DNA of 64,000 nt from Chloroflexota bacterium (lineage in GTDB: Bacteria; Chloroflexota; Dehalococcoidia; Dehalococcoidales; JACQON01). A program made the translations under genes and the position numbers. The stretch is from contig JACQON010000028.1 of NCBI GenBank assembly GCA_016202545.1, forward strand, positions 62,001-126,000, given 5' to 3'. Of this stretch, positions 1 to 64,000 are shown one piece after another. How positions within the stretch are numbered: the first letter of the stretch is position 1; each line of letters starts with the position of its first letter. The notes beneath the pieces were generated by a model that was not told the origin of the DNA, made no database searches, and saw only the letters and a program-made list of their open reading frames with translations.

Positions 1-1
1 T

Positions 2-964
2 GTGGTGGCCAATCATGCCGAGCAAGACCATTCCGGTACCCTGCACAGGATTCTTGAAAGATACCCCCGTGCAAGAATCGTGAGTACACCCAAGTGTAAG
101 GGGATGCTCCTCGACCTGCTCACGCTTCCAGAGGGACGCATTACGACAGTGAACGATAAAGAGACCGTTTCGCTGGGAGATAGAACTCTGGAGTTTATCT
201 ATACCCCGTGGGTCCACTGGCCGGAGACAATGTGCACTTATTTAAAGGAGGAAAGGATACTTTTCTCCTGTGATTTCTTCGGGGCGCACCTTGGCACCAG
301 CGACCTGTATGTTACTGATGAAGGGCGGGCTTATGAGGCGGCTAAACGCTACTATGCGGAAATCATGATGCCCTACCGGACGAATATCCAGAAAGACCTG
401 GAGAAACTAAAAGACTACTCCATTGACATCATCGCCACCAGCCACGGGCCTATCTATGACAAGCCAGAGTTTATCTTGAAAGCCTATCATAGCTGGGTAT
501 TTGACGAGCCGGGAAACATCGTGGTGTTGCCCTATGTCTCGATGCACGGCAGCACTCGCAGGATGGTTGAGTATCTCACCGATGCCCTGGTCCAGAGAGG
601 CGTCACCGTAAAGCAGTTCGACCTCACCAGGACCGACATTGGCAAGCTGGCCATCGCCCTGGTGGACGCAGCTACCATTGTCATCGGAGCGCCTACCATG
701 CTCGCCAGCGCCCATCCAAATACCGTTCCCGCTGCCTTCCTGGCCAATATCCTGAGACCTAAACTGAAGTTTGCCTCTATCATCGGCTCCTATGGTTGGG
801 GGGGTAGAGCTGTTGAGCAGCTCACCGGTCTGCTCTCCGGCCTGAAGCTAGAGCTACTGGAGCCGGTGATTTGCCGGGGCTTTCCCAAGGGCGAAGATTT
901 CGAGGCCCTGGACCGCCTGGCTGAGGCTATTGCCCAAAAACATAAAGAGAGCCAGTTCGTCTAG
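2..964 (+). CDS. Flavodiiron protein (FprA/A-type flavoprotein), 5' truncated by window edge
   Basis: Begins inside NHAEQDHSG (HxExDH di-iron motif), metallo-beta-lactamase core followed by flavodoxin domain (VLPYVSMHGSTRRMVEYL). Confidence 0.9.
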   Translation: MVANHAEQDHSGTLHRILERYPRARIVSTPKCKGMLLDLLTLPEGRITTVNDKETVSLGDRTLEFIYTPWVHWPETMCTYLKEERILFSCDFFGAHLGTSDLYVTDEGRAYEAAKRYYAEIMMPYRTNIQKDLEKLKDYSIDIIATSHGPIYDKPEFILKAYHSWVFDEPGNIVVLPYVSMHGSTRRMVEYLTDALVQRGVTVKQFDLTRTDIGKLAIALVDAATIVIGAPTMLASAHPNTVPAAFLANILRPKLKFASIIGSYGWGGRAVEQLTGLLSGLKLELLEPVICRGFPKGEDFEALDRLAEAIAQKHKESQFV

Positions 965-1098
965 CGCCCTTGCTGAGGCGGCAGAACGGCGCAGGGTGTT
1001 AAGACAGAAAGGAGGTGATAGACAGGGTTAGAAACAGTTCCTCGTTCAGACATCGTATTCAAGTTCAACCTATTAAAGTATAAGCGGAGGTATAGAAA

Positions 1099-1545
1099 AT
1101 GGCAGAGAAAAGAGCGGCAGCTACCAAGGTATCAAAGGCCTTACTGGACTTACTGAATCAGTCAATAGCCAGGGAAGTACAGGTCTCCATACAGTACATG
1201 TGGCAGCACGTCCAGTGGAGCGGGGTCAAAGGATTTGCCGTTCAGGGCGAGCTTAAGTCGATAGCCATGGCTGAAATGAAGCACGCCGAGGCCATCGCCG
1301 AGAGGCTTTACTATCTGGGTGGAATACCGACTACCAAGCCTACGCCTATCTTCGTCGGTGAGACTCTTAAACAAATGATAGAGCAGGATGTAAAGGACGA
1401 AGAGGGCGCCATTAAGCTTTACAAGCAGGTGGTAGAGCTGGCGCGGAAAGAGGGTGACGAGACTACCAACAGGCTGTTCAGGCAAATCTTGCAGGACGAA
1501 GAAGGCCATCACGATACCTTCACCACCCTGCTGGAGGAAATATAA
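1099..1545 (+). CDS. Bacterioferritin/ferritin-like protein
   Basis: SIAREVQVSIQYMWQH...EMKHAEAIAERLYYLGG...DEEGHHDTF ferritin helices. Confidence 0.85.
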   Translation: MAEKRAAATKVSKALLDLLNQSIAREVQVSIQYMWQHVQWSGVKGFAVQGELKSIAMAEMKHAEAIAERLYYLGGIPTTKPTPIFVGETLKQMIEQDVKDEEGAIKLYKQVVELARKEGDETTNRLFRQILQDEEGHHDTFTTLLEEI

Positions 1546-1610
1546 GGACTGCCGGATGACAGAGGGCGAACCGCCTTTTGCCGGGGCAGGAAAAGCGAAG
1601 GAGGTGCACG

Positions 1611-2183
1611 GTGACTTACGCTGCTAAAGATTATAGCCGTCTTATCGGTATGGAGGGTTTCAGCGAGACCTTGCTTAAGAACCACTTTACCCTTTATCAG
1701 GGGTATGTGACCAATACCAACAAGCTGAGCGACCTTTTGGCCGGCAAGGCCAAGGATGCCGCCAACCCGGAATTCGCTGAGCTGAAGCGGCGGTTCGGCT
1801 TTGAGTTCAACGGCATGCGACTCCATGAGTACTATTTTGAAAATCTGGGCGGGAAAACACCTCTCAACAGGTCAGGCAGCCTGGCCAAAAAGCTGGCCGA
1901 TGCCTACGGCAGCTATGATGCCTGGGAGCAGGATTTCAGGGCCACCGGCGCCATGCGGGGCATTGGCTGGGCGGTACTTTACCGGGATAACGTGACCGGC
2001 AGCCTGTTCAACCAGTGGATTAACGAGCACGAGATAGGGCATCTTGCCGGCTGCGCGCCAGTCCTGGTGATGGATGTCTTTGAGCATGCCTTCATGACCG
2101 ATTACGGGCTGAAACGGGCAGACTATATAGCTGCCTTCTTTAAGAACATCAACTGGAGCGCCGTGGAAGTCCGCTTAAAGTAG
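1611..2183 (+). CDS. Superoxide dismutase [Fe/Mn]
   Basis: LLKNHFTLYQGYVTNTNKL, DVFEHAFMTDYG..ADYI; GTG start at 1611 preceded by aaggaggtg, in frame with ORF 1578. Confidence 0.88.
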   Translation: MTYAAKDYSRLIGMEGFSETLLKNHFTLYQGYVTNTNKLSDLLAGKAKDAANPEFAELKRRFGFEFNGMRLHEYYFENLGGKTPLNRSGSLAKKLADAYGSYDAWEQDFRATGAMRGIGWAVLYRDNVTGSLFNQWINEHEIGHLAGCAPVLVMDVFEHAFMTDYGLKRADYIAAFFKNINWSAVEVRLK

Positions 2184-2278
2184 GGACGGCGGACTGGACT
2201 GGCGCGGCGATTTGTCATGTCCCGGTGGCATCACCAGCCTTGATGACCGGGTAGCGTACCTGAAAAGGAGGTGGTCAC

Positions 2279-2713
2279 ATGGCTTTCGGGCATGGTCCCC
2301 AGATGCCGGCGGGCGCAGCCAGGTGGCTGGCCGGTGGGGCTACGGTGGTCTTGACCTTGCTTGTAATCTTCGGCGCGGCGTGTCAACCTTATGGGGCGCC
2401 GTCTCCCACGGCTACGCACACACCCGCGCCGTCTTCAACTGCACCACAACCCACACCCGGCCAGGCTCCCGTTGAGGTGGAGATTTCCGGCTTTGCCTTC
2501 GTTCCGGCAACTATTACCGTGGCTGTAGGTTCAACTGTCACCTGGACTAACCAGGACTCCGTTCCTCATACCGTTACCAGCGATGCCGGCATTTTTGATA
2601 GCGTGAGGCTAGGGCGCGATGGTTCCTTTAGCTATTCTTTTGCTGAGCGTGGCACCTTCAGCTACCACTGCGCCGTCCACCCCTACATGAAGGCCAAGGT
2701 CGTTGTGGAGTAA
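2279..2713 (+). CDS. Cupredoxin/plastocyanin-like lipoprotein
   Basis: N-terminal hydrophobic segment with Cys, Pro/Thr linker, then VPHTV...YHCAVHPYM type-1 Cu ligands. Confidence 0.82.
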   Translation: MAFGHGPQMPAGAARWLAGGATVVLTLLVIFGAACQPYGAPSPTATHTPAPSSTAPQPTPGQAPVEVEISGFAFVPATITVAVGSTVTWTNQDSVPHTVTSDAGIFDSVRLGRDGSFSYSFAERGTFSYHCAVHPYMKAKVVVE

Positions 2714-2758
2714 GTGGCGGATTGAAGCTAGCATGGTATAGAGATAAGGAGGAGAAAG

Positions 2759-3055
2759 ATGACCAGGGAAGTAGGGCTGATGGTCAATGACAAGACTGTG
2801 CCAGCCGATTATTTTGTCCAGGGGTTCATTGACCATGTCGTCAGCAGTATGATAGAGGCTCTTGAGGGTGTGTGCGAAATTAAAAGCGTGGCCCTTTCCG
2901 CCGAAGGAGAAAAGGTGACCATCAACATGAATGGCGCCGAACTTGACATAAACCCCTTCGTCGCCAGGATTGTCCGCAGCACTGTTACCGGCATGGTCTC
3001 TCCATTGAAGGGAGTAGGCGAAATAAGAAAAGTTAACATCTCCATCAAAAGGTGA
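2759..3055 (+). CDS. Hypothetical 98-aa protein with internal duplication
   Basis: ORF with AAGGAGGAGAA RBS; co-directional between cupredoxin and methyltransferase, GTGA overlap with next ORF. Confidence 0.65.
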   Translation: MTREVGLMVNDKTVPADYFVQGFIDHVVSSMIEALEGVCEIKSVALSAEGEKVTINMNGAELDINPFVARIVRSTVTGMVSPLKGVGEIRKVNISIKR

Positions 3056-3591
3056 CCATCGAGATGACCGGCCTCCATGAGGGGCGCTTTGGGCCGGCGC
3101 AGTTTCTGGTGGAGAACGTGTCGCTGCTGCCGAAGGGGCGGGTCCTGGATGTGGCCATGGGCGCCGGGAGAAATGCCATCTATCTTGCCAGGCTGGGGTT
3201 TGAGGTGGAAGGTGTTGATATTTCCCCGGAGGCGGTAAACACTGCCCTGGAGCTGGCGCGGCAGGCTGGAGTCATCATAAAGGCACAGGTTGCTGACCTG
3301 GAGCGTGCCTATTCCATCGAGAAGGGCGCCTATGATGTGGTTATCTGTTTCAACTACCTGCAGCGCTCCCTCATATCGCAAATCAAGGACGGGCTGCGAA
3401 AAGGCGGCATGGTCGTTTATGAGACCTTCATAGTTGACCAGGAGCAGTTCGGCAAGCCCAAGAACCCAGACTATCTGCTAAAGCACAACGAACTTCTCGA
3501 CATGTTCCGCGGTTTCCGCTGCCTTCGCTATCGCGAGGGAATCATGGAAGGCCCGGTGGCTGTGGCCAGCATAGTGGCCTGCAAGTTATAG
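3052..3591 (+). CDS. Class I SAM-dependent methyltransferase (TehB-like)
   Basis: VLDVAMGAGRNAIYLARLGFEVEGVDIS motif I. Confidence 0.82.
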   Translation: MTIEMTGLHEGRFGPAQFLVENVSLLPKGRVLDVAMGAGRNAIYLARLGFEVEGVDISPEAVNTALELARQAGVIIKAQVADLERAYSIEKGAYDVVICFNYLQRSLISQIKDGLRKGGMVVYETFIVDQEQFGKPKNPDYLLKHNELLDMFRGFRCLRYREGIMEGPVAVASIVACKL

Positions 3592-3624
3592 TCAGGCAGT
3601 CGGCAAGGAGATGGAAGTCGGGAA

Positions 3625-3834
3625 GTGGGCGAGGAAGTATCCCGTAAGTCAGCCTTCGAGTCCATGCAGGCAAAAGGATGGACTCCGGCCGATGCCGGCT
3701 GTCATCCCCTGGTCATACTTCAGGGGAAGAGGCTCGACGCCTACAGCTTAGCCGTGCTGCTGGGGACGAAGAACAAGGTTGGCGCTGGCTATTTCCAGGT
3801 ATTCTTGCGGGATGCCCCTGGCGAAGTAGAATAG
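3625..3834 (+). CDS. Small hypothetical protein
   Basis: 69-aa ORF, plausible composition (GWTPADAGCHPLVILQGKRLDAYSLAVLLG), no domain recognised. Confidence 0.35.
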   Translation: MGEEVSRKSAFESMQAKGWTPADAGCHPLVILQGKRLDAYSLAVLLGTKNKVGAGYFQVFLRDAPGEVE

Positions 3835-3874
3835 TCACCTATTTACCTGACGATACATTGGAACACCGCCGCGG

Positions 3875-6571
3875 TCACAGAGGCTGCCATTTCCCCAGGG
3901 AAAAGAGCCTGGGAAAGAGGGCTTTGCGGGCTTCCTCGATGGTAAACAGCGCGCCGCTGGCGAGAAGTACAATGCCCCATTCGGCGATGCTCAGAGGCGC
4001 GGTGCGGAACGCTATTTGAAGGAAGGGCACATAGATGACTGCCATTTGCAGCGAGATGGCCAGCGTGATAGAGCCTATCAGCCAGCGGTTGCGGAAAACG
4101 CCCAGCTTAAAGACGGTGTGCTCATCGGAGCGGGCGTTAAAGGCGCGGAACCACTCAAAGGCGACCATGGAGCAAAAGGCGAGGGTGCGGGCCTCATCCA
4201 GGTCCATCCTCGGCTGCGCCCAGTTAAACACCGTGTATACGCCGACGCCCATCAATGTGGCCATGAAGACAATGCGAATAGTCAGACCGGGAAAGATGAG
4301 GCCTACCCTGGGGTGGCGGGGAGGCTGCTTGAGTTCAGCGCCGGATTTCGGCTCAAGGCCGAGGGGGATTCCGCAAGCCGTATCCGTGACCAGGTTGACC
4401 CAGATAATCTGGACCGCCAGCAGCGGTGCGCTACCAACGAACAGGATGGCAAAGATTAGCGCCAGCAGCTCTCCCAGGTTGGTGCTCAGCAGGAAGAAGA
4501 TGACATTGCGCAGCCGGTTAAAAATCGCCCTGCCTTCATCCACCGCTGTCACCACGGAGGCGAAATTATCATCGGCCAGGACCATATCACTGGCCTCCTT
4601 GGCCACGTCAGTGCCGGTGATGCCCATGGCAATGCCGATGTTGGCCGCTTTAAGTGCCGGGGCGTCATTAACTCCGTCCCCGGTCATGGCGACGATGTGC
4701 CCGCGCTTCTTGAAGGCGTCAACTATTCTCAACTTGTGCAATGGCTCAATGCGAGCGAAAACGGATATATCTTCAATCTGGCGCGATAACTCCTCATCGC
4801 TCATCGCTTGAAGCTCGCCGCCGGTTACGGCCTTGCCTGGTGGTAGACCTAGCTGTCTGGCAATAGATTCGGCTGTCGCCTGGTGGTCGCCGGTAATCAT
4901 GGCTACTCTTATACCGGCCTGCTGGCACAGCTTTATTGCTTCCTTAGCATCTTCACGGGGCGGGTCTTCCATTCCTGCCAGACCGACAAAGACCAGATTG
5001 CCCCTGATATGCTCGTCTTCCAGGTCTTCCATATCGGCTGGAAGTTCAGCGTAGGCGGTGGCGATGACTCTCATTGCCTCTTTGGCGATTGAGGCATTAG
5101 CTTGCAGGATGTCATCGAAGTCAGTTCGCTCCATCAGGGCGGGGCCGCTTCCTTTGAGGATGTACCTGCTCAGCGCCAGCAACCGCTCAGTTGCTCCCTT
5201 GACATAAACAACTCTTCCACCGCCGTCTCCGGGGTGAAGGGTGGCCATATATTGCTTTTCGCTCTGGAAGGGGATTTCGTCCAGGCGGGGGAAGGTTTTC
5301 TCCAGGCTCTCCTTGTTCATGCCTGCCTTGGCGGCGGCCACCACCAGCGCGCCTTCTGTGGGGTCTCCGTATATGCTGCAGAAGTCGTCCTCGCAGGAGA
5401 GCAGGGCATCATTGCACAGGGCGCCTATTCTCAAGTGCAGTCTCAGCAGGTGGTCAGCATCGGGGTGCAGCGCCTGGCCGTTGAGGTGGAATTTGCCTTC
5501 AGGATGATAGCCTTCGCCGGTGACATCGATGAACTGTCCATCCACATAGAGCCGCCGCACCGTCATCTGGTTCAAGGTCAGCGTGCCGGTCTTATCCGAG
5601 CATATGACGGTGGCTGACCCCAGTGTCTCTACTGCCGCCAGCTTGCGAATGATAGCGTTATGGCGGGCCATTATCTGCATGCCTATGGCCAGGACCACGG
5701 TAACCACCGCCGGCAGCCCCTCAGGTATGGCAGATGCTGAAGCGGCTACCGCCACCAGGAATATCTCCAGCCAGTCCAGTTCTCTAATAAGCCCGACGGC
5801 TATCATGGCGCTGACCACGCTGAGGACAGCGATAATGATATAGCGGCTCAGCCTGGCGATACTTTTCTGGAGGGGCGTCCTTTCCGGCTTTACCGTTTGT
5901 ATGGCGGTGGCGATTTTGCCTATCTCGGTCGACATGCCAGTGCTTACCGTCATGGCCGCAGCCTTGCCATAAGTGACCACCGTTCCCATGTAGACCATGT
6001 TCTTACGCTCTGCCACGGGCAGCTCACCGCTGATAGATTTGGTGTGCTTGTCTACCGGGACGGATTCACCGGTGAGAGAGGCTTCATTCACCTTGAGGTT
6101 GGATTCTTCCATCAGCCTGGCATCCGCCGGCACCTTGTCTCCGGTTTCCAGGAGAAATATATCGCCGGGCACAATTTCTTTTGACGGGAACAGCTTCACT
6201 TTTCCGTTGCGTCTCACCCTTGCCCTGGGTGCCGCCATCTGCATCAGCGCTTCCATGGCTGTCTCGGCCCGGGTTTCCTGGATAAACCCGATGGCGGCGT
6301 TGAGCAGGAGCACCCCGAATATCACCCCGGCGTCAATAAAGTGCTTCAAGACGAGTGAAATCGTGGCGGCGGCGAGGAGCACGTATATCAGGGGGCTGAG
6401 AAACTGTTTGAAGAAGACCAGCGCCGGCGGCGTCTTTTTCTGGCGCTTCAGCTCATTGGGGCCGTACTGAGCCAGCCTTGCCCTGGCTTCGCTCTCGGTC
6501 AGTCCGGAGCGCTGTGAGTTGAGGATGCGCACGGCTTCATCCTGGCTGAGATTGTAGAACTGGCTTTCCAT
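3875..6571 (-). CDS. Cation-transporting P-type ATPase (P2/Ca2+-type)
   Basis: DKTGTLT, TGES, GDGVNDAPALK motifs, 898 aa. Confidence 0.92.
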   Translation of the reverse strand: MESQFYNLSQDEAVRILNSQRSGLTESEARARLAQYGPNELKRQKKTPPALVFFKQFLSPLIYVLLAAATISLVLKHFIDAGVIFGVLLLNAAIGFIQETRAETAMEALMQMAAPRARVRRNGKVKLFPSKEIVPGDIFLLETGDKVPADARLMEESNLKVNEASLTGESVPVDKHTKSISGELPVAERKNMVYMGTVVTYGKAAAMTVSTGMSTEIGKIATAIQTVKPERTPLQKSIARLSRYIIIAVLSVVSAMIAVGLIRELDWLEIFLVAVAASASAIPEGLPAVVTVVLAIGMQIMARHNAIIRKLAAVETLGSATVICSDKTGTLTLNQMTVRRLYVDGQFIDVTGEGYHPEGKFHLNGQALHPDADHLLRLHLRIGALCNDALLSCEDDFCSIYGDPTEGALVVAAAKAGMNKESLEKTFPRLDEIPFQSEKQYMATLHPGDGGGRVVYVKGATERLLALSRYILKGSGPALMERTDFDDILQANASIAKEAMRVIATAYAELPADMEDLEDEHIRGNLVFVGLAGMEDPPREDAKEAIKLCQQAGIRVAMITGDHQATAESIARQLGLPPGKAVTGGELQAMSDEELSRQIEDISVFARIEPLHKLRIVDAFKKRGHIVAMTGDGVNDAPALKAANIGIAMGITGTDVAKEASDMVLADDNFASVVTAVDEGRAIFNRLRNVIFFLLSTNLGELLALIFAILFVGSAPLLAVQIIWVNLVTDTACGIPLGLEPKSGAELKQPPRHPRVGLIFPGLTIRIVFMATLMGVGVYTVFNWAQPRMDLDEARTLAFCSMVAFEWFRAFNARSDEHTVFKLGVFRNRWLIGSITLAISLQMAVIYVPFLQIAFRTAPLSIAEWGIVLLASGALFTIEEARKALFPRLFSLGKWQPL

Positions 6572-6645
6572 GTCTTCTTCTTAGAGTATAGCATAGTGTT
6601 TTACAGGGAAAACCGCTAGATAGAGGCTATCCCGAAATGTCCTTT

Positions 6646-6771
6646 GAGATTGTTTACGAACGCTGGTCATTGCGAGGGCTTCAGCCTTCAGGCCGAGCTT
6701 CAGTCCGAGGCCCGAGTTCAGCGTTCGACTGAGCTCACGCCGAAGTCCCGAGGGCGAAAGCCCGAAGCAAT
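6646..6771 (+). repeat. Intergenic repeat family A, copy 1
   Basis: gagattgtttacgaac...tcattgcgagggcttcag...gaagcaat; about 4 differences from 33837-33961. Confidence 0.9.
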
Positions 6772-6807
6772 GACAGAGTGTTACTAAACGACCACTACCG
6801 CACGTGT

Positions 6808-6837
6808 TTGACCTGCTTCGTGGTGGTTCTCTATAAT
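6808..6837 (+). promoter_or_regulatory. Sigma70-type promoter of mnmA
   Basis: TTGACC - 18 bp - TATAAT, 53 bp upstream of ATG. Confidence 0.65.
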
Positions 6838-6890
6838 GCTGATGAGAACATGGCTATTTCAGGGAATGTGAGCCTATCGGGGGGAGGACT

Positions 6891-7967
6891 ATGGCCAGGG
6901 TGATGGTAGGTATGAGTGGTGGGGTGGATTCATCGGTGGCTGCCGCCATGCTCCAGGAGGAGGGCCATCAGGTCATCGGGGTGACGATGAGGATATGGAA
7001 TGGCGCAGGCTCGTTAAAGGAAGGAGTGCGTCACGGTTGCTGTGGGCCAGGCGAAGAGGAGGATGTGGAGGATGCCCGGGTGGTAGCCCGGGCACTGGGC
7101 ATTGACTTCCATGTCCTCGACCTCAGGCAGGAGTACCTGGCCGAAGTCCTGGACTACCTTCGCCGTGAATATGTATCGGGCAGGACGCCTAACCCGTGCG
7201 TCAGGTGCAACCGCACCGTTAAGTTTGGAGCGCTGCTCAGGAAAGCTCGTGATAGCGGAATCGATTTCGACTATTTTGCTACCGGGCATTATGCCAGGGT
7301 GGAGTATGACCGGGCCCGTGGGCGCTACTTGCTTAAGAGGGCCAGGGACTTCGGCAAAGACCAGACCTATTTCCTCTACGCGCTGTCGCAGGAGCAGCTT
7401 GGATGCCTGCTCTTTCCCCTCGGAGATTATACCAAGGAAGAGGTGCGGCGGATGGCTTCTGAGTTCGGGCTAAGCGTTGCCGCCAAGCTGGAGAGCCAGG
7501 ACTTCATCGCCGGAGGCTATTCTTTGCTCATGGGGACGGCGCCGGCCGGGCCGATACTGGACAGGCGTGGGGAAGTCCTGGGAGAGCACCGTGGGATTCC
7601 ATTTTATACCATCGGGCAGCGCCGAGGCCTGGGCATTTCAGCCGGGGGGCCGGCGTATGTCGTCGCCATTGACCGTGACAGGAACGCCATCGTCGTAGGC
7701 GGCAAGGAAGACCTGTACCAGGACGAGCTTACTGCGTCTGACTTAAACTGGATAGCCATAGAGGAGGTAAGTCACCCCATCAAGGTCAGTGCCAGGATAA
7801 GATACCGCCACAGGGAGGACGAGGCGATGGTAGTGCCCCTGGGCGATGGCAAAGTACGGGTGAAGTTCGCCCAGCCGCAGATGGCAATCGCCCCGGGCCA
7901 GTCGATAGTCTTTTACGATGGGGCAATCGTGGTTGGCGGCGGGACGATAGAGCGGGCGGGGCAGTGA
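6891..7967 (+). CDS. mnmA: tRNA-specific 2-thiouridylase MnmA
   Basis: GMSGGVDSSVAAAMLQEEGHQVIGVTMR, NPCVRCNRTVKFG, GQRRGLGI. Confidence 0.95.
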   Translation: MARVMVGMSGGVDSSVAAAMLQEEGHQVIGVTMRIWNGAGSLKEGVRHGCCGPGEEEDVEDARVVARALGIDFHVLDLRQEYLAEVLDYLRREYVSGRTPNPCVRCNRTVKFGALLRKARDSGIDFDYFATGHYARVEYDRARGRYLLKRARDFGKDQTYFLYALSQEQLGCLLFPLGDYTKEEVRRMASEFGLSVAAKLESQDFIAGGYSLLMGTAPAGPILDRRGEVLGEHRGIPFYTIGQRRGLGISAGGPAYVVAIDRDRNAIVVGGKEDLYQDELTASDLNWIAIEEVSHPIKVSARIRYRHREDEAMVVPLGDGKVRVKFAQPQMAIAPGQSIVFYDGAIVVGGGTIERAGQ

Positions 7968-8059
7968 TAGCAGGTGGCGGCTTCTTTTATTTGCGCGGCG
8001 ATTTTGCTATTATAGTGGCAATTGCTCCGGACAATCGCAGTCTTTTTCGGATTTGAAAG

Positions 8060-9412
8060 ATGGTATTGAGCCAGGTCCTTGCCGTTGCGATTTTCGCCAT
8101 AATGTTCGTTAGCATCATAATCGGCAAGGTGCACCGCTACATTCCGGCAGTCATCGGCGGCGCCCTTTCCCTGATAGTCGTCTTTATCATCGTCTTGAGA
8201 AGCCCGGCTATGGTCCTCGATGTTTTGAACCTGGAGCAGCTCGGGCAACTTACGTTCTGGATACCGGGAGAGGAGCACATAAACTCCTACGGGGTGAACT
8301 GGCAGACCATCATATTTATCGGCGGCATGATGGTCATGGTAGAGGGCCTGGGTGAGGTGGGGTTCTTCCGCTGGATGTGCTATCTGGCGGCTAAAATGGT
8401 CAGGTACCGGGTTATCCCTATCCTGTTCACCTTTATGTTGCTCTCCGGCTTCCTGTCCATGTTTATCGATAGTATCACCGTATTGTTGTTTCTCACCTCG
8501 GTGATTATTGAGCTGGCCAGACTGCTCAAGTTTGACCCGGTGCCGATGATAATCGCCATGATATTCGCCGCCAATACCGGCGGCGCCGCTACCATGAGCG
8601 GTGACCCGCCCAACATAATCATCGGCACCGCCCTGGGCTACACCTTTGTTGACTTCGCTGCTAATACCGGTCCCATCGCCTGGGCGGGGATGCTGTTGAC
8701 CCTGGGATTCTTTTATCTGGTGTTCCGCAAGAGCCTGGCCTCTCCACGTGGCGAAGCGGTGACCAATCACTACCCTGAACCGAAAGAGGCCATTACCAAT
8801 CCCCGCCTGTTTAAGATAAATACCGCTATCTTCATCCTGGTGATAATACTGCTGGTCACCCATGCCGAGACCGGCATTTCGGTAGCTTTGATAGGCGTTA
8901 TCGCCGCCGCACTCACTCTGGCTGTTGCCTGGAAGGGGGCGACGGGTCTTCTCAACAGGGTGGACTGGCGCACCCTGCTCTTCTTTCTTGGGCTGTTCGT
9001 CTCCGTGGCCGGGTTGGAGGGGACCGGGGTGCTGGAGATACTGGCAAGGTATATCGCCGAGGTGTCCGGCGGGAACATGGCGGTGGTGATACCCCTGATT
9101 TTATGGGTTTCCGCCTTTTCCTCGGCTATAGTGGACAACATCCCCTTTGCCGCCACCATGATTCCAGTGATAAAGAGCCTGTCTGAGATGGCCGGGTTGC
9201 CGCTGTCGCCGCTGGCGTGGACGCTGGCCCTGGGCACCGATATCGGCGGTAACGCTACGCCCATCGGGGCCTCGGCCAACGTGGTGGGCACGGCCATCGC
9301 CGAGAGAGAGGGCTACCCTATCGGCTGGGGGAAGTTCTTGAAGTATGCTTTGCCGGCTATGATTATGGTGGTCGCCTTGTGCTGGCTGCTGCTGGTGCTG
9401 AGATATGCTTGA
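8060..9412 (+). CDS. ArsB/NhaD-type SLC13-superfamily ion transporter
   Basis: Polytopic; FIDSITVLLFLTSVIIEL, GGAATMSGDPPNIIIG, IVDNIPFAATMIPV. Confidence 0.85.
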   Translation: MVLSQVLAVAIFAIMFVSIIIGKVHRYIPAVIGGALSLIVVFIIVLRSPAMVLDVLNLEQLGQLTFWIPGEEHINSYGVNWQTIIFIGGMMVMVEGLGEVGFFRWMCYLAAKMVRYRVIPILFTFMLLSGFLSMFIDSITVLLFLTSVIIELARLLKFDPVPMIIAMIFAANTGGAATMSGDPPNIIIGTALGYTFVDFAANTGPIAWAGMLLTLGFFYLVFRKSLASPRGEAVTNHYPEPKEAITNPRLFKINTAIFILVIILLVTHAETGISVALIGVIAAALTLAVAWKGATGLLNRVDWRTLLFFLGLFVSVAGLEGTGVLEILARYIAEVSGGNMAVVIPLILWVSAFSSAIVDNIPFAATMIPVIKSLSEMAGLPLSPLAWTLALGTDIGGNATPIGASANVVGTAIAEREGYPIGWGKFLKYALPAMIMVVALCWLLLVLRYA

Positions 9413-9459
9413 CCGATGCCGGACCTGGGTGAGTTGTCCCCAGGCAGGGAGGTGGGAAG

Positions 9460-10332
9460 ATGTTTGAAACAATCCTGGTGCCTCTGGATGGTTCAGAGCC
9501 GGCCAGGCAGGTCATTCCCTACGTGATTGAGATGGCCAGGTCTTTTGGCTCCGAAGTAGTCCTGCTTGGGGTCTGTGAGTTAGACAAAATTGACGATATG
9601 CAGGCCTATAAGCGGTACCTGGAGAACGAGGCGGAGCGGCTGAGGAAGCAACTGAAAGGTACCGGCGGTGTCAGGGTGGTTGAGGTGGTGGGTGGGGCCG
9701 CCGAGCAAATACTGGACTGTGCCAGGAAGTATAGCGTCAATCTCATTATGCTCTCGTCTCACGGGTGCTCCGGCATCGCTCCCTGGGCGCTTGGCAGCAC
9801 CGCGCAGCGGGTGCTCCAGAAGACTGCCATCCCGCTGATGATTATCAGGGCCAGGGAAACCCTGCCGAAGACAGGCAGAGCCCGGCTGTTCCGCCGCATC
9901 CTGGCGCCGTTAGACGGCTCGGAGAGGGGAGAGGCGGTGTTGCCCTACGTGACAGAGCTGGCCAGGAAGCTGAAGTCCGAGCTTATCCTCATGCAGGTGG
10001 CGGAGCCGGGGCGGTATGTTCATTCCATCCGCGGGCTGGAGTACGTTCCCTTCAAAGACCGGGATACGGACGAGATGAAGGCGCGTGCCCAAAGGTATCT
10101 TGACGGGGTGGGCTCCACAGTGGCCGGCACCGGTGTGGCGGTGAGGTCAGAGGTCAGGTCTGGTGACTGTGCCAGGGAGATAATCAAATTTGCCGGCGAA
10201 ATGGACTGCTGTCTTATCGCCATGGCCAGCCACGGGCATTCGGGAGTTTATGCCTGGGTTTATGGCAGCGTCACCTGTAAGGTGTTGGAGGCTAGCAAGC
10301 AACCGCTGCTGGTGGTTAAGCCAGCGCAGTGA
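9460..10332 (+). CDS. Tandem universal stress protein (UspA, two domains)
   Basis: Two [18 protein letters not shown] starts and two SSHGCSG / ASHGHSG motifs. Confidence 0.9.
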   Translation: MFETILVPLDGSEPARQVIPYVIEMARSFGSEVVLLGVCELDKIDDMQAYKRYLENEAERLRKQLKGTGGVRVVEVVGGAAEQILDCARKYSVNLIMLSSHGCSGIAPWALGSTAQRVLQKTAIPLMIIRARETLPKTGRARLFRRILAPLDGSERGEAVLPYVTELARKLKSELILMQVAEPGRYVHSIRGLEYVPFKDRDTDEMKARAQRYLDGVGSTVAGTGVAVRSEVRSGDCAREIIKFAGEMDCCLIAMASHGHSGVYAWVYGSVTCKVLEASKQPLLVVKPAQ

Positions 10333-10434
10333 AGGTACCACAGTGCTATTTGCATCGTGGCTGAGGACAAGGTATCATGTTAAGCATAGGCAGGTCTGTT
10401 CAGATAAGCCAACGGGCGAGAAGGCGAAGGTGAC

Positions 10435-11073
10435 ATGTTAATAAGGGACATCATGACCACGAAGGTGGTCACAGCGCCGAGTCATACTCCCATCAACGAT
10501 GCCAGGAAAATCATGAAGGAAGGTAATTTTCGCCGTCTGCCGGTGGTGGACAACGGTAAGCTGGTAGGCGTGGTCACCGAGGACAGGCTGGAGCGGGTTG
10601 CCCCGAAGACCGGTGCCCCGGTCCTGTGGCAGATTAGTTATCTGGTATCCCATACCACGTTGAGGGATGTCATGGCCAAGAAGGTGGTGACCATCAAGCC
10701 CGACGCCACAGTTGAGCAGGGTGTTGCCCTGGCTCAGCGTACCAGGGTGGGGTCGCTGGTGGTAGTGGAGAAGGGCAAGGTGGTGGGGATTGTCACCACC
10801 AACGATTTTTTCTACCGGATTGTAAACCCTACCCTGGGTGTGGGGGAGCCTGGCATCAGGCTTATCGTGGTTGGGGGAGGAGATGGTAAGGACGCGGAAG
10901 CGGTCATCGGCTGTATCAACCGGCTGGGCATCGGGATAAAGCTGATATGGACGTTGCCTCCTTCCGGTGCCAGCAAGAAAGATATCATCGTCCAACTGGA
11001 TACTGAAGATGCCACCGCAATCATCGGCGCACTGGAGAAGCTGGGTTACTCAGTCGGGATAAGGGCCCGCTAG
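10435..11073 (+). CDS. CBS-domain pair protein with C-terminal ACT-like region
   Basis: IMTTKVVTAPSHTPINDARKIM..., DVMAKKVVTIKPDATVEQG, C-terminal IRLIVVGGGDGKDAEAVIGCINRLGIGIKLIWTL. Confidence 0.8.
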   Translation: MLIRDIMTTKVVTAPSHTPINDARKIMKEGNFRRLPVVDNGKLVGVVTEDRLERVAPKTGAPVLWQISYLVSHTTLRDVMAKKVVTIKPDATVEQGVALAQRTRVGSLVVVEKGKVVGIVTTNDFFYRIVNPTLGVGEPGIRLIVVGGGDGKDAEAVIGCINRLGIGIKLIWTLPPSGASKKDIIVQLDTEDATAIIGALEKLGYSVGIRAR

Positions 11074-11128
11074 TGACCATGGTTCCCCGGCGCGCCGGTT
11101 CAAATTGCTCAACTGGTGGTCACTTTTT
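11072..11128 (+). terminator. Putative intrinsic terminator overlapping the CBS gene stop
   Basis: AGTGACCA (11072) pairs TGGTCACT (11117-11124) followed by T run; internal ccggcgcgccgg. Confidence 0.5.
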
Positions 11129-11151
11129 CGCCACAACGTGTCCAATCTGGT

Positions 11152-11181
11152 TTGCCTTGCAGCTTGAGGATAGGTTATAAT
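11152..11181 (+). promoter_or_regulatory. Promoter of tRNA-Arg
   Basis: TTGCCT - 18 bp - TATAAT ending 6 nt before tRNA 5' end. Confidence 0.6.
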
Positions 11182-11187
11182 TAATTG

Positions 11188-11260
11188 GCCCCTGTAGCTC
11201 AGGCGGATAGAGCACCAGCCTCCGAAGCTGGTTGCGAGCGTTCGAGTCGCTCCAGGGGCG
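11188..11260 (+). tRNA. tRNA-Arg(CCG)
   Basis: GCCCCTG/CAGGGGC acceptor, CCAGC CTCCGAA GCTGG anticodon arm, GAGCG TTCGAGT CGCTC T-arm; no encoded CCA. Confidence 0.95.
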
Positions 11261-11282
11261 CTAAGTGTGGTTGGAGGCCAGG

Positions 11283-11852
11283 ATGATTGGCATGGATGCT
11301 CTTATTGAGATTAGATGGCATGGCCGTGGTGGGCAGGGAGCGGTAACCTCCGCTGAACTGCTGGCACAGGCGGCAATAAGCGAGGGCAAGTACGCTCACG
11401 CCTTCCCCAGCTTTGGGCCGGAACGGAGAGGGGCCCCCGTTTTGGCCTTCGTCCGGGTGAGCAAGAACGAGCCTATCAGGATAAGGGCTGAAATAACCCA
11501 GCCTGATGTGGTGGTGGTGCTCGACCCGGGACTGCTGAGCATTATCAAGGTCACCGCGGGGCTTAAGCCGGGTGGCATAGCGGTGTTCAACACCAGGAAG
11601 TCGGCAGGGCAGCTCAGGCAGGAGCTGGGCATCAGCACGGCGCTGGCAACCGTGGATGCTACCAGAATTGCCCGAGAAGTGCTGGGCGTGCCGATTACCA
11701 ATACCACCATGGTGGGTGCTCTGATAAGAGCTACCGGGGTGGTCGACCTGGAGTCCCTGACAGCACCGATAACGCGGCGCTTCGGCCGGCTGGCGGAAAG
11801 GAACATCAACGCTATGAAGAGGGCCTACGAAGAGACTGTGATAGAGGGGTGA
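11283..11852 (+). CDS. porC: 2-oxoacid (pyruvate):ferredoxin oxidoreductase gamma subunit
   Basis: EIRWHGRGGQGAVTSAELLAQAA...FPSFGPERRGAPV. Confidence 0.9.
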   Translation: MIGMDALIEIRWHGRGGQGAVTSAELLAQAAISEGKYAHAFPSFGPERRGAPVLAFVRVSKNEPIRIRAEITQPDVVVVLDPGLLSIIKVTAGLKPGGIAVFNTRKSAGQLRQELGISTALATVDATRIAREVLGVPITNTTMVGALIRATGVVDLESLTAPITRRFGRLAERNINAMKRAYEETVIEG

Positions 11853-11857
11853 GATAG

Positions 11858-12151
11858 TTGGTCAAATCGGAAAGTGAAATGACCTGGAAAGACCTTGAAG
11901 TCGGCTGTATAGCCACTGAGCCGGGGAGTGCCCGCCGGTATCGCACCGGCGACTGGCGTTCCCAGCGGCCGACCTATGAGTTCAGAAAGTGCATAAAGTG
12001 CGCCCTGTGCCAGATATTCTGCCCCGAGGGGTGCATCAACCAGAATGCCGAGGGGTATTTTGAAGCTGATTTATATTACTGCAAGGGCTGCGGTATTTGC
12101 GCCAGGGAGTGCCCGACAGGGGTGATAACCATGGTTGAGGAGAAAGAATAA
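11858..12151 (+). CDS. porD: 2-oxoacid (pyruvate):ferredoxin oxidoreductase delta subunit (2x[4Fe-4S])
   Basis: CIKCALCQIFCPEGC...YYCKGCGICARECPTGVI. Confidence 0.9.
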   Translation: MVKSESEMTWKDLEVGCIATEPGSARRYRTGDWRSQRPTYEFRKCIKCALCQIFCPEGCINQNAEGYFEADLYYCKGCGICARECPTGVITMVEEKE

Positions 12152-13326
12152 TGGCAATCAAGGTGGGAATGGAGGTGTCGGTGGCAATGGGCGAGATGGT
12201 CAAGCTGGCCAGCGCCGATGTTATTGCCGCCTATCCCATTACGCCGCAGACCCATATCGTTGAGCATCTGGCAGAGCTGGTGGCTGATGGCGAGTTGGAC
12301 GCCGAATTTATCGCCGTTGAGTCTGAGCATTCGGCCATGAGCGCCTGCCTGGGCTCGGCTGCGGTGGGCGCACGGACCTTTACCGCTTCCGCCGGCCAGG
12401 GGCTGGAGCTAATGCATGAGGTGCTCTATGTCGCCTCGGCTATGCGGCTGCCTATAGTGATGGCAGTAGCCAACCGGGCGCTGTCAGCGCCGCTCAGCGT
12501 CTGGGGAGACCACTCAGATGTCATGGCGGTCCGCGATACCGGCTGGATTCAGATGTTCACCGAAAACGGCCAGGAGGTAGTGGACAACACCCTGTGCGCC
12601 TTTCGAATTGCTGAGCACCCCAGGGTATTGCTCCCGCTGATGGTCCATCTGGACGGATTTCATCTGTCGCATATGATTGAGCCGCTGCTTTTGCCTGAGC
12701 AGAGCGAGGTTGACAGGTTTCTGCCGCCTAATAGTTATCCCCTGTCCCTGGACCCCGCCAGGCCGGTGACCATGGGGGACTTCGCTCCGCCGGTCATCTA
12801 TACAGAGACAAAATGGGCACAGGAAGTCAACTTGAGGGCGTCCAAGGAAGTCATCCTTGACTGCTGGAAGGAGTTTGGTGACGCCTTCGGGCGGTATTAC
12901 TCTCCGGTTGAGAGCTATCACTCTGAGGGTGCCAGGGTGCTCCTGCTGACCATGGGAAGCTTCAGCGAGACCGCCATGCTGGCCGTAGACAGCTTGAGAA
13001 GCCAGGGCGTGGATGTGGGGCTGGTCAGGCTCCGGTTGTGGCGTCCGTTCCCCTTTGATGAACTGCGCCAGGCGGTCAAAGAGGCAGAGGTCCTCATTGT
13101 GCTGGATAGGGCTCTCTCCGTTGGTGGACCGGGTGGGCCGGTGTGCTCCGAGGTTAAGGCGGCCTTATACCAGGTTGAACCGAGGCCAAAGGTGGTCAGC
13201 TTTGTCGGCGGTCTGGGCGGCAGGGACATAACCGTGAGCGGGTTTGAAGAGATAATAAAGCGGGGCATGGATATTGCTGAGAAAGGCAGCGCCTCCGAGT
13301 TTGAAATGTTTGGGGTGAGAGAGTAA
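12151..13326 (+). CDS. porA: 2-oxoacid (pyruvate):ferredoxin oxidoreductase alpha subunit
   Basis: VIAAYPITPQTHIVEHLAE...VESEHSAMSACLGSAAVGARTFTASAGQG. Confidence 0.9.
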   Translation: MAIKVGMEVSVAMGEMVKLASADVIAAYPITPQTHIVEHLAELVADGELDAEFIAVESEHSAMSACLGSAAVGARTFTASAGQGLELMHEVLYVASAMRLPIVMAVANRALSAPLSVWGDHSDVMAVRDTGWIQMFTENGQEVVDNTLCAFRIAEHPRVLLPLMVHLDGFHLSHMIEPLLLPEQSEVDRFLPPNSYPLSLDPARPVTMGDFAPPVIYTETKWAQEVNLRASKEVILDCWKEFGDAFGRYYSPVESYHSEGARVLLLTMGSFSETAMLAVDSLRSQGVDVGLVRLRLWRPFPFDELRQAVKEAEVLIVLDRALSVGGPGGPVCSEVKAALYQVEPRPKVVSFVGGLGGRDITVSGFEEIIKRGMDIAEKGSASEFEMFGVRE

Positions 13327-14247
13327 GTGGACAAGCAGACGGTATATATTCCCAGGTTGGCGTCCACCAAGGAGCGATTCGCCCCGGGACACCGGGCTTG
13401 TATCGGCTGCGGCGAGGCGCTGGCGGTAAGGCTGGTGTGCAAGGCGTTGGGAGATAACGTGATTATCGCCAATGCTACCGGCTGCATGGAGATAGTCTCA
13501 TCGCAGCTACCATATACCTCATGGACGGTTCCCTGGATTCACACCCTGTTTGAGAATACGGCCGCGGTGGCTTCCGGCATGGAGTCTGGACTGAAGGCGA
13601 TGAACCGCAAGGGGGTAAAATCGCTGCCCGGTGTTAAGGTGGTGGCTATGGCCGGTGACGGCGGGACTTCTGATATCGGGCTTCAGGCGCTATCGGGGGC
13701 GCTGGAGAGGGGGCATAATTTCCTTTACGTCTGTTTTGACAACGAGGCCTATATGAATACCGGGATTCAGAGGTCATCTTCTACTCCCTACGGGGCTTCT
13801 ACAACCACTTCCCCTGCCGGCAAGGTGAGCGTGGGGAAGTTCAGCTGGAAGAAGAACATGCCCGCCATTGCCGTAGCCCATAACGTCCCCTATGTCGCTA
13901 CCGCCAGCCCGAGCTACTTTAAGGACCTGTTCAGCAAGGTGAAAAAGGCGGTGGCCGTCAATGGCCCGGCCTATCTCCATGTGCTATCGGTGTGCCCGGT
14001 CGGCTGGCGTTCTGCTCCTGAGCTAAGCGTCAGGATGGGCCGGCTGGCGGTGCAGACGGGGATGTTCCCGCTGTATGAGGTGGAGAACGGCAAATATAAG
14101 CTGAGCATGGACCTGCCCAAGCTGAGGCCGGTGGCTGACTATCTCAAGCTGCAGGGAAGGTTCAGGCATCTGACTCAGGACATGATACAGGAGATTCAGC
14201 GCCGTGTAAATGAAGAATACGCCAAGCTCAAGGAGAAGGCAGCATGA
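13327..14247 (+). CDS. porB: 2-oxoacid (pyruvate):ferredoxin oxidoreductase beta subunit (TPP-binding)
   Basis: GHRACIGCGEALAVR...GDGGTSDIGLQALSGALERGHNFLYVCFDNEAYMNTG; GTG start. Confidence 0.9.
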   Translation: MDKQTVYIPRLASTKERFAPGHRACIGCGEALAVRLVCKALGDNVIIANATGCMEIVSSQLPYTSWTVPWIHTLFENTAAVASGMESGLKAMNRKGVKSLPGVKVVAMAGDGGTSDIGLQALSGALERGHNFLYVCFDNEAYMNTGIQRSSSTPYGASTTTSPAGKVSVGKFSWKKNMPAIAVAHNVPYVATASPSYFKDLFSKVKKAVAVNGPAYLHVLSVCPVGWRSAPELSVRMGRLAVQTGMFPLYEVENGKYKLSMDLPKLRPVADYLKLQGRFRHLTQDMIQEIQRRVNEEYAKLKEKAA

Positions 14248-14714
14248 GCGAGCAAGCGACCCGGATATCGGAGAAGGTGTCGGCCATACTGGACAAGTAC
14301 CGTCATGAGGAAGGCATGCTGGTATCCATCCTGCAGGACATACAGGCGGAATACAATCATCTGCCCAAGGATGCCCTGGTTGAAGTCAGCCGGAGACTGG
14401 GGATTCCGCTGACCCAGGTCTACAGCGTGGCCACTTTCTTTAAGGCTTTTAGTTTGACGCCCAGAGGGCGTCACTCCATCCATGTCTGCCTGGGTACTGC
14501 CTGCCATGTCCGGGGCGCGGTGCGAGTCCTGGATGAGGTTGAGCGGGAGCTGGGCATCAAGGCGGGGGAGACTACGGCCGACCTGAAGTATACCCTGGAG
14601 CGGGTCAACTGTGTGGGCGCTTGCGCCCTGGGGCCCATAGTCATAGTTGATGACCAGTTTTCGGGTGAAATGACCATAGACAAGGTCAAGCCGATGTTGA
14701 CCAGCTACGATTAA
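14244..14714 (+). CDS. NuoE/HndA-like [2Fe-2S] subunit
   Basis: [55 protein letters not shown]. Confidence 0.92.
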
Positions 14715-14716
14715 GC

Positions 14717-16591
14717 GTGGAGAAGGAGCAGGGATTGAGCAGGGTAAATTCTGCCAAGGAACTGGAGACACTGAGAAAGGCGATAATCGCCATCAGGGAT
14801 TCCAGCCGGTCTTCGATAGTAGTCTGTGGCGGGACCGGTTGTGTGGCCCTGGGGGCCGAGGGCGTTATTGACGGCCTGCGCCGTGAGATAGAGATGCGTG
14901 GGCTGAACGACAGGGTGGAGCTGAGGGTAACCGGATGCCCCGGTTTCTGTGAGAGAGGGACGCTGGTGGTGGTTGAGCCGGGGAATATCTTCTATCAGGG
15001 GGTGAAGAGCAAGGACGTTGCCGAGATAGTCTCCCGGACGGTGGAGAAGGGCGAGATAATGGAAAGGCTGCTCTACCGCGACCCGAACAACGGCAGCCAG
15101 GCCGTTCAGGAGAGTGAGATACCCTTCTATAAGAAGCAGATGCGTCTTCTGCTGGGCAACAATTCCAGGATTGACCCCACCAAGATAGATGACTACCTGG
15201 CCCTGGGCGGCTACGCAGCCCTGGTCAAGGCACTTTTTCAGATGCAACCGGAGAAGATAATCGGCGAGATAAAGAAGTCCGGGCTGCGGGGGCGCGGCGG
15301 CGGCGGCTTCCCTACCGGCGTCAAGTGGGAGTCATGTCGCCGGGCACATGACGACACCAAGTACGTCATCTGCAACTGTGACGAGGGCGACCCCGGCGCT
15401 TTCATGGACCGGAGCCTGATGGAGGGGAATCCTCACAGCGTGCTGGAAGGGATGCTCATCGGTGCGTACGCCATTGGCGCCCATGAAGGATACATCTATG
15501 TTCGGAATGAGTACCCTCTGGCAGTCAAAAACGCCGGTATAGCTATCAAGCAGGCCGAGGAGTACGGCCTCTTGGGCAAGAATATCCTTGGCTCGGGGTT
15601 CGACTTTACCGTCAAGATAAACCGGGGAGGCGGTGCCTTCATCTGCGGCGAGTCAACGGCGCTGATGGCCTCGTTGGAGGGCAAGGTGGGCGAGCCCAGG
15701 GCGAAATACGTTCATACCGTGGATAAGGGGCTGTGGGAGCGGCCCACCAACCTCAATAACGTAGAGACCTGGGCTAATGTCCCGCTGATAGTGAACCGGG
15801 GTGCCGGATGGTATTCCAAGATAGGCACCAAGGGCAGCAAAGGCACCAAGATATTCTCGCTGGTGGGCAAGATAAATAACACCGGCCTGGTTGAGGTGCC
15901 CATGGGGATGACCCTGAGGGAAATCATCTATGATATCGGCGGCGGGGTCGGCAAGGGCAAAAAGTTCAAGGCGGTCCAGACCGGCGGCCCCTCGGGTGGC
16001 TGCATCCCTGAGAGCCTGCTCGACCTCCCGGTGGACTTCGACGAGCTGACCAAGGTGGGCTCAATGATGGGCTCAGGCGGGATGATAGTCATGGACGAGG
16101 ACACCTGCATGGTGGATATCGCCCGCTACTTCATCAATTTCCTCGAAGGCGAATCATGTGGTAAGTGCGTGCCCTGCCGCGAGGGACTGAAGAGGATGGG
16201 CCAGATATTCACCGGCATCGTCGAGGGGCGCGGTAATGAAGGTGACATAGAACTCCTGGAAGAGATGTCGGCGGCGCTCACCGACGGCTCGCTATGCGGG
16301 TTGGGGCAGACGGCGCCCAATCCGGTGCTGAGCACCATTCGCTATTTCAGGGACGAGTACGAGGCGCATATCAGGGACAAGACATGCCCCGCCGGGGTCT
16401 GCAAGGAGCTGATTACCTATTGTATTGATGATAAGAAGTGCCCCGGCTGCGGTCTGTGCGTCAAGGCTTGCCCAGTGCAGGCCATAACCTTCAAGGGGAA
16501 GAAGGAGCCGGTTATCCTCGACCAGGAGAAATGCGTCAAGTGTGGCATCTGCTATGATGTATGCCGACTTTGTGCCGTGAAAGTACGCTAG
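14717..16591 (+). CDS. NuoF/HndC-like FMN/NAD(H)-binding subunit with N-terminal thioredoxin-like and C-terminal 2x[4Fe-4S] domains
   Basis: [28 protein letters not shown]-type motif [32 protein letters not shown]-terminal [23 protein letters not shown]. Confidence 0.93.
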
Positions 16592-16604
16592 AGGACAGGT
16601 GAAG

Positions 16605-17330
16605 ATGGTCACGTTAACAATCGATGGGCGAGAGGTCAGGGCGGAAGAAGGCAAAGTGCTCCTTGAGGTGGCCAGAGACAATCGAATTGACATACCCGCC
16701 CTGTGCCAGCATGATTCGGTGGCGGCTTACGGGGCTTGCCGCCTGTGCATGGTGGAGATTTCCAGAAAGGGCAGGGAGAAGCTGGTAGCTTCATGCTTGT
16801 ATCCGGCGGAAGAAGGCCTGGTGGTCAAGACTGACTCCCCCAGGGTAATCCACGTCCGCCGCACGGTAACCGAGCTGCTGCTGGCCAGGTGCCCTGATTC
16901 GGAAGTATTGCAGGACCTGGCCAGGAAGCTGGGCATTGAGAGGCCCCGGTTCTCGCTGGAAGAGGGCAACCACAAGTGCATCCTGTGCGCCTTATGCACC
17001 CGTGCCTGCGAGCAGGTGGTTGGCGCCTCGGCCATCAGCCTGGCCAACCGCGGCACCGCGCGGCAGATGGCTACTCCCTTCCATGCCTTTTCCGAAGCTT
17101 GCATTGCCTGTGGTACCTGCGCTGAGATATGTCCCACCAGGGCGATTGATATTAATGACGTTGGGGACACCAGGATAATCGTCATGCCCAACGTGACCAT
17201 GGAGTTCAAACTGAAGCAGTGCAGCGTCTGTGGCAGCTACTGGGCTCCGGAGAGGCAGCTCGAGCATATTATCAGGCAGGCAGGCTTGCCTGATAATGCC
17301 TTTGATAAGTGCCCTGACTGCCGGGACTAA
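16605..17330 (+). CDS. NuoG N-terminal/HndD-N-like Fe-S subunit lacking a catalytic domain
   Basis: [2Fe-2S] CQHDSVAAYGACRLCMVEI, HxxxC CILCALCTRAC, CIACGTCAEICP; C-terminal CSVCGSYW...CPDC. Confidence 0.85.
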   Translation: MVTLTIDGREVRAEEGKVLLEVARDNRIDIPALCQHDSVAAYGACRLCMVEISRKGREKLVASCLYPAEEGLVVKTDSPRVIHVRRTVTELLLARCPDSEVLQDLARKLGIERPRFSLEEGNHKCILCALCTRACEQVVGASAISLANRGTARQMATPFHAFSEACIACGTCAEICPTRAIDINDVGDTRIIVMPNVTMEFKLKQCSVCGSYWAPERQLEHIIRQAGLPDNAFDKCPDCRD

Positions 17331-17363
17331 CCCCCTTTCATGTCACCAGTTAAGGCGTTGTGG

Positions 17364-17369
17364 TATAAT
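17364..17369 (+). promoter_or_regulatory. Extended -10 (TGGTATAAT) of ftsH
   Basis: TGG-TATAAT 8 nt before the first ATG of the ftsH ORF. Confidence 0.5.
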
Positions 17370-17377
17370 AGTCTGGG

Positions 17378-19291
17378 ATGAAACAGAGTCATATGCGCAA
17401 CAGTCTGATATTCATTGCCATACTTATCGGGGCCATGGCCCTTTTTGCTTTTCTTTTGCCGGCGGCCAACAAACCGCTCGAAATTCCCTTGAGCGAAGCC
17501 GTGGCCATGTCCCAGGACAAGGAAGTCAAGGCAATTGAAGTGAAGGGTGATACTCTGACCATCACCAGGATTGATGGCACCAAGCTAAAGACCTTTAAGG
17601 AGAGTTCCGCCACTATATATGACATCCGTGGCCTCGACCTTGAGGGAGTGGTGATTGACATAACGGACTCCTCCGGTTTCAACTGGGGTGGGCTACTGCT
17701 CAACTTTCTGCCTCTACTCTTATTTGGCGGCTTGCTTTTTTTCCTGTTCAGCCGTGCCCGTGGCGTCAATAACCAGGCCATGAGCTTCGGGCGCAGCCGG
17801 GCCCGGATATCGTCCGCGGATAAGCCTACGGTGACCTTTGATGATGTCGCCGGGGTTGAGGAGGCCAAACAGGAGCTGCATGAGGTGGTGGAATTCCTTA
17901 AGTCGCGCGAGAAGTTCCAGACCCTGGGCGCGCGCGTTCCCAAAGGCGTCTTGCTGGTGGGCCCGCCGGGCACAGGCAAGACATTGCTGGCGCGGGCGGT
18001 GGCCGGTGAGGCCGGGGTACCCTTCTTTTCCATAAGCGGTAGCGAGTTTGTCGAGATGTTCGTCGGCGTTGGCGCTTCCAGAGTGCGCGACCTGTTTGAC
18101 CAGGCCAAGCGCAGCGCCCCCTGTATCGTCTTTATTGATGAGATTGACGCCGTCGGTCGCCATCGTGGCTCCGGACTCGGCGGCAGCCATGATGAAAGAG
18201 AGCAGACATTGAACCAGATTCTGGTGGAGATGGACGGCTTTGATACCAACACCAGCGTAATCGTCCTGGCGGCGACTAACCGTCCCGATATACTGGACCC
18301 GGCCCTGCTCCGCCCCGGTCGCTTTGACCGGCGTGTTGTCCTGGACAGGCCGGATGTCACTGGCCGGATTGCTATTCTCAAAGTCCATATCAAAGGCAAG
18401 CCTCTGGACCCCTCGGTCGACCTGGAAGTGCTGGCCAAGCAGACCGCCGGCTTCAGCGGCGCTGACCTGGCCAACCTGGTCAATGAGTCCGCTATCCTGG
18501 CTGCCAGGCGGGGCAAGAAGGTCATCGGCATGGAGGAGATGGAGGAGTCCATCGACCGGGTGATTGCCGGCCCGGAGAGGAAGAGCCGCCGCATCAGCGT
18601 CAGGGAGAAGGAGATTACTGCCTACCATGAGGCGGGACATGCCCTGACGGCCAAGAAATTGCCCAATGCTGACCCTCCGCGTAAGATTACCATAATCCCC
18701 CGCGGCATGGCGCTGGGCTATACCAAGCCCCTTATCGATGACAAGTACATAAAGACGCGCTCTCATTATAACGACGAGCTGGCGATGTTGCTCGGTGGCC
18801 GGGCTGCTGAGGAAATCATCTTTCATGAGATATCAACCGGCGCCCACAGCGATATTAAGGAAGCCACCGCTCTTGCCCGCAGGATGGTGACCGAGTTTGG
18901 TATGAGCGATAAGCTGGGCCCCCGTACTTTCGGGGATAAGCAGGAGATGATATTCCTCGGTCGTGAGATTTCCGAGCAAAAGGACTACGGCGAAAAGATA
19001 GCTGACCTGATTGATGAAGAAATCGACCAGCTTATTGAGAATGCCTATGAAGTTGCCAGGAAGGTACTGACCGAAAACAAGGCAAAACTGGTGCAGATTG
19101 GGGAAGCGCTTATCGCCAGGGAGACCCTGGAGGGTGACGCGCTTGAGGCAATCTTTGCCGAACCGGCACCTTCGCCGGAAACCGCACCGGCAGCGCCCGC
19201 CGCCGTATCAGCGGCGAAACCGGACAAGGCTGCGGCTAAGGCCAAGACCAAGGTCAGGACCGAGCTCAATCAAGCCCCGGCTGCGCCGTAA
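17378..19291 (+). CDS. ftsH: ATP-dependent zinc metalloprotease FtsH
   Basis: [40 protein letters not shown] zinc site. Confidence 0.96.
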
Positions 19292-19475
19292 TTCTGTCAA
19301 CGTAGCCGGTCACATCCGGCGACCCCCGACCGATACCACGATTAAGGTTGCGCAAAGCTATTCTCTTTGGGTATTATTGTTGCACAAGGTGTGCGGATAA
19401 ACAACCGGATTCCGTGTGCACCGCGGGTGAAACGGTATACCTTCGCCTGGCGACAGGTCTGAAGAAGGAGACGCC

Positions 19476-20693
19476 ATGGACGGGCCTCTATCGGGAACCA
19501 GGGTGCTGGCTATATCGCAGTTCATCGCCGGGCCCTTCGGCTCCATGCTCCTGGGGGACATGGGGGCCGAGGTCATCAAGGTTGAGCCGCCGGAGCCGGT
19601 GGCCAACCGGGCCCTTTTCGGTCCCGGCTGCAATGGCGAGAGCTTTTATCATCTGGCCTTTAACCGCAGCAAGAAGAGCATAACCCTCAACCTGTGGACA
19701 GAAGCCGGCCGCCAGGCTTTCTGTGAACTGGTTAGCGTCTCGGACGTGGTCTGGAGCAATCTCCGTCCTCAAGCCATAAAAAATATCGGGGCTGACTACG
19801 CTACGGTGAGCAGGATAAACCCCAGGATTATCGGTTGCTACGTTACCGGCTACGGGCTTTCCGGGCCGTATCGGGACCGTCCCTCCTTTGACATCTGCGG
19901 GCTTGCCATGAGCGGCGTCATGAGCGTCACCGGAGTTCCTGGCGGGCCGCCGCTCAAGCCGGGCGCTCCCATTGGCGACATCATGGCTGGCACGCTGAGT
20001 GCCATGGGGGTCTGCGCCGCCCTTCATCAGCGTGAGCGGACTGGCCAGGGGCAGCTTGTAGACACATCCCTCCTTGATAGCTGTATGGCCACCCTGGTCT
20101 ATGAATTCGCCTACTATTTCTGCTGTGGAATCGTCCCCGGTCCTCTGGGTTCCGGCCATCTTGCCCTGGTCCCCTATAATGCCTACCATACCAAGGAGGG
20201 GTGGATGGTTGTCGGCCCGTCCTGGCCCAGGCTGGCCCGGGTGCTGGGGCTTGACTGGATGATTGACGACTCCAGGTTTTCCACCCCGCAGGCAAGGCTT
20301 CAAAACCGGGAGGAACTTGACCGGATTATCCAGGAAAAGCTGATGGAGGCCACGGCACAGGACTGGTTGGGGCTGATGTATATTGAAGATGTAGCCGCTG
20401 CCCCGGTAAACACTCTGGACAAGACGGCTGCTGACCCCCAGGTGAAGCACCGCAACATGGTGCTGGAGCTTGACCATCCCCTGGGTGGAAAGGTAAAGCT
20501 GGTGGGGAACCCGGTAAAGATGCCGGGCAGCATTGATGATTCCAGCTACTCTCCGCCGCCTACCCTCGGTCAGCACAACGATGAGGTACTGGGTGGCGTT
20601 CTTGGCTATTCCAGGGAGAAAATTGACCGCGTCCTTGAAGAGGGCAAGGCCCATATAGACGAGCTGAGAGAGCACCTGTACAAGCGGCTCTAG
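19476..20693 (+). CDS. CoA-transferase family III (CaiB/BaiF)
   Basis: GPLSGTRVLAISQFIAGPFGSMLLGDMGAEVIKVEPP. Confidence 0.92.
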   Translation: MDGPLSGTRVLAISQFIAGPFGSMLLGDMGAEVIKVEPPEPVANRALFGPGCNGESFYHLAFNRSKKSITLNLWTEAGRQAFCELVSVSDVVWSNLRPQAIKNIGADYATVSRINPRIIGCYVTGYGLSGPYRDRPSFDICGLAMSGVMSVTGVPGGPPLKPGAPIGDIMAGTLSAMGVCAALHQRERTGQGQLVDTSLLDSCMATLVYEFAYYFCCGIVPGPLGSGHLALVPYNAYHTKEGWMVVGPSWPRLARVLGLDWMIDDSRFSTPQARLQNREELDRIIQEKLMEATAQDWLGLMYIEDVAAAPVNTLDKTAADPQVKHRNMVLELDHPLGGKVKLVGNPVKMPGSIDDSSYSPPPTLGQHNDEVLGGVLGYSREKIDRVLEEGKAHIDELREHLYKRL

Positions 20694-20722
20694 TTCGGGG
20701 TTTGTGTCCCGGAATCTTGTCT

Positions 20723-21592
20723 TTAATGGCTGTCTTCTGCCGTCGTTGAGGTTGGTTCTATGGCTTTCAGGGTGCGTGCTTGCATGCAGACGGGGCAATT
20801 GATAAGGCACCAGCCGCACTGGCCGAAGACGGCTCCCGAGGTAATCGCTGCCATGTTCAGCCGGGAAGAGCTCCCCAGGAATATGTTTTTTCTCACCCCG
20901 GGGTCAGGTTCGTTGGCTGCTTCCAGCAGCGTTCGCAGCCACGAGCTGGCGGACTCGGTCTGCGCCCTGGTAGTGCATATCCTGCGGTCATACCTCATCC
21001 ATTTTATCCTCTCACCTTCTATTTCCCCGGAGAGGCATTCCGGGCAGATGTCAAGGCAGGGAGTGGTGCGGTGCTTTTCCCATAGCTTGACGCAGGACGG
21101 GTGGGGGCAGACCGGCTCCGTCATGGGGCCATCTGCCTTGAGCGGCATGGTGGTGATGCAGATGGAAAAGCTTGGCATGCCGAGCTTTGGGTTGAGCACC
21201 ATGGCAGCCGCCAGTGAGCGGGTGCCCAGGCCGGCCATCTCGGCGCACAGCTTGTGGCTCAGGCAGGGGTTAAAGCCCAGCGATGGCGGTGTCTCCGCCA
21301 GGGAATAATAGCCGTAGCGGGACTCGATCAACCGGGATACGGCTGCGGCGGCGCTGAGCCGGATGCGAGGAAAATCTCTGTTATAGTAGTGGGTGCGGTG
21401 GTCTGGGCTGTGCCAGGCTCCCTGAAAGGCAGAATACCCGGCCAGGACGACCACGCTTTTGGCCCCGATAAGGATGTCATCGGGACGGTGACCCGGTGGG
21501 GCATAGTGGTTTATGTCCGCCACCGAGGCGATGCCGGCGGCGTCAGCCCCTTTCTGCAGGGCAAACTGCTTTATTTCCTCCTCTGCGTTCAT
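20723..21592 (-). CDS. QueG (epoxyqueuosine reductase)-like Fe-S protein, paralog 1
   Basis: ALQKGADAAGIASVADINHY, CLDICPECLSG, CGWCLINCPVC. Confidence 0.6.
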   Translation of the reverse strand: MNAEEEIKQFALQKGADAAGIASVADINHYAPPGHRPDDILIGAKSVVVLAGYSAFQGAWHSPDHRTHYYNRDFPRIRLSAAAAVSRLIESRYGYYSLAETPPSLGFNPCLSHKLCAEMAGLGTRSLAAAMVLNPKLGMPSFSICITTMPLKADGPMTEPVCPHPSCVKLWEKHRTTPCLDICPECLSGEIEGERIKWMRYDRRICTTRAQTESASSWLRTLLEAANEPDPGVRKNIFLGSSSRLNMAAITSGAVFGQCGWCLINCPVCMQARTLKAIEPTSTTAEDSH

Positions 21593-21597
21593 AATGT

Positions 21598-21876
21598 TCA
21601 GCCTTTCTTGAAGTGCTTGCGGGCCTTCTCCCGCTTCCAGTTATCAGACTCCAGCCAGGCATCGGCGGGCAGGAGGTCAATCTCGGCTATACACCGGATT
21701 TCAGTAACGTCCTCTACATCCAGACCAAGCCGGTCGGCTATCTCCTGGTCGGAGAGGCTGCTGGTTTCCCTTACTGCCGTGGTGCCCTCGTAGCACTGGA
21801 TGGCCAGCCCCATCTCCAGGATTTGGCGCGCGTATTTGTTGTACAGTTCGGGCGAAACGTATTTAGCCATTGGCAT
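21598..21876 (-). CDS. Small conserved-looking protein with HTH-like segment
   Basis: 92 aa; SLSDQEIADRLGLDVEDVTEIRCIAE resembles a helix-turn-helix; lies between paralogs. Confidence 0.6.
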   Translation of the reverse strand: MPMAKYVSPELYNKYARQILEMGLAIQCYEGTTAVRETSSLSDQEIADRLGLDVEDVTEIRCIAEIDLLPADAWLESDNWKREKARKHFKKG

Positions 21877-22750
21877 CCACCTCCTTGGGCGCGTCTACCG
21901 TAGCCTGGACCGTATTTTTCACTCTGATGGTGCGGGCCTCGATGCATACGGGGCAATTTCTGGTGCATTCAAAGCATTGGGCATAGTAAGTGCTGGCGGC
22001 GACCATCTCAAACACGCGCTGGGTGAAGCTTCCCAGGAGGATGCTCCGCCTCATGCCGGCATCGGGTTCGTTAGCCGCCTCCCGCAATGCCCTCAGCAGT
22101 GCGGACGGACCTTCGGTCATCGCCCGGGTGGCGCATATCCTGCGGTCATACCGCATCCATTTTATCCGTCCCTCTGCTATCTCTCCGGAAAGGCACTGAT
22201 GGCAGGCATCCAGGCAAGGAGTGGTGTGGCGCTTTTCCCACAGCTTGACGCAGGACGGGTGGGGACAGACCGGCTCCGTCATCGGGCCATCGGCTTTGAG
22301 CGGCATGGTGGTGATGCAGGCGCCGATGCTGAGCATGCCCACTTTGGGATTGAGGATGATGCCGGCGGCCATGGACCGGGTGCCCAGGCCGGCCATCTCG
22401 GCGCACAGCTTCAGGCTCAGGCTGGGGTTCAGGCCGATGTCCGGTATCTGGTAGACTGAATAGTAGCCGTACTCGGACTCGATGAACTGGGCGACGGCGG
22501 TGGCAATGCCGGGAAGGATGCCCCAGACGTTATTGTAGTACGGGGTGCGGTAATCGGAGCTATACCAGGCACCCTTGACCAGGCGCGTCTTGGAGAAGGT
22601 AATCACGCTCTTGGCGCCGGTAAGGATGTCATCGGGACGGTGGCCCGGTGGAGCATACCGGTTTATGTCCGCTACCGAGGCAATGCCAACCAGGTCAGCT
22701 CCTTGCTGCACGGCAAACTGCTTGACCTCTTCCTCCAGTGTCATCTTCAA
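21863..22750 (-). CDS. QueG (epoxyqueuosine reductase)-like Fe-S protein, paralog 2
   Basis: AVQQGADLVGIASVADINRYAPPGHRPDDIL, CLDACHQCLSG, CFECTRNCPVC. Confidence 0.6.
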   Translation of the reverse strand: MKMTLEEEVKQFAVQQGADLVGIASVADINRYAPPGHRPDDILTGAKSVITFSKTRLVKGAWYSSDYRTPYYNNVWGILPGIATAVAQFIESEYGYYSVYQIPDIGLNPSLSLKLCAEMAGLGTRSMAAGIILNPKVGMLSIGACITTMPLKADGPMTEPVCPHPSCVKLWEKRHTTPCLDACHQCLSGEIAEGRIKWMRYDRRICATRAMTEGPSALLRALREAANEPDAGMRRSILLGSFTQRVFEMVAASTYYAQCFECTRNCPVCIEARTIRVKNTVQATVDAPKEVDANG

Positions 22751-22768
22751 CCCCCTCTGGCAATTATA

Positions 22769-23737
22769 TCACGTTTTCCGGCTGATGACGAAATCAACCA
22801 GATGTTCCAGCGCCCGCCGGATATCGTTGTCCGGCAGCAGGCGCAAGCTCTCACAGGCTTTGCCGCCGTATTGTGAGGCGGCCTGGTAGCATTCCTCAAT
22901 TATCGATGAACTCTGAATCATGTCTATCGCCAGCTTTATGTCCCTTTGCCTATCCTCGTTGCAGAATATGTGCTTTACCGGGTTGTCCTGCGGGTGGCGT
23001 TCCACGAGTATTATCGCCGGCAGGGTGAGGGTGCCCTGGGCCAGGTCTGAGCCGATTGGCTTGCCCATTTCCCTTTCCGTCCCGATGAAATCCAGGATGT
23101 CGTCTACGATTTGAAAGGCGATGCCAAGATTATAGCCATATTCTCTCAAAACGTCAATCGCCTGCTCCGGAGCCTGGCTCAGGATTGCTCCGGTCTCGGT
23201 GGCCATGGTGAACAAAGAAGCTGTCTTACGGGAAATCCTCTTCATATAGTCGTCACGGGTCTGCTCCAGCTTGAAGGCGTCGAAGCTCTGCTTCATCTCT
23301 CCGCTGGAAATAGTGGCCAGCGTCTGGGTGAACAGCCTTACCGCGCGCACGTTCTCGGTAGCCGCGCTGAACTCCCCCGCCTTGGCGAACAGGTAGTCGC
23401 CGAGAAGGATGGCTTTGTCCGCTCCCCAGAGCTTGTTGACCGTCTGTCGCCAGCGGCGCACTTCGGATTTGTCAATGGCGTCATCGTGGACCAGGGTGGC
23501 GATGTGCAATAGCTCGCTGGCGGTAGCCATGTGGAGAAGCTTGGCCGGGTCATAGCTATAGAACTTGCCCGCCAGTAAGTTGAGCGCAGGCCGGATTACC
23601 TTACCGCCGGTCAAGACATGCCTCAGCATCTCATACAGGTTGGGAAAGCCACGCTCGCTCTCGATAATCAGCTTGAACTGCTTCTCGACCTCACGCAACT
23701 CTTGGTGGACCGGCTGATAAATTGCGGCTATGTCCAA
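22769..23737 (-). CDS. Polyprenyl synthetase (trans-prenyltransferase)
   Basis: LVHDDAIDKSEVRR and IVDDILDFIGTEREMGKP Asp-rich motifs. Confidence 0.93.
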   Translation of the reverse strand: MDIAAIYQPVHQELREVEKQFKLIIESERGFPNLYEMLRHVLTGGKVIRPALNLLAGKFYSYDPAKLLHMATASELLHIATLVHDDAIDKSEVRRWRQTVNKLWGADKAILLGDYLFAKAGEFSAATENVRAVRLFTQTLATISSGEMKQSFDAFKLEQTRDDYMKRISRKTASLFTMATETGAILSQAPEQAIDVLREYGYNLGIAFQIVDDILDFIGTEREMGKPIGSDLAQGTLTLPAIILVERHPQDNPVKHIFCNEDRQRDIKLAIDMIQSSSIIEECYQAASQYGGKACESLRLLPDNDIRRALEHLVDFVISRKT

Positions 23738-23788
23738 AAATTTGCCTCCCTTCGGCTGGCACTAAGTCATAACGGGCATGACAGTATG

Positions 23789-25519
23789 CTAAGGGACCTG
23801 TCCCAGACGGCTGGTCTCTTCATCAATAATACTCTCATCCAGCTTGGGAAATAATGGCTCTGGTGGCATCATCTCCTGGCCCGGGGCTGGCCAGGTTATC
23901 TGCCAGCCGTAATCCTCCACCCTGCCGCTGAAGCCCAGGTACTGGTGCAGCTTTTGAGAGCTAAAGGGTAAAAATGGGTATAACATCGTTCTCAGACAGG
24001 AAATTACATAAAGAGCTACATACAGTGAGTCAACGGCATCCTGTCTGTCCTCTTTAATCACCTTCCAGGGCGACTTTTTATCGAGATATTGGTTGGTCTC
24101 TTGGGCTAAATGCATAGCCCACATTACTGCCTGTTTGAACTGGCACTTTGAAAGATTATCATCAACGTTTTGAAAAAAGCTTTTGGCATCTTCTATCATG
24201 TTTAAACTAGGTTCATCTAAGTCTACGTAGTCTGCACTCATATCTGTGCTGAGGTCGTCCAGATATCTATGTATGATTTCATATTTACTGTGCTTTGGCA
24301 CACATCCATCGAAGTTACGGTAAACGAAGGTGAGCACCCGGTGGACAAGGTTACCATAAGTAGCCACTAGCTCATTGTTATTGCGGCGGACGAACTCGCG
24401 CCAGGAGAAGTCGGTATCCGCGGTCTCGGGCATGTTTATGGACAGCACATAGCGCAGCGGGTCAGGCTCGTAGCGGGACAGGTAATCAGGCAGCCAGACC
24501 GCCCAGTTGCGGCTGGTGGAAAGCTTCTTTCCCTCCAGGGTCAGAAACTCGTTGGCCGGCACATCGTAGGGGAGGTTCAGGCCGCCGTAGCCCATGAGCA
24601 TCGCCGGCCAGATGATAGTGTGGAAGGGAATGTTATCCTTGCCGATGAAGTAGTAGCTTTTCGTATCCCCCTGCCAGAAAGGGCGCCACCGGTCAGCGTC
24701 GCCGGTGGACTTGGCCCACTCCTTGGTGGCCGACAGGTAGCCAATCACCGCCTCGAACCAGACGTAGATACGCTTGGTCTGGTAGCCGTCAACCGGCACC
24801 GGTATGCCCCAGTCTATGTCACGGGTGATGGCCCTATCTTTCAGCCCCTCCTCAAGGTATTGCAGGGTGAAATTGAGGACGTTGGGCCGCCAGTGACTTT
24901 GCTGTCTCACCCACGATAGAAGACTGTCCCTGAAGGCGCTCAACTTGAAGAAGAAATGCTCCGAGTCCTTAAACTGGGGAGCGGTGCCGCACAGGTGGCA
25001 GCGAGGCTCAACCAGCTCGATGGGATTAAGGGGCTTGCCGCACTGGTCGCACTGGTCCCCCCTGGCTCCGGGGAACTTGCAGTGCGGGCAGGTGCCGTCA
25101 ACGTAGCGGTCGGGCAGAAAACGCTGACAGCGGGGGCAAAAAGGCTGTGACGTTACATCCCGGTAGATATAGCCCTTTTTGAGCAGGGTCAGGAAGATAT
25201 CATGTGTCACCTCAGCGTGGTTGGCTGTTTCGGTGCTGGTGTAAAGGTCAAAGGAGATGCCCAGCTTCTGCCATGATTCGAGGAACTCCTGGTGATACCG
25301 GCCGGCGATATCGGCAGGCTTCTTCCCTTCCTGCTCGGCCTTGATGGTTATCGGCGTGCCATGCTGGTCTGAGCCTGACACCATCAGGACTTCGTTTCCC
25401 TTGGCACGGTGGTAGCGGGCAAATATATCCGGCGGCAGATAAGCTCCGGCTATTTGCCCCAGGTGCAGCGAGCCGTTAGCGTAAGGCCAGGCGACACCGA
25501 TGAAGATTCTTTCCCCCAT
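23789..25519 (-). CDS. metG: Methionyl-tRNA synthetase
   Basis: WPYANGSLHLGQIAGAYLPPDIFARYHR, four-Cys zinc knuckles, KLSTSRNWAVW. Confidence 0.95.
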   Translation of the reverse strand: MGERIFIGVAWPYANGSLHLGQIAGAYLPPDIFARYHRAKGNEVLMVSGSDQHGTPITIKAEQEGKKPADIAGRYHQEFLESWQKLGISFDLYTSTETANHAEVTHDIFLTLLKKGYIYRDVTSQPFCPRCQRFLPDRYVDGTCPHCKFPGARGDQCDQCGKPLNPIELVEPRCHLCGTAPQFKDSEHFFFKLSAFRDSLLSWVRQQSHWRPNVLNFTLQYLEEGLKDRAITRDIDWGIPVPVDGYQTKRIYVWFEAVIGYLSATKEWAKSTGDADRWRPFWQGDTKSYYFIGKDNIPFHTIIWPAMLMGYGGLNLPYDVPANEFLTLEGKKLSTSRNWAVWLPDYLSRYEPDPLRYVLSINMPETADTDFSWREFVRRNNNELVATYGNLVHRVLTFVYRNFDGCVPKHSKYEIIHRYLDDLSTDMSADYVDLDEPSLNMIEDAKSFFQNVDDNLSKCQFKQAVMWAMHLAQETNQYLDKKSPWKVIKEDRQDAVDSLYVALYVISCLRTMLYPFLPFSSQKLHQYLGFSGRVEDYGWQITWPAPGQEMMPPEPLFPKLDESIIDEETSRLGQVP

Positions 25520-25531
25520 GATTTCCTTTCC

Positions 25532-26377
25532 TTAAGATAAGCTGAGCCAGGTGCGGTACAGCTCCCTCCGGGAGAGGCCGGTTTCCTTAGCTATCCTGGC
25601 CACCGCCTCCCTGGCGGCTGTCCCTGACAGGCGCATCTTCCGTAGCTGCTGCTCAACTTCTTCCGTCAGCCGTGGCTCGCTTTTCACCTTCTTGCCTTCG
25701 ATTACCAGGGTGAACTCTCCTCTGGGCTCGACGAAATGCGCTCCAGCCTGGCTTATTGGCCCCCTGAAGATTTCCTCATGGACTTTGGTAAGCTCACGGC
25801 AAACGGCCGCCTTTCTGTCTCCCAGAATAAGCAATATATCATCGAGCGTAGCTAGCAGGCGGTGCGGCGATTCCAGGATGACGATGGTGCCGTATTCGTC
25901 GACCACGGATTCCAGCAGCCGCCGGCGGTCGCCCAGCCGGTGAGGCGGGAAGCCGAGGTAGACAAACTTGTCGGTGGGCAGTCCGGAGACAGCCAGCGCG
26001 GTGACGATGGCCGACGGTCCGGGGACGGGCACCACCGGGATGCCTTGCTGGATGGCGGCCGAGATGAGCTCGTAGCCGGGGTCAGACATGCCCGGCGTCC
26101 CGGCTTCGGAGACAATGGCCACGTCCTCCTCCTTAAGCCGTCCCAGGAGATAGCCCAGTTTGGCCCATTTATTGTGCTCATGATAGCTCGTCATCGGCGT
26201 CTTGATGTCATAAGCATTGAGAAGCCGCCTGGTTTTGCGCGTGTCCTCGGCGGCGATGAGCTTTGCCTGGCGCAGGATGCGAATAGCTCGCAGGGAGATA
26301 TCCTCTAAGTTGCCGATGGGAGTAGCCACCACGTAAAGAACAGGCATGCTTTTATCTTCTTTTAGATTATAGCTCAC
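25532..26377 (-). CDS. rsmI: 16S rRNA (cytidine1402-2'-O)-methyltransferase
   Basis: LYVVATPIGNLEDISLRAIRIL...EDTRKTRRLL...EAGTPGMSDPG. Confidence 0.95.
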   Translation of the reverse strand: MSYNLKEDKSMPVLYVVATPIGNLEDISLRAIRILRQAKLIAAEDTRKTRRLLNAYDIKTPMTSYHEHNKWAKLGYLLGRLKEEDVAIVSEAGTPGMSDPGYELISAAIQQGIPVVPVPGPSAIVTALAVSGLPTDKFVYLGFPPHRLGDRRRLLESVVDEYGTIVILESPHRLLATLDDILLILGDRKAAVCRELTKVHEEIFRGPISQAGAHFVEPRGEFTLVIEGKKVKSEPRLTEEVEQQLRKMRLSGTAAREAVARIAKETGLSRRELYRTWLSLS

Positions 26378-26423
26378 ATTCTTATCGTCCGTCTACCTGA
26401 ACCTGCCAGGCTTTCTGGTAGAC

Positions 26424-26446
26424 GAGATTGCTTCGGGCTTTCGCCG
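26424..26446 (-). repeat. Partial family A repeat end (inverted)
   Basis: gagattgcttcgggctttcgcc is the reverse complement of the family A right end. Confidence 0.7.
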
Positions 26447-26465
26447 TCGCATGACCGGTTCGTCC

Positions 26466-26495
26466 TTGACTTTAAGTTGCCATTTCTGGTATAGT
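26466..26495 (+). promoter_or_regulatory. Promoter of the IMPDH-like gene
   Basis: TTGACT - 18 bp - (TGG)TATAGT, followed by aaaggagg RBS and ATG at 26520. Confidence 0.7.
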
Positions 26496-26519
26496 GTGTG
26501 TTTAAAGGAGGACGGCCTT

Positions 26520-27659
26520 ATGTCGGTTCCCGAATATAAGCAGCTCCGTCGTTCCTATGGGTTTGACGAAGTTGCCATAGTCCCTGGAGATGTGACCATC
26601 AATCCTGACCAGACCAATATTGAGCTTAAAGTAGACAGCTTCACCTGCTCCATCCCGATTATTGCCTCGGCAATGGACGCGGTGACCGATGTCAATTTCG
26701 CCATCCTGATGAGCAAGATGGGCGGAGTTGCCGTCCTCAATCTGGAGGGAGTACAGACGCGGTATGACGACCCCGGCGAGGTGCTGGCCGATATTGCCCG
26801 GGCTTCCAATGCCGAGGCTACTCCGCTGCTTCAGAAGGTCTATTCCCAGCCAATTAAGGAAAGCCTTATCGCCGAGCGAATCCAGGCCATCAAAAAGGCG
26901 GGGGCTACCTGCGCGGTCTCGGTAGCGCCGGCCAATGCCAAGCGCTTTGCCCCCATAGTTGCCGAAGCTGGAGCGGATATTTTCGTGGTGCAGTCCACCG
27001 TTACCAGCGCCCGGCATATTTCCAAAAGCTATCGAGGGCTGAGCTTCTCCGAGCTTCGTCAGTTGGTAGGCATACCCATCATTGTCGGCAATTGCGTCAG
27101 CTATACTGCTTGCCTGGAGCTTGCGAGGACGGGGGTCTCCGGCGTCCTCGTCGGTGTGGGGCCGGGCGCTGCCTGTACCTCCAGAGAGGTTCTGGGCATA
27201 GGTGTGCCCCAGATAACAGCCACTATGGACTGTGCCGCTGCCAGGGACCAGTACTTGGCTGAGTCAGGAAGGTATGTGCCGGTCATCACCGACGGCGGCT
27301 TTCGCAAGGGCGGTGACCTGTGCAAGGCTTTCGCCGCTGGCGCCGATGCGGTAATGCTCGGCTCCATCTTTGCCCAGGCTAAAGAGGCGCCTGGACTGGG
27401 CTATCATTGGGGCATGGCCAATCCCCACCCTGTGCTGCCCAGGGGAACGCGGATAAAGGTTGGCACTGCCGGCACGCTGGAGCAGATTCTCTACGGCCCG
27501 ACTTCGGTGACCGATGGCAGTCAGAACCTGGTCGGGGCCCTCCGTACCGCCATGGGTATCTGCGGGGCATTTAACGTTGCGGAGATGCATAAGGCCGAGA
27601 TGGTGTTCGCCCCGGCCATTACCACCGAGGGGAAGTCCTGGCAACTAATGCGCGCCTAG
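26520..27659 (+). CDS. GuaB3-type IMP dehydrogenase-related protein (no CBS domains)
   Basis: FDEVAIVPGDVTINPDQ, GVGPGAACTSREVLGIGVPQ, ITDGGFRKGGDL; 379 aa. Confidence 0.85.
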   Translation: MSVPEYKQLRRSYGFDEVAIVPGDVTINPDQTNIELKVDSFTCSIPIIASAMDAVTDVNFAILMSKMGGVAVLNLEGVQTRYDDPGEVLADIARASNAEATPLLQKVYSQPIKESLIAERIQAIKKAGATCAVSVAPANAKRFAPIVAEAGADIFVVQSTVTSARHISKSYRGLSFSELRQLVGIPIIVGNCVSYTACLELARTGVSGVLVGVGPGAACTSREVLGIGVPQITATMDCAAARDQYLAESGRYVPVITDGGFRKGGDLCKAFAAGADAVMLGSIFAQAKEAPGLGYHWGMANPHPVLPRGTRIKVGTAGTLEQILYGPTSVTDGSQNLVGALRTAMGICGAFNVAEMHKAEMVFAPAITTEGKSWQLMRA

Positions 27660-27671
27660 CCTGACCAGGCT

Positions 27672-28457
27672 TCAGTGCCCGGTGTGGAGATGTTCCTCTT
27701 CTTCCTCTTCCTCCGCCACTTGCGGCTCTGCCACGGTTTGAGGTAGCAGGGTAACCTCGTGCTTCGGGGGCGGCGAGAAGGTCAGGCTGTCAATTATCTG
27801 GCGCAGTTTCTTTAGCTCGGCGGCGGGCTGTCTGGGCTCCGCCTTTACCAGCACGCCCCTCACCCCGGCCTGCCACAGTGCCTGTAGCTCATCAGCGGTT
27901 GCCTGTGGCGTAGCGGTGGCCAGCAGCGGCTTGGTCACCAGGTTAGAGAAACGCTGAAAGACCATTAGCTGGCGCCAGGTAAGGAAGTCGTCTCCTCCCT
28001 CCTCGCCGGTAACCAGTACCGCGTCTACAGGCAGGGCATTGATTGCCCTCAGTAGCCCGTCATCGCTTGACGCCTCCACCTGCAAGACCCGGCCGGCTTT
28101 ACCGTCTTGAGGCATGGCTGAGAATGCGCTATCCGCGGGAAAGACCACGAAATCGCCAGCCTTGGCTACCTGCTCTATGTCTCCCCGGCGGGCTTTCGTC
28201 AGCCAGCCGCCCCAGGGTATGCCGGGCGCCTCCCCGGTCATCCTGTCAAGGGCTGCGGCTGCTGCTGATGGCTCGCCTATGGAGAGCACACCGGCATCGG
28301 CCGCGGAGGCGTAATCGGCCGGGGCCTCAGTATCGCCGTCCAGCCAGGATAGCAGCAGCAACCCGGGCTTTTGAGGCGAGGGCCCGGATTTCCTGAATCC
28401 CATAGACTGTGGCGCGCCATGCGACATCTGTTTCAGCTTGCCTATAAACTGGCTCAT
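27672..28457 (-). CDS. Conserved-looking hypothetical protein with acidic C-terminus
   Basis: 261 aa, EEEEEEEHLHTGH tail; no family recognised. Confidence 0.65.
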   Translation of the reverse strand: MSQFIGKLKQMSHGAPQSMGFRKSGPSPQKPGLLLLSWLDGDTEAPADYASAADAGVLSIGEPSAAAAALDRMTGEAPGIPWGGWLTKARRGDIEQVAKAGDFVVFPADSAFSAMPQDGKAGRVLQVEASSDDGLLRAINALPVDAVLVTGEEGGDDFLTWRQLMVFQRFSNLVTKPLLATATPQATADELQALWQAGVRGVLVKAEPRQPAAELKKLRQIIDSLTFSPPPKHEVTLLPQTVAEPQVAEEEEEEEHLHTGH

Positions 28458-28470
28458 CTGCGTCCCTCCC

Positions 28471-28511
28471 AGCCAGCGGAGGATTCGAATCCACGGCCGG
28501 CGGTTTATGAA
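28471..28511 (-). pseudogene. 3'-half tRNA remnant, CAT at anticodon position
   Basis: 34/41 positions identical (one gap) to the 3' half of tRNA-Thr at 28534; no 5' half pairs with it. Confidence 0.75.
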
Positions 28512-28533
28512 TTATCAGGTGAAGAACCCGGTC

Positions 28534-28606
28534 AGCCAGCGAGAGGACTCGAACCCCCGACCCGCGCTTTACGAAAGCGCTGCTCTACCAACTGAGCTAC
28601 GCTGGC
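28534..28606 (-). tRNA. tRNA-Thr(CGT)
   Basis: GCCAGCG/CGCTGGC acceptor, GCGCT TTCGTAA AGCGC anticodon arm, GGGGGTTCGAGTCC T-arm region; no encoded CCA. Confidence 0.95.
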
Positions 28607-28614
28607 CCGAATAA

Positions 28615-28620
28615 AGTATA
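28615..28620 (-). promoter_or_regulatory. -10 box of tRNA-Thr
   Basis: TATACT 8 nt from tRNA 5' end; -35 weak. Confidence 0.45.
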
Positions 28621-28791
28621 GCATAAACCAGCCCGGTAGTTGAAAGTTCTGCCGCGTGTTCTCCTGTCGGTCAGGCTTGCCCTTTGCGGCAACACGCGGT
28701 AAACTACATTGTTAGACCACGGCGGCAGACGTGCCTGCACGCTGAAGTGTGTTACGGCACGCAGGCGTGCCGAGGGCTGGAAAGGAAAGGC

Positions 28792-30111
28792 TTGGCTGAG
28801 CTTCGCCCGTTCCGCGGCATACGTTATAACCAAACGCTGGTCGGCGACCTGGCGGCGGTTATCTGCCCCCCTTATGACATCATCAGTCCCCAGTTGCAGC
28901 AAGAGCTGCACCGCAGGAGTAAGTATAACTTCGTCCGGGTGGAGTACGGCCGTGAGCTGCCGCAGGACACGGCCGCAGACAACAAATATACCCGGGCCGC
29001 GGCCACAATTGAGCAATGGCTGGAGCAGGGCGTTCTGGCCATCGACAAGACACCGGCCATCTATCTCCACGACCACTATTTCATCCATGAGGGAAGACGG
29101 CGCCGGCGCCGCGGCATAGCCGCCTGTATCAGGCTGGAGGAGTGGGACAGGATGGTCGTCCGTCCTCACGAGGGCACCCTCGCCCGGCCCAAAAGCGACC
29201 GGATGAGCCTGTTACGGGCATGCCAGGCCAATATCAGCCCCATCCTGGCCCTGTTTGAAGACCGGGAAGGGACGGTATCATCGCTGCTGTCGACACAGGG
29301 CAAGAAGCATCCCGTGCTCAACCCGGACAATGCTGACGGAGATAGTCATCAAGTCCGGGCAATCACCGAGCCCGGGGCTGTCGAGGAGATATGCCGCTGC
29401 TTTGCTGACCGGCCGGTTTACATCGCCGACGGGCATCACCGCTACGAGAGCGCCCTCGCCTACCGGCGTGAGCGGCTCAGCAGTTCACCGGCGGCATCGC
29501 CGGATGAGGGCTTCAACTTTGTCATGATGACGCTGGTGGACTTCTCTGACCCCGGGCTGGTCATCCTGCCGCCCCACCGGCTGGTCCGGGGCATATCAAA
29601 ATCAACCCTTAGCGGCTTGATGGGCCGGTTAAAGTCCTTCTTTGAGATGGAGGAGCTGCCGCTCGATAAGCCTGATGTCTGGCGGGAGTTTGACGACCTG
29701 CTGACTGGCGTGAGACCCGGCGATACGGGGCAGGTCAGGCTGGGGCTTTTCGGCCCGGCAGCGGAGCGAGTTTTCGTGCTACGGCTGCTTGACTTCGCCA
29801 GCGCCAGGCAGCTAATGCCCCAGTTCCACTCCGAGCTGTACCAGAAGCTGGATGTCAGCATTCTCGACCACCTGATACTGGAGAAGCTGCTGGGAGTAGA
29901 AGGCGAGGAAATGGCCATCGGCTACAGCTATGACAAGCGGGATGCCGTACGCCGGGTGCTCGACCAGGAATACCAGCTTGCCTTTCTGTTGAGCCCGGTC
30001 AGGCCGGAGGTAATCAAGGCTATCGCCGACGCCGGCGACAGGATGCCGCGAAAGTCGACCTATTTTTATCCCAAGCTCCCGGCGGGGCTGGTCTTCCGGC
30101 GGCTGGTATAA
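28792..30111 (+). CDS. DUF1015 family protein
   Basis: LAELRPFRGIRYNQTLVGDLAAVICPPYDII..., YIADGHHRYESALAYR; TTG start at 28792 chosen from family N-terminus. Confidence 0.85.
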   Translation: MAELRPFRGIRYNQTLVGDLAAVICPPYDIISPQLQQELHRRSKYNFVRVEYGRELPQDTAADNKYTRAAATIEQWLEQGVLAIDKTPAIYLHDHYFIHEGRRRRRRGIAACIRLEEWDRMVVRPHEGTLARPKSDRMSLLRACQANISPILALFEDREGTVSSLLSTQGKKHPVLNPDNADGDSHQVRAITEPGAVEEICRCFADRPVYIADGHHRYESALAYRRERLSSSPAASPDEGFNFVMMTLVDFSDPGLVILPPHRLVRGISKSTLSGLMGRLKSFFEMEELPLDKPDVWREFDDLLTGVRPGDTGQVRLGLFGPAAERVFVLRLLDFASARQLMPQFHSELYQKLDVSILDHLILEKLLGVEGEEMAIGYSYDKRDAVRRVLDQEYQLAFLLSPVRPEVIKAIADAGDRMPRKSTYFYPKLPAGLVFRRLV

Positions 30112-30123
30112 GCCTGCCGGCCT

Positions 30124-31221
30124 TTAGCTTCCGCCAACCTTGAATCCAGCCTGCGGCAGGGTTACCTTGAGGGCTGACATAACCGTCTTGATGTCCTCCC
30201 CGGTCACCCAGCCCATGTGGCCGATGCGAAATATCTTGCCGTCCAGCCTTGACTGTCCGCCGGCGAGCACCACGTGCTGCTCCTCCCTCATCAGCTTGAG
30301 CAGCTTCTTGGTGTCCAGGCCGTCGGGGGCGGCTATGGCAGTGACCACGTTGGAGGCATGGCTTTCCTGGGCGAAAAGGGACAGCCCCAGCGACTTCACC
30401 CCATCGCGGGCGGCCCTGGCCAGCCGGGCGTGACGGGCAAGGATGTTGGGCAATCCCTCTTTGAGCATCATATCCAGCGCCACCGACAGAGCGAACACGA
30501 CCGAAACGGCCGGCGTCCATGGCGTTTGCTTCTTCTCCAGGGAGCTCCTGGCCCTGGTGAAATCCCAGTAGACACGCGGCATCTTCGCCTGCGCCTGCGC
30601 CCGCCATCCCTCCTCACTGACGCTGACCATGGCCAGGCCGGGCGGTGCCATCCACGCCTTCTGGGAGCCGGTAACGGTGACATCGCAGCGCCATTTGTCT
30701 ACCGGCAGGTCAATCGAGCCGAGGCTGCTAATAGCGTCAACCAGCAGTAGCTTGCCAAACTCCTTCACCACCGAGCTGAGCGCGGCTAGGTCATTGGTGA
30801 CGCCGGTGGAGGTCTCGTTGTGAGTGACCAGCACCGCCTTTATCTTCGGGTCGGCGTGAAGGGCACGGCGCACGGCATCCGGCTCAGCCGGCTTGCCCCA
30901 CTCAAATCGGAGCGGCGTCACCTCGGCGCCGAACTGCTCGGCGATAGCGGCAAACCGGTCGCCGAAGACGCCATTGGATACTGCCAGCACCTTGTCACCG
31001 GGAGACAGGGTATTGACTATGGCCGCCTCCAGGCCGCCCGTGCCTGAGCTGGTGAGCAGGAGGATGTCCCCTTTGGTCTGGAACAGTTGCTTCAGCTTGA
31101 CCGTTACTCCCTCCAGTATCCGGCCGAACTCCTCACCGCGGTGATTTATCATCTGCCGGGACATCGCCTGGCGGACCTCGTCAGGGAGGGGAGTAGGCCC
31201 TGGGATTCTTAGATTTTCCAT
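30124..31221 (-). CDS. Class V aminotransferase (serine-pyruvate/alanine-glyoxylate type)
   Basis: RIPGPTPLPDEVRQAM, GSQKAWMAPPGLAM PLP lysine. Confidence 0.9.
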   Translation of the reverse strand: MENLRIPGPTPLPDEVRQAMSRQMINHRGEEFGRILEGVTVKLKQLFQTKGDILLLTSSGTGGLEAAIVNTLSPGDKVLAVSNGVFGDRFAAIAEQFGAEVTPLRFEWGKPAEPDAVRRALHADPKIKAVLVTHNETSTGVTNDLAALSSVVKEFGKLLLVDAISSLGSIDLPVDKWRCDVTVTGSQKAWMAPPGLAMVSVSEEGWRAQAQAKMPRVYWDFTRARSSLEKKQTPWTPAVSVVFALSVALDMMLKEGLPNILARHARLARAARDGVKSLGLSLFAQESHASNVVTAIAAPDGLDTKKLLKLMREEQHVVLAGGQSRLDGKIFRIGHMGWVTGEDIKTVMSALKVTLPQAGFKVGGS

Positions 31222-31243
31222 TTTACTCCTTTACTGCTACTGC

Positions 31244-31428
31244 TAGTGTCTTGTCAGGTTAATTACTGTACCAATTACTGTTTCAGCACATAGTCCTACT
31301 TACGACGACCTCATCCCCTTTATCCCCTTCTCCTTCAAGGAGAAGGGGAAGAGATTTTAGAGAGGGGGCTGTGCCCCCTCTCTTTTCTTAACTCCCTCTT
31401 CCCAATGGGAAGGGGGTCAGGGGGATAG
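31244..31428 (+). repeat. Intergenic repeat family B, copy 1
   Basis: tagtgtcttgtcaggttaattactg...ccccttctccttcaaggagaagggg...agagagggggctgtgccccctctct. Confidence 0.85.
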
Positions 31429-31454
31429 GTCACTGAAACCTCGTCAATGTATTT

Positions 31455-32765
31455 TTAATCACCACTAACTAGCTTTACCCAGCGCCGCTTGCCTACCTTG
31501 ATGACGCTGCCTAGCTTAATAGTCTCGTGTTCCTCATAGTCTTTATAAATTGTCCTGTTATCTATGCGAACAGCCTCTTGTGCTATAAGACGCCTAGCAT
31601 CACTACGGCTTTTAGCTAAGCCTATCTCACATAACAGCAGAGGAACTGATACATCCCACTCTTCAGTCTCAGGCTTGCCGACCTCTCTACCGCTAACCAC
31701 AAATCCCTTCTCTTTAAATGTGCTAGCCGTTACTTTTTTTAGCAACTCTGGAGTTATCTTTACTTGCTGTATTTTTTCCGGCATCTCCTTCTTCTGAACT
31801 ACTCTCTCAAACTGTTCCTCAGCCTCAGCCGCCTGCTCTTGGTCATAGAGCTGAGCCACAATCTCCCTGGCCAGTCGCTTTTTGAGTGTCATAGGATTAA
31901 CTGTGTCATCGGTAAGTGCTTGTCTGAATTCCTCCAGTTCCTCATCCGGCACATCGGTCACCAGCTCGAAGTATTGCAGGATAAGGCTATCGGGGATGGA
32001 CATTATCTTGCCGAACATCTGGTTGGGCGGCTCACTGATGCCGATGTAGTTGCCCAGGCTCTTGCTCATCTTCTGTGCGCCATCAGTGCCGATGAGAAGC
32101 GGGGTCATCAGGCATTGCTGGGGGCGCTGGCCCATCGTGGACTGTAGCTCTCTGCCTACCAGGAGGTTGAATTTCTGGTCAATGCCGCCGAACTCAACGT
32201 CAGCTTGCACCGCCACCGAGTCATAAGCCTGGAGCAGCGGATAGAGCAGCTCCGTCACGGCGATGGGCCGCCCGGCGCTGTACCGGCTGGCGAAGTCCTC
32301 TCGCGCCAGCATCTGGGCTACGGTGAACTTGCTGGTGAGCCTGATGACCTCGCTCAGGTCAAACCGGTCGAACCACTCGCTTTGCCACTTTACCTCTGTC
32401 CGGTCGCGGTCAACCACCTTGAAGAACTGCTCCATGTAGGTGGCAGCGTTGGCCCGGACTTGCTCCGCGGATAGCATGGGCCGGGTGATGGAGGCGCCGC
32501 TGGGGTCGCCAATGCGGGCCGTCCAATCGCCAACGATGAGCACAATCTGGTGTCCCATCTCCTGGAACTGGCGCAGCTTTCTCAGCGCCACCATATGCCC
32601 CAGGTGAATATCAGGGAAGCTGGGGTCGAAGCCCTCTTTCAGGCGCAGTCGCCTGCCCGAGCGCAACAACTCCACCAGTTCGTCTTTGACTATGATTTCA
32701 GCCACCCCGCGCCCCAGCAGGCGGTCAATATCCGGGCTGAGGGTGACTTTCCGTTGAGCCTTCAT
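31455..32765 (-). CDS. tyrS: Tyrosyl-tRNA synthetase
   Basis: GFDPSFPDIHLGHMVALRKL, KMSKSLGNYIGI, C-terminal S4 domain. Confidence 0.94.
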   Translation of the reverse strand: MKAQRKVTLSPDIDRLLGRGVAEIIVKDELVELLRSGRRLRLKEGFDPSFPDIHLGHMVALRKLRQFQEMGHQIVLIVGDWTARIGDPSGASITRPMLSAEQVRANAATYMEQFFKVVDRDRTEVKWQSEWFDRFDLSEVIRLTSKFTVAQMLAREDFASRYSAGRPIAVTELLYPLLQAYDSVAVQADVEFGGIDQKFNLLVGRELQSTMGQRPQQCLMTPLLIGTDGAQKMSKSLGNYIGISEPPNQMFGKIMSIPDSLILQYFELVTDVPDEELEEFRQALTDDTVNPMTLKKRLAREIVAQLYDQEQAAEAEEQFERVVQKKEMPEKIQQVKITPELLKKVTASTFKEKGFVVSGREVGKPETEEWDVSVPLLLCEIGLAKSRSDARRLIAQEAVRIDNRTIYKDYEEHETIKLGSVIKVGKRRWVKLVSGD

Positions 32766-32769
32766 GTCT

Positions 32770-33702
32770 CTAACTACCACCGTAGGAGTCCAGTATGCTT
32801 TTGCCCCGCTTCACATCATCCGCCATCTGTTTCTTGAGCGCCTCCACGTTGTCAAACCGTTTCTCGCTGCGAAGCCGTTCCACGATGTCAATCCTCATAT
32901 CACGTCCGTACAGGTTGCCATCGAAGTCGAGGAGATAAACCTCCACAGTGCGCTGGCTGCCATTGAAAGTCGGGCGCTTGCCGATGTTGGTCACCGACTG
33001 GTATACCTTGTCGTCGACATGGGCCCAGGTGGCATAAATGCCATCGGCGGGAAGAGCCTGTTTCCGGTCTGTATCGAGATTGGCGGTGGGGAAGCCCAGC
33101 TTCATGCCGCGGCCCTCCCCGGCGACGACCCGCCCGTGCAGGCTGAAGGGACGGCCGGTCAGGGCAATCACCTTCTTCATATTTCCTTCGGCCAGGGCAC
33201 GCCTGATGGCGGTGCTGCTGACTACCTCACCGCCCATGATTACGGGCGGGACCACGGTAACGCTGAAGTCCATCTCCTGCCCCAGTTTTCGCAGCGTATT
33301 GATATCTCCTTCTCTGCCCTGGCCCAGGGCAAAGTCAGGCCCAACCACCAGCCCGCGCATTCTGAGGTGCTTCCTGAGGAGAGTGATAAACTGGCGAACG
33401 CCGAGCTGTGCCAGCTCAGGGGTAAACGACAGAACAACCACAACTTCAACGCCTTCGTTTTGAAGAAGTCTGGCCCTCTGGTCGAGGTCGCTCAGAAATG
33501 ACAGCCTGGTTTGCGGTGATAGCACCTCCTGAGGGTGCTGCCGGAAGGTCACCACGCCGCTGAGCAGGTCCCGTTGCCTGGCAAGCTCTTTCAGTTGTGA
33601 CAGCAGGTGCTTGTGACCGAGGTGGACGCCATCGAAAACGCCGACAGTCAGCAATGTGTCCCTGTCAGGAGATACGGCGGCCAACTCTTCCTCTACCTGC
33701 AC
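32770..33702 (-). CDS. ribF: Bifunctional riboflavin kinase/FAD synthetase
   Basis: LTVGVFDGVHLGHKHLL, GRPFSLHGRVVAGEGRGMKLGFPTANLD; GTG start at 33702 after GAGGG. Confidence 0.92.
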   Translation of the reverse strand: MQVEEELAAVSPDRDTLLTVGVFDGVHLGHKHLLSQLKELARQRDLLSGVVTFRQHPQEVLSPQTRLSFLSDLDQRARLLQNEGVEVVVVLSFTPELAQLGVRQFITLLRKHLRMRGLVVGPDFALGQGREGDINTLRKLGQEMDFSVTVVPPVIMGGEVVSSTAIRRALAEGNMKKVIALTGRPFSLHGRVVAGEGRGMKLGFPTANLDTDRKQALPADGIYATWAHVDDKVYQSVTNIGKRPTFNGSQRTVEVYLLDFDGNLYGRDMRIDIVERLRSEKRFDNVEALKKQMADDVKRGKSILDSYGGS

Positions 33703-33836
33703 GAAGTTTCCCTCATCAAGCCTGAAGCGCGGCAACGGACGGCCAAGAAAAACAGAGCCTGAGACCCCGTCAAACATGTCGGCGAATTTGTTTTTAATAT
33801 TAACATAAGTCTGTCTGAGCGTCAAACAGCGCGCTA

Positions 33837-34053
33837 GAGATTGTTTACGAACAGTGGTCATTGCGAGGGCTTCAGCCTTCAGACCGAGCTTCAGTCCGAG
33901 GCCCGAGTTCAGCGTTCGACTGAGCTCACGCCGAAGTCCCGAGGGCGAAGCCCGAAGCAATCTCAACCGCTCCTCTGTGCCGATTCAGAGATTGCTTCGC
34001 TACGCTTGCAATGACAGACTGAACCTCTGCCTGGTGAATTGCTAAACAATCTC
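33837..34053 (+). repeat. Intergenic repeat family A, full-length copy with imperfect terminal inverted repeats
   Basis: GAGATTGTTTACGAA ... TTGCTAAACAATCTC (13/15 TIR match); internal 126 bp ~97% identical to 6646-6771. Confidence 0.85.
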
Positions 34054-34105
34054 GTGCTACTGATTGGGCGGAGAAGTCCGAGATATGGAGCTAAATCTAG
34101 ACTCT

Positions 34106-34135
34106 TGAAAAACTAAACGCCCTCGATAAAGGGCG
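34106..34135 (-). terminator. Intrinsic terminator of the ASKHA gene
   Basis: On minus strand CGCCCT-TTATCG-AGGGCG followed by TTTAGTTTTT. Confidence 0.7.
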
Positions 34136-34154
34136 GGAGGTGGATGAACAGTCC

Positions 34155-36068
34155 CTAGTAATGTACCGAGGGAAAGAGCTTGCTGTCGGTGTGGGGCAGG
34201 AAGAGTGCGGCGATGAATTCGCTCATGAACGGCGGGTAGTTGGAAAGCTCGATGTTGGTCATTCTCCGGGATATGCTTTTGGCCGCTTCAAAGGCGGCGC
34301 TGGACAGCAGGGCCATGCGGGCGCCGGCGACGGAGCTATTACCGATGAAATGTATCTTATGAAGGTCTATATCGGGCAGCAGGCCGATAGCGATGGCCTT
34401 CCTGGCATCCAGAGAGCTGCCGAAGCCGCCGGCGAGGTAAATCGCCTCCAGTTGATTGAAGCTCATGCCGATGTAGTCCATCAGGGACTTCAGAGCGGCG
34501 AAGACGGCGCCCTTGGACTTGATGAGGTTGCTGATGTCCGTCTCAGCGATGGTAACCGCCTGTCCTGTCTCTGTTTGTTCGGGGTAGACCAGTATGAACT
34601 CGGTGTCGCCATCACCAGTAACTATTCGCTCGTTACTGGTGATGGGGTTGAATTTCCCATCCTGGTCTATTATCCTGTTCCTGGCCAACTCATAGATGAC
34701 GTCAATCAGGCCGGAGCCGCAGATTCCTCTCGGCTTGGATTTGGAGATGGTCTTGTATGTGACCTGACCGTCCTTTATCTCTATCTTCTCTATCGCCCCC
34801 CTGGTGGCGTGCATACCCCACTTGATGCCGCCGCCTTCGAAGGCCGGGCCGGCGGAGGCCGAGCAGCAGACAATCCATTCGTTATTGCCCACGGCGATTT
34901 CCCCGTTGGTGCCGACGTCAATCAGGCAGGTAACCTCCGTCCTATCGGCTAGGCCGCAGGTGAGGATGCCGGCCACGATATCGCCGCCCATGTAGCTGGC
35001 CACGCTGGGCATTATCTCTACAGCGCCATTGGGATTTATGTTGATGCCGATTTCCCTGGCCAGTATCTGGGGATAGATGGCGGCGGTGGGCACGTATGGC
35101 TCCATCCTGATAGAGCACGGCGTCAGGTTCAACAGGAAGTGGCTCATGGTGGTATTCCCGGCGCAAACAGCGCAGTTGATGTCTTCCAGTTTGACGCCGT
35201 TTTCTCTGGCCAGTGCCCGGGTGAGGGCATTGATATTGGCTACTACTGCCTCATTGAGGGTCTTGAGGGAGCCGCGGGTGCAGGCAAAGACCATCCGGGA
35301 TATAACGTCCTCTCCGTAGCGGGCCTGGAGGTTGTGGCTAGCCTCTACGCCCAGCACTTTACCTGTTTTAAGGTGGACTAGCTGTACTACTACCGTGGTC
35401 GTACCGATGTCAATGGCCAGGCCGTAGTTTTGCTCGCTGGTGTCGCCACCTTCTATCTGGAGCAGACGGCCGATGCTGTCGTGCCTGGCCACGGTGGCGG
35501 TGACTTTCCATTGATGCTGGCGCAGGTTGTCTGACAGGTTTTGCAGGCAGCCCAGGGATATCTCGAATGATGAGAAAGCGAGCTTCTTTTTCAGCTCCCT
35601 GGTAATCCGGTCTATATCGGAGATATTGTCTTTCATGGTTGGCGGCGGCAGCTCGAGGTATACCTTGGTGACCGGTGGCTCGAATGGGTACATTGGCTGG
35701 CGTGATGTCCTGTGGACGGAGACCTTCTCCGGCTCACTATAGGCCAGAGTGCCTTCGGTGATGATTTTTTCCATCTCCAGGCGTGACCTGGCAGGCACCA
35801 TCACTTCGAGGTTGTCTTCCACTTTGGTCTGACAGGCGAGGACGTAACCCTTCTGTATTTCCTCAACCGAGAAGAAGCCAATGGCGTATTTATCAGCCTT
35901 GGCGTTTCCGCTGAGCACCTGAAGGCGGCACTCTCCGCACAGACCCTGTCCGCCGCACATGCTGTTAATGTATACTTCCGCTTTTTCAGCGGCATCAAAC
36001 AGGGTAGTGCCTTCCTCTACTTTTACTTCCTTTCGGTCAGGTAAAAAGGTAACTTTATATTCCCGCAT
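34155..36068 (-). CDS. [2Fe-2S] + ASKHA-domain (DUF4445) protein, RACo/corrinoid-activation-like
   Basis: CGGQGLCGECRLQVLSG ferredoxin site, GLAIDIGTTTVVVQLVHL, CAVCAGNTTMSHFLL, LIDVGTNGEIAVGN. Confidence 0.88.
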   Translation of the reverse strand: MREYKVTFLPDRKEVKVEEGTTLFDAAEKAEVYINSMCGGQGLCGECRLQVLSGNAKADKYAIGFFSVEEIQKGYVLACQTKVEDNLEVMVPARSRLEMEKIITEGTLAYSEPEKVSVHRTSRQPMYPFEPPVTKVYLELPPPTMKDNISDIDRITRELKKKLAFSSFEISLGCLQNLSDNLRQHQWKVTATVARHDSIGRLLQIEGGDTSEQNYGLAIDIGTTTVVVQLVHLKTGKVLGVEASHNLQARYGEDVISRMVFACTRGSLKTLNEAVVANINALTRALARENGVKLEDINCAVCAGNTTMSHFLLNLTPCSIRMEPYVPTAAIYPQILAREIGININPNGAVEIMPSVASYMGGDIVAGILTCGLADRTEVTCLIDVGTNGEIAVGNNEWIVCCSASAGPAFEGGGIKWGMHATRGAIEKIEIKDGQVTYKTISKSKPRGICGSGLIDVIYELARNRIIDQDGKFNPITSNERIVTGDGDTEFILVYPEQTETGQAVTIAETDISNLIKSKGAVFAALKSLMDYIGMSFNQLEAIYLAGGFGSSLDARKAIAIGLLPDIDLHKIHFIGNSSVAGARMALLSSAAFEAAKSISRRMTNIELSNYPPFMSEFIAALFLPHTDSKLFPSVHY

Positions 36069-36078
36069 ACCGTTTCCC

Positions 36079-36266
36079 TAGTGTACTGTCAGGTTAACTA
36101 CTGAATCGATTACTGCTTCAGCACACATTGCCCTTTACTGACGACCTCATCCCCTTTTCACTCTGACGATTCACTCTGACGAGTAATCGGAACGAGTATC
36201 TCCTTCTCCTACTCAGGAGAAGGAGATGAGATTATAGAGAGGGGGCGCAGCCCCCTCTCTTCTACT
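36079..36266 (+). repeat. Intergenic repeat family B, copy 2
   Basis: tagtgtactgtcaggttaactactg...atctccttctcctactcaggagaaggagat...agagagggggcgcagccccctctct. Confidence 0.85.
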
Positions 36267-36280
36267 TAACACATGTCTAA

Positions 36281-36339
36281 CCCGTTCATGCTGAGCTTGT
36301 TGAAGCATGTTGTCCTTCGACTGGCTCAGGGCGAGCGGG
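36281..36339. repeat. Palindromic REP-like element
   Basis: cccgttcatgctgagcttgttgaagc vs inverted ccttcgactggctcagggcgagcggg (18/26). Confidence 0.6.
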
Positions 36340-36438
36340 CATTGTAAACCCGTTATTGGGACACTACACTGGCTACGGTGCCGCCAGTTGTCTGTAATAT
36401 ATTTCCAGCATTGCCCGGTCCCCGAAGCGTTCGACACT

Positions 36439-36672
36439 TTACTTATGTGTCTTCTTGACGTAGACCTTGATTTCCTTATCCGCCTCTTCTATGCCCAGGA
36501 ACTGGTGTCCGGTGGCCTTGCACCACGCAGGCATGTCCTGCTTTATCCCTTTGTCATCAGCCACTATCTCCAGCACCTCTCCCACCTCTAAGTCCTTGAC
36601 CTTTTCAGCCGTTTTCACGATGGGCATCGGGCAATACAGGCCCATGCAATCCAAGCTGTAATCTGACTTCAT
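36439..36672 (-). CDS. TusA/SirA-family sulfur carrier
   Basis: DCMGLYCPMPIVKTAEKVKDLEVGEVLEI. Confidence 0.9.
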   Translation of the reverse strand: MKSDYSLDCMGLYCPMPIVKTAEKVKDLEVGEVLEIVADDKGIKQDMPAWCKATGHQFLGIEEADKEIKVYVKKTHK

Positions 36673-36708
36673 ATTCCTCTCCTCGGTCTGTCAATGGCAA
36701 AAATTTGC

Positions 36709-37197
36709 TCAGATAAAAAGCACCACCTTCGATTCACTCGCCTCACCGAGAAAGTAAGCAGCGCCGGCTAAAGTTGTTACTTCACTGCGGAAAGTCTCCA
36801 GCTCCGGGGCAATCCCCATAACGCCGCAGGTGGTAGTGCAGGCGATGATATTTACCCCCATCTGGTTAGCCAGCGCGATGAACTCATCGATTGAGGGCAT
36901 GTTAGTCTTCTTCATCAGCTTTTTCATCATCCAGGTACCCAGCCCAAACATGTTAAACCGGGAAAGCTTTAGCCTCTTGGAGCCGCCGCGGTTCATCATA
37001 TTGAGCATCTTCTGCATCAGCCCGCTGCTCTTGATGCCGCCCTGGTTCTTCTTGATGATGTCCAGTCCCCAGAAGGTGAAGAACATGTTCACCTGCATTC
37101 CCATGCTGGCTCCAGTAGTAGCCAGCATAAAGGCGGCCAGGGCCCGCTCCAAGTCCCCACTCAAGATGGCCATGGTCAGCTTTTCTTTCTCTGCCAT
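36709..37197 (-). CDS. DsrE/DsrF/DrsH-like family protein
   Basis: MAILSGDLERALAAFMLATTGASMGMQVNMFFTFWGL ... IIACTTTCGVMGI. Confidence 0.85.
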   Translation of the reverse strand: MAEKEKLTMAILSGDLERALAAFMLATTGASMGMQVNMFFTFWGLDIIKKNQGGIKSSGLMQKMLNMMNRGGSKRLKLSRFNMFGLGTWMMKKLMKKTNMPSIDEFIALANQMGVNIIACTTTCGVMGIAPELETFRSEVTTLAGAAYFLGEASESKVVLFI

Positions 37198-37219
37198 TTC
37201 GTGTTACCTCCTCGCCGTG

Positions 37220-37411
37220 TCAGCCCTTGATTTTGGCCCCGCAGTTGGGACACGTCTTCTTATCCCTGGGAATGGGCTTACGGCACTTGGGACAGTAGAA
37301 TATGGTCACCTCGCAGGCATCACAGTAGGGCCATGATTCCTTTTCTATCTCTTCATCACAATAAGGGCAGAAAAGGGACTTCTCTTCTATTTCATGCTTG
37401 ATTTTCCCCAT
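37220..37411 (-). CDS. Double zinc-ribbon protein
   Basis: CPYCDEEI..CDACEVTIFYCPKCRKPI..CPNCGAKI. Confidence 0.8.
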   Translation of the reverse strand: MGKIKHEIEEKSLFCPYCDEEIEKESWPYCDACEVTIFYCPKCRKPIPRDKKTCPNCGAKIKG

Positions 37412-37800
37412 TATTTATCTCCTCCCGCCTTCTTCTTGCCCAGGTAGTCTTTTATGGCTCTGGTCAGAGCCTGAGCACCCAGATTGGAGCAGTGGAACTT
37501 GTTCTTGGGCAGACCTCCCAATTCCTCGGCCACTATTTTGGGAGTAATCTTCAGCGCCTCTTCCAGCGTCTTGCCCTTGGCCATTTCGCTGACCATGCTG
37601 GAGACGGCAATAGCGGCGCCGCAACCAAAGGTCTTGAACTTGACATCTTCAAGGCGGTTATCCTTGACCTTGATATAGAAGGTCATCATATCTCCGCAGA
37701 CCGGGTTGCCCTCTTCCCCGATGCCATCCGGGTTCTCAATCTCCCCCACGTTGCGGGGGTTCATGAAATGGTCCATTACCTGCTGGCTATAAACCGGCAT
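37411..37800 (-). CDS. iscU: IscU/NifU-N Fe-S scaffold
   Basis: [31 protein letters not shown]...[12 protein letters not shown]...HCSNLG. Confidence 0.93.
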
Positions 37801-39001
37801 GCTTGCCTCCTTTGCTGGTTCGAGTGAATTTGGAGTATAGTGGTGACATCTGCCGCAGTCGGTCCACAATCGAGGGCATCGCATCAACGACATAGTCAAT
37901 CTCTTCATCGGTATTGGCAATGCCGACGCTGAACAGGATTGAGCCCTGGGCCAGCTCATGGGGTAGCCCCATGGCGAGAAGGACATGGGACGCCTTGAGC
38001 GCCTTTGAGGTGCAGGCCGAGCCGCTGGTGACGGCTATCCCCCGGCTGTTCAGCATCATCAGTACCGATTCGCCTTCAATAAACTCCACGCAGAAGCTGG
38101 CATTTCCGGGTAAACGATGCTCAGTATGCCCGGTGACCACCATGCGCTCAACCCTGGCTGGCAATTCTATTAGCAGCCGGTCACGCAGATGATTGACGTG
38201 TTCAATCCTGGTGACCATATGCCTGGCGGCCAGCTCGGCTGCCTTGCCCAGGCCGACTATGCCGGGGACATTTTCAGTGCCGGCGCGGCGACCTCCCTCT
38301 TGCACCCCACCGTCAAGGAGGGGGATGAGGCGCACTCCCTTTCGCACCCAGAGAGCGCCTACTCCCTTGGGGCCGTAAAACTGGTTTCCCGCCAGGCTCA
38401 GGCTATCTACCCCCAGCTCCCTGACATCCACGGGTATAGTTCCGGCGGTGGCCACGGCGTCAGTGTGGAAGACCACGCCCTTTTCCCTGGTGACTCTGGC
38501 TATCTCCGCTATCGGCTCTATGGTGCCCACTTCACTATTGGCGTGCATTACGGATACCAGCACGGTGTCTTTCCTGATGCTGCGCCGCACATCTTCCGGG
38601 TCAACCACTCCGTACCTGTCCACCGGCACCTCGGTCAGCTCAAAGCCCCACTTCTCCAGGGTCCTGGCTGAGTGCAGCACAGAGAAATGCTCGATGGCAG
38701 ATGTCACCACGTGCTTGCCCTTGTTCTGCTGCGCCAGCGCCAGCCCTTTGATGGCCAGGTTGTTGCTTTCGGTACCGCTCCCGGTAAACATTATCTCCTC
38801 TGGAGCGGCGCCGATAAGCTGGGCCACCTGGTCGCGGGCAGCATCTATCGCTTCCCGTGCTCTGTCTCCCCAGTCATGAAGACAGGAAGGATTGCCGAAG
38901 GCTTCGCCAAAATAGGGAAGCATCGCCTCAAGTACCTCGGGGAGGAGAGGCGTGGTAGCGGCATTGTCCAGATATACTTTTGTTATGGTGCTATCCCCCA
39001 T
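37787..39001 (-). CDS. Cysteine desulfurase (NifS/IscS), copy 1
   Basis: [22 protein letters not shown]..., [23 protein letters not shown]; overlaps iscU start. Confidence 0.93.
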
Positions 39002-39082
39002 AACCCCCTCCTTTAGCTGGTTCAGTCAGCCAGGCTAATTTTAGGCCTGGAGACCGTTCCTGTCTGTGACTTTAGTCGCACT

Positions 39083-39676
39083 TCAGCCTGCGCCCTGGCG
39101 CTTTCCGGTGCGTTTCTGGCTGTGCCCCTGTGACGGGGCCTCTGCTGCCTGTTTCCTCATCTTTTTGCTCAGCTCGCTTCGCAGCGTCCGCAGGAGTTTC
39201 TGCTCACTTTGGGCATGGATAGTAAACAGCTTGTGGGTGTGGGTTATATAGGCTCGAATGTCATGTGCGCTGGCATCCCAGACAGGGCGGGACAGTTTGC
39301 CACCCATCAGCTCGGCTACTTGCCTTTTGGCATGGGTAAAGCGCTTTCTAATTGCCTCGTGGTCAGCGAGCAGGGTGCGCAGGGCTGCAATTAGAGCCCG
39401 ACCTCCATGCTTTTCAAAAGCGGCCAGGAGTGCCGTCTCCTCACGGTTGAAGTGCGCCTCAACTCCATGGTCAATGACCTCCAGTGCCCCTTCCAGCTTT
39501 TCCAGACCCTTTCCTTGGTCAAACCTTCCCGGCATGAAGGTTTCTTTGGCGGTATCCAGGGCCATCAGGGCGCTGGCGTCATTGGCTATCTGTCCCGCGG
39601 AACGAAGCTGGCCAAGGATTATCTTGTGCTCCTGTATGATTTTGTCTATCAGGTCGATAACCTCTTGCATGTTCAC
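39083..39676 (-). CDS. Hemerythrin HHE-domain protein
   Basis: IIQEHKIIL...HGVEAHFNREETALLAAFEKHG...LADHEAIRKRF. Confidence 0.75.
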   Translation of the reverse strand: MNMQEVIDLIDKIIQEHKIILGQLRSAGQIANDASALMALDTAKETFMPGRFDQGKGLEKLEGALEVIDHGVEAHFNREETALLAAFEKHGGRALIAALRTLLADHEAIRKRFTHAKRQVAELMGGKLSRPVWDASAHDIRAYITHTHKLFTIHAQSEQKLLRTLRSELSKKMRKQAAEAPSQGHSQKRTGKRQGAG

Positions 39677-39705
39677 CTCAATATGCTGGCGGCTTCTGTG
39701 CCTGC

Positions 39706-39915
39706 TCAGGGGTATTGCTGATTTCCCTCATCATCCTCGATGATTATGGCATTATACGGGCAGCTTTCGGCGGCCTCCATCAGAGTCTGGTCGTTAGCCG
39801 GGGCAGGCTCCAGGACGATGGCCTTATTTTCGTCGTCAAGCGCGAAAACGGTCGGCGCTATAGCCACGCAGTTGCCCAGCCCCTGGCACAATCCTCTATC
39901 CACCTTCGCTTTCAA
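39706..39915 (-). CDS. Single-cluster ferredoxin (3Fe-4S-like, two-Cys first motif)
   Basis: LCQGLGNCVAIAPTVF...AAESCPYNAIII. Confidence 0.85.
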   Translation of the reverse strand: MKAKVDRGLCQGLGNCVAIAPTVFALDDENKAIVLEPAPANDQTLMEAAESCPYNAIIIEDDEGNQQYP

Positions 39916-39954
39916 GCCAACCTCGCTGCTGAGCTGTCTTCCATATGTATTTTA

Positions 39955-40908
39955 TCACAAAGCTACTCTCCTGCTCATATCGGGCGGTTGTCCCATCCCC
40001 ACCTCCAGCATTTTGTCCACGGCCGCCTTTGCATTGAGGCGAATTGCCTCCGGCACCTTGACCTCGGTGGCCATGTCTTCCAGCGCCCACAGCACCTTTT
40101 CCAGGGTGATTAGCTTCATGTTGGGACAGACGGCACGCTTGGAAGCCGGGAAGAATTTCTTACCCGGGTTCTCTTTGCTCAGGCGGTGGAGGATACCGAT
40201 TTCAGTGCCGATGATAAGCTCTGTGGCCTCGGTCTGCCTGGCGAAGCGGCACATACCCCCGGTGCCCATTACTTCGTCGGCGATGGCGGTTACCTCTGGC
40301 CGGCATTCGGGGTGGACGACCACCTTGGCCGCCGGATGCTCCTTTTTCACCGCCATGATATCTTCAGGGCGTATCTTGACATGGGTAGGGCAAAATCCAG
40401 GCCATAATGTCAGTTTCCTGTTGGTCTTGCTGGCCACCCAGTGGCCGAGATACTGGTCGGGAATGAACAGGATGTCGTCGCTGTCCAGGCTTTGCACGAT
40501 TTTGACGGCATTAGCCGAGGTACAGCAAATGTCTGATTCCGCCTTTACCTCGGCCAGAGAGTTGACATAACAGACAACAGCGGCGCCCGGCATCTCCGCC
40601 TTTTTCCTCCTCAGCTCCTCGCCGGTGATCATATTGGCCATGGGGCAGCCGGCGTTTTTATCTGGAAGCAGGACTTTTTTATCCGGGCAGAGGATGGAGG
40701 CGGTCTCAGCCATGAAGTGCACCCCGCAAAATACGATGACCTCGGCATCTGTTTTGGCGGCACTCTGGCTCAGCTCGAGAGAATCACCGACAAAATCGGC
40801 AATATCCTGGACCTCGGCTATCTGGTAGTTGTGCGCCAGGATAACCGCCTTTCTTTCCTGTTTCAGGCGCAGGACCCGCTCATTTAGCTCGGCGTCATTG
40901 GGCGTCAT
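39955..40908 (-). CDS. nadA: Quinolinate synthase
   Basis: VILAHNYQIAEVQDIADFVGDSLELSQSAA, VVVHPECRPEV, CPNMKLITLEK. Confidence 0.95.
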   Translation of the reverse strand: MTPNDAELNERVLRLKQERKAVILAHNYQIAEVQDIADFVGDSLELSQSAAKTDAEVIVFCGVHFMAETASILCPDKKVLLPDKNAGCPMANMITGEELRRKKAEMPGAAVVCYVNSLAEVKAESDICCTSANAVKIVQSLDSDDILFIPDQYLGHWVASKTNRKLTLWPGFCPTHVKIRPEDIMAVKKEHPAAKVVVHPECRPEVTAIADEVMGTGGMCRFARQTEATELIIGTEIGILHRLSKENPGKKFFPASKRAVCPNMKLITLEKVLWALEDMATEVKVPEAIRLNAKAAVDKMLEVGMGQPPDMSRRVAL

Positions 40909-40933
40909 CAGCTATCCTCATGTATCAATGTGA

Positions 40934-42100
40934 CTATTTCTGGCTCTTGATAAGCGGTGACATGGCTCTAAGCTTGGCCACCACCTTTGGCAATACCTCC
41001 AGCACCCGGCTGACGTCCTCGTCGGTAGTCCACTTCCCCAGGGTGAACCTGAGCGAACCGAAGGCCTGCTCGCGGTGCGTGCCTATCGCTACCAGGACGT
41101 GGGAAGGCTCATTGCTGGCCAGGCTGCAGGCGGAGCCGGTGGAAACATAGATGCCCTCCAGGTCGAGGTTGAGGCACATGGATTCTCCCTCAATGAAGCT
41201 GAAGCTGACGTTGACGTTCCCGGGCAGGCGCTGTGTGGGGTGGCCGTTCAGGCTAGCGTCGGGGGCCGTTTCCAGGATGCCTCTGGCGAGCCTGTCGCGG
41301 AGCCGGGTCAGCCGGGTTGCTTCCTCCGCCATCTCCTGGCGGGCAATTTCGGCGGCCTTGCCCAAGCCGACGATGCCGGGCACGTTCTCGGTGCCCGCCC
41401 GCCGCCGTCTCTCTTGCTCTCCTCCATGCATGAAGGGGGCCAGCTTTGTCCCTCTCCGGATGTAAAGCGCACCCACTCCCTTGGGACCGTATAGCTTGTG
41501 TGCTGACATGGCGACCAGCTCCACACCCAGTTGGTTCACGTTCACCGGGATGTGGCCGGCGGTCTGCACGGCATCGGTGTGGAAGCAGATTCCCGCTTCC
41601 CTGGTTATCTTGCCTATCTCAGCGATGGGCTGTATGGTGCCTATCTCGTTATTAGCGTGCATGATTGAGACCAGGATTGTCTGCCTGGTGATGGCCTTTT
41701 TAACGTCATCTGGGTCAACCAGTCCGTTGCTGTCTACCGGCAGGTAGGTTACCTTGAACCCCCGTGTCTTCAGAAACCTGGCGGTCTCCAGCACCGCATG
41801 GTGCTCGATGGCACTGGTGATAATGTGGTCTCCCTGTTCCCGGTTGGCCAGGGCCACTCCTATCAAGGCGAAGTTGTCCGCTTCAGTGCCGCCGCTGGTA
41901 AAGACGACCTCCTCATCACGCGCGCCGATGAGGCCGGCTACTTTGCCTCTGGCCTCCTCAACCGCTGCCCTTGCTTCCTGGCCGAGGGCGTAAATGGCGG
42001 AGGGATTGCCGTACATCTCACTGAAGTAGGGTAGCATGGTATTAACCACTTCGGGGTGTGCCGGCGTGGTGGCTGCGTAGTCAAGATATATCTGCTTCAT
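40934..42100 (-). CDS. Cysteine desulfurase (NifS/IscS), copy 2
   Basis: [40 protein letters not shown]. Confidence 0.93.
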
Positions 42101-42122
42101 GGTTGTCCTCCGTAAAATCGTC

Positions 42123-43124
42123 TCACTCCGTGCCCGGCTTTATCGTCGCTATCCCCCTGACCAGCACTATTCCGCGCGAGGTAGCCGCCAGGACCTGCTC
42201 GGTCACGTTGCTGAATACCCAGCGACTGATGGGCAGCCCGGATAGCCAGTTGGGCGCAGCGCTATAGCCGCGCGTGGTCATGGCTACCAGGTCGCAGCGA
42301 TTATCCCGTATGTAGCTGATAATCTGCTCGGAGGCGTTGCCCAGCATGGCCTCACAGGTGACCTTCACTCCCTGTCCTTCGAGACGTTTTTTTACCGTTC
42401 CCAGGTAGAGGCTGCACTGGGCCTGATAGTGGGTATTCATGCGCTTCAAGTGCTCGTCCCAGCTTACCGCCATCTTTGACTCCGGATAGTCGGCAGTGAC
42501 CAGTGGCTGCTCGCAGACCCGCAGCAGGACCAGCTCGGCATCAAATAGCCTGGCATATGCCACGGCATAGGGCAGCACTTTCTCGGCTCTCTCGGAGCCG
42601 CCCAGGGGGACGAGCACCCTCTTTGGTGGCCATTCGGCGCACCTTATTTCATCGGGACCAAGGGTTCTTATCAGCCAGACCGGGATGAGTGAGTTCCTCA
42701 CCACCCGGTTGGCTATGTCACTCATGACCGGATGCACCAGGCCGGTTCGGCCGTGGCTGGCCATAAGGATTATGCTGACCTTTTTATCTGCGGCGTAGCG
42801 CACAATCTCTTCCGCCGGCTCGCCTTTGACCAGCGCCGGCATGGCGGTGGCGCTTACGCCTTCAAAGCGGCACTGCACCGTTTCGCATATCCGGGAAATA
42901 TCATGCTGGACGGACTGGGCCGCCTGCTGGATATAAGCAGCGTGCAGCCGTTCGTGCTCGGATTCTTCAGGCCGGTACACGTGGAGCAGCGTCAGCGCCG
43001 CTCCCGACCTCACGGCGAGGTTTTTGGCCAGCTCAAGTACGCTCTCGGCTGCCTCTGACCCGTCCAGCGGCACCAGTATTGTGCGATAGACCCTCTCCTC
43101 TTTGCTGCGTATCCTGTCGTTCAC
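42123..43124 (-). CDS. Tandem universal stress protein
   Basis: [53 protein letters not shown] start after AAGGAG. Confidence 0.88.
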
Positions 43125-43143
43125 TGCCTGACTCCTTGTCCTG

Positions 43144-43386
43144 TCATCCCTCCACGATATCGCCGACAACCGGGTCCACCCGTACTCCTTTGCCGGTCAC
43201 CCAGGCGATGCTTCGCTCGATTTCACTTTCGTCCCCCTCCAGCTCCAGCACCACCCAGCCCTTGTTTTCCGAAATATCAGCCCGGCGGATATTGGTCACC
43301 ACTTTGAACCGCTGGCTGAGGTTGTAGATGATGGGCTCCGTAATCAGGTCCTGGGGGAAGGTGAACATTATTTGTTTCTTGGCCAT
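43144..43386 (-). CDS. NIL-domain protein
   Basis: QIMFTFPQDLITEPIIYNLSQRFKVVTNIRRADI...GWVVLELEGDESEIE. Confidence 0.85.
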   Translation of the reverse strand: MAKKQIMFTFPQDLITEPIIYNLSQRFKVVTNIRRADISENKGWVVLELEGDESEIERSIAWVTGKGVRVDPVVGDIVEG

Positions 43387-43440
43387 GGTGTCCTCCCTGT
43401 ATCTTCCTAGTATCGGCATAGCCGGGAAGGCTCGCCAGCT

Positions 43441-44664
43441 TCAGGCGACCACGCCGAGCGCTTCCTCAAGTGACTGTAGGTTGGGCTGCACCGTGATGGG
43501 CTGGACTACGCTCGATAGTATCTCTTGAGTCCTTGGCCCGGCCCCGGTGATGAGGGCCACGGTAACCGCGTCTCTTTTGATTACCTCCGCGGCTGCCAGC
43601 TTCTTCAGTACGCCTATGACCACCCCGCCGGCTGCCTCGGCGAAGATGCCCTCGGTCTGGGCCAGCAGCTTGACACCGGCGATGGCCTCCTCGTCGGTGA
43701 CCGTGCCGGCCCCTCCGCCTGACTGCCTGGCTACTCTCAGGGCATAGTAGCCATCAGCGGGGTTGCCTATGGCAATAGACCTGACCAGTGTATCGGGCTT
43801 CACCGGGTGTATGTGCTGGCTGCCAGCCAGGAAGGCGTTAGCTATCGGGGCGCTGCCGGCCGCCTGGCTCACGAACAGGCGGGTATTGACCGGGTCGGTA
43901 AGGCCGAGCATGGAGAACTCATCCAGCGCTTTCCCTACCCTGGTGAAGAGAAGGCCGGAAGCGGCAGGGCAAACGATGCAGTCCGGGGCACGCCATCCCA
44001 GTTGCTCGACCACCTCATACCCCAGCGTCTTGCTCCCTTCGGCATAATATGGCCTCAAGTTGATATTTATGAACCCCCATTTGTACCTCCGCGCCACCTC
44101 AGCGCAGAGGCGGTTGACGTCATCATAGTTCCCGTTTACCGAGACCAGCACCGGTTTGTAGATGGCTGCCCCGATTAGTTTACCCGGTTCGACATCGGCG
44201 GGGACGAAGACATAGGCCTTCATATCCGCCTTGGCGGCGTGGGCGGCCGCGCTGGCAGCCAGGTTGCCGGTTGAGGCACAGGCTATGGTATCAAGCCCGA
44301 ATTCCCTGGCCTTGGCGATGGCCACCGCCACTGCCCTGTCCTTGAACGAGTAGCTGGGGTTGAGGCAGTCGTTCTTGATGTAGAGCTGGTCCAGCCCCAG
44401 TTCGCGTCCCAGGTTGTCGGCTTTGACCAGCGGGGTCAGGCCGGCGCCGATGTCTACCGCTTCGCTTTCCACCGGCAGCAAGTCCCGGTATCGCCACATG
44501 CTGCGCGGCCCCCCGGCAATCTTGTCGCGGGTTACCGCTTTGGCCATGGCCTGATAGTCATAGGTGACCTCCAGCGGGCTGAGGCAGAAGTTGCACAAGC
44601 TCTGCGGCTGGAGTGGATATTCCTGTCCGCATTTGCGACAACGCAGTGCTGTGGCGAAAGACAT
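43441..44664 (-). CDS. thrC: Threonine synthase
   Basis: N-terminal CRKCGQEYPL zinc ribbon, NPSYSFKDRAVAVAIAKAREFG. Confidence 0.92.
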   Translation of the reverse strand: MSFATALRCRKCGQEYPLQPQSLCNFCLSPLEVTYDYQAMAKAVTRDKIAGGPRSMWRYRDLLPVESEAVDIGAGLTPLVKADNLGRELGLDQLYIKNDCLNPSYSFKDRAVAVAIAKAREFGLDTIACASTGNLAASAAAHAAKADMKAYVFVPADVEPGKLIGAAIYKPVLVSVNGNYDDVNRLCAEVARRYKWGFININLRPYYAEGSKTLGYEVVEQLGWRAPDCIVCPAASGLLFTRVGKALDEFSMLGLTDPVNTRLFVSQAAGSAPIANAFLAGSQHIHPVKPDTLVRSIAIGNPADGYYALRVARQSGGGAGTVTDEEAIAGVKLLAQTEGIFAEAAGGVVIGVLKKLAAAEVIKRDAVTVALITGAGPRTQEILSSVVQPITVQPNLQSLEEALGVVA

Positions 44665-44676
44665 ATCTGTGCTCCT

Positions 44677-45819
44677 TCAGCTAGGCTGTAGCGCCTGCCG
44701 AATATCATCAATCAGGTCATCAACGTTTTCCAGGCCGATGGACAGCCTGACAAGGGCATCGGTGATGCCGACTTTTTCCCTGAACTCCCTGGGCATGGAG
44801 GCATGGCTCATGGTTGCCGGATGCTCGGCGAGAGAGGCGGCGCCGCCCAGTGACTCCGCCAGGGCGAATATCTGCATTTTCTTCAGAAAGCTGTTGACTG
44901 CCTGGAGTCCACCCTTTAGTTCAAAGGAGACCATGCCGCCAAAGCCCTTCATCTGCCTTCTGGCGATATCGTGTCCTGGATGGGAGCTAAGTCCGGGATA
45001 GTATACCCTGGTCACCGCCGGCTGCTGGCTGAGATAGTCGGCTACGGCGGCGGCGTTCTGCTCGTGCTGCCTCATCCTCAGCGGCAGGGTCTCGATGCCT
45101 CGAAGCACCAGCCAGCAGTCGAAGGGCGAGGCACAGGTGCCCATGGCGTTGAGCAGGAAGTGCACCTGTCCGGCGAACTTCTCCGTGGTCACCACAGCTC
45201 CGCCAACCACATCACAGTGGCCGTTCAGGTACTTGGTGGTGGAATGGACAACCAGGTCAACCCCGTATTCGAGGGGCTTCAGTAAATAGGGGGTGGCGAA
45301 GGTATTGTCCATGGCCGTTATCAGGTTGTGCCGTTTGGCGATGTCAACCGCCATCTCGATGTCAACGATGTTCAGCAGCGGGTTGGACGGGGTTTCCAGC
45401 CACAGCATCCTGGTGTTCGGCTTTATCGCCTGCTCGATGGCCCGCCTGCTATTCATCCTGATAAAGGTGAACTCCAGGCCGAGATTAGACATCACGTTCT
45501 GGAACAGCCGGTAGGTTCCCCCGTATACATCGTCGCCGCAGACCACATGGTCGCCAGCCTTAAGCAGGTGGATGACCGTGGTCTCTGCCGCCATGCCGGT
45601 GCCGAAGGCGAACCCCGCCTTTCCCCCCTCAAGCTGGGCGATGGTATCCTCCAGTACCTTGCGGGTGGGGTTGGCGGTGCGGGAGTAATCGTAGCCGCCT
45701 CTTGGCTTGCCCACGTCCTCGAAAGCAAAGGTGGAGGTCTGGTAGATGGGCACAGATATGGCGCCGAACCTTCGCTCCGGCCTCTCCCCGGCATGGATGG
45801 CCAACGTCTCAAATCTCAT
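44677..45819 (-). CDS. Cystathionine gamma-synthase/lyase family PLP enzyme
   Basis: [53 protein letters not shown]. Confidence 0.92.
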
Positions 45820-46532
45820 ATGCCGCCTCCTTGGCTGAACTCTCTTTCAATTCTCCTCCTCCGGGCTTTTGAGTAGTCTCTGTGGACCGCCATTCCCGTT
45901 GAGCTCTCAAGCTTGGCCAGCCGCTTCTCAAGCTCATCCTGGTTCTTCAGAACGACCCGTATGGCTTCTGCTATGGGGTCGGGCAGTTGGCCGTGGTCCA
46001 GCTCAGCAAAGTGCTGATGACGGTCTTCTATTGACCGCCCCGGTACTCCGATAACGGTGGCTTCGGGCGGGACTGACTTTATCACCACCGAGCCGGAACC
46101 AATCCTGGCTCCGTCACCTATGGTGATGGCACCCAGAGCTATTGCCCCGGCCCCGATTACCACGTTGTTGCCCACAGTGGGGTGCCGTTTCTTCTTTTCC
46201 ATGCTCGTGCCGCCAAGCACAGCTCCCTGGTACATCAGGACTCCGTCGCCTATCTCAGCGGTCTCGCCGATAACTATCCCCGCACCGTGGTCGATGAAGA
46301 ACCGCCTGCCGACCCTGGCGCCGGGGTGAATTTCGATATTGGTCAAGAACCGGTTGGTATGGGAGACGAGCCGGGCCAGAAACGGGAGCTTGTGCCGCCA
46401 CAGGTAATGGGCCAGCCGGTGGAACCAGAGAGCGTGTAATCCTGGGTAGCAGAAGAGCACTTCGGCTACGCTTCTGGCGGCCGGGTCCCTGGCAAATACA
46501 GTCTGGATATCTTCCTTTATGTGCTTGAACAA
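45816..46532 (-). CDS. cysE: Serine O-acetyltransferase
   Basis: [41 protein letters not shown]. Confidence 0.93.
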
Positions 46533-46569
46533 GGCGGGTGTCCTTTTCCCTCTCTAATATACCCTAAAC

Positions 46570-47583
46570 CTATATGCCTTGGGTAGTCTGATAAAGCCCC
46601 TGGAAAATCCAGGTGGAGAGATAGCGCTCGCCGGTATCCGGTAGAACGACTACTATGAGCTTGTCCTTGTTTTCCGGCCTCCTGGCCACCTGCATCGCCG
46701 CCCAGGTGGCTGCGCCCGAAGATATACCGGCCAGTATGCCCTCTTCCCTGGCCAGCCTCCTGGTCATTATGCCGGCGTCTTCATTGGTAACCTTGATGAT
46801 TTCATCAATCAGGTCTAGCCTCAGCACATCGGGAACAAAGCCGGCGCCGATGCCTTGAATCTTATGGGGTCCCGCCTTCCCGCCAGAAAGCACCGGCGAA
46901 TCAGCCGGCTCGACGGCGATGGCTTTGAACTTCGGCTTCTTCTTTTTTATCACTTCGGCTACGCCGGTGATAGTGCCACCGGTGCCCACCCCGGCGACCA
47001 GGATATCAACCCTGCCTTCGGTGTCCCTCCAAATTTCCTCGGCGGTGGTTATCCGGTGTACCTCCGGGTTGGCCGGGTTTTTAAACTGCTGGGGGATGAA
47101 GTAGTTGGGATTTTCCGCCGCCAGTTGCTCCGCCCTCCGCACCGCTCCGGGCATGCCTTCGGCTCCCGGGGTCAGCACCAGCTCGGCGCCAAAGATGGAC
47201 AGGAGCTGCCTCCGCTCCAGGGACATGGTGTCCGGCATGGTGAGGATGAGACGGTATCCACGGGCGGCGCAGACGAAGGCAAGGGCGATGCCGGTGTTGC
47301 CGCTGGTGGGCTCAACGATGACGGTGTCCCTGGTGATAAGGCCCTTCTCTTCGGCATCCAGTATCATTGAAGCCCCTATCCTGTCCTTTACGCTCCCCAG
47401 CGGGTTGAAGGACTCAAGCTTGGCGACTACCTCCGCTTTCGCCCCGTCATTCACCCGGTTCAACCTCACCAGGGGCGTATTCCCCACCAGCTCGGTGGAG
47501 TCCGAGGCTATGCCCCTGGTCAGCTTCGGTATTTGTATCCCCTTGTATAGCAGCTTCCCCACACCTTGCTTTGTTTCTGGCAT
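46570..47583 (-). CDS. cysK: Cysteine synthase (O-acetylserine sulfhydrylase)
   Basis: [48 protein letters not shown] at 47583. Confidence 0.93.
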
Positions 47584-47632
47584 GTCACACTTCCTCTCTT
47601 CATTTTTAATATTACGCTCTGCCACGGCAGGG

Positions 47633-48649
47633 CTATGTGCCGATATATTTGGCGTACAGCCCCCGCGCCAGCGGTAAATCATTGGTATTCTTGACGATAG
47701 CTCGCCCGTCAGGGAAAACCACCATTTCATGGTTGTCCACTTTCACCTGCAGCATAAAATCGTTGTAGCTGACCTTCGCCACTGGCTTAAGGCGCGCTGC
47801 CAGCTCCGGGAAAGAGACTCCACCCGCGCTCGTATTCAATACCTGCACTGCGTTCTGGCCGCACAGTGAAACTGCCTTCAGGCCGGCCTTGCCGTTGAGA
47901 AACTGGTATTTGCCCTGGCAGGCGGGGCAATCAGGGTGAGAGCTGATGCTGATGCGGACAAAAGTCCCTTCCCAGACATCAACACAGATTAAGTCCCGGT
48001 TGATGCTCCGCCTAGCCCCGACCAGGAGCTTCAGCGCTTCGGCGGTCTGCAGCGAGCCGACAACGAAGGGCGCCGGGCTGATAACCCCTGCCGTGTCACA
48101 GGTCAGGATTGCCCCGCTCGCCTCGCTGGCGGAGATAGAGATACAGCGAAAGCAGGGGGTGTCATGGGGAATTACGGTCATGGTCATGCCGGAGGAGGAA
48201 ATGGCACTGCCGTATACCCACGGGATGCCCAGCTTCAAGCAGGCGTCGTTGACCAGGCCGCGGGTCTCCAGGTTGTCCAGGCCGTCCATGACCACATCGG
48301 CGCCGCTGATAAGTCCTTCCACATTGGTGTAGTTGACATCGGCGACTATTCCTTCGATTTCTATTGAGGAGTTCACCTTCTTCAGGTGCCGCTCGGCAGC
48401 CGTGGCTTTGGGCAATTCATGCCTGATATCGTCCTCGTCAAAGAGGACCTGCCGTTGCAGATTATGGTACTCGATGAAGTCACGGTCTATGATTCTAACC
48501 TTGCCTGCGCCGGCACGTACCAGGGCAGTGGCGATGACGGTTCCCAGCGCCCCGCAGCCAACGATAACGGCGAAGCTGTTGGCCAGCTTTGCCTGTCCCT
48601 CTTCGCCGATGCCGGGGAAAATAAGCTGCCTCGAATATCTGTCAATCAT
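47633..48649 (-). CDS. HesA/MoeB/ThiF-family E1-like adenylyltransferase
   Basis: [47 protein letters not shown] zinc site. Confidence 0.92.
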
Positions 48650-48690
48650 GGTTGGGACGCCCTCCACTATCTTCAGGAAGGGAGGAAGGT

Positions 48691-49134
48691 CTAAATGTAG
48701 TACATCGCCTCGCCGAGCCGCTCTTTGGTCTTGTGTCGCTCAATCAGGTCCTGGAGGGTGGTCGACTCCAGGACTCCAACGACGGCCTCTTTAAGCTCGG
48801 TCCAGACATCCCTGGTGACACATAGCCGGGAGCGGTTGCACACTCCCGGATTGTTAACGCACTCCACGGGGGCGATAGGACCTTCAAGCAACTGGATGAC
48901 TTCATTTAGCCTTATTTCCCGGGGAGACCTGGCCAGTGAGACCCCTCCCCTGGCGCCACGGGTGCTCCGCACCAGCCTTCCGGCGATGAGGGGAGTAATC
49001 AGGCGTTCCAGGTAGGACAATGGAATTTGCTGCCTTCGGGAGATAGCCTTTAATAGCACCGGGCCTTCTCCTTGATGAAGGCCCAGGTCAAGGAGTATCC
49101 TGGTTCCATATTGTCCCCTGGTGGAAAGCTTCAT
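48691..49134 (-). CDS. Rrf2/IscR-type regulator with three-Cys cluster motif
   Basis: MKLSTRGQYGTRILLDLG...LRLIARGGV-like ARGGVSLARSP..., CVNNPGVCNRSRLC. Confidence 0.9.
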   Translation of the reverse strand: MKLSTRGQYGTRILLDLGLHQGEGPVLLKAISRRQQIPLSYLERLITPLIAGRLVRSTRGARGGVSLARSPREIRLNEVIQLLEGPIAPVECVNNPGVCNRSRLCVTRDVWTELKEAVVGVLESTTLQDLIERHKTKERLGEAMYYI

Positions 49135-49170
49135 CGCCTTTTGACTTTTCTTGACTAAGACTATCAGTTT

Positions 49171-49199
49171 ACTATACAATGCGATGTGGTTATTGTCAA
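49171..49199 (-). promoter_or_regulatory. Near-consensus promoter of the Rrf2-led island
   Basis: TTGACA - 17 bp - TATAGT on minus strand, 37 bp upstream of the Rrf2 ATG. Confidence 0.75.
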
Positions 49200-49254
49200 C
49201 ATGTCCGCTTATCAGCCACCCCTCCCTGCGAGCCGATAAAAGGCAGGCCGGGCT

Positions 49255-50400
49255 ATGAAAATAACACGCTACGGCGGCTACCTCCAGGCGATTGTCAACA
49301 GCCTCGACGATGAAGTGCTGGTCATTGATAGGGACCACCGCATTCTGCTGGCCAATGAGGCGGTATTGGCAGGTCAGGGAAAAAGCGCGGCGGAAATCAT
49401 AGGAAAAGGTTGCTATCTTTGCCACGGCCTGACGGCGCCCTGCCGCTCACCCCGTCACAGGTGTCCTGCCGGGTCAGTATGGCGGACGGGCAAACCGGCG
49501 CGGGTCACCCATCTGCATGTGCACCATGTCAATGGCGAGCGGCAGGAGCGATACTTTGATATTGTCTTATCCCCGATTCGCGATGGCTGTGGCAAAGTCA
49601 CTGCGCTGGCGGAGCTTATGTGCGATGTCACCGGGGTGAAGGAACTGGAGTCAAAGCTGGCCGGGTTGGACCGGGAGATGCAGCGACAGGATGCCGTCCG
49701 CGGTGAGCTACTGCGTGAGGTGCTTTCCATCCAGGAGGAGGAAAGAAGACGGATTGCCAGAGAGCTTCACGATGAGACCAGCCAGATGCTTGCCAGCCTG
49801 ACAGTTAACGTTGAAGCCGTGATTGCCATGCTGCCCGCCAGTGCTGACGAAGCCAGGGCCAGGTTGAGGAAAGTGGCGCAGCAGTCAGTCCGGATGCTTG
49901 ACGAGATAACCAGGGTCATTTATGAACTGCGTCCCACCTTGCTTGATGACCTCGGGCTGGTGGCGGCGGCGCGGTGGCTGGTGGACAACAAACTGACCCC
50001 GGCTGGCATTGCCGTTAGCTTCAATATAGTGGGGCGGGAGAGGAGATTGCCCTCCGACCTGGAGGCGGGCCTGTTCAGAGTCATTCAGGAGGCGGTCGGC
50101 AATATCGCCAGGCACGCCGGGGCCCGAAATGCCTTCATCGCCTTTCATTTCAAGAGAAACGCCATCAGGGTCGGTATCAGAGACGACGGGAGGGGCTTTG
50201 ATGTTGAAGAGGCCATAACTTCAAAGGACAGGCCGCGGGGGCTGGGCCTGGTGGGCATGAAGGAAAGGGCGGAACTTATGAACGGCAGCTTGAGCCTTCG
50301 CTCATATCCCGGCCGTGGCACAGAAATCGATATCGAAGTCCCTACACGCTGTGAAAAGGCCTCCCGCCGTCTCAAAAAGGATGTAAAGGCTAAAGCCTGA
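49255..50400 (+). CDS. PAS sensor histidine kinase (HisKA_3/NarX-NreB type)
   Basis: PAS with CYLCHGLTAPCRSPRHRC; RIARELHDETSQMLASL; DDGRGFD ATPase box. Confidence 0.9.
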   Translation: MKITRYGGYLQAIVNSLDDEVLVIDRDHRILLANEAVLAGQGKSAAEIIGKGCYLCHGLTAPCRSPRHRCPAGSVWRTGKPARVTHLHVHHVNGERQERYFDIVLSPIRDGCGKVTALAELMCDVTGVKELESKLAGLDREMQRQDAVRGELLREVLSIQEEERRRIARELHDETSQMLASLTVNVEAVIAMLPASADEARARLRKVAQQSVRMLDEITRVIYELRPTLLDDLGLVAAARWLVDNKLTPAGIAVSFNIVGRERRLPSDLEAGLFRVIQEAVGNIARHAGARNAFIAFHFKRNAIRVGIRDDGRGFDVEEAITSKDRPRGLGLVGMKERAELMNGSLSLRSYPGRGTEIDIEVPTRCEKASRRLKKDVKAKA

Positions 50401-50423
50401 AGTCATAAGCCAGGAGGTCTAAA

Positions 50424-50657
50424 ATGTGGTTCGGAGGTATGGGCTGGTGGATGCTGTTGGCAGGCATCTTGACGGTGCTGTTCTGGGGCGGGCTTATCGT
50501 GCTCATTGTGTGGGCAGTGAAAAGGATGACGGAGCGTGGAAGCCCCGGAATAGGTGGCGGCGAAAGTCGCCGGGCGCTGGACATCGCCAGGGAGCGCTAC
50601 GCCAGGGGTGAAATCTCCAGAGAGGAGTTCGAGCAGCTCAAGAAAGACCTCTCCTGA
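50424..50657 (+). CDS. SHOCT-domain small membrane protein
   Basis: One TM helix plus ALDIARERYARGEISREEFEQLKKDL. Confidence 0.88.
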   Translation: MWFGGMGWWMLLAGILTVLFWGGLIVLIVWAVKRMTERGSPGIGGGESRRALDIARERYARGEISREEFEQLKKDLS

Positions 50658-50660
50658 GCC

Positions 50661-51293
50661 GTGGCGATGGACATCAACAAGGCCACCGAGGCTGCCAGAA
50701 GACGGTATGACCGGATTGCCCCGTTGTATGACATCATGGTGGGCCTGGTCGAGAAGCGCTTCCGTAAATGGCGGCAGATGATGTGGAGCAAGGTGGAGGG
50801 CAGGCATATCCTTGAGGTTGGCGTTGGCACGGGCAAAAACCTGCCTTACTATCCGTCCCATGCTGAAGTGGTCGCCGTTGACTTCAGCGGCGGGATGTTG
50901 AAGCGCGCCCGCAGCCTGGCTGCCAGGGGTAAGGCCAGTGTCAGCTTGCGGCAGATGGATATACAGAAGCTTGAGTTTGAGGACAACGCCTTTGACACCG
51001 TGGCGGCCTCATTTGTCTTTTGCTCCGTTCCCGACCCCGTCCGTGGCCTGATGGAGATTGAGCGGGTGTGCAAACCCGGAGGCAAGGTGGTCCTGCTGGA
51101 GCACGTCATCAGCGCCAACCCCGTCCTTGCCTGGCTGATGAACCTGGTCAATCCGGTGGCGGTGTGGTTTGGCGGTGAGAACATAAACCGGCGCACCGCG
51201 GACAATGTAAGGAAAAGCGGACTGGTGGTAGAGCGGGTCACCGACCTTGCCGGCGGCATAGTCAAGCTGATTGAGGCCAGAAAAAAGCGGTAG
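50661..51293 (+). CDS. Class I SAM methyltransferase (UbiE-like)
   Basis: ILEVGVGTGKNLPYYPSHAEVVAVDFSGGMLKRA. Confidence 0.88.
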   Translation: MAMDINKATEAARRRYDRIAPLYDIMVGLVEKRFRKWRQMMWSKVEGRHILEVGVGTGKNLPYYPSHAEVVAVDFSGGMLKRARSLAARGKASVSLRQMDIQKLEFEDNAFDTVAASFVFCSVPDPVRGLMEIERVCKPGGKVVLLEHVISANPVLAWLMNLVNPVAVWFGGENINRRTADNVRKSGLVVERVTDLAGGIVKLIEARKKR

Positions 51294-51373
51294 CCAATCT
51301 CCGTGAGGGTGTTTAATGACTACTTGGCAGATGACTCCGTATGTCATAGCTACGAAATAAGATATTTTGGTGA

Positions 51374-51535
51374 ACCCATCCCCCTTTGTCCCCTTTCCTT
51401 TGGGGAATTGGTGAAGGGAAGGGGGAGTCAGTATAAAGAGGGGGCGAAGCCCCCTCTTTCCAAATCTCCCCTTCTCCTGCTCAGGAGAAGGGGACAAAGG
51501 GGATGAGGTCACACTTGCAATGACAGAGTGTTACT
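51374..51535 (-). repeat. Intergenic repeat family B, copy 3 (inverted), joined to a family A end
   Basis: aaagagggggcgaagccccctcttt, ccccttctcctgctcaggagaagggg, then gcaatgacagagtgttactaaa as at 6768-6788. Confidence 0.8.
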
Positions 51536-51558
51536 AAATGGTCTCATCTCCGTGCGGC

Positions 51559-51587
51559 TTGACAAAAACCCGGCTGGCGGCTTAAAG
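51559..51587 (+). promoter_or_regulatory. Candidate promoter of the PreA-like/AOR cluster
   Basis: TTGACA - 17 bp - TTAAAG (weak -10). Confidence 0.35.
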
Positions 51588-51661
51588 TTCCATTACAGGT
51601 GTACTATCAGGTAGTGGTGGGGAGGCGGAAGACTGAAGTCCGAGAAAGGGGAGAGCCAGAC

Positions 51662-52852
51662 ATGGCAGACTTGCGGGTAAAATTCGCCGGCGTGGAGTTT
51701 AAGAACCCCATAGTGGCTTCGGCGGGGCATATAACCCACAGCCCTTACACTATGAAAAGGTGCATTGAGGCCGGAGTCGGCGCCATATGCACCAAGAGCA
51801 TCAGCGTTGACGCCGAGTCGTGGAAGAGGCCGCACCCGGCCAACTGGTTCCTGGACAAGCAGGGCGACCCTGGCAGCGTGCTGACCTGCGAGGTGGGGTT
51901 CTGGCCGCCGGAGCTGGCCGTGCAGTATATACAGGAGATGAGACCGCTGGCCGATGAAGAAAACGTCAGGCTCATCGCCAATATCGATGTGCCGCCTTTC
52001 ACCGAAGACGAGCTTGCCGGAGTAGCCCGAAGATTGGAGGAAGCGGGAGCCGACATGATTGAGGCCACCTGTCCCTGTCCTATCATGATGCCCAGCAGGG
52101 AAGACGTTAATGCATGGTACAGGGAGCAGGTCTCCAGGTTCCTGAAGGCTTTGAAGCGGGCAGTGAGCATCCCGGTGTTCCCCAAGATGTCTTCGGAGTT
52201 TCTCACCGATGAGAATATCAAGATTATCGAAGACTCCGGCGCCGACGCCCACTGTTTCTGGGTGGGGTTGCCGGGTACCGCTGTTGACGTGGAGACGGGA
52301 AGGCCGGTGATGCCCTCTACCAGCCTGTATTTCGGCCGGGCCCTCAAAGGATTGGGCTGCTACATGTCCTCTATGCTGGCGATAAAAGGCAATTTGCCTA
52401 TAATGAGCAGCGGCGGCATCTCCACGTGGAGAGATGCCGTGGAAAGCCTGATGTGCGGCACTACGCTGGTCGGCGTCCAGACGGCGGTGATGTACCGCGG
52501 CTACAAAGTGCTTGTGGACATGACCAGGGGACTGGGCAGCTTCATGGACAGCAAGGGCTACCGGCGGGTGGATGATATAATCGGCATCGCCGCCCGCCAC
52601 ATAGAGAACAGCGCCGAGTTCGAGCAGTTTGTCAGCCAGAAGCAGGTCGACAGGGAAGCGGTAATGATAACCGTTGACCCGGTATTATGCAACGGCTGCG
52701 GTAGATGTCTCACCTGCTGTCACGGTGCAATTACCATGGAAGAGGGCCTCGCCCGGATAGACCTGGAGCGCTGCGAGCGCTGCGGCATATGCCAGTCAAT
52801 CTGCCCGGTGAGGGCGATAGCCATCGGGGCGATTGAAGAGGTGCGGCGTTAG
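51662..52852 (+). CDS. Dihydroorotate/dihydropyrimidine dehydrogenase (PreA)-like flavoprotein with C-terminal 2x[4Fe-4S]
   Basis: LRVKFAGVEFKNPIVASAGHITHS, IEATCPCP, CNGCGRCLTCCHGAI, CERCGICQSICPVRAI. Confidence 0.88.
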   Translation: MADLRVKFAGVEFKNPIVASAGHITHSPYTMKRCIEAGVGAICTKSISVDAESWKRPHPANWFLDKQGDPGSVLTCEVGFWPPELAVQYIQEMRPLADEENVRLIANIDVPPFTEDELAGVARRLEEAGADMIEATCPCPIMMPSREDVNAWYREQVSRFLKALKRAVSIPVFPKMSSEFLTDENIKIIEDSGADAHCFWVGLPGTAVDVETGRPVMPSTSLYFGRALKGLGCYMSSMLAIKGNLPIMSSGGISTWRDAVESLMCGTTLVGVQTAVMYRGYKVLVDMTRGLGSFMDSKGYRRVDDIIGIAARHIENSAEFEQFVSQKQVDREAVMITVDPVLCNGCGRCLTCCHGAITMEEGLARIDLERCERCGICQSICPVRAIAIGAIEEVRR

Positions 52853-52976
52853 CGATGCGGCAATCTCCGCAGTCAAGATGTGAAACTCGAAATCTCAGAT
52901 TATACGAGGCTGTCCCGCCTGGCCAAATGACGGCGGGGTTTGCCGGCCTCGCCTTACGGAAAGGAGGCAGGGGAAT

Positions 52977-53291
52977 ATGGCAGAGCAGCACCGGGTTATC
53001 TATGAAGTGGAGGAGGTGAGAGGAAGCTGCCCGGTCTACAAGGTTGGTGACAAGGTGGTAATAGACTCCAGGCATCCGGTGGAAGTACTGAACCTTGAAA
53101 AAACTGACGCGCTGTGCATGAGGATAATCGACAATATGTGGTCGCAGAAGGTGTGGCAGGCGGGGGGCAATGCCACCGTGGAGCATCTCACCGGCATATC
53201 CGGCGAATGCCGCATAGGGTGCTCCATGCCGGGCAAGCCATATACGCCCTGCGGATTCATCATCTTCAAAATCAGAAGAGAAAAACTATAG
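52977..53291 (+). CDS. TIGR04076-like small protein
   Basis: VIYEVEEVRGSCPVYKVGDKVVI. Confidence 0.7.
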   Translation: MAEQHRVIYEVEEVRGSCPVYKVGDKVVIDSRHPVEVLNLEKTDALCMRIIDNMWSQKVWQAGGNATVEHLTGISGECRIGCSMPGKPYTPCGFIIFKIRREKL

Positions 53292-53336
53292 CTGCTGGCC
53301 GTGGGCTATCAGCTATAGCAGCGGAGGTGAGAGACA

Positions 53337-53984
53337 ATGGCATGGGAGACCAAATTTCCTGAGGATTCCGATACTCAGTATCCGCCTGAGGAGTACCGCC
53401 CGGATAAATTTCACTATCCCTGGCCGGGACATAAGGTGCTGGTAACCGTGGAAAGGGTATACGGTTGCTGCCCGGTAACCGTTGAAGGCGACAGGATGAT
53501 GTTCAGCGATGTCGCCAGCCCGGTGTTTGACGAATGTGACATATCCAGCGATTCGCCGCTGTTTCTGGGCAGCACGGTCAAGGGCACCAGAACGGGCACC
53601 CTTTGTACCGTGGCCCTGAAGGCGATATACCCTTATATCATAGCCATGGACTACGGGGTAAGCGCCGTAGACCTGGGCATCGCTGAGAGCGGTGAGGACG
53701 GTTTTATTGTCTGCGCCGCCTGGGGGCCTCCCAACTGCGAGGCGCAGGTCATCTTCAGGCTGCACCCCATCCCGGTGGAGAAATGCGGCACCGACATGCT
53801 GTACGAGTACCTGGCCCAGGCCGGGCACGTGGGTGTGCCATCGTATTATCTGGAGACCTTTGCCAGCGACGCCACCAAGGAGGAGCGGAAGCGTAAGATA
53901 GAGGAGTGGAAGAAGGCCGGCAAGCCCAAATTCTGGGAGGGCTGGAGGAATCCGCCGTGTCAGCCCAGGCGAAAGGATGCCTAG
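53337..53984 (+). CDS. Larger TIGR04076-related protein
   Basis: VLVTVERVYGCCPVTVEGDRMMF resembles upstream neighbour; 215 aa. Confidence 0.55.
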   Translation: MAWETKFPEDSDTQYPPEEYRPDKFHYPWPGHKVLVTVERVYGCCPVTVEGDRMMFSDVASPVFDECDISSDSPLFLGSTVKGTRTGTLCTVALKAIYPYIIAMDYGVSAVDLGIAESGEDGFIVCAAWGPPNCEAQVIFRLHPIPVEKCGTDMLYEYLAQAGHVGVPSYYLETFASDATKEERKRKIEEWKKAGKPKFWEGWRNPPCQPRRKDA

Positions 53985-54002
53985 TTGTCACAGGAGGGAA
54001 AC

Positions 54003-55241
54003 GTGAAGCTGGAAAACGAATTTGCCCTGGTCGGAGCTACCCTGATTGACGGAAATGGCGGCCCTCCGCGCCGGGACGTCACCATCATGGTGAAGGACGG
54101 CGTGATTCAGAAGGTAGCCGCCGGCAAAAGGGGGGTAAAGTCGGGGCCGCGGCTGCAGCGGGTTGACCTGGACGGACGCTTTGTCATGCCCGGGTTGATA
54201 GACAGTCATCTCCACTTTACCGGCACCGCCAGCGACGACCCCGTAACCTGGCTCAGTGAGCCGAACTACCTGAGGGCGATAAGGACGGTGGCCCAGGCCC
54301 ACAAGGTGCTCGATTTCGGCTTCACCACGGTAAGGTGCTGCGGCTCAAGATGCGACGTCTATTTGAGGCAGGCCATCGAGGAGGGAACGGTAGCCGGCCC
54401 CAGGATAGTGGCCTGCGGACTGGGCATTTGCCGGACGGGGGGACACGGGGATATACGCCGGGACATCTACCAGGTTTCCGATGAGGTGCTCAACGAGACC
54501 CATCCCTGGGCGCAGCGGTGCGATGGAGTGGAAGAGATTCGCAAGGCGGTGCGGCGGCTGATAAACCAGGGGGTTGATTTTATCAAGTTCTGGATGTCAG
54601 GCGGCGATGCCTGGGAGAAGGACAGGAACGATGACGTGCACTTCACCCCGGAAGAGGCCGGCGCCATAGTGCAGGAGGCGCACATGTGCCGGCTGAAAGT
54701 CGCCGCTCACTGTGAGAATATCCGGGCCATTAAAGCCGCCATCGAGGTCGGAGTGGACACCATTGAGCATGCCGATATGATTGCCGGTGCGCCGGGGCTG
54801 GACGAGGAAACTTGCCGACGTCTGGTAAAGAAAAATATCATCATCGTGCCCACGCTCTCCGTCTATTTTGTCGGCGCCTGGGCGGTAAAGGCCCTGCCGC
54901 AGAACGTTGTTGATAGCTACAAGCTGGCAATCAAGAGCGGAGTGAAGCTTGCCCTGGGGACGGACGCCTTTGCCGACCGCGTTACACCCTATGGCCAATA
55001 CAATGCCGGAGAGCTAAAGCTGATGACGGATATTCTGGGATTGACACCCATGCAGGCCATCGTGTCGGCGACCAAAGTAGGCGCAGAGGCAGTCGGCCTT
55101 CAGGACAGGGTTGGCACGGTAGAGGAAGGCAAGCTGGCAGACCTGCTTGTCCTCAAAGGAAATCCGGCGGAGGACATCGCCGTGCTCCTGGACCGGGACA
55201 ACATTGAGCACGTAATAAAGCAGGGGAAACTGGTCAGATAA
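54003..55241 (+). CDS. Amidohydrolase (imidazolonepropionase/prolidase-like)
   Basis: DGRFVMPGLIDSHLHFTG, VAAHCENIRAIKAAIEVGVDTIEHA, ALGTDAF; GTG start after CAGGAGGG. Confidence 0.88.
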   Translation: MKLENEFALVGATLIDGNGGPPRRDVTIMVKDGVIQKVAAGKRGVKSGPRLQRVDLDGRFVMPGLIDSHLHFTGTASDDPVTWLSEPNYLRAIRTVAQAHKVLDFGFTTVRCCGSRCDVYLRQAIEEGTVAGPRIVACGLGICRTGGHGDIRRDIYQVSDEVLNETHPWAQRCDGVEEIRKAVRRLINQGVDFIKFWMSGGDAWEKDRNDDVHFTPEEAGAIVQEAHMCRLKVAAHCENIRAIKAAIEVGVDTIEHADMIAGAPGLDEETCRRLVKKNIIIVPTLSVYFVGAWAVKALPQNVVDSYKLAIKSGVKLALGTDAFADRVTPYGQYNAGELKLMTDILGLTPMQAIVSATKVGAEAVGLQDRVGTVEEGKLADLLVLKGNPAEDIAVLLDRDNIEHVIKQGKLVR

Positions 55242-55301
55242 GAAGACCGGGGACATGCGTACAGAGAAGCCCGACCGGAGACAAAGGAGGAGGTGTGACG
55301 T

Positions 55302-56789
55302 ATGGCGCTTCTTGAAGAGCCGATAAAAGAGGTAATGCAGCTTAAGAACTTCATCGCCGGTGAATGGGTTGAGTCCAAAGGCGAGCTTCAGGACGTGGTG
55401 AACCCGGCCACCTGTCAGCCGCTGGCCAGGGTGCCGATGTCAACCAGGGACGAGGTCAATGCCGCAGTGCAGGCGGCCAGGGAGGCTTTCCCTGACTGGA
55501 GGCGGACGACCCCGCTGGCCAGGGTGAGGTGCCTGTTCAGGCTCAAAGAGCTGCTGGAGGAGCATTTTGAGGAGCTGAGCCGGGTCCAGACACAGGAGCA
55601 TGGCAAGACCATTGATGAATCGAGAGGGGAGACCAGGCGCGGCGCCGAAATGGTTGAGGTCGCTACCGGGATTCCCTCCCTGATGATGGGATATAACCTG
55701 GAGGACATCGCCAGCGGCATCGACGAGTATGTCATATACCAGCCGCTGGGTGTCTTCTGTCATATCGCGCCTTTCAATTTTCCGTTCATGGTGCCGCTGT
55801 GGTTCTCGCCTTTCGCCGTGGCCACCGGAAACACCTTCGTGGTGAAACCCTCTCCCAGGGACCCTATCAGCCAGGTGAAGCTGGCCGAGCTGATAGATGA
55901 GTCTGGCTTTCCGCCCGGCGTGTACAATCTTGTCCAGGGGGGCGCGGAGGCGGCGCTGGCCTTGCTGGAGCACCCGGATGTCAAAGGGGCCACTTTTGTT
56001 GGCACCACCGGGATAGGGAAGGACGTCTACCGGAAGTGCGGCGAAACGGGCAAGAGGGCGATTGTCCAGGCCAGCGCCAAAAACTTTTTGCTGGTGATGC
56101 CGGATGCCAGCGTGCAGGGGACAATGCCAGCCCTGATGACGTCCTTCTTCGGCAACACCGGCCAGAGATGTCTCTCCGGGGCCAACCTGGTCATCGTGGG
56201 CGATGATGACGCCTTCTACCGGAAGTTCCTGGACGCCTTTGTTAATACCGCCTCCAGGATAAGGGTGGGCTACGGCCTTGACGAGTCCATCCAGATGGGG
56301 CCGATGCAGTCACTGGACGGCAAAAAGAGGGTGCTGGGATACATAGAAAAGGGGATAGCGGAAGGGGCCAGGCTTGTCCTGGATGGCAGGAAGCCGGCGG
56401 TCATCGGCGGTTATCCTGACGACCATTTCCTCAATCCCACCGTCTTCGTGGATGTCATGCCTGACATGGCTATCGCCACGGAGGAAATCTTCGGCCCGGT
56501 GGCCTGCGTGTTGCGGGTCAAGAATCTCGACGAAGCCATAGAGATGGTGAACAGCAGCAATTTTGGCAATGCTAGCTCCATTTTCACCTCGAGTGGCAAG
56601 GCGGCCAGGGAATTCCAGTACCGGGTTGAGACCGGCAATGTGGGCATAAACCTGGGCATAGTCGCTCCCATGGCCTTCTTCCCCTTCAGCGGCATGAAGG
56701 ACTCCTTCTTCGGTACCCTACACGGGCAGGGCCGGGATGCCGTCCGCTTCTTCACCGAGAGCAAGGTCGTCGTTCAGAGGTGGCTATAG
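55302..56789 (+). CDS. (Methyl)malonate-semialdehyde dehydrogenase-like ALDH
   Basis: NFIAGEWVESKGELQDVVNPATCQPLARVP, FFGNTGQRCLSG. Confidence 0.88.
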   Translation: MALLEEPIKEVMQLKNFIAGEWVESKGELQDVVNPATCQPLARVPMSTRDEVNAAVQAAREAFPDWRRTTPLARVRCLFRLKELLEEHFEELSRVQTQEHGKTIDESRGETRRGAEMVEVATGIPSLMMGYNLEDIASGIDEYVIYQPLGVFCHIAPFNFPFMVPLWFSPFAVATGNTFVVKPSPRDPISQVKLAELIDESGFPPGVYNLVQGGAEAALALLEHPDVKGATFVGTTGIGKDVYRKCGETGKRAIVQASAKNFLLVMPDASVQGTMPALMTSFFGNTGQRCLSGANLVIVGDDDAFYRKFLDAFVNTASRIRVGYGLDESIQMGPMQSLDGKKRVLGYIEKGIAEGARLVLDGRKPAVIGGYPDDHFLNPTVFVDVMPDMAIATEEIFGPVACVLRVKNLDEAIEMVNSSNFGNASSIFTSSGKAAREFQYRVETGNVGINLGIVAPMAFFPFSGMKDSFFGTLHGQGRDAVRFFTESKVVVQRWL

Positions 56790-57233
56790 ATGGAGCTGAA
56801 TACCACCTCCCAGGTCGTCAGCTTCGCCAGGGACCTTGAGGAGCTCGGCGCCAGGTTCTATGAAAGCCTGACCCGGCGGCATTCCGGCGACGCGGAGGTC
56901 TGGCGGCACCTTGCCAGCGAGAACAGGAAGAACGTGACACAGGTTGAGCGGGCATACTACGGGGTCATTAGTGACGCCCTCGAGGGCTGTTTTTCCTTTG
57001 CCATAGACCCGGACAAGTACGCTATTGAGGCTGAGCCAGCCGGTGGTGCTAGCTATCATGAGACTGTGAAAAGGGCGGTCGAGATGGAGGAGAAAATCGT
57101 CAGGTTCTACCTGGAGGCGGCGGAACAATCGAAGTCTTTGATGGCGGATGTTCCCCATGCCTTCACCCTGGTGGCAAAGAAGAGGAACAGCCGCATACCA
57201 AAGCTGATGGCCCTACTGGGCAAGGAGGGCTGA
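56790..57233 (+). CDS. Ferritin-like/rubrerythrin-like protein, degenerate metal site
   Basis: FARDLEELGARFYESLTRR...EMEEKIVRFYLEAAEQS helices. Confidence 0.6.
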   Translation: MELNTTSQVVSFARDLEELGARFYESLTRRHSGDAEVWRHLASENRKNVTQVERAYYGVISDALEGCFSFAIDPDKYAIEAEPAGGASYHETVKRAVEMEEKIVRFYLEAAEQSKSLMADVPHAFTLVAKKRNSRIPKLMALLGKEG

Positions 57234-57428
57234 ATGGCCGACGTGGTGGAAAAACGGCGCGTTCATTGCGCCCGGAGACACGTCAGCGTCTTCGTGGTCA
57301 GGTGGGACAACGGCAGCTTCAGCATCAAGTGCAGCCTGCTCAAAGCCTGCGGCGATTCCTGTCCCTACCTGGAAAATCCCGATTATAAGAGCGAGTTCAG
57401 GAGCTCTCCGGAGTATAAGCCCGGGTAG
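57234..57428 (+). CDS. 64-aa Cys-containing small protein
   Basis: Immediately follows previous stop (tgaatg); CARRHVSVFVVRWDNGSFSIKCSLLKACGDSCPY. Confidence 0.65.
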   Translation: MADVVEKRRVHCARRHVSVFVVRWDNGSFSIKCSLLKACGDSCPYLENPDYKSEFRSSPEYKPG

Positions 57429-57470
57429 CTCTGGGCTGCCTTTGTGGGTGTTCGAAAGGGGGGTGACACT

Positions 57471-58745
57471 ATGAATACAGTGGAGAAATACCGGGAGTAC
57501 GTGAATACCAGCATGCTTACGGGCGTTGTGCCGGTGGTGTTTGAGCGGGCCGAGGGGGCAACGGTATTCGGCGAGGATGGGCGTAAATACCTGGACTGCT
57601 TCGCCGGAATCTCGGTTACCAACGCCGGGCACGGTAATCCCGAGGTGCTTGATGCCGCCAGGGCCCAGCTTGGCAGGTATGTCCATTGCTGCTCCTATGT
57701 CTATTACAATAAGCCCATGGCTGACCTGGCGGAAAAGCTGGCGCGGATTACGCCGGGCCGGCTGAAGAAGTCCTTTTTCACTAGCGGCGGCGCCGAGGCC
57801 ATGGAAGGCGCGATGCGGATGGCCAAGACATATACCGGGAAGCGCGAGTTCATCGCCCTCCAGGCTTCCTTTCACGGCCGCACCTATGCCACCCTGAGCA
57901 TAACCGGCAACTGCGCCCGCAAGAAGCGGGCCGGGCCGTATATGCCGGGGGTCAGCTTTGCACCGGTCCCCTACTGCTACCGGTGCGCCTTCGGCCTGGA
58001 GCCGGAGACCTGCGGGACGCGCTGCGCCGAGTATGTGGAGGACATTATCCGGTTCGATACCTACAATGACATCGCCGCCTTCGTCGCCGAGCCGGTGCTG
58101 GGTGAGGGCGGCATTATCGTCCCGCCCGAGCCGTACTTCAAGAAGGTGAAGGAGGTGCTCGACCGCCACGGCATCCTGCTCTTTATTGACGAGGTGCAGA
58201 CGGGGTTTGCCAGGACGGGCAAGATGTTCGCCATAGAGCACTATGGCGTTGAGCCTGACATAATGGCTATGGCCAAGGGAATCGCCAACGGCTTCCCGCT
58301 GGGCGCTTTCATCGCTCCGGATGATATTGCCGATAGTTTCCAGCCCGGCGAGCACCTGAGCACCTTTGGCGGTAACCCGGTCAGTTGCGCCGCGGGGCTG
58401 GCCAGCATCAACTTCCTGGAGCGGGAGAAGATGGCCGACCAGGCCACGGCGAAGGGAAACCGGTTCAAAGAAGGGCTGAACAAGTTAAGGGCGAAGCACC
58501 CGGTTATTGGCGATGTGCGGGGCAAGGGCCTGATGATAGGCGTGGAGTTGGTCAAGGATAAGGCGAAGACGCCGGCGTCCAACGAGGCCGCCGCCGTCCG
58601 CAAAAGCTGCCTGGAAAAGGGGCTGCTTATCGGGCTGGGGGGAGTCCTGGGCAATGTCCTGAGGATACAGCCCCCGCTGGTCATCGGCGAGGCCCAGCTC
58701 GAGGAGGCCCTGGCCATAGTGGACAAGTCCTTGGCGGAATTGTAA
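57471..58745 (+). CDS. Class III aminotransferase (omega-amino acid type) 1
   Basis: LDCFAGISVTNAGHGNPEV, LFIDEVQTGFARTGKMFA, MAKGIANGFPLGAF. Confidence 0.9.
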   Translation: MNTVEKYREYVNTSMLTGVVPVVFERAEGATVFGEDGRKYLDCFAGISVTNAGHGNPEVLDAARAQLGRYVHCCSYVYYNKPMADLAEKLARITPGRLKKSFFTSGGAEAMEGAMRMAKTYTGKREFIALQASFHGRTYATLSITGNCARKKRAGPYMPGVSFAPVPYCYRCAFGLEPETCGTRCAEYVEDIIRFDTYNDIAAFVAEPVLGEGGIIVPPEPYFKKVKEVLDRHGILLFIDEVQTGFARTGKMFAIEHYGVEPDIMAMAKGIANGFPLGAFIAPDDIADSFQPGEHLSTFGGNPVSCAAGLASINFLEREKMADQATAKGNRFKEGLNKLRAKHPVIGDVRGKGLMIGVELVKDKAKTPASNEAAAVRKSCLEKGLLIGLGGVLGNVLRIQPPLVIGEAQLEEALAIVDKSLAEL

Positions 58746-58811
58746 GCTTATGTAGCACGGCCGCACGTCCTTTGCTGAGTCAGGCGGTTGATATGTCAAA
58801 GGGGGGAAGAT

Positions 58812-60152
58812 ATGGCAAAGAAAGTGCCCAATATAGTAACTCCGCCGCCCGGACCGGAAGCCTTGAAGTGGATACAGCGGGACAATGAAAAAATGGCCCC
58901 CTATAACCGGCCGTTTTACTATCCGCTGGTCGTGGCCGGTGGCGAAGGGGCCGTAGTGCGCGATGTTGATGGGAATGAGTATATTGACTGGAACTCCGGG
59001 CTGGGCGTTCTGAACGTCGGCCAGTGCCACCCCAGGATAATCAACGCCATGATGAACAAGGCGAAGGACTTCATGCATTACTCCTACACCGACTTCCGTT
59101 TCAGGGAGCCGGTTGAGATGGCCGACAGGCTGGATCAACTCCTGCCCATGAAGTGCAAGTATTTCTTCGCCAATAGTGGCACTGAAGCCAATGAGGCTGC
59201 CCTGAAGATAGCGCGTCACTCCACCAGGAAGCAGCTGTTCATCGGCTTCATCGGCTCGTTTCATGGGAGGACCTTCGGGACGATGGCTTTTTCCTCTACG
59301 TCTCTGGCGCAGAGGCGCCGCTTTCATCCGCTGATGCCCGGGGTGACCCTGGTCCCATATCCCTATTGCTACCGGTGCCCCTATAAACTTGAATATCCTG
59401 GCTGCGACCTGTGGTGCGTTGACTTCATAGAGGAGTGGGTATTGCAGAAGTTCGTGCCGCCGGACGAGGTGGCCGGCTTCCTCTTCGAGTCCATTGCCGG
59501 AGAGGGCGGCTACATAGTGCCTCCCCCTGAGTTTTTGCCCCGGCTAAAGCGGCTTGCCGATAAATATGGGATGCTGCTGATAGATGATGAGATTCAGGTG
59601 GGCTGCGGGCGCACCGGGAAGTTCCTGGCCATAGAGCACTGGGGCGTCGTCCCCGATATAGTGACCCTGGGCAAGGCTGTCGGCGGCGGCGTGCCGCTGT
59701 CGATTGCCGCCGCCAGGAAAGACGTGATGGACTTGCCCCCGGGGGCGCACTGCACCACCACCGGGGGAAATCCCGTTGCCTGCGCCGCCGGGATGGCCTT
59801 TCTCGATATACTCTTAGAGGAGAACCTGATGCGGAAGGCTACGGAGCTTGGTGACTATACCCTGGACCGGCTGAAGGATATGCAGGCAAAGTACCAGGTC
59901 ATCGGTGACGTCAGGGGGAAGGGGCTGGCCATCTGCATCGAGCTGGTCAAGGACCGGAAGACCAAGGAGCCTGTAGACAGCAAGGACTTCATCGGCAGGC
60001 TGTTCAGGAAAGGCGTCCTGGCCGTTTCCGGCGGCGTTGGGGTCAGGATATTCCCGCCGCTTATTATCTCCAGGGAGATGATGGACTCCAGCCTGGACAT
60101 ACTGGAGGCAACGGTCGAGGAAGTGAACCGGGAATACCATGGGGAAAATTGA
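58812..60152 (+). CDS. Class III aminotransferase (omega-amino acid type) 2
   Basis: IDWNSGLGVLNVGQCHPRI, LLIDDEIQVGCGRTGKFLA, LGKAVGGGVPLS. Confidence 0.9.
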   Translation: MAKKVPNIVTPPPGPEALKWIQRDNEKMAPYNRPFYYPLVVAGGEGAVVRDVDGNEYIDWNSGLGVLNVGQCHPRIINAMMNKAKDFMHYSYTDFRFREPVEMADRLDQLLPMKCKYFFANSGTEANEAALKIARHSTRKQLFIGFIGSFHGRTFGTMAFSSTSLAQRRRFHPLMPGVTLVPYPYCYRCPYKLEYPGCDLWCVDFIEEWVLQKFVPPDEVAGFLFESIAGEGGYIVPPPEFLPRLKRLADKYGMLLIDDEIQVGCGRTGKFLAIEHWGVVPDIVTLGKAVGGGVPLSIAAARKDVMDLPPGAHCTTTGGNPVACAAGMAFLDILLEENLMRKATELGDYTLDRLKDMQAKYQVIGDVRGKGLAICIELVKDRKTKEPVDSKDFIGRLFRKGVLAVSGGVGVRIFPPLIISREMMDSSLDILEATVEEVNREYHGEN

Positions 60153-60177
60153 CAGGCGCCACGGGGCGCGGTAGCGT

Positions 60178-61923
60178 GTGGAGGGGCAGGTGTACGGTTT
60201 TTATAACAAAGTGTTGCACATTGACCTGGGCCGGAGGTCGTTCGAGGAAAAGGCCGTTGACGACCAGGTCTATGCCAGTCTGCTGGGAGGCAAAGGGCTG
60301 GGCACCTATCTCCTGCTCAATAATACCAGGGCTGGCCTTGACCCGCTATCGGCGGATAACGCGGTGATTTTTGCCACCGGCCCGGTCGCTGGTACCAGGG
60401 TCTTCGGCTCTTCCAGGTACGGAGTGTACACCAAGTCCCCCTTGACTGATAGATACCTGGAGTCCTATGCCGGAGGCAGCGTGGCTGACCCCCTGAGCCG
60501 GACCGGCTACGATGCCATCGTGATAAAGGGGGCTTCCGATGTCCCCGTTTTTCTGGAGATTTCCGAGTATGAGGTTCAACTCCGTGACGCTGCTCACCTC
60601 TGGGGCAAGGATACCTACCAGGCGGAGGATGCCATTCGAGAGCAGGTGGGGGTAAAGGGTGCCGGAGTGGTGGTGATTGGCCCCGCCGGGGAAAACCTGG
60701 TGAAGTTTGCCGTGGTGGAAAACGACTACTGGAGGTCGGTAGGCAGGGGCGGCGTTGGGGCGGTGCTGGGGTCGAAGAAAGTCAAGGGCATCGCCTTCTA
60801 CGGTGACAGGAGGAGGGAAATAGCCGATGAGGACTTGCTTAACGGCTTTTGCAGCCGGACGGCCATCCAGGGTAAGTCCCATCCCTCGGCGATAGCTTTC
60901 AGGACGCTGGGCACGCCCATGATGGTGGCCACGGCCAATAAGATAGGCGCCTTTCCCACCCGCTACTGGTCTTCGGGCACAGTCGACGGCTGGCAGAACC
61001 TGACCGCCGAGGCCTTGAAGGAGAAGTGCAAGGTTAAACCAAAGACATGCCCGAAGTGCTTTATGGCCTGCGGCAAGCTGACCGAGGTCGTTGACGGAAG
61101 GCACCAGGGGTTGATAATTGAAGGGCCTGAATACGAGACGATTTATGCCTTCGGCGGGCTATGCATGGTCGGTGACTTGCGGGAGATTGCCTATCTTAAC
61201 GACATCTGCGATAGGCTGGGTATGGATACCATGACCGCCGGCAATCTGGCTGCCTTCACCATGGAGGCCTGCCACAGAAAAGCGGTGGACGAGCACATCG
61301 AGTACGGCGATGTTGACGCCATTGCCGAGATGCTGCACAAGATTGCCCGCAGGGAAGGAATCGGCGCCATTCTGGCTGAAGGTATCAGGCACGCCAGCAA
61401 ACAGTGGGGACTGGAAGACCTGGCGGTCCATGTTAAAGGTATGGAGCCGGCGGGCTATGACCCCCGGGTCCTGAAGGGGATGGGGCTGGCCTATGCCACC
61501 GCAGACAGGGGGGCATGCCATCTCAGGGCAACCGTCTATAAAGCGGAGCTTTCCGGCATGATACCTCCGGAGCAGGTGGAGGGCAAGGCTGAGATATTTA
61601 TTGACTTTGAGGATAGGCATACTCTTTTCGATGCCCTGACCATCTGCCGCTTCTTCCGGGACCTGTATTCCTGGGAGGACATGGAACTGATAGTAAGGGC
61701 CACCACCGGCATGGAGGTGGACAAGAAGAAGCTGCAGGGAATAGCTGCCAACATCCTGAATAAGGCCAGGGAATTCAATATCCGCGAAGGTATGAAAGTG
61801 GAAGAGGACAGGCTGCCCGAGCGGTTCTTCACCAAGAAGCTCGATAACAGCGGCAAGGTGCTGCTGAGGGCCGAGATGGATAAGATGGTCTCCGACTATT
61901 ATAAGCTCAGGGGCTGGGCTTGA
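60178..61923 (+). CDS. Aldehyde:ferredoxin oxidoreductase (AOR family, tungsten type)
   Basis: KVLHIDLGRRSFEEKAV, SSRYGVYTKSPLTDRYLESYAGGSV, CPKCFMACGKL. Confidence 0.93.
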   Translation: MEGQVYGFYNKVLHIDLGRRSFEEKAVDDQVYASLLGGKGLGTYLLLNNTRAGLDPLSADNAVIFATGPVAGTRVFGSSRYGVYTKSPLTDRYLESYAGGSVADPLSRTGYDAIVIKGASDVPVFLEISEYEVQLRDAAHLWGKDTYQAEDAIREQVGVKGAGVVVIGPAGENLVKFAVVENDYWRSVGRGGVGAVLGSKKVKGIAFYGDRRREIADEDLLNGFCSRTAIQGKSHPSAIAFRTLGTPMMVATANKIGAFPTRYWSSGTVDGWQNLTAEALKEKCKVKPKTCPKCFMACGKLTEVVDGRHQGLIIEGPEYETIYAFGGLCMVGDLREIAYLNDICDRLGMDTMTAGNLAAFTMEACHRKAVDEHIEYGDVDAIAEMLHKIARREGIGAILAEGIRHASKQWGLEDLAVHVKGMEPAGYDPRVLKGMGLAYATADRGACHLRATVYKAELSGMIPPEQVEGKAEIFIDFEDRHTLFDALTICRFFRDLYSWEDMELIVRATTGMEVDKKKLQGIAANILNKAREFNIREGMKVEEDRLPERFFTKKLDNSGKVLLRAEMDKMVSDYYKLRGWA

Positions 61924-61948
61924 ACTGCTTGGGCGTCGGCAGGATTTT

Positions 61949-63103
61949 ATGAACTCCAGGCTTAATCGTCGTGTCAAGATAGTATGCACTCTGGGCCCTG
62001 CCAGCAGCACCCCCGAGGTGATTGAAGGGATGCTCGAGGCTGGCATGGATGTGGCGCGGCTTAATCTGGCCTATGGCACTCAGGAGGAGCACTCCCGGCT
62101 CATCGCCGAAGTCCGCCGGCTCAGCGAGAAGCTGGCACTTCCCACCGGCATACTCCTCGACCTCCCCGGCCTGAAGCGCCGCAGCGGGGACATCAGAGCG
62201 GTATTCGGCGGCGACCTTGATTTCGCCCTGTCTCAGAAGGCCGATTTCATCGCCCTGTCTTTCATCTCTTCGGCGCAGCAGGTAATTGAGGTCAAGAGGA
62301 TGCTGGGTGAGATGAGCGCCGATGTATCGCTGGTGGTCAAGATAGAGGAGGCAGCGGCACTGGAAGACAGCGCTGCCATCCTTGAAATCGGAGACGGGCT
62401 CATGGTAGCCAGGGGAGACCTGGCCCTGGAGATAAGCATCGAGAAAGTGCCCCTGGCCCAGAAGCGGCTTATACGGGATGCGAACTATCGTGGTAGGCCG
62501 GTAATAACGGCCACCCAGATGCTTGAGTCCATGGCCCGTTCGCCTGCCCCGACCAGGGCGGAAGCGGCCGATGTGGCCAATGCCATTCTCGATGGCACCG
62601 ATGCCGTGATGCTGTCTGAGGAAACTGCCATCGGCAGCTACCCAGTCGAAGCTGTCCAGATGATGGCCAGGATAGCCGTGGAAGCTGAGACTGCGCTGCC
62701 GTATCAGCAGATACTTCACGAGCGGTGGCAGCACGCTCCCCCTGAAGTCAACGATGCCACCGCCGGTGCCGCCTGCCAGATTGCCCACCAGATACAGGCC
62801 AGAGCGATTGTAGCCTTTACCGCCGGCGGGACTACGGCGTTACGGGTGTCCAAATACCGGCCGCGCCAGCCGGTGCTGGCGGTGACGCCGTCGGATAAGA
62901 TAGTGAGGCGCCTTTCCCTGGCCTGGGGAGTCCTGCCGGTGAGAAAACCAGACACGGCGAACCTGGAGCAAGTTTTCGACCTAGCGCGGGTGGTAGCCCT
63001 GGAGACAGGGGCAGCCAAAAGCGGTGACCTGCTGGTGGTCACCGCCGGCATCCCTCTTAGCTTCGCCGGGAGCACTAATCTGGTCAAGGTGCACCGCGTT
63101 TGA
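61949..63103 (+). CDS. Pyruvate kinase-like protein lacking the B domain
   Basis: KIVCTLGPASSTPEVIEGMLEAGMDVARLN, GLMVARGDLALEI, PVITATQMLESM, DVANAILDGTDAVMLSEET; 384 aa. Confidence 0.88.
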   Translation: MNSRLNRRVKIVCTLGPASSTPEVIEGMLEAGMDVARLNLAYGTQEEHSRLIAEVRRLSEKLALPTGILLDLPGLKRRSGDIRAVFGGDLDFALSQKADFIALSFISSAQQVIEVKRMLGEMSADVSLVVKIEEAAALEDSAAILEIGDGLMVARGDLALEISIEKVPLAQKRLIRDANYRGRPVITATQMLESMARSPAPTRAEAADVANAILDGTDAVMLSEETAIGSYPVEAVQMMARIAVEAETALPYQQILHERWQHAPPEVNDATAGAACQIAHQIQARAIVAFTAGGTTALRVSKYRPRQPVLAVTPSDKIVRRLSLAWGVLPVRKPDTANLEQVFDLARVVALETGAAKSGDLLVVTAGIPLSFAGSTNLVKVHRV

Positions 63104-63109
63104 CATACA

Positions 63110-63143
63110 GATAGAGGACAGGCCAGCCTGTCCTCTATCGTTT
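63110..63143 (+). terminator. Intrinsic terminator ending the catabolic cluster
   Basis: GATAGAGGACAGG-CCAG-CCTGTCCTCTATC perfect 13-bp stem then GTTTG. Confidence 0.8.
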
Positions 63144-63156
63144 GCCTCGCTTAGCC

Positions 63157-63624
63157 TCACTTAATCGTAATTGCGATGTGCTTAGCCTTTACCTCTGCGC
63201 TCTTGGGCAGCCTTATCTCGAGGAGACCGTTCTCGAATGTGGCCGAGATGTTATTGGCATCAACAGGGAAGGGAAGAGTTACCGTGCGGAGGTACTGGCC
63301 GAAACAGCGCTCGCAGGTGTATGACTTGACATCCTCGCTGACTTCCTCCTGGCGCTTCTCAGCCTTTATGGTGAGGCACTCGCCTTCCAGGCTGATGTCA
63401 ATATCCTCCTTCTTAATGCCGGGAAGCTCCGCTCTCATTACCAACTCATCCTTCTGCTCGTACATATCCAGCCTGGGGAAGAAGTCGCTGCGCCATTCAG
63501 AAGGCGTCCAGGACTCCCACATCTCCATCGCCATCCTGTCCACATCCTCGAAAAGCCTGAATGGATGATAGTGAGGCTCTCTCAGGCTCAAAGCTCGGCT
63601 TGAACTCCTGACTACAATCGCCAT
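63157..63624 (-). CDS. Small heat shock protein Hsp20
   Basis: DELVMRAELPGIKKEDIDISLEGECLTIKAEKRQE...LRTVTLPFPVDANNISATFENGLLEIRLPK. Confidence 0.94.
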   Translation of the reverse strand: MAIVVRSSSRALSLREPHYHPFRLFEDVDRMAMEMWESWTPSEWRSDFFPRLDMYEQKDELVMRAELPGIKKEDIDISLEGECLTIKAEKRQEEVSEDVKSYTCERCFGQYLRTVTLPFPVDANNISATFENGLLEIRLPKSAEVKAKHIAITIK

Positions 63625-63743
63625 CGTTCCGCCCTCCTTTCTCATAGTCTCTAATTCCTATAAAAATAATAGCGCATAGGTTGTCAAATGTAAGTGACTT
63701 TTGTCACCTCATCTTGGGGAAGAGATGGCCGGATGTGGGGAAT

Positions 63744-63953
63744 CTAAGCCTGGTCTTCGGGGTGGATAACGTACTTGCAGGATATGGCCCCGCGTGGGCA
63801 TACCCATTCGCAGACACCACAGAAATCGCAGCTTTCCGTTTCCACTATGTTGACCTTGCCCGCGGCTGGAACAATGCCATCACCGTGACACGCCGCCAGG
63901 CACAGACCGCAGCCATCGCATAGCTCAATATCTAACTCAGGCATCACCGGCAT
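63744..63953 (-). CDS. 2x[4Fe-4S] ferredoxin
   Basis: CDGCGLCLAACHGDGI...CDFCGVCEWVCPRGAI. Confidence 0.9.
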   Translation of the reverse strand: MPVMPELDIELCDGCGLCLAACHGDGIVPAAGKVNIVETESCDFCGVCEWVCPRGAISCKYVIHPEDQA

Positions 63954-64000
63954 CGATACGCCTCCACATGCGAAGCTAATATTTAATTATTGATTTGAGT

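Follow-up and report, generated by a model that had tools for sequence, protein, structure and literature searches.

A same-strand gene block in a Dehalococcoidia genome: a possible catabolic cluster that brings familiar enzyme families together in a new way

Do eleven adjoining genes in a Dehalococcoidia genome encode a single catabolic pathway, and is that pathway a form of reductive pyrimidine catabolism? The question arises from a 64,000-nt stretch of DNA (the window) belonging to a 1.74-Mb Dehalococcoidia MAG that is 88% complete and has no family-level relatives among the relatives searched. The original prediction described a same-strand catabolic operon of 11 ORFs with gaps of mostly 0 to 65 nt, and the layout was as described: all 11 ORFs lie on the + strand and span 51,662 to 63,103, with intergenic gaps of 124, 45, 0, 60, 0, 0, 42, 66, 25, and 25 nt from 5' to 3' (a measured range of 0 to 124 nt). 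Family searches confirmed the seven enzymes that had been named, with matches to DHO_dh and Fer4, Amidohydro_1, Aldedh, Aminotran_3 (twice), AFOR_N/C, and PK and PK_C; the other four ORFs are small or without a family name. No transporter or regulator genes lie within the cluster. Horizontal import of the block as one piece was considered and rejected, as composition offers no support for it, with G+C and GC3 roughly uniform across the block.

The proposed transcription signals could be accepted in part. A TTGACA box is present at 51559, followed 18 nt downstream by TAAAGT, but because the region contains 13 promoter-like sites (4.5 ± 2.2 in shuffles), this single site is not evidence by itself. 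At the other end, the 13-bp terminator placed at 63110 is a real and perfect stem (63110-63122/63127-63139, unstranded, between convergent genes), far better than shuffles at -24.8 kcal/mol (z -5.5), though without a T-tract and absent from the list of terminators.

The ALDH (55302 to 56789) is of the CoA-acylating (methyl)malonate-semialdehyde dehydrogenase (MMSDH) type. It passed the cut-off of the MMSDH model TIGR01722 (510.5 bits over 480 residues, cut-off 448.5), matched B. subtilis 1t90 at 469 bits, and keeps R113, R289, and C290 in alignment with IolA and other MMSDHs. We take R113 and R289 to bind the substrate carboxylate, as in IolA-type enzymes, and the retention of this arginine pair agrees with the transaminase-to-MMSDH chemistry proposed earlier.

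Directly after the ALDH come an ORF for a 147-aa ferritin-like protein of an unnamed family (56790 to 57233) and one for a Cys-rich 64-aa protein (57234 to 57428, 65 codons with the stop). The first reading of this DNA overlooked both as conserved partners of the ALDH. Orthologues of the ALDH with 63 to 68% identity occurred in five Dehalococcoidia genomes from several families, and each of the five had a homologue of the 147-aa protein (40 to 54% identical) directly downstream; a more distant ALDH (56%, locus L213), the single one of its kind whose neighbors were inspected, had none. In genome G212, a 64-aa homologue with 48% identity directly follows the ALDH and the 147-aa protein (locus L210, positions 10851-11039). 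Across a phylum-wide sample of 111 genomes, the 147-aa family was found in the window genome only. The 147-aa protein is an undescribed conserved partner of the dehydrogenase, reaching no family cut-off (17.4 bits against PF13668, where the cut-off is 24.7), and a profile of its family gave a weak match to the ferritin-like protein TM1526 (PDB 1vjx, E 0.001). Within the family, Glu17, Glu44, and Glu100 are invariant and the His ligands of the di-iron ExxH motif are lost, leaving the protein without the Pfam score and the full ligand set of a ferritin-like di-iron protein. A structure predicted from the single sequence had a pLDDT of 47, too low to use.

Two class-III transaminases follow, both covered nearly full length by PF00202. 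AT1 (57471 to 58745, 390 bits), an omega-transaminase, is 42 to 43% identical to the transaminases of two canonical pyrimidine-type clusters (L092 and L100), to whose MMSDHs the ALDH is 49% identical. AT2 (58812 to 60152, 361 bits) belongs to an archaeal ornithine/omega-aminotransferase or racemase group and scored 548.2 bits against NF004426, whose cut-off is 552. Next to them is a tungsten-type aldehyde:ferredoxin oxidoreductase (AOR; 60178 to 61923; AFOR_N 237 bits, AFOR_C 390 bits). It resembles tungsten AORs (PDB 9mqx and 1aor) over its full length, sharing their cluster cysteines and active-site motifs (CxxCxxxC, the fourth Cys, GPEYE, and CH(L/V)R in the alignment with 9mqx), but no gene for a ferredoxin-like partner adjoins it. 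A search of the available literature on beta-alanine and AOR in Dehalococcoidia found nothing.

The two ORFs described earlier as a TIGR04076 pair are remote relatives of that family. The 104-aa Cys protein (52977 to 53291) had no Pfam or NCBIfam hit and aligned with TIGR04076 in hhalign (74%, E 2.9e-5), and the TIGR04076-like domain of the 215-aa protein (53337 to 53984) scored 29.8 bits; the similarity holds, but neither ORF reaches the cut-off of 33 bits. No other genome of the 294-genome class sample had a homologue of the 215-aa protein at E<=1e-12, and TIGR04076 neighborhoods in relatives showed no recurring partner.

The last gene of the block (61949 to 63103) encodes a pyruvate kinase (PK; PF00224 and PF02887) that scored 396.6 bits against TIGR01064, above the cut-off of 306. 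Its B (lid) domain, of roughly 90 to 100 residues, is absent, and the catalytic K, E, D, and T are kept. Six orthologues in the class (63 to 73% identity) have the same build, likewise without a B domain, and sit in unrelated neighborhoods, once (genome G071) beside phosphofructokinase and a DeoC/LacD aldolase. On these contexts we rejected PK as the pathway member that it had been taken for, and it is probably a housekeeping glycolytic neighbor. No other PK matched at E <= 1e-60 in the window genome or in most orthologue genomes. Judged by chain lengths of at least 470 residues, the 60 best PDB matches include no PK without a B domain, and a search of the available literature on such enzymes found nothing. 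That a B-domain-less enzyme is apparently the sole PK in several genomes raises the question of whether glycolysis requires the lid domain.

Conservation of the block was examined with PreA (in 60 order-level genomes, 294 class-level genomes, and the GTDB representative contigs) and with the 215-aa protein, the amidohydrolase, AT2, the ALDH, and PK as further synteny queries. No sampled relative shared the whole block or its gene order, an outcome that lends no support to the block as a single conserved pathway. Because the sample has no other genome of its family, the window genome being the sole member, missing synteny is weak evidence either way. What did recur in relatives were two separate modules, the ALDH with the 147-aa protein and PreA-like paralogues with C-N hydrolases (sometimes with AOR).

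We tentatively favor the reading that the block is a genuine catabolic cluster, probably co-transcribed, that would have been assembled in this lineage from modules separate in relatives. Its steps, their order, and its substrate are read from enzyme families and residues. The amidohydrolase would hydrolyze an amide to free a beta- or omega-amino acid, which AT1 (or AT2 for other substrates) would convert by transamination to a semialdehyde. The MMSDH-type ALDH, with its ferritin-like partner, may then turn a malonate- or methylmalonate-type semialdehyde into acetyl- or propionyl-CoA, CO2, and NADH, and further aldehydes may be oxidized to acids by AOR with reduction of ferredoxin. The PreA-like flavo-iron-sulfur protein would add or remove hydride on an unsaturated nitrogen compound other than uracil or thymine; because the cluster has no PreT, ferredoxin is its likely electron partner. 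Part of this scheme has a described counterpart in Pseudomonas sp. AAC, where a bicistronic operon for the omega-transaminase KES23458 and the malonate-semialdehyde dehydrogenase KES23460 takes beta-alanine to acetyl-CoA (PMC4907197). A class-III transaminase and an MMSDH-type dehydrogenase are common to both loci, whereas the window has the 147-aa and 64-aa genes between ALDH and transaminase, plus seven other genes.

Another possibility, which we place on the unlikely side, is that the block consists of two to four unrelated head-to-tail units, each with its own job, and encodes no single pathway. The units would be the PreA-like, TIGR04076-like, and amidohydrolase genes; the ALDH with the 147-aa and 64-aa genes; AT1, AT2, and AOR; and PK. 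This explanation stays viable because the tested modules occur elsewhere without the others. The ALDH and the 147-aa protein occur as a pair in five genomes, beside neighbors that vary from one genome to the next (UbiD, MOFRL-type kinase, FAD oxidase, or crotonase-like genes), and no transaminase, PreA, amidohydrolase, or complete AOR was found beside the module in the other genomes examined. Elsewhere the amidohydrolase, with orthologues at 53 to 55% only in genome G281, is found beside MttB homologues, and PK is found alone. The 124-nt gap from PreA to the 104-aa gene and the gaps of 42 to 66 nt could also fit internal promoters. However, the genes share one strand and are tightly spaced, the strong stem-loop stands solely at the 3' end, and the enzyme classes are chemically compatible, all of which speak for one cluster.

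A role in peptide or amino acid fermentation is more doubtful still. A prolidase-like amidohydrolase would here cut dipeptides or N-acyl amino acids, AT2 would be an ornithine/omega-aminotransferase or a racemase, AOR would remove aldehydes, and the PreA-like protein would serve redox balance. The binuclear amidohydrolase of the block (53985 to 55241; PF01979, 148 bits) does fall in the prolidase/ochratoxinase (cog1228) group, its nearest solved relatives being prolidase, carboxypeptidase, and ochratoxinase, and it resembles PDB 3feq, 3mtw, and 4c5y in its subtype-I binuclear metal ligands and overall alignment. The closest relatives of AT2, a P. horikoshii-type class-III enzyme, racemases, and isoleucine epimerase, lean the same way (in the PDB, 7vno at 395 bits and then the alanine/serine racemase 9wqz). 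Yet the amidohydrolase is distant from all of these structures, with 181 bits to the best of them (3feq), where the six metal ligands (HxH, Lys, His, His, Asp) align but the Tyr of the HAY motif is replaced by Glu. Its score against the Xaa-Pro dipeptidase equivalog NF051886 was 257 bits, where the cut-off is 500, and the arginine pair of the ALDH indicates a carboxylated semialdehyde, not an aldehyde derived from an amino acid.

The parallel with reductive pyrimidine catabolism drawn in the original prediction breaks down at the first gene (51662 to 52852), which encodes a PreA-like flavoprotein of a divergent clade with a DHOD fold (PF01180, 76.8 bits) and two [4Fe-4S] motifs (Fer4). Its best-scoring NCBIfam model is indeed NF006183, the NAD-dependent dihydropyrimidine dehydrogenase PreA, at 160.5 bits, but the equivalog cut-off is 335. 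The catalytic Cys is kept, C139 lining up with the Cys of N-x-x-C-P in canonical PreA and with its counterpart in pig DPD, the catalytic Cys671. The surrounding motifs of canonical PreA are replaced in the alignment, NIE by CEV, the NxxCP region by ATCPCP (with loss of the Asn), and INT by HCFWVG; we take NIE, this Asn, and INT to be the pyrimidine contacts, as in DPD. In a 66-row tree, the protein grouped only with those of loci L037 and L039 (SH-aLRT 100), outside both the PyrD proteins and a canonical PreA clade of 33 rows (support 99). Proteins with >35% identity were found only at L038 (the same protein as in genome G099) and L039 in a scan of GTDB representative contigs that relied on two short peptide patterns, and the surroundings of both differ from the window block.

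The rest of the known pathway is missing as well, as had been noted for the canonical form. A search of the block for the PreA partner found no PreT, the block has no C-N hydrolase, and the 88%-complete assembly gave no match to dihydropyrimidinase (TIGR02033) at E<=1e-5, where the control search matched in 14 of 14 genomes. Compared with the reductive pyrimidine cluster (PreT-PreA, dihydropyrimidinase, beta-ureidopropionase, transaminase, and MMSDH), the window shares a PreA homologue, an amide hydrolase, a class-III transaminase, and an MMSDH but uses another hydrolase family and adds AT2, AOR, and the TIGR04076-like genes. Canonical clusters do carry a transaminase and MMSDH alongside PreA, but given the active-site residues, the placement in the tree, and the genome search for dihydropyrimidinase, we reject the canonical pathway and regard a variant that would take uracil or thymine through beta-alanine or BAIBA to acyl-CoA as highly improbable. 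Judged from sequence, the block would not serve pyrimidine catabolism.

Under the favored reading of a catabolic cluster, the PreA-like protein would work with an amide hydrolase, and relatives in the same order offer a parallel. C-N hydrolases directly adjoin PreA-like paralogues at three loci (L158, L229, and L231), at the first of which AOR is also present, so that the association of PreA-like and amide-hydrolase genes (with or without AOR) noted earlier for the window recurs. A C-N hydrolase also lies near a PreA-like paralogue on contig C30 of the window's own genome (locus L156), an isochorismatase-type hydrolase adjoins one at L228, and an amidohydrolase adjoins those at L230 and L235. 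C-N hydrolases numbered 3, all adjacent, in 13 PreA-like loci and 1 in 292 control ORFs, in a count made after the pattern was seen. The association favors PreA-like proteins here acting together with amide hydrolysis, in line with the original prediction, and it is only suggestive because L229 and L231 share one genome and the test was post hoc.

The enzyme families of this block are known and their combination is new, a moderate degree of novelty. A bolder claim, unlikely when taken jointly, is that the PreA-like clade (the window, L037/L038, and L039) would be a new class of ferredoxin-linked flavoenzyme that acts on some nitrogen compound and the ALDH with the 147-aa and 64-aa proteins a new type of dehydrogenase that yields acyl-CoA and has a ferritin-like protein dedicated to it; the two would make up, in Dehalococcoidia, an anaerobic degradation pathway that is still undescribed. 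The divergent PreA-like clade and the ALDH with its 147-aa partner most merit further study. Dehalococcoidia, known mostly as uncultured genomes, abound in anoxic sediments. They have many PreA-like proteins, which are probably not pyrimidine dehydrogenases, and knowing so would avert misannotation, while the constant pairing of the ALDH with a ferritin-like protein is a small system that is directly testable.

PreA-like flavo-Fe-S proteins from the same order are diverse, and their frequent direct neighbors are C-N hydrolases, isochorismatase-type hydrolases, or amidohydrolases (loci L158, L156, L228, and L235, along with L229 and L231 from a single genome). The genome under study itself encodes three more PreA-like paralogs at approximately 30% identity (L155 to L157, on contigs C14, C30, and C34), flanked, respectively, by an OYE-type reductase, by a nitrilase-family protein and TRAP transporters, and by UbiD and a crotonase. 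On a deltaproteobacterial contig (L044, 2462-5735), an aldehyde:ferredoxin oxidoreductase (AOR), a 100-aa protein judged MoaD/ThiS-like by eye, and a PreA-like protein lie consecutively, a row similar to the AOR association of L158. As two MttB-family methyltransferase homologs adjoin an amidohydrolase ortholog of genome G281 (L164, 10764-15040), a quaternary-amine context is hinted at for that locus.

An unnamed 147-aa ferritin-like protein is encoded directly 3' of the MMSDH-type dehydrogenase in six genomes, including this one (window 55302-57428; L208 to L212), and the pair is accompanied by a 65-codon Cys-rich ORF in two of the six.

Immediately 5' of the eleven-gene block, an intergenic element with nested inverted repeats (window 51381-51508; perfect 15-nt arms 92 nt apart and 27-nt arms at 78%) may be a small mobile element or repeat. 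Elsewhere in the window, two adjacent paralogous ORFs on the minus strand (20723-22750) have near-identical starts (KGADAAGIASVADINHYAPPGHRPDDIL...).

The pyruvate kinase at window 61949-63103 lacks the B (lid) domain but retains its catalytic residues, as do its counterparts at L149 to L154. This form is common to seven Dehalococcoidia genomes, in most of which it is apparently the sole pyruvate kinase.
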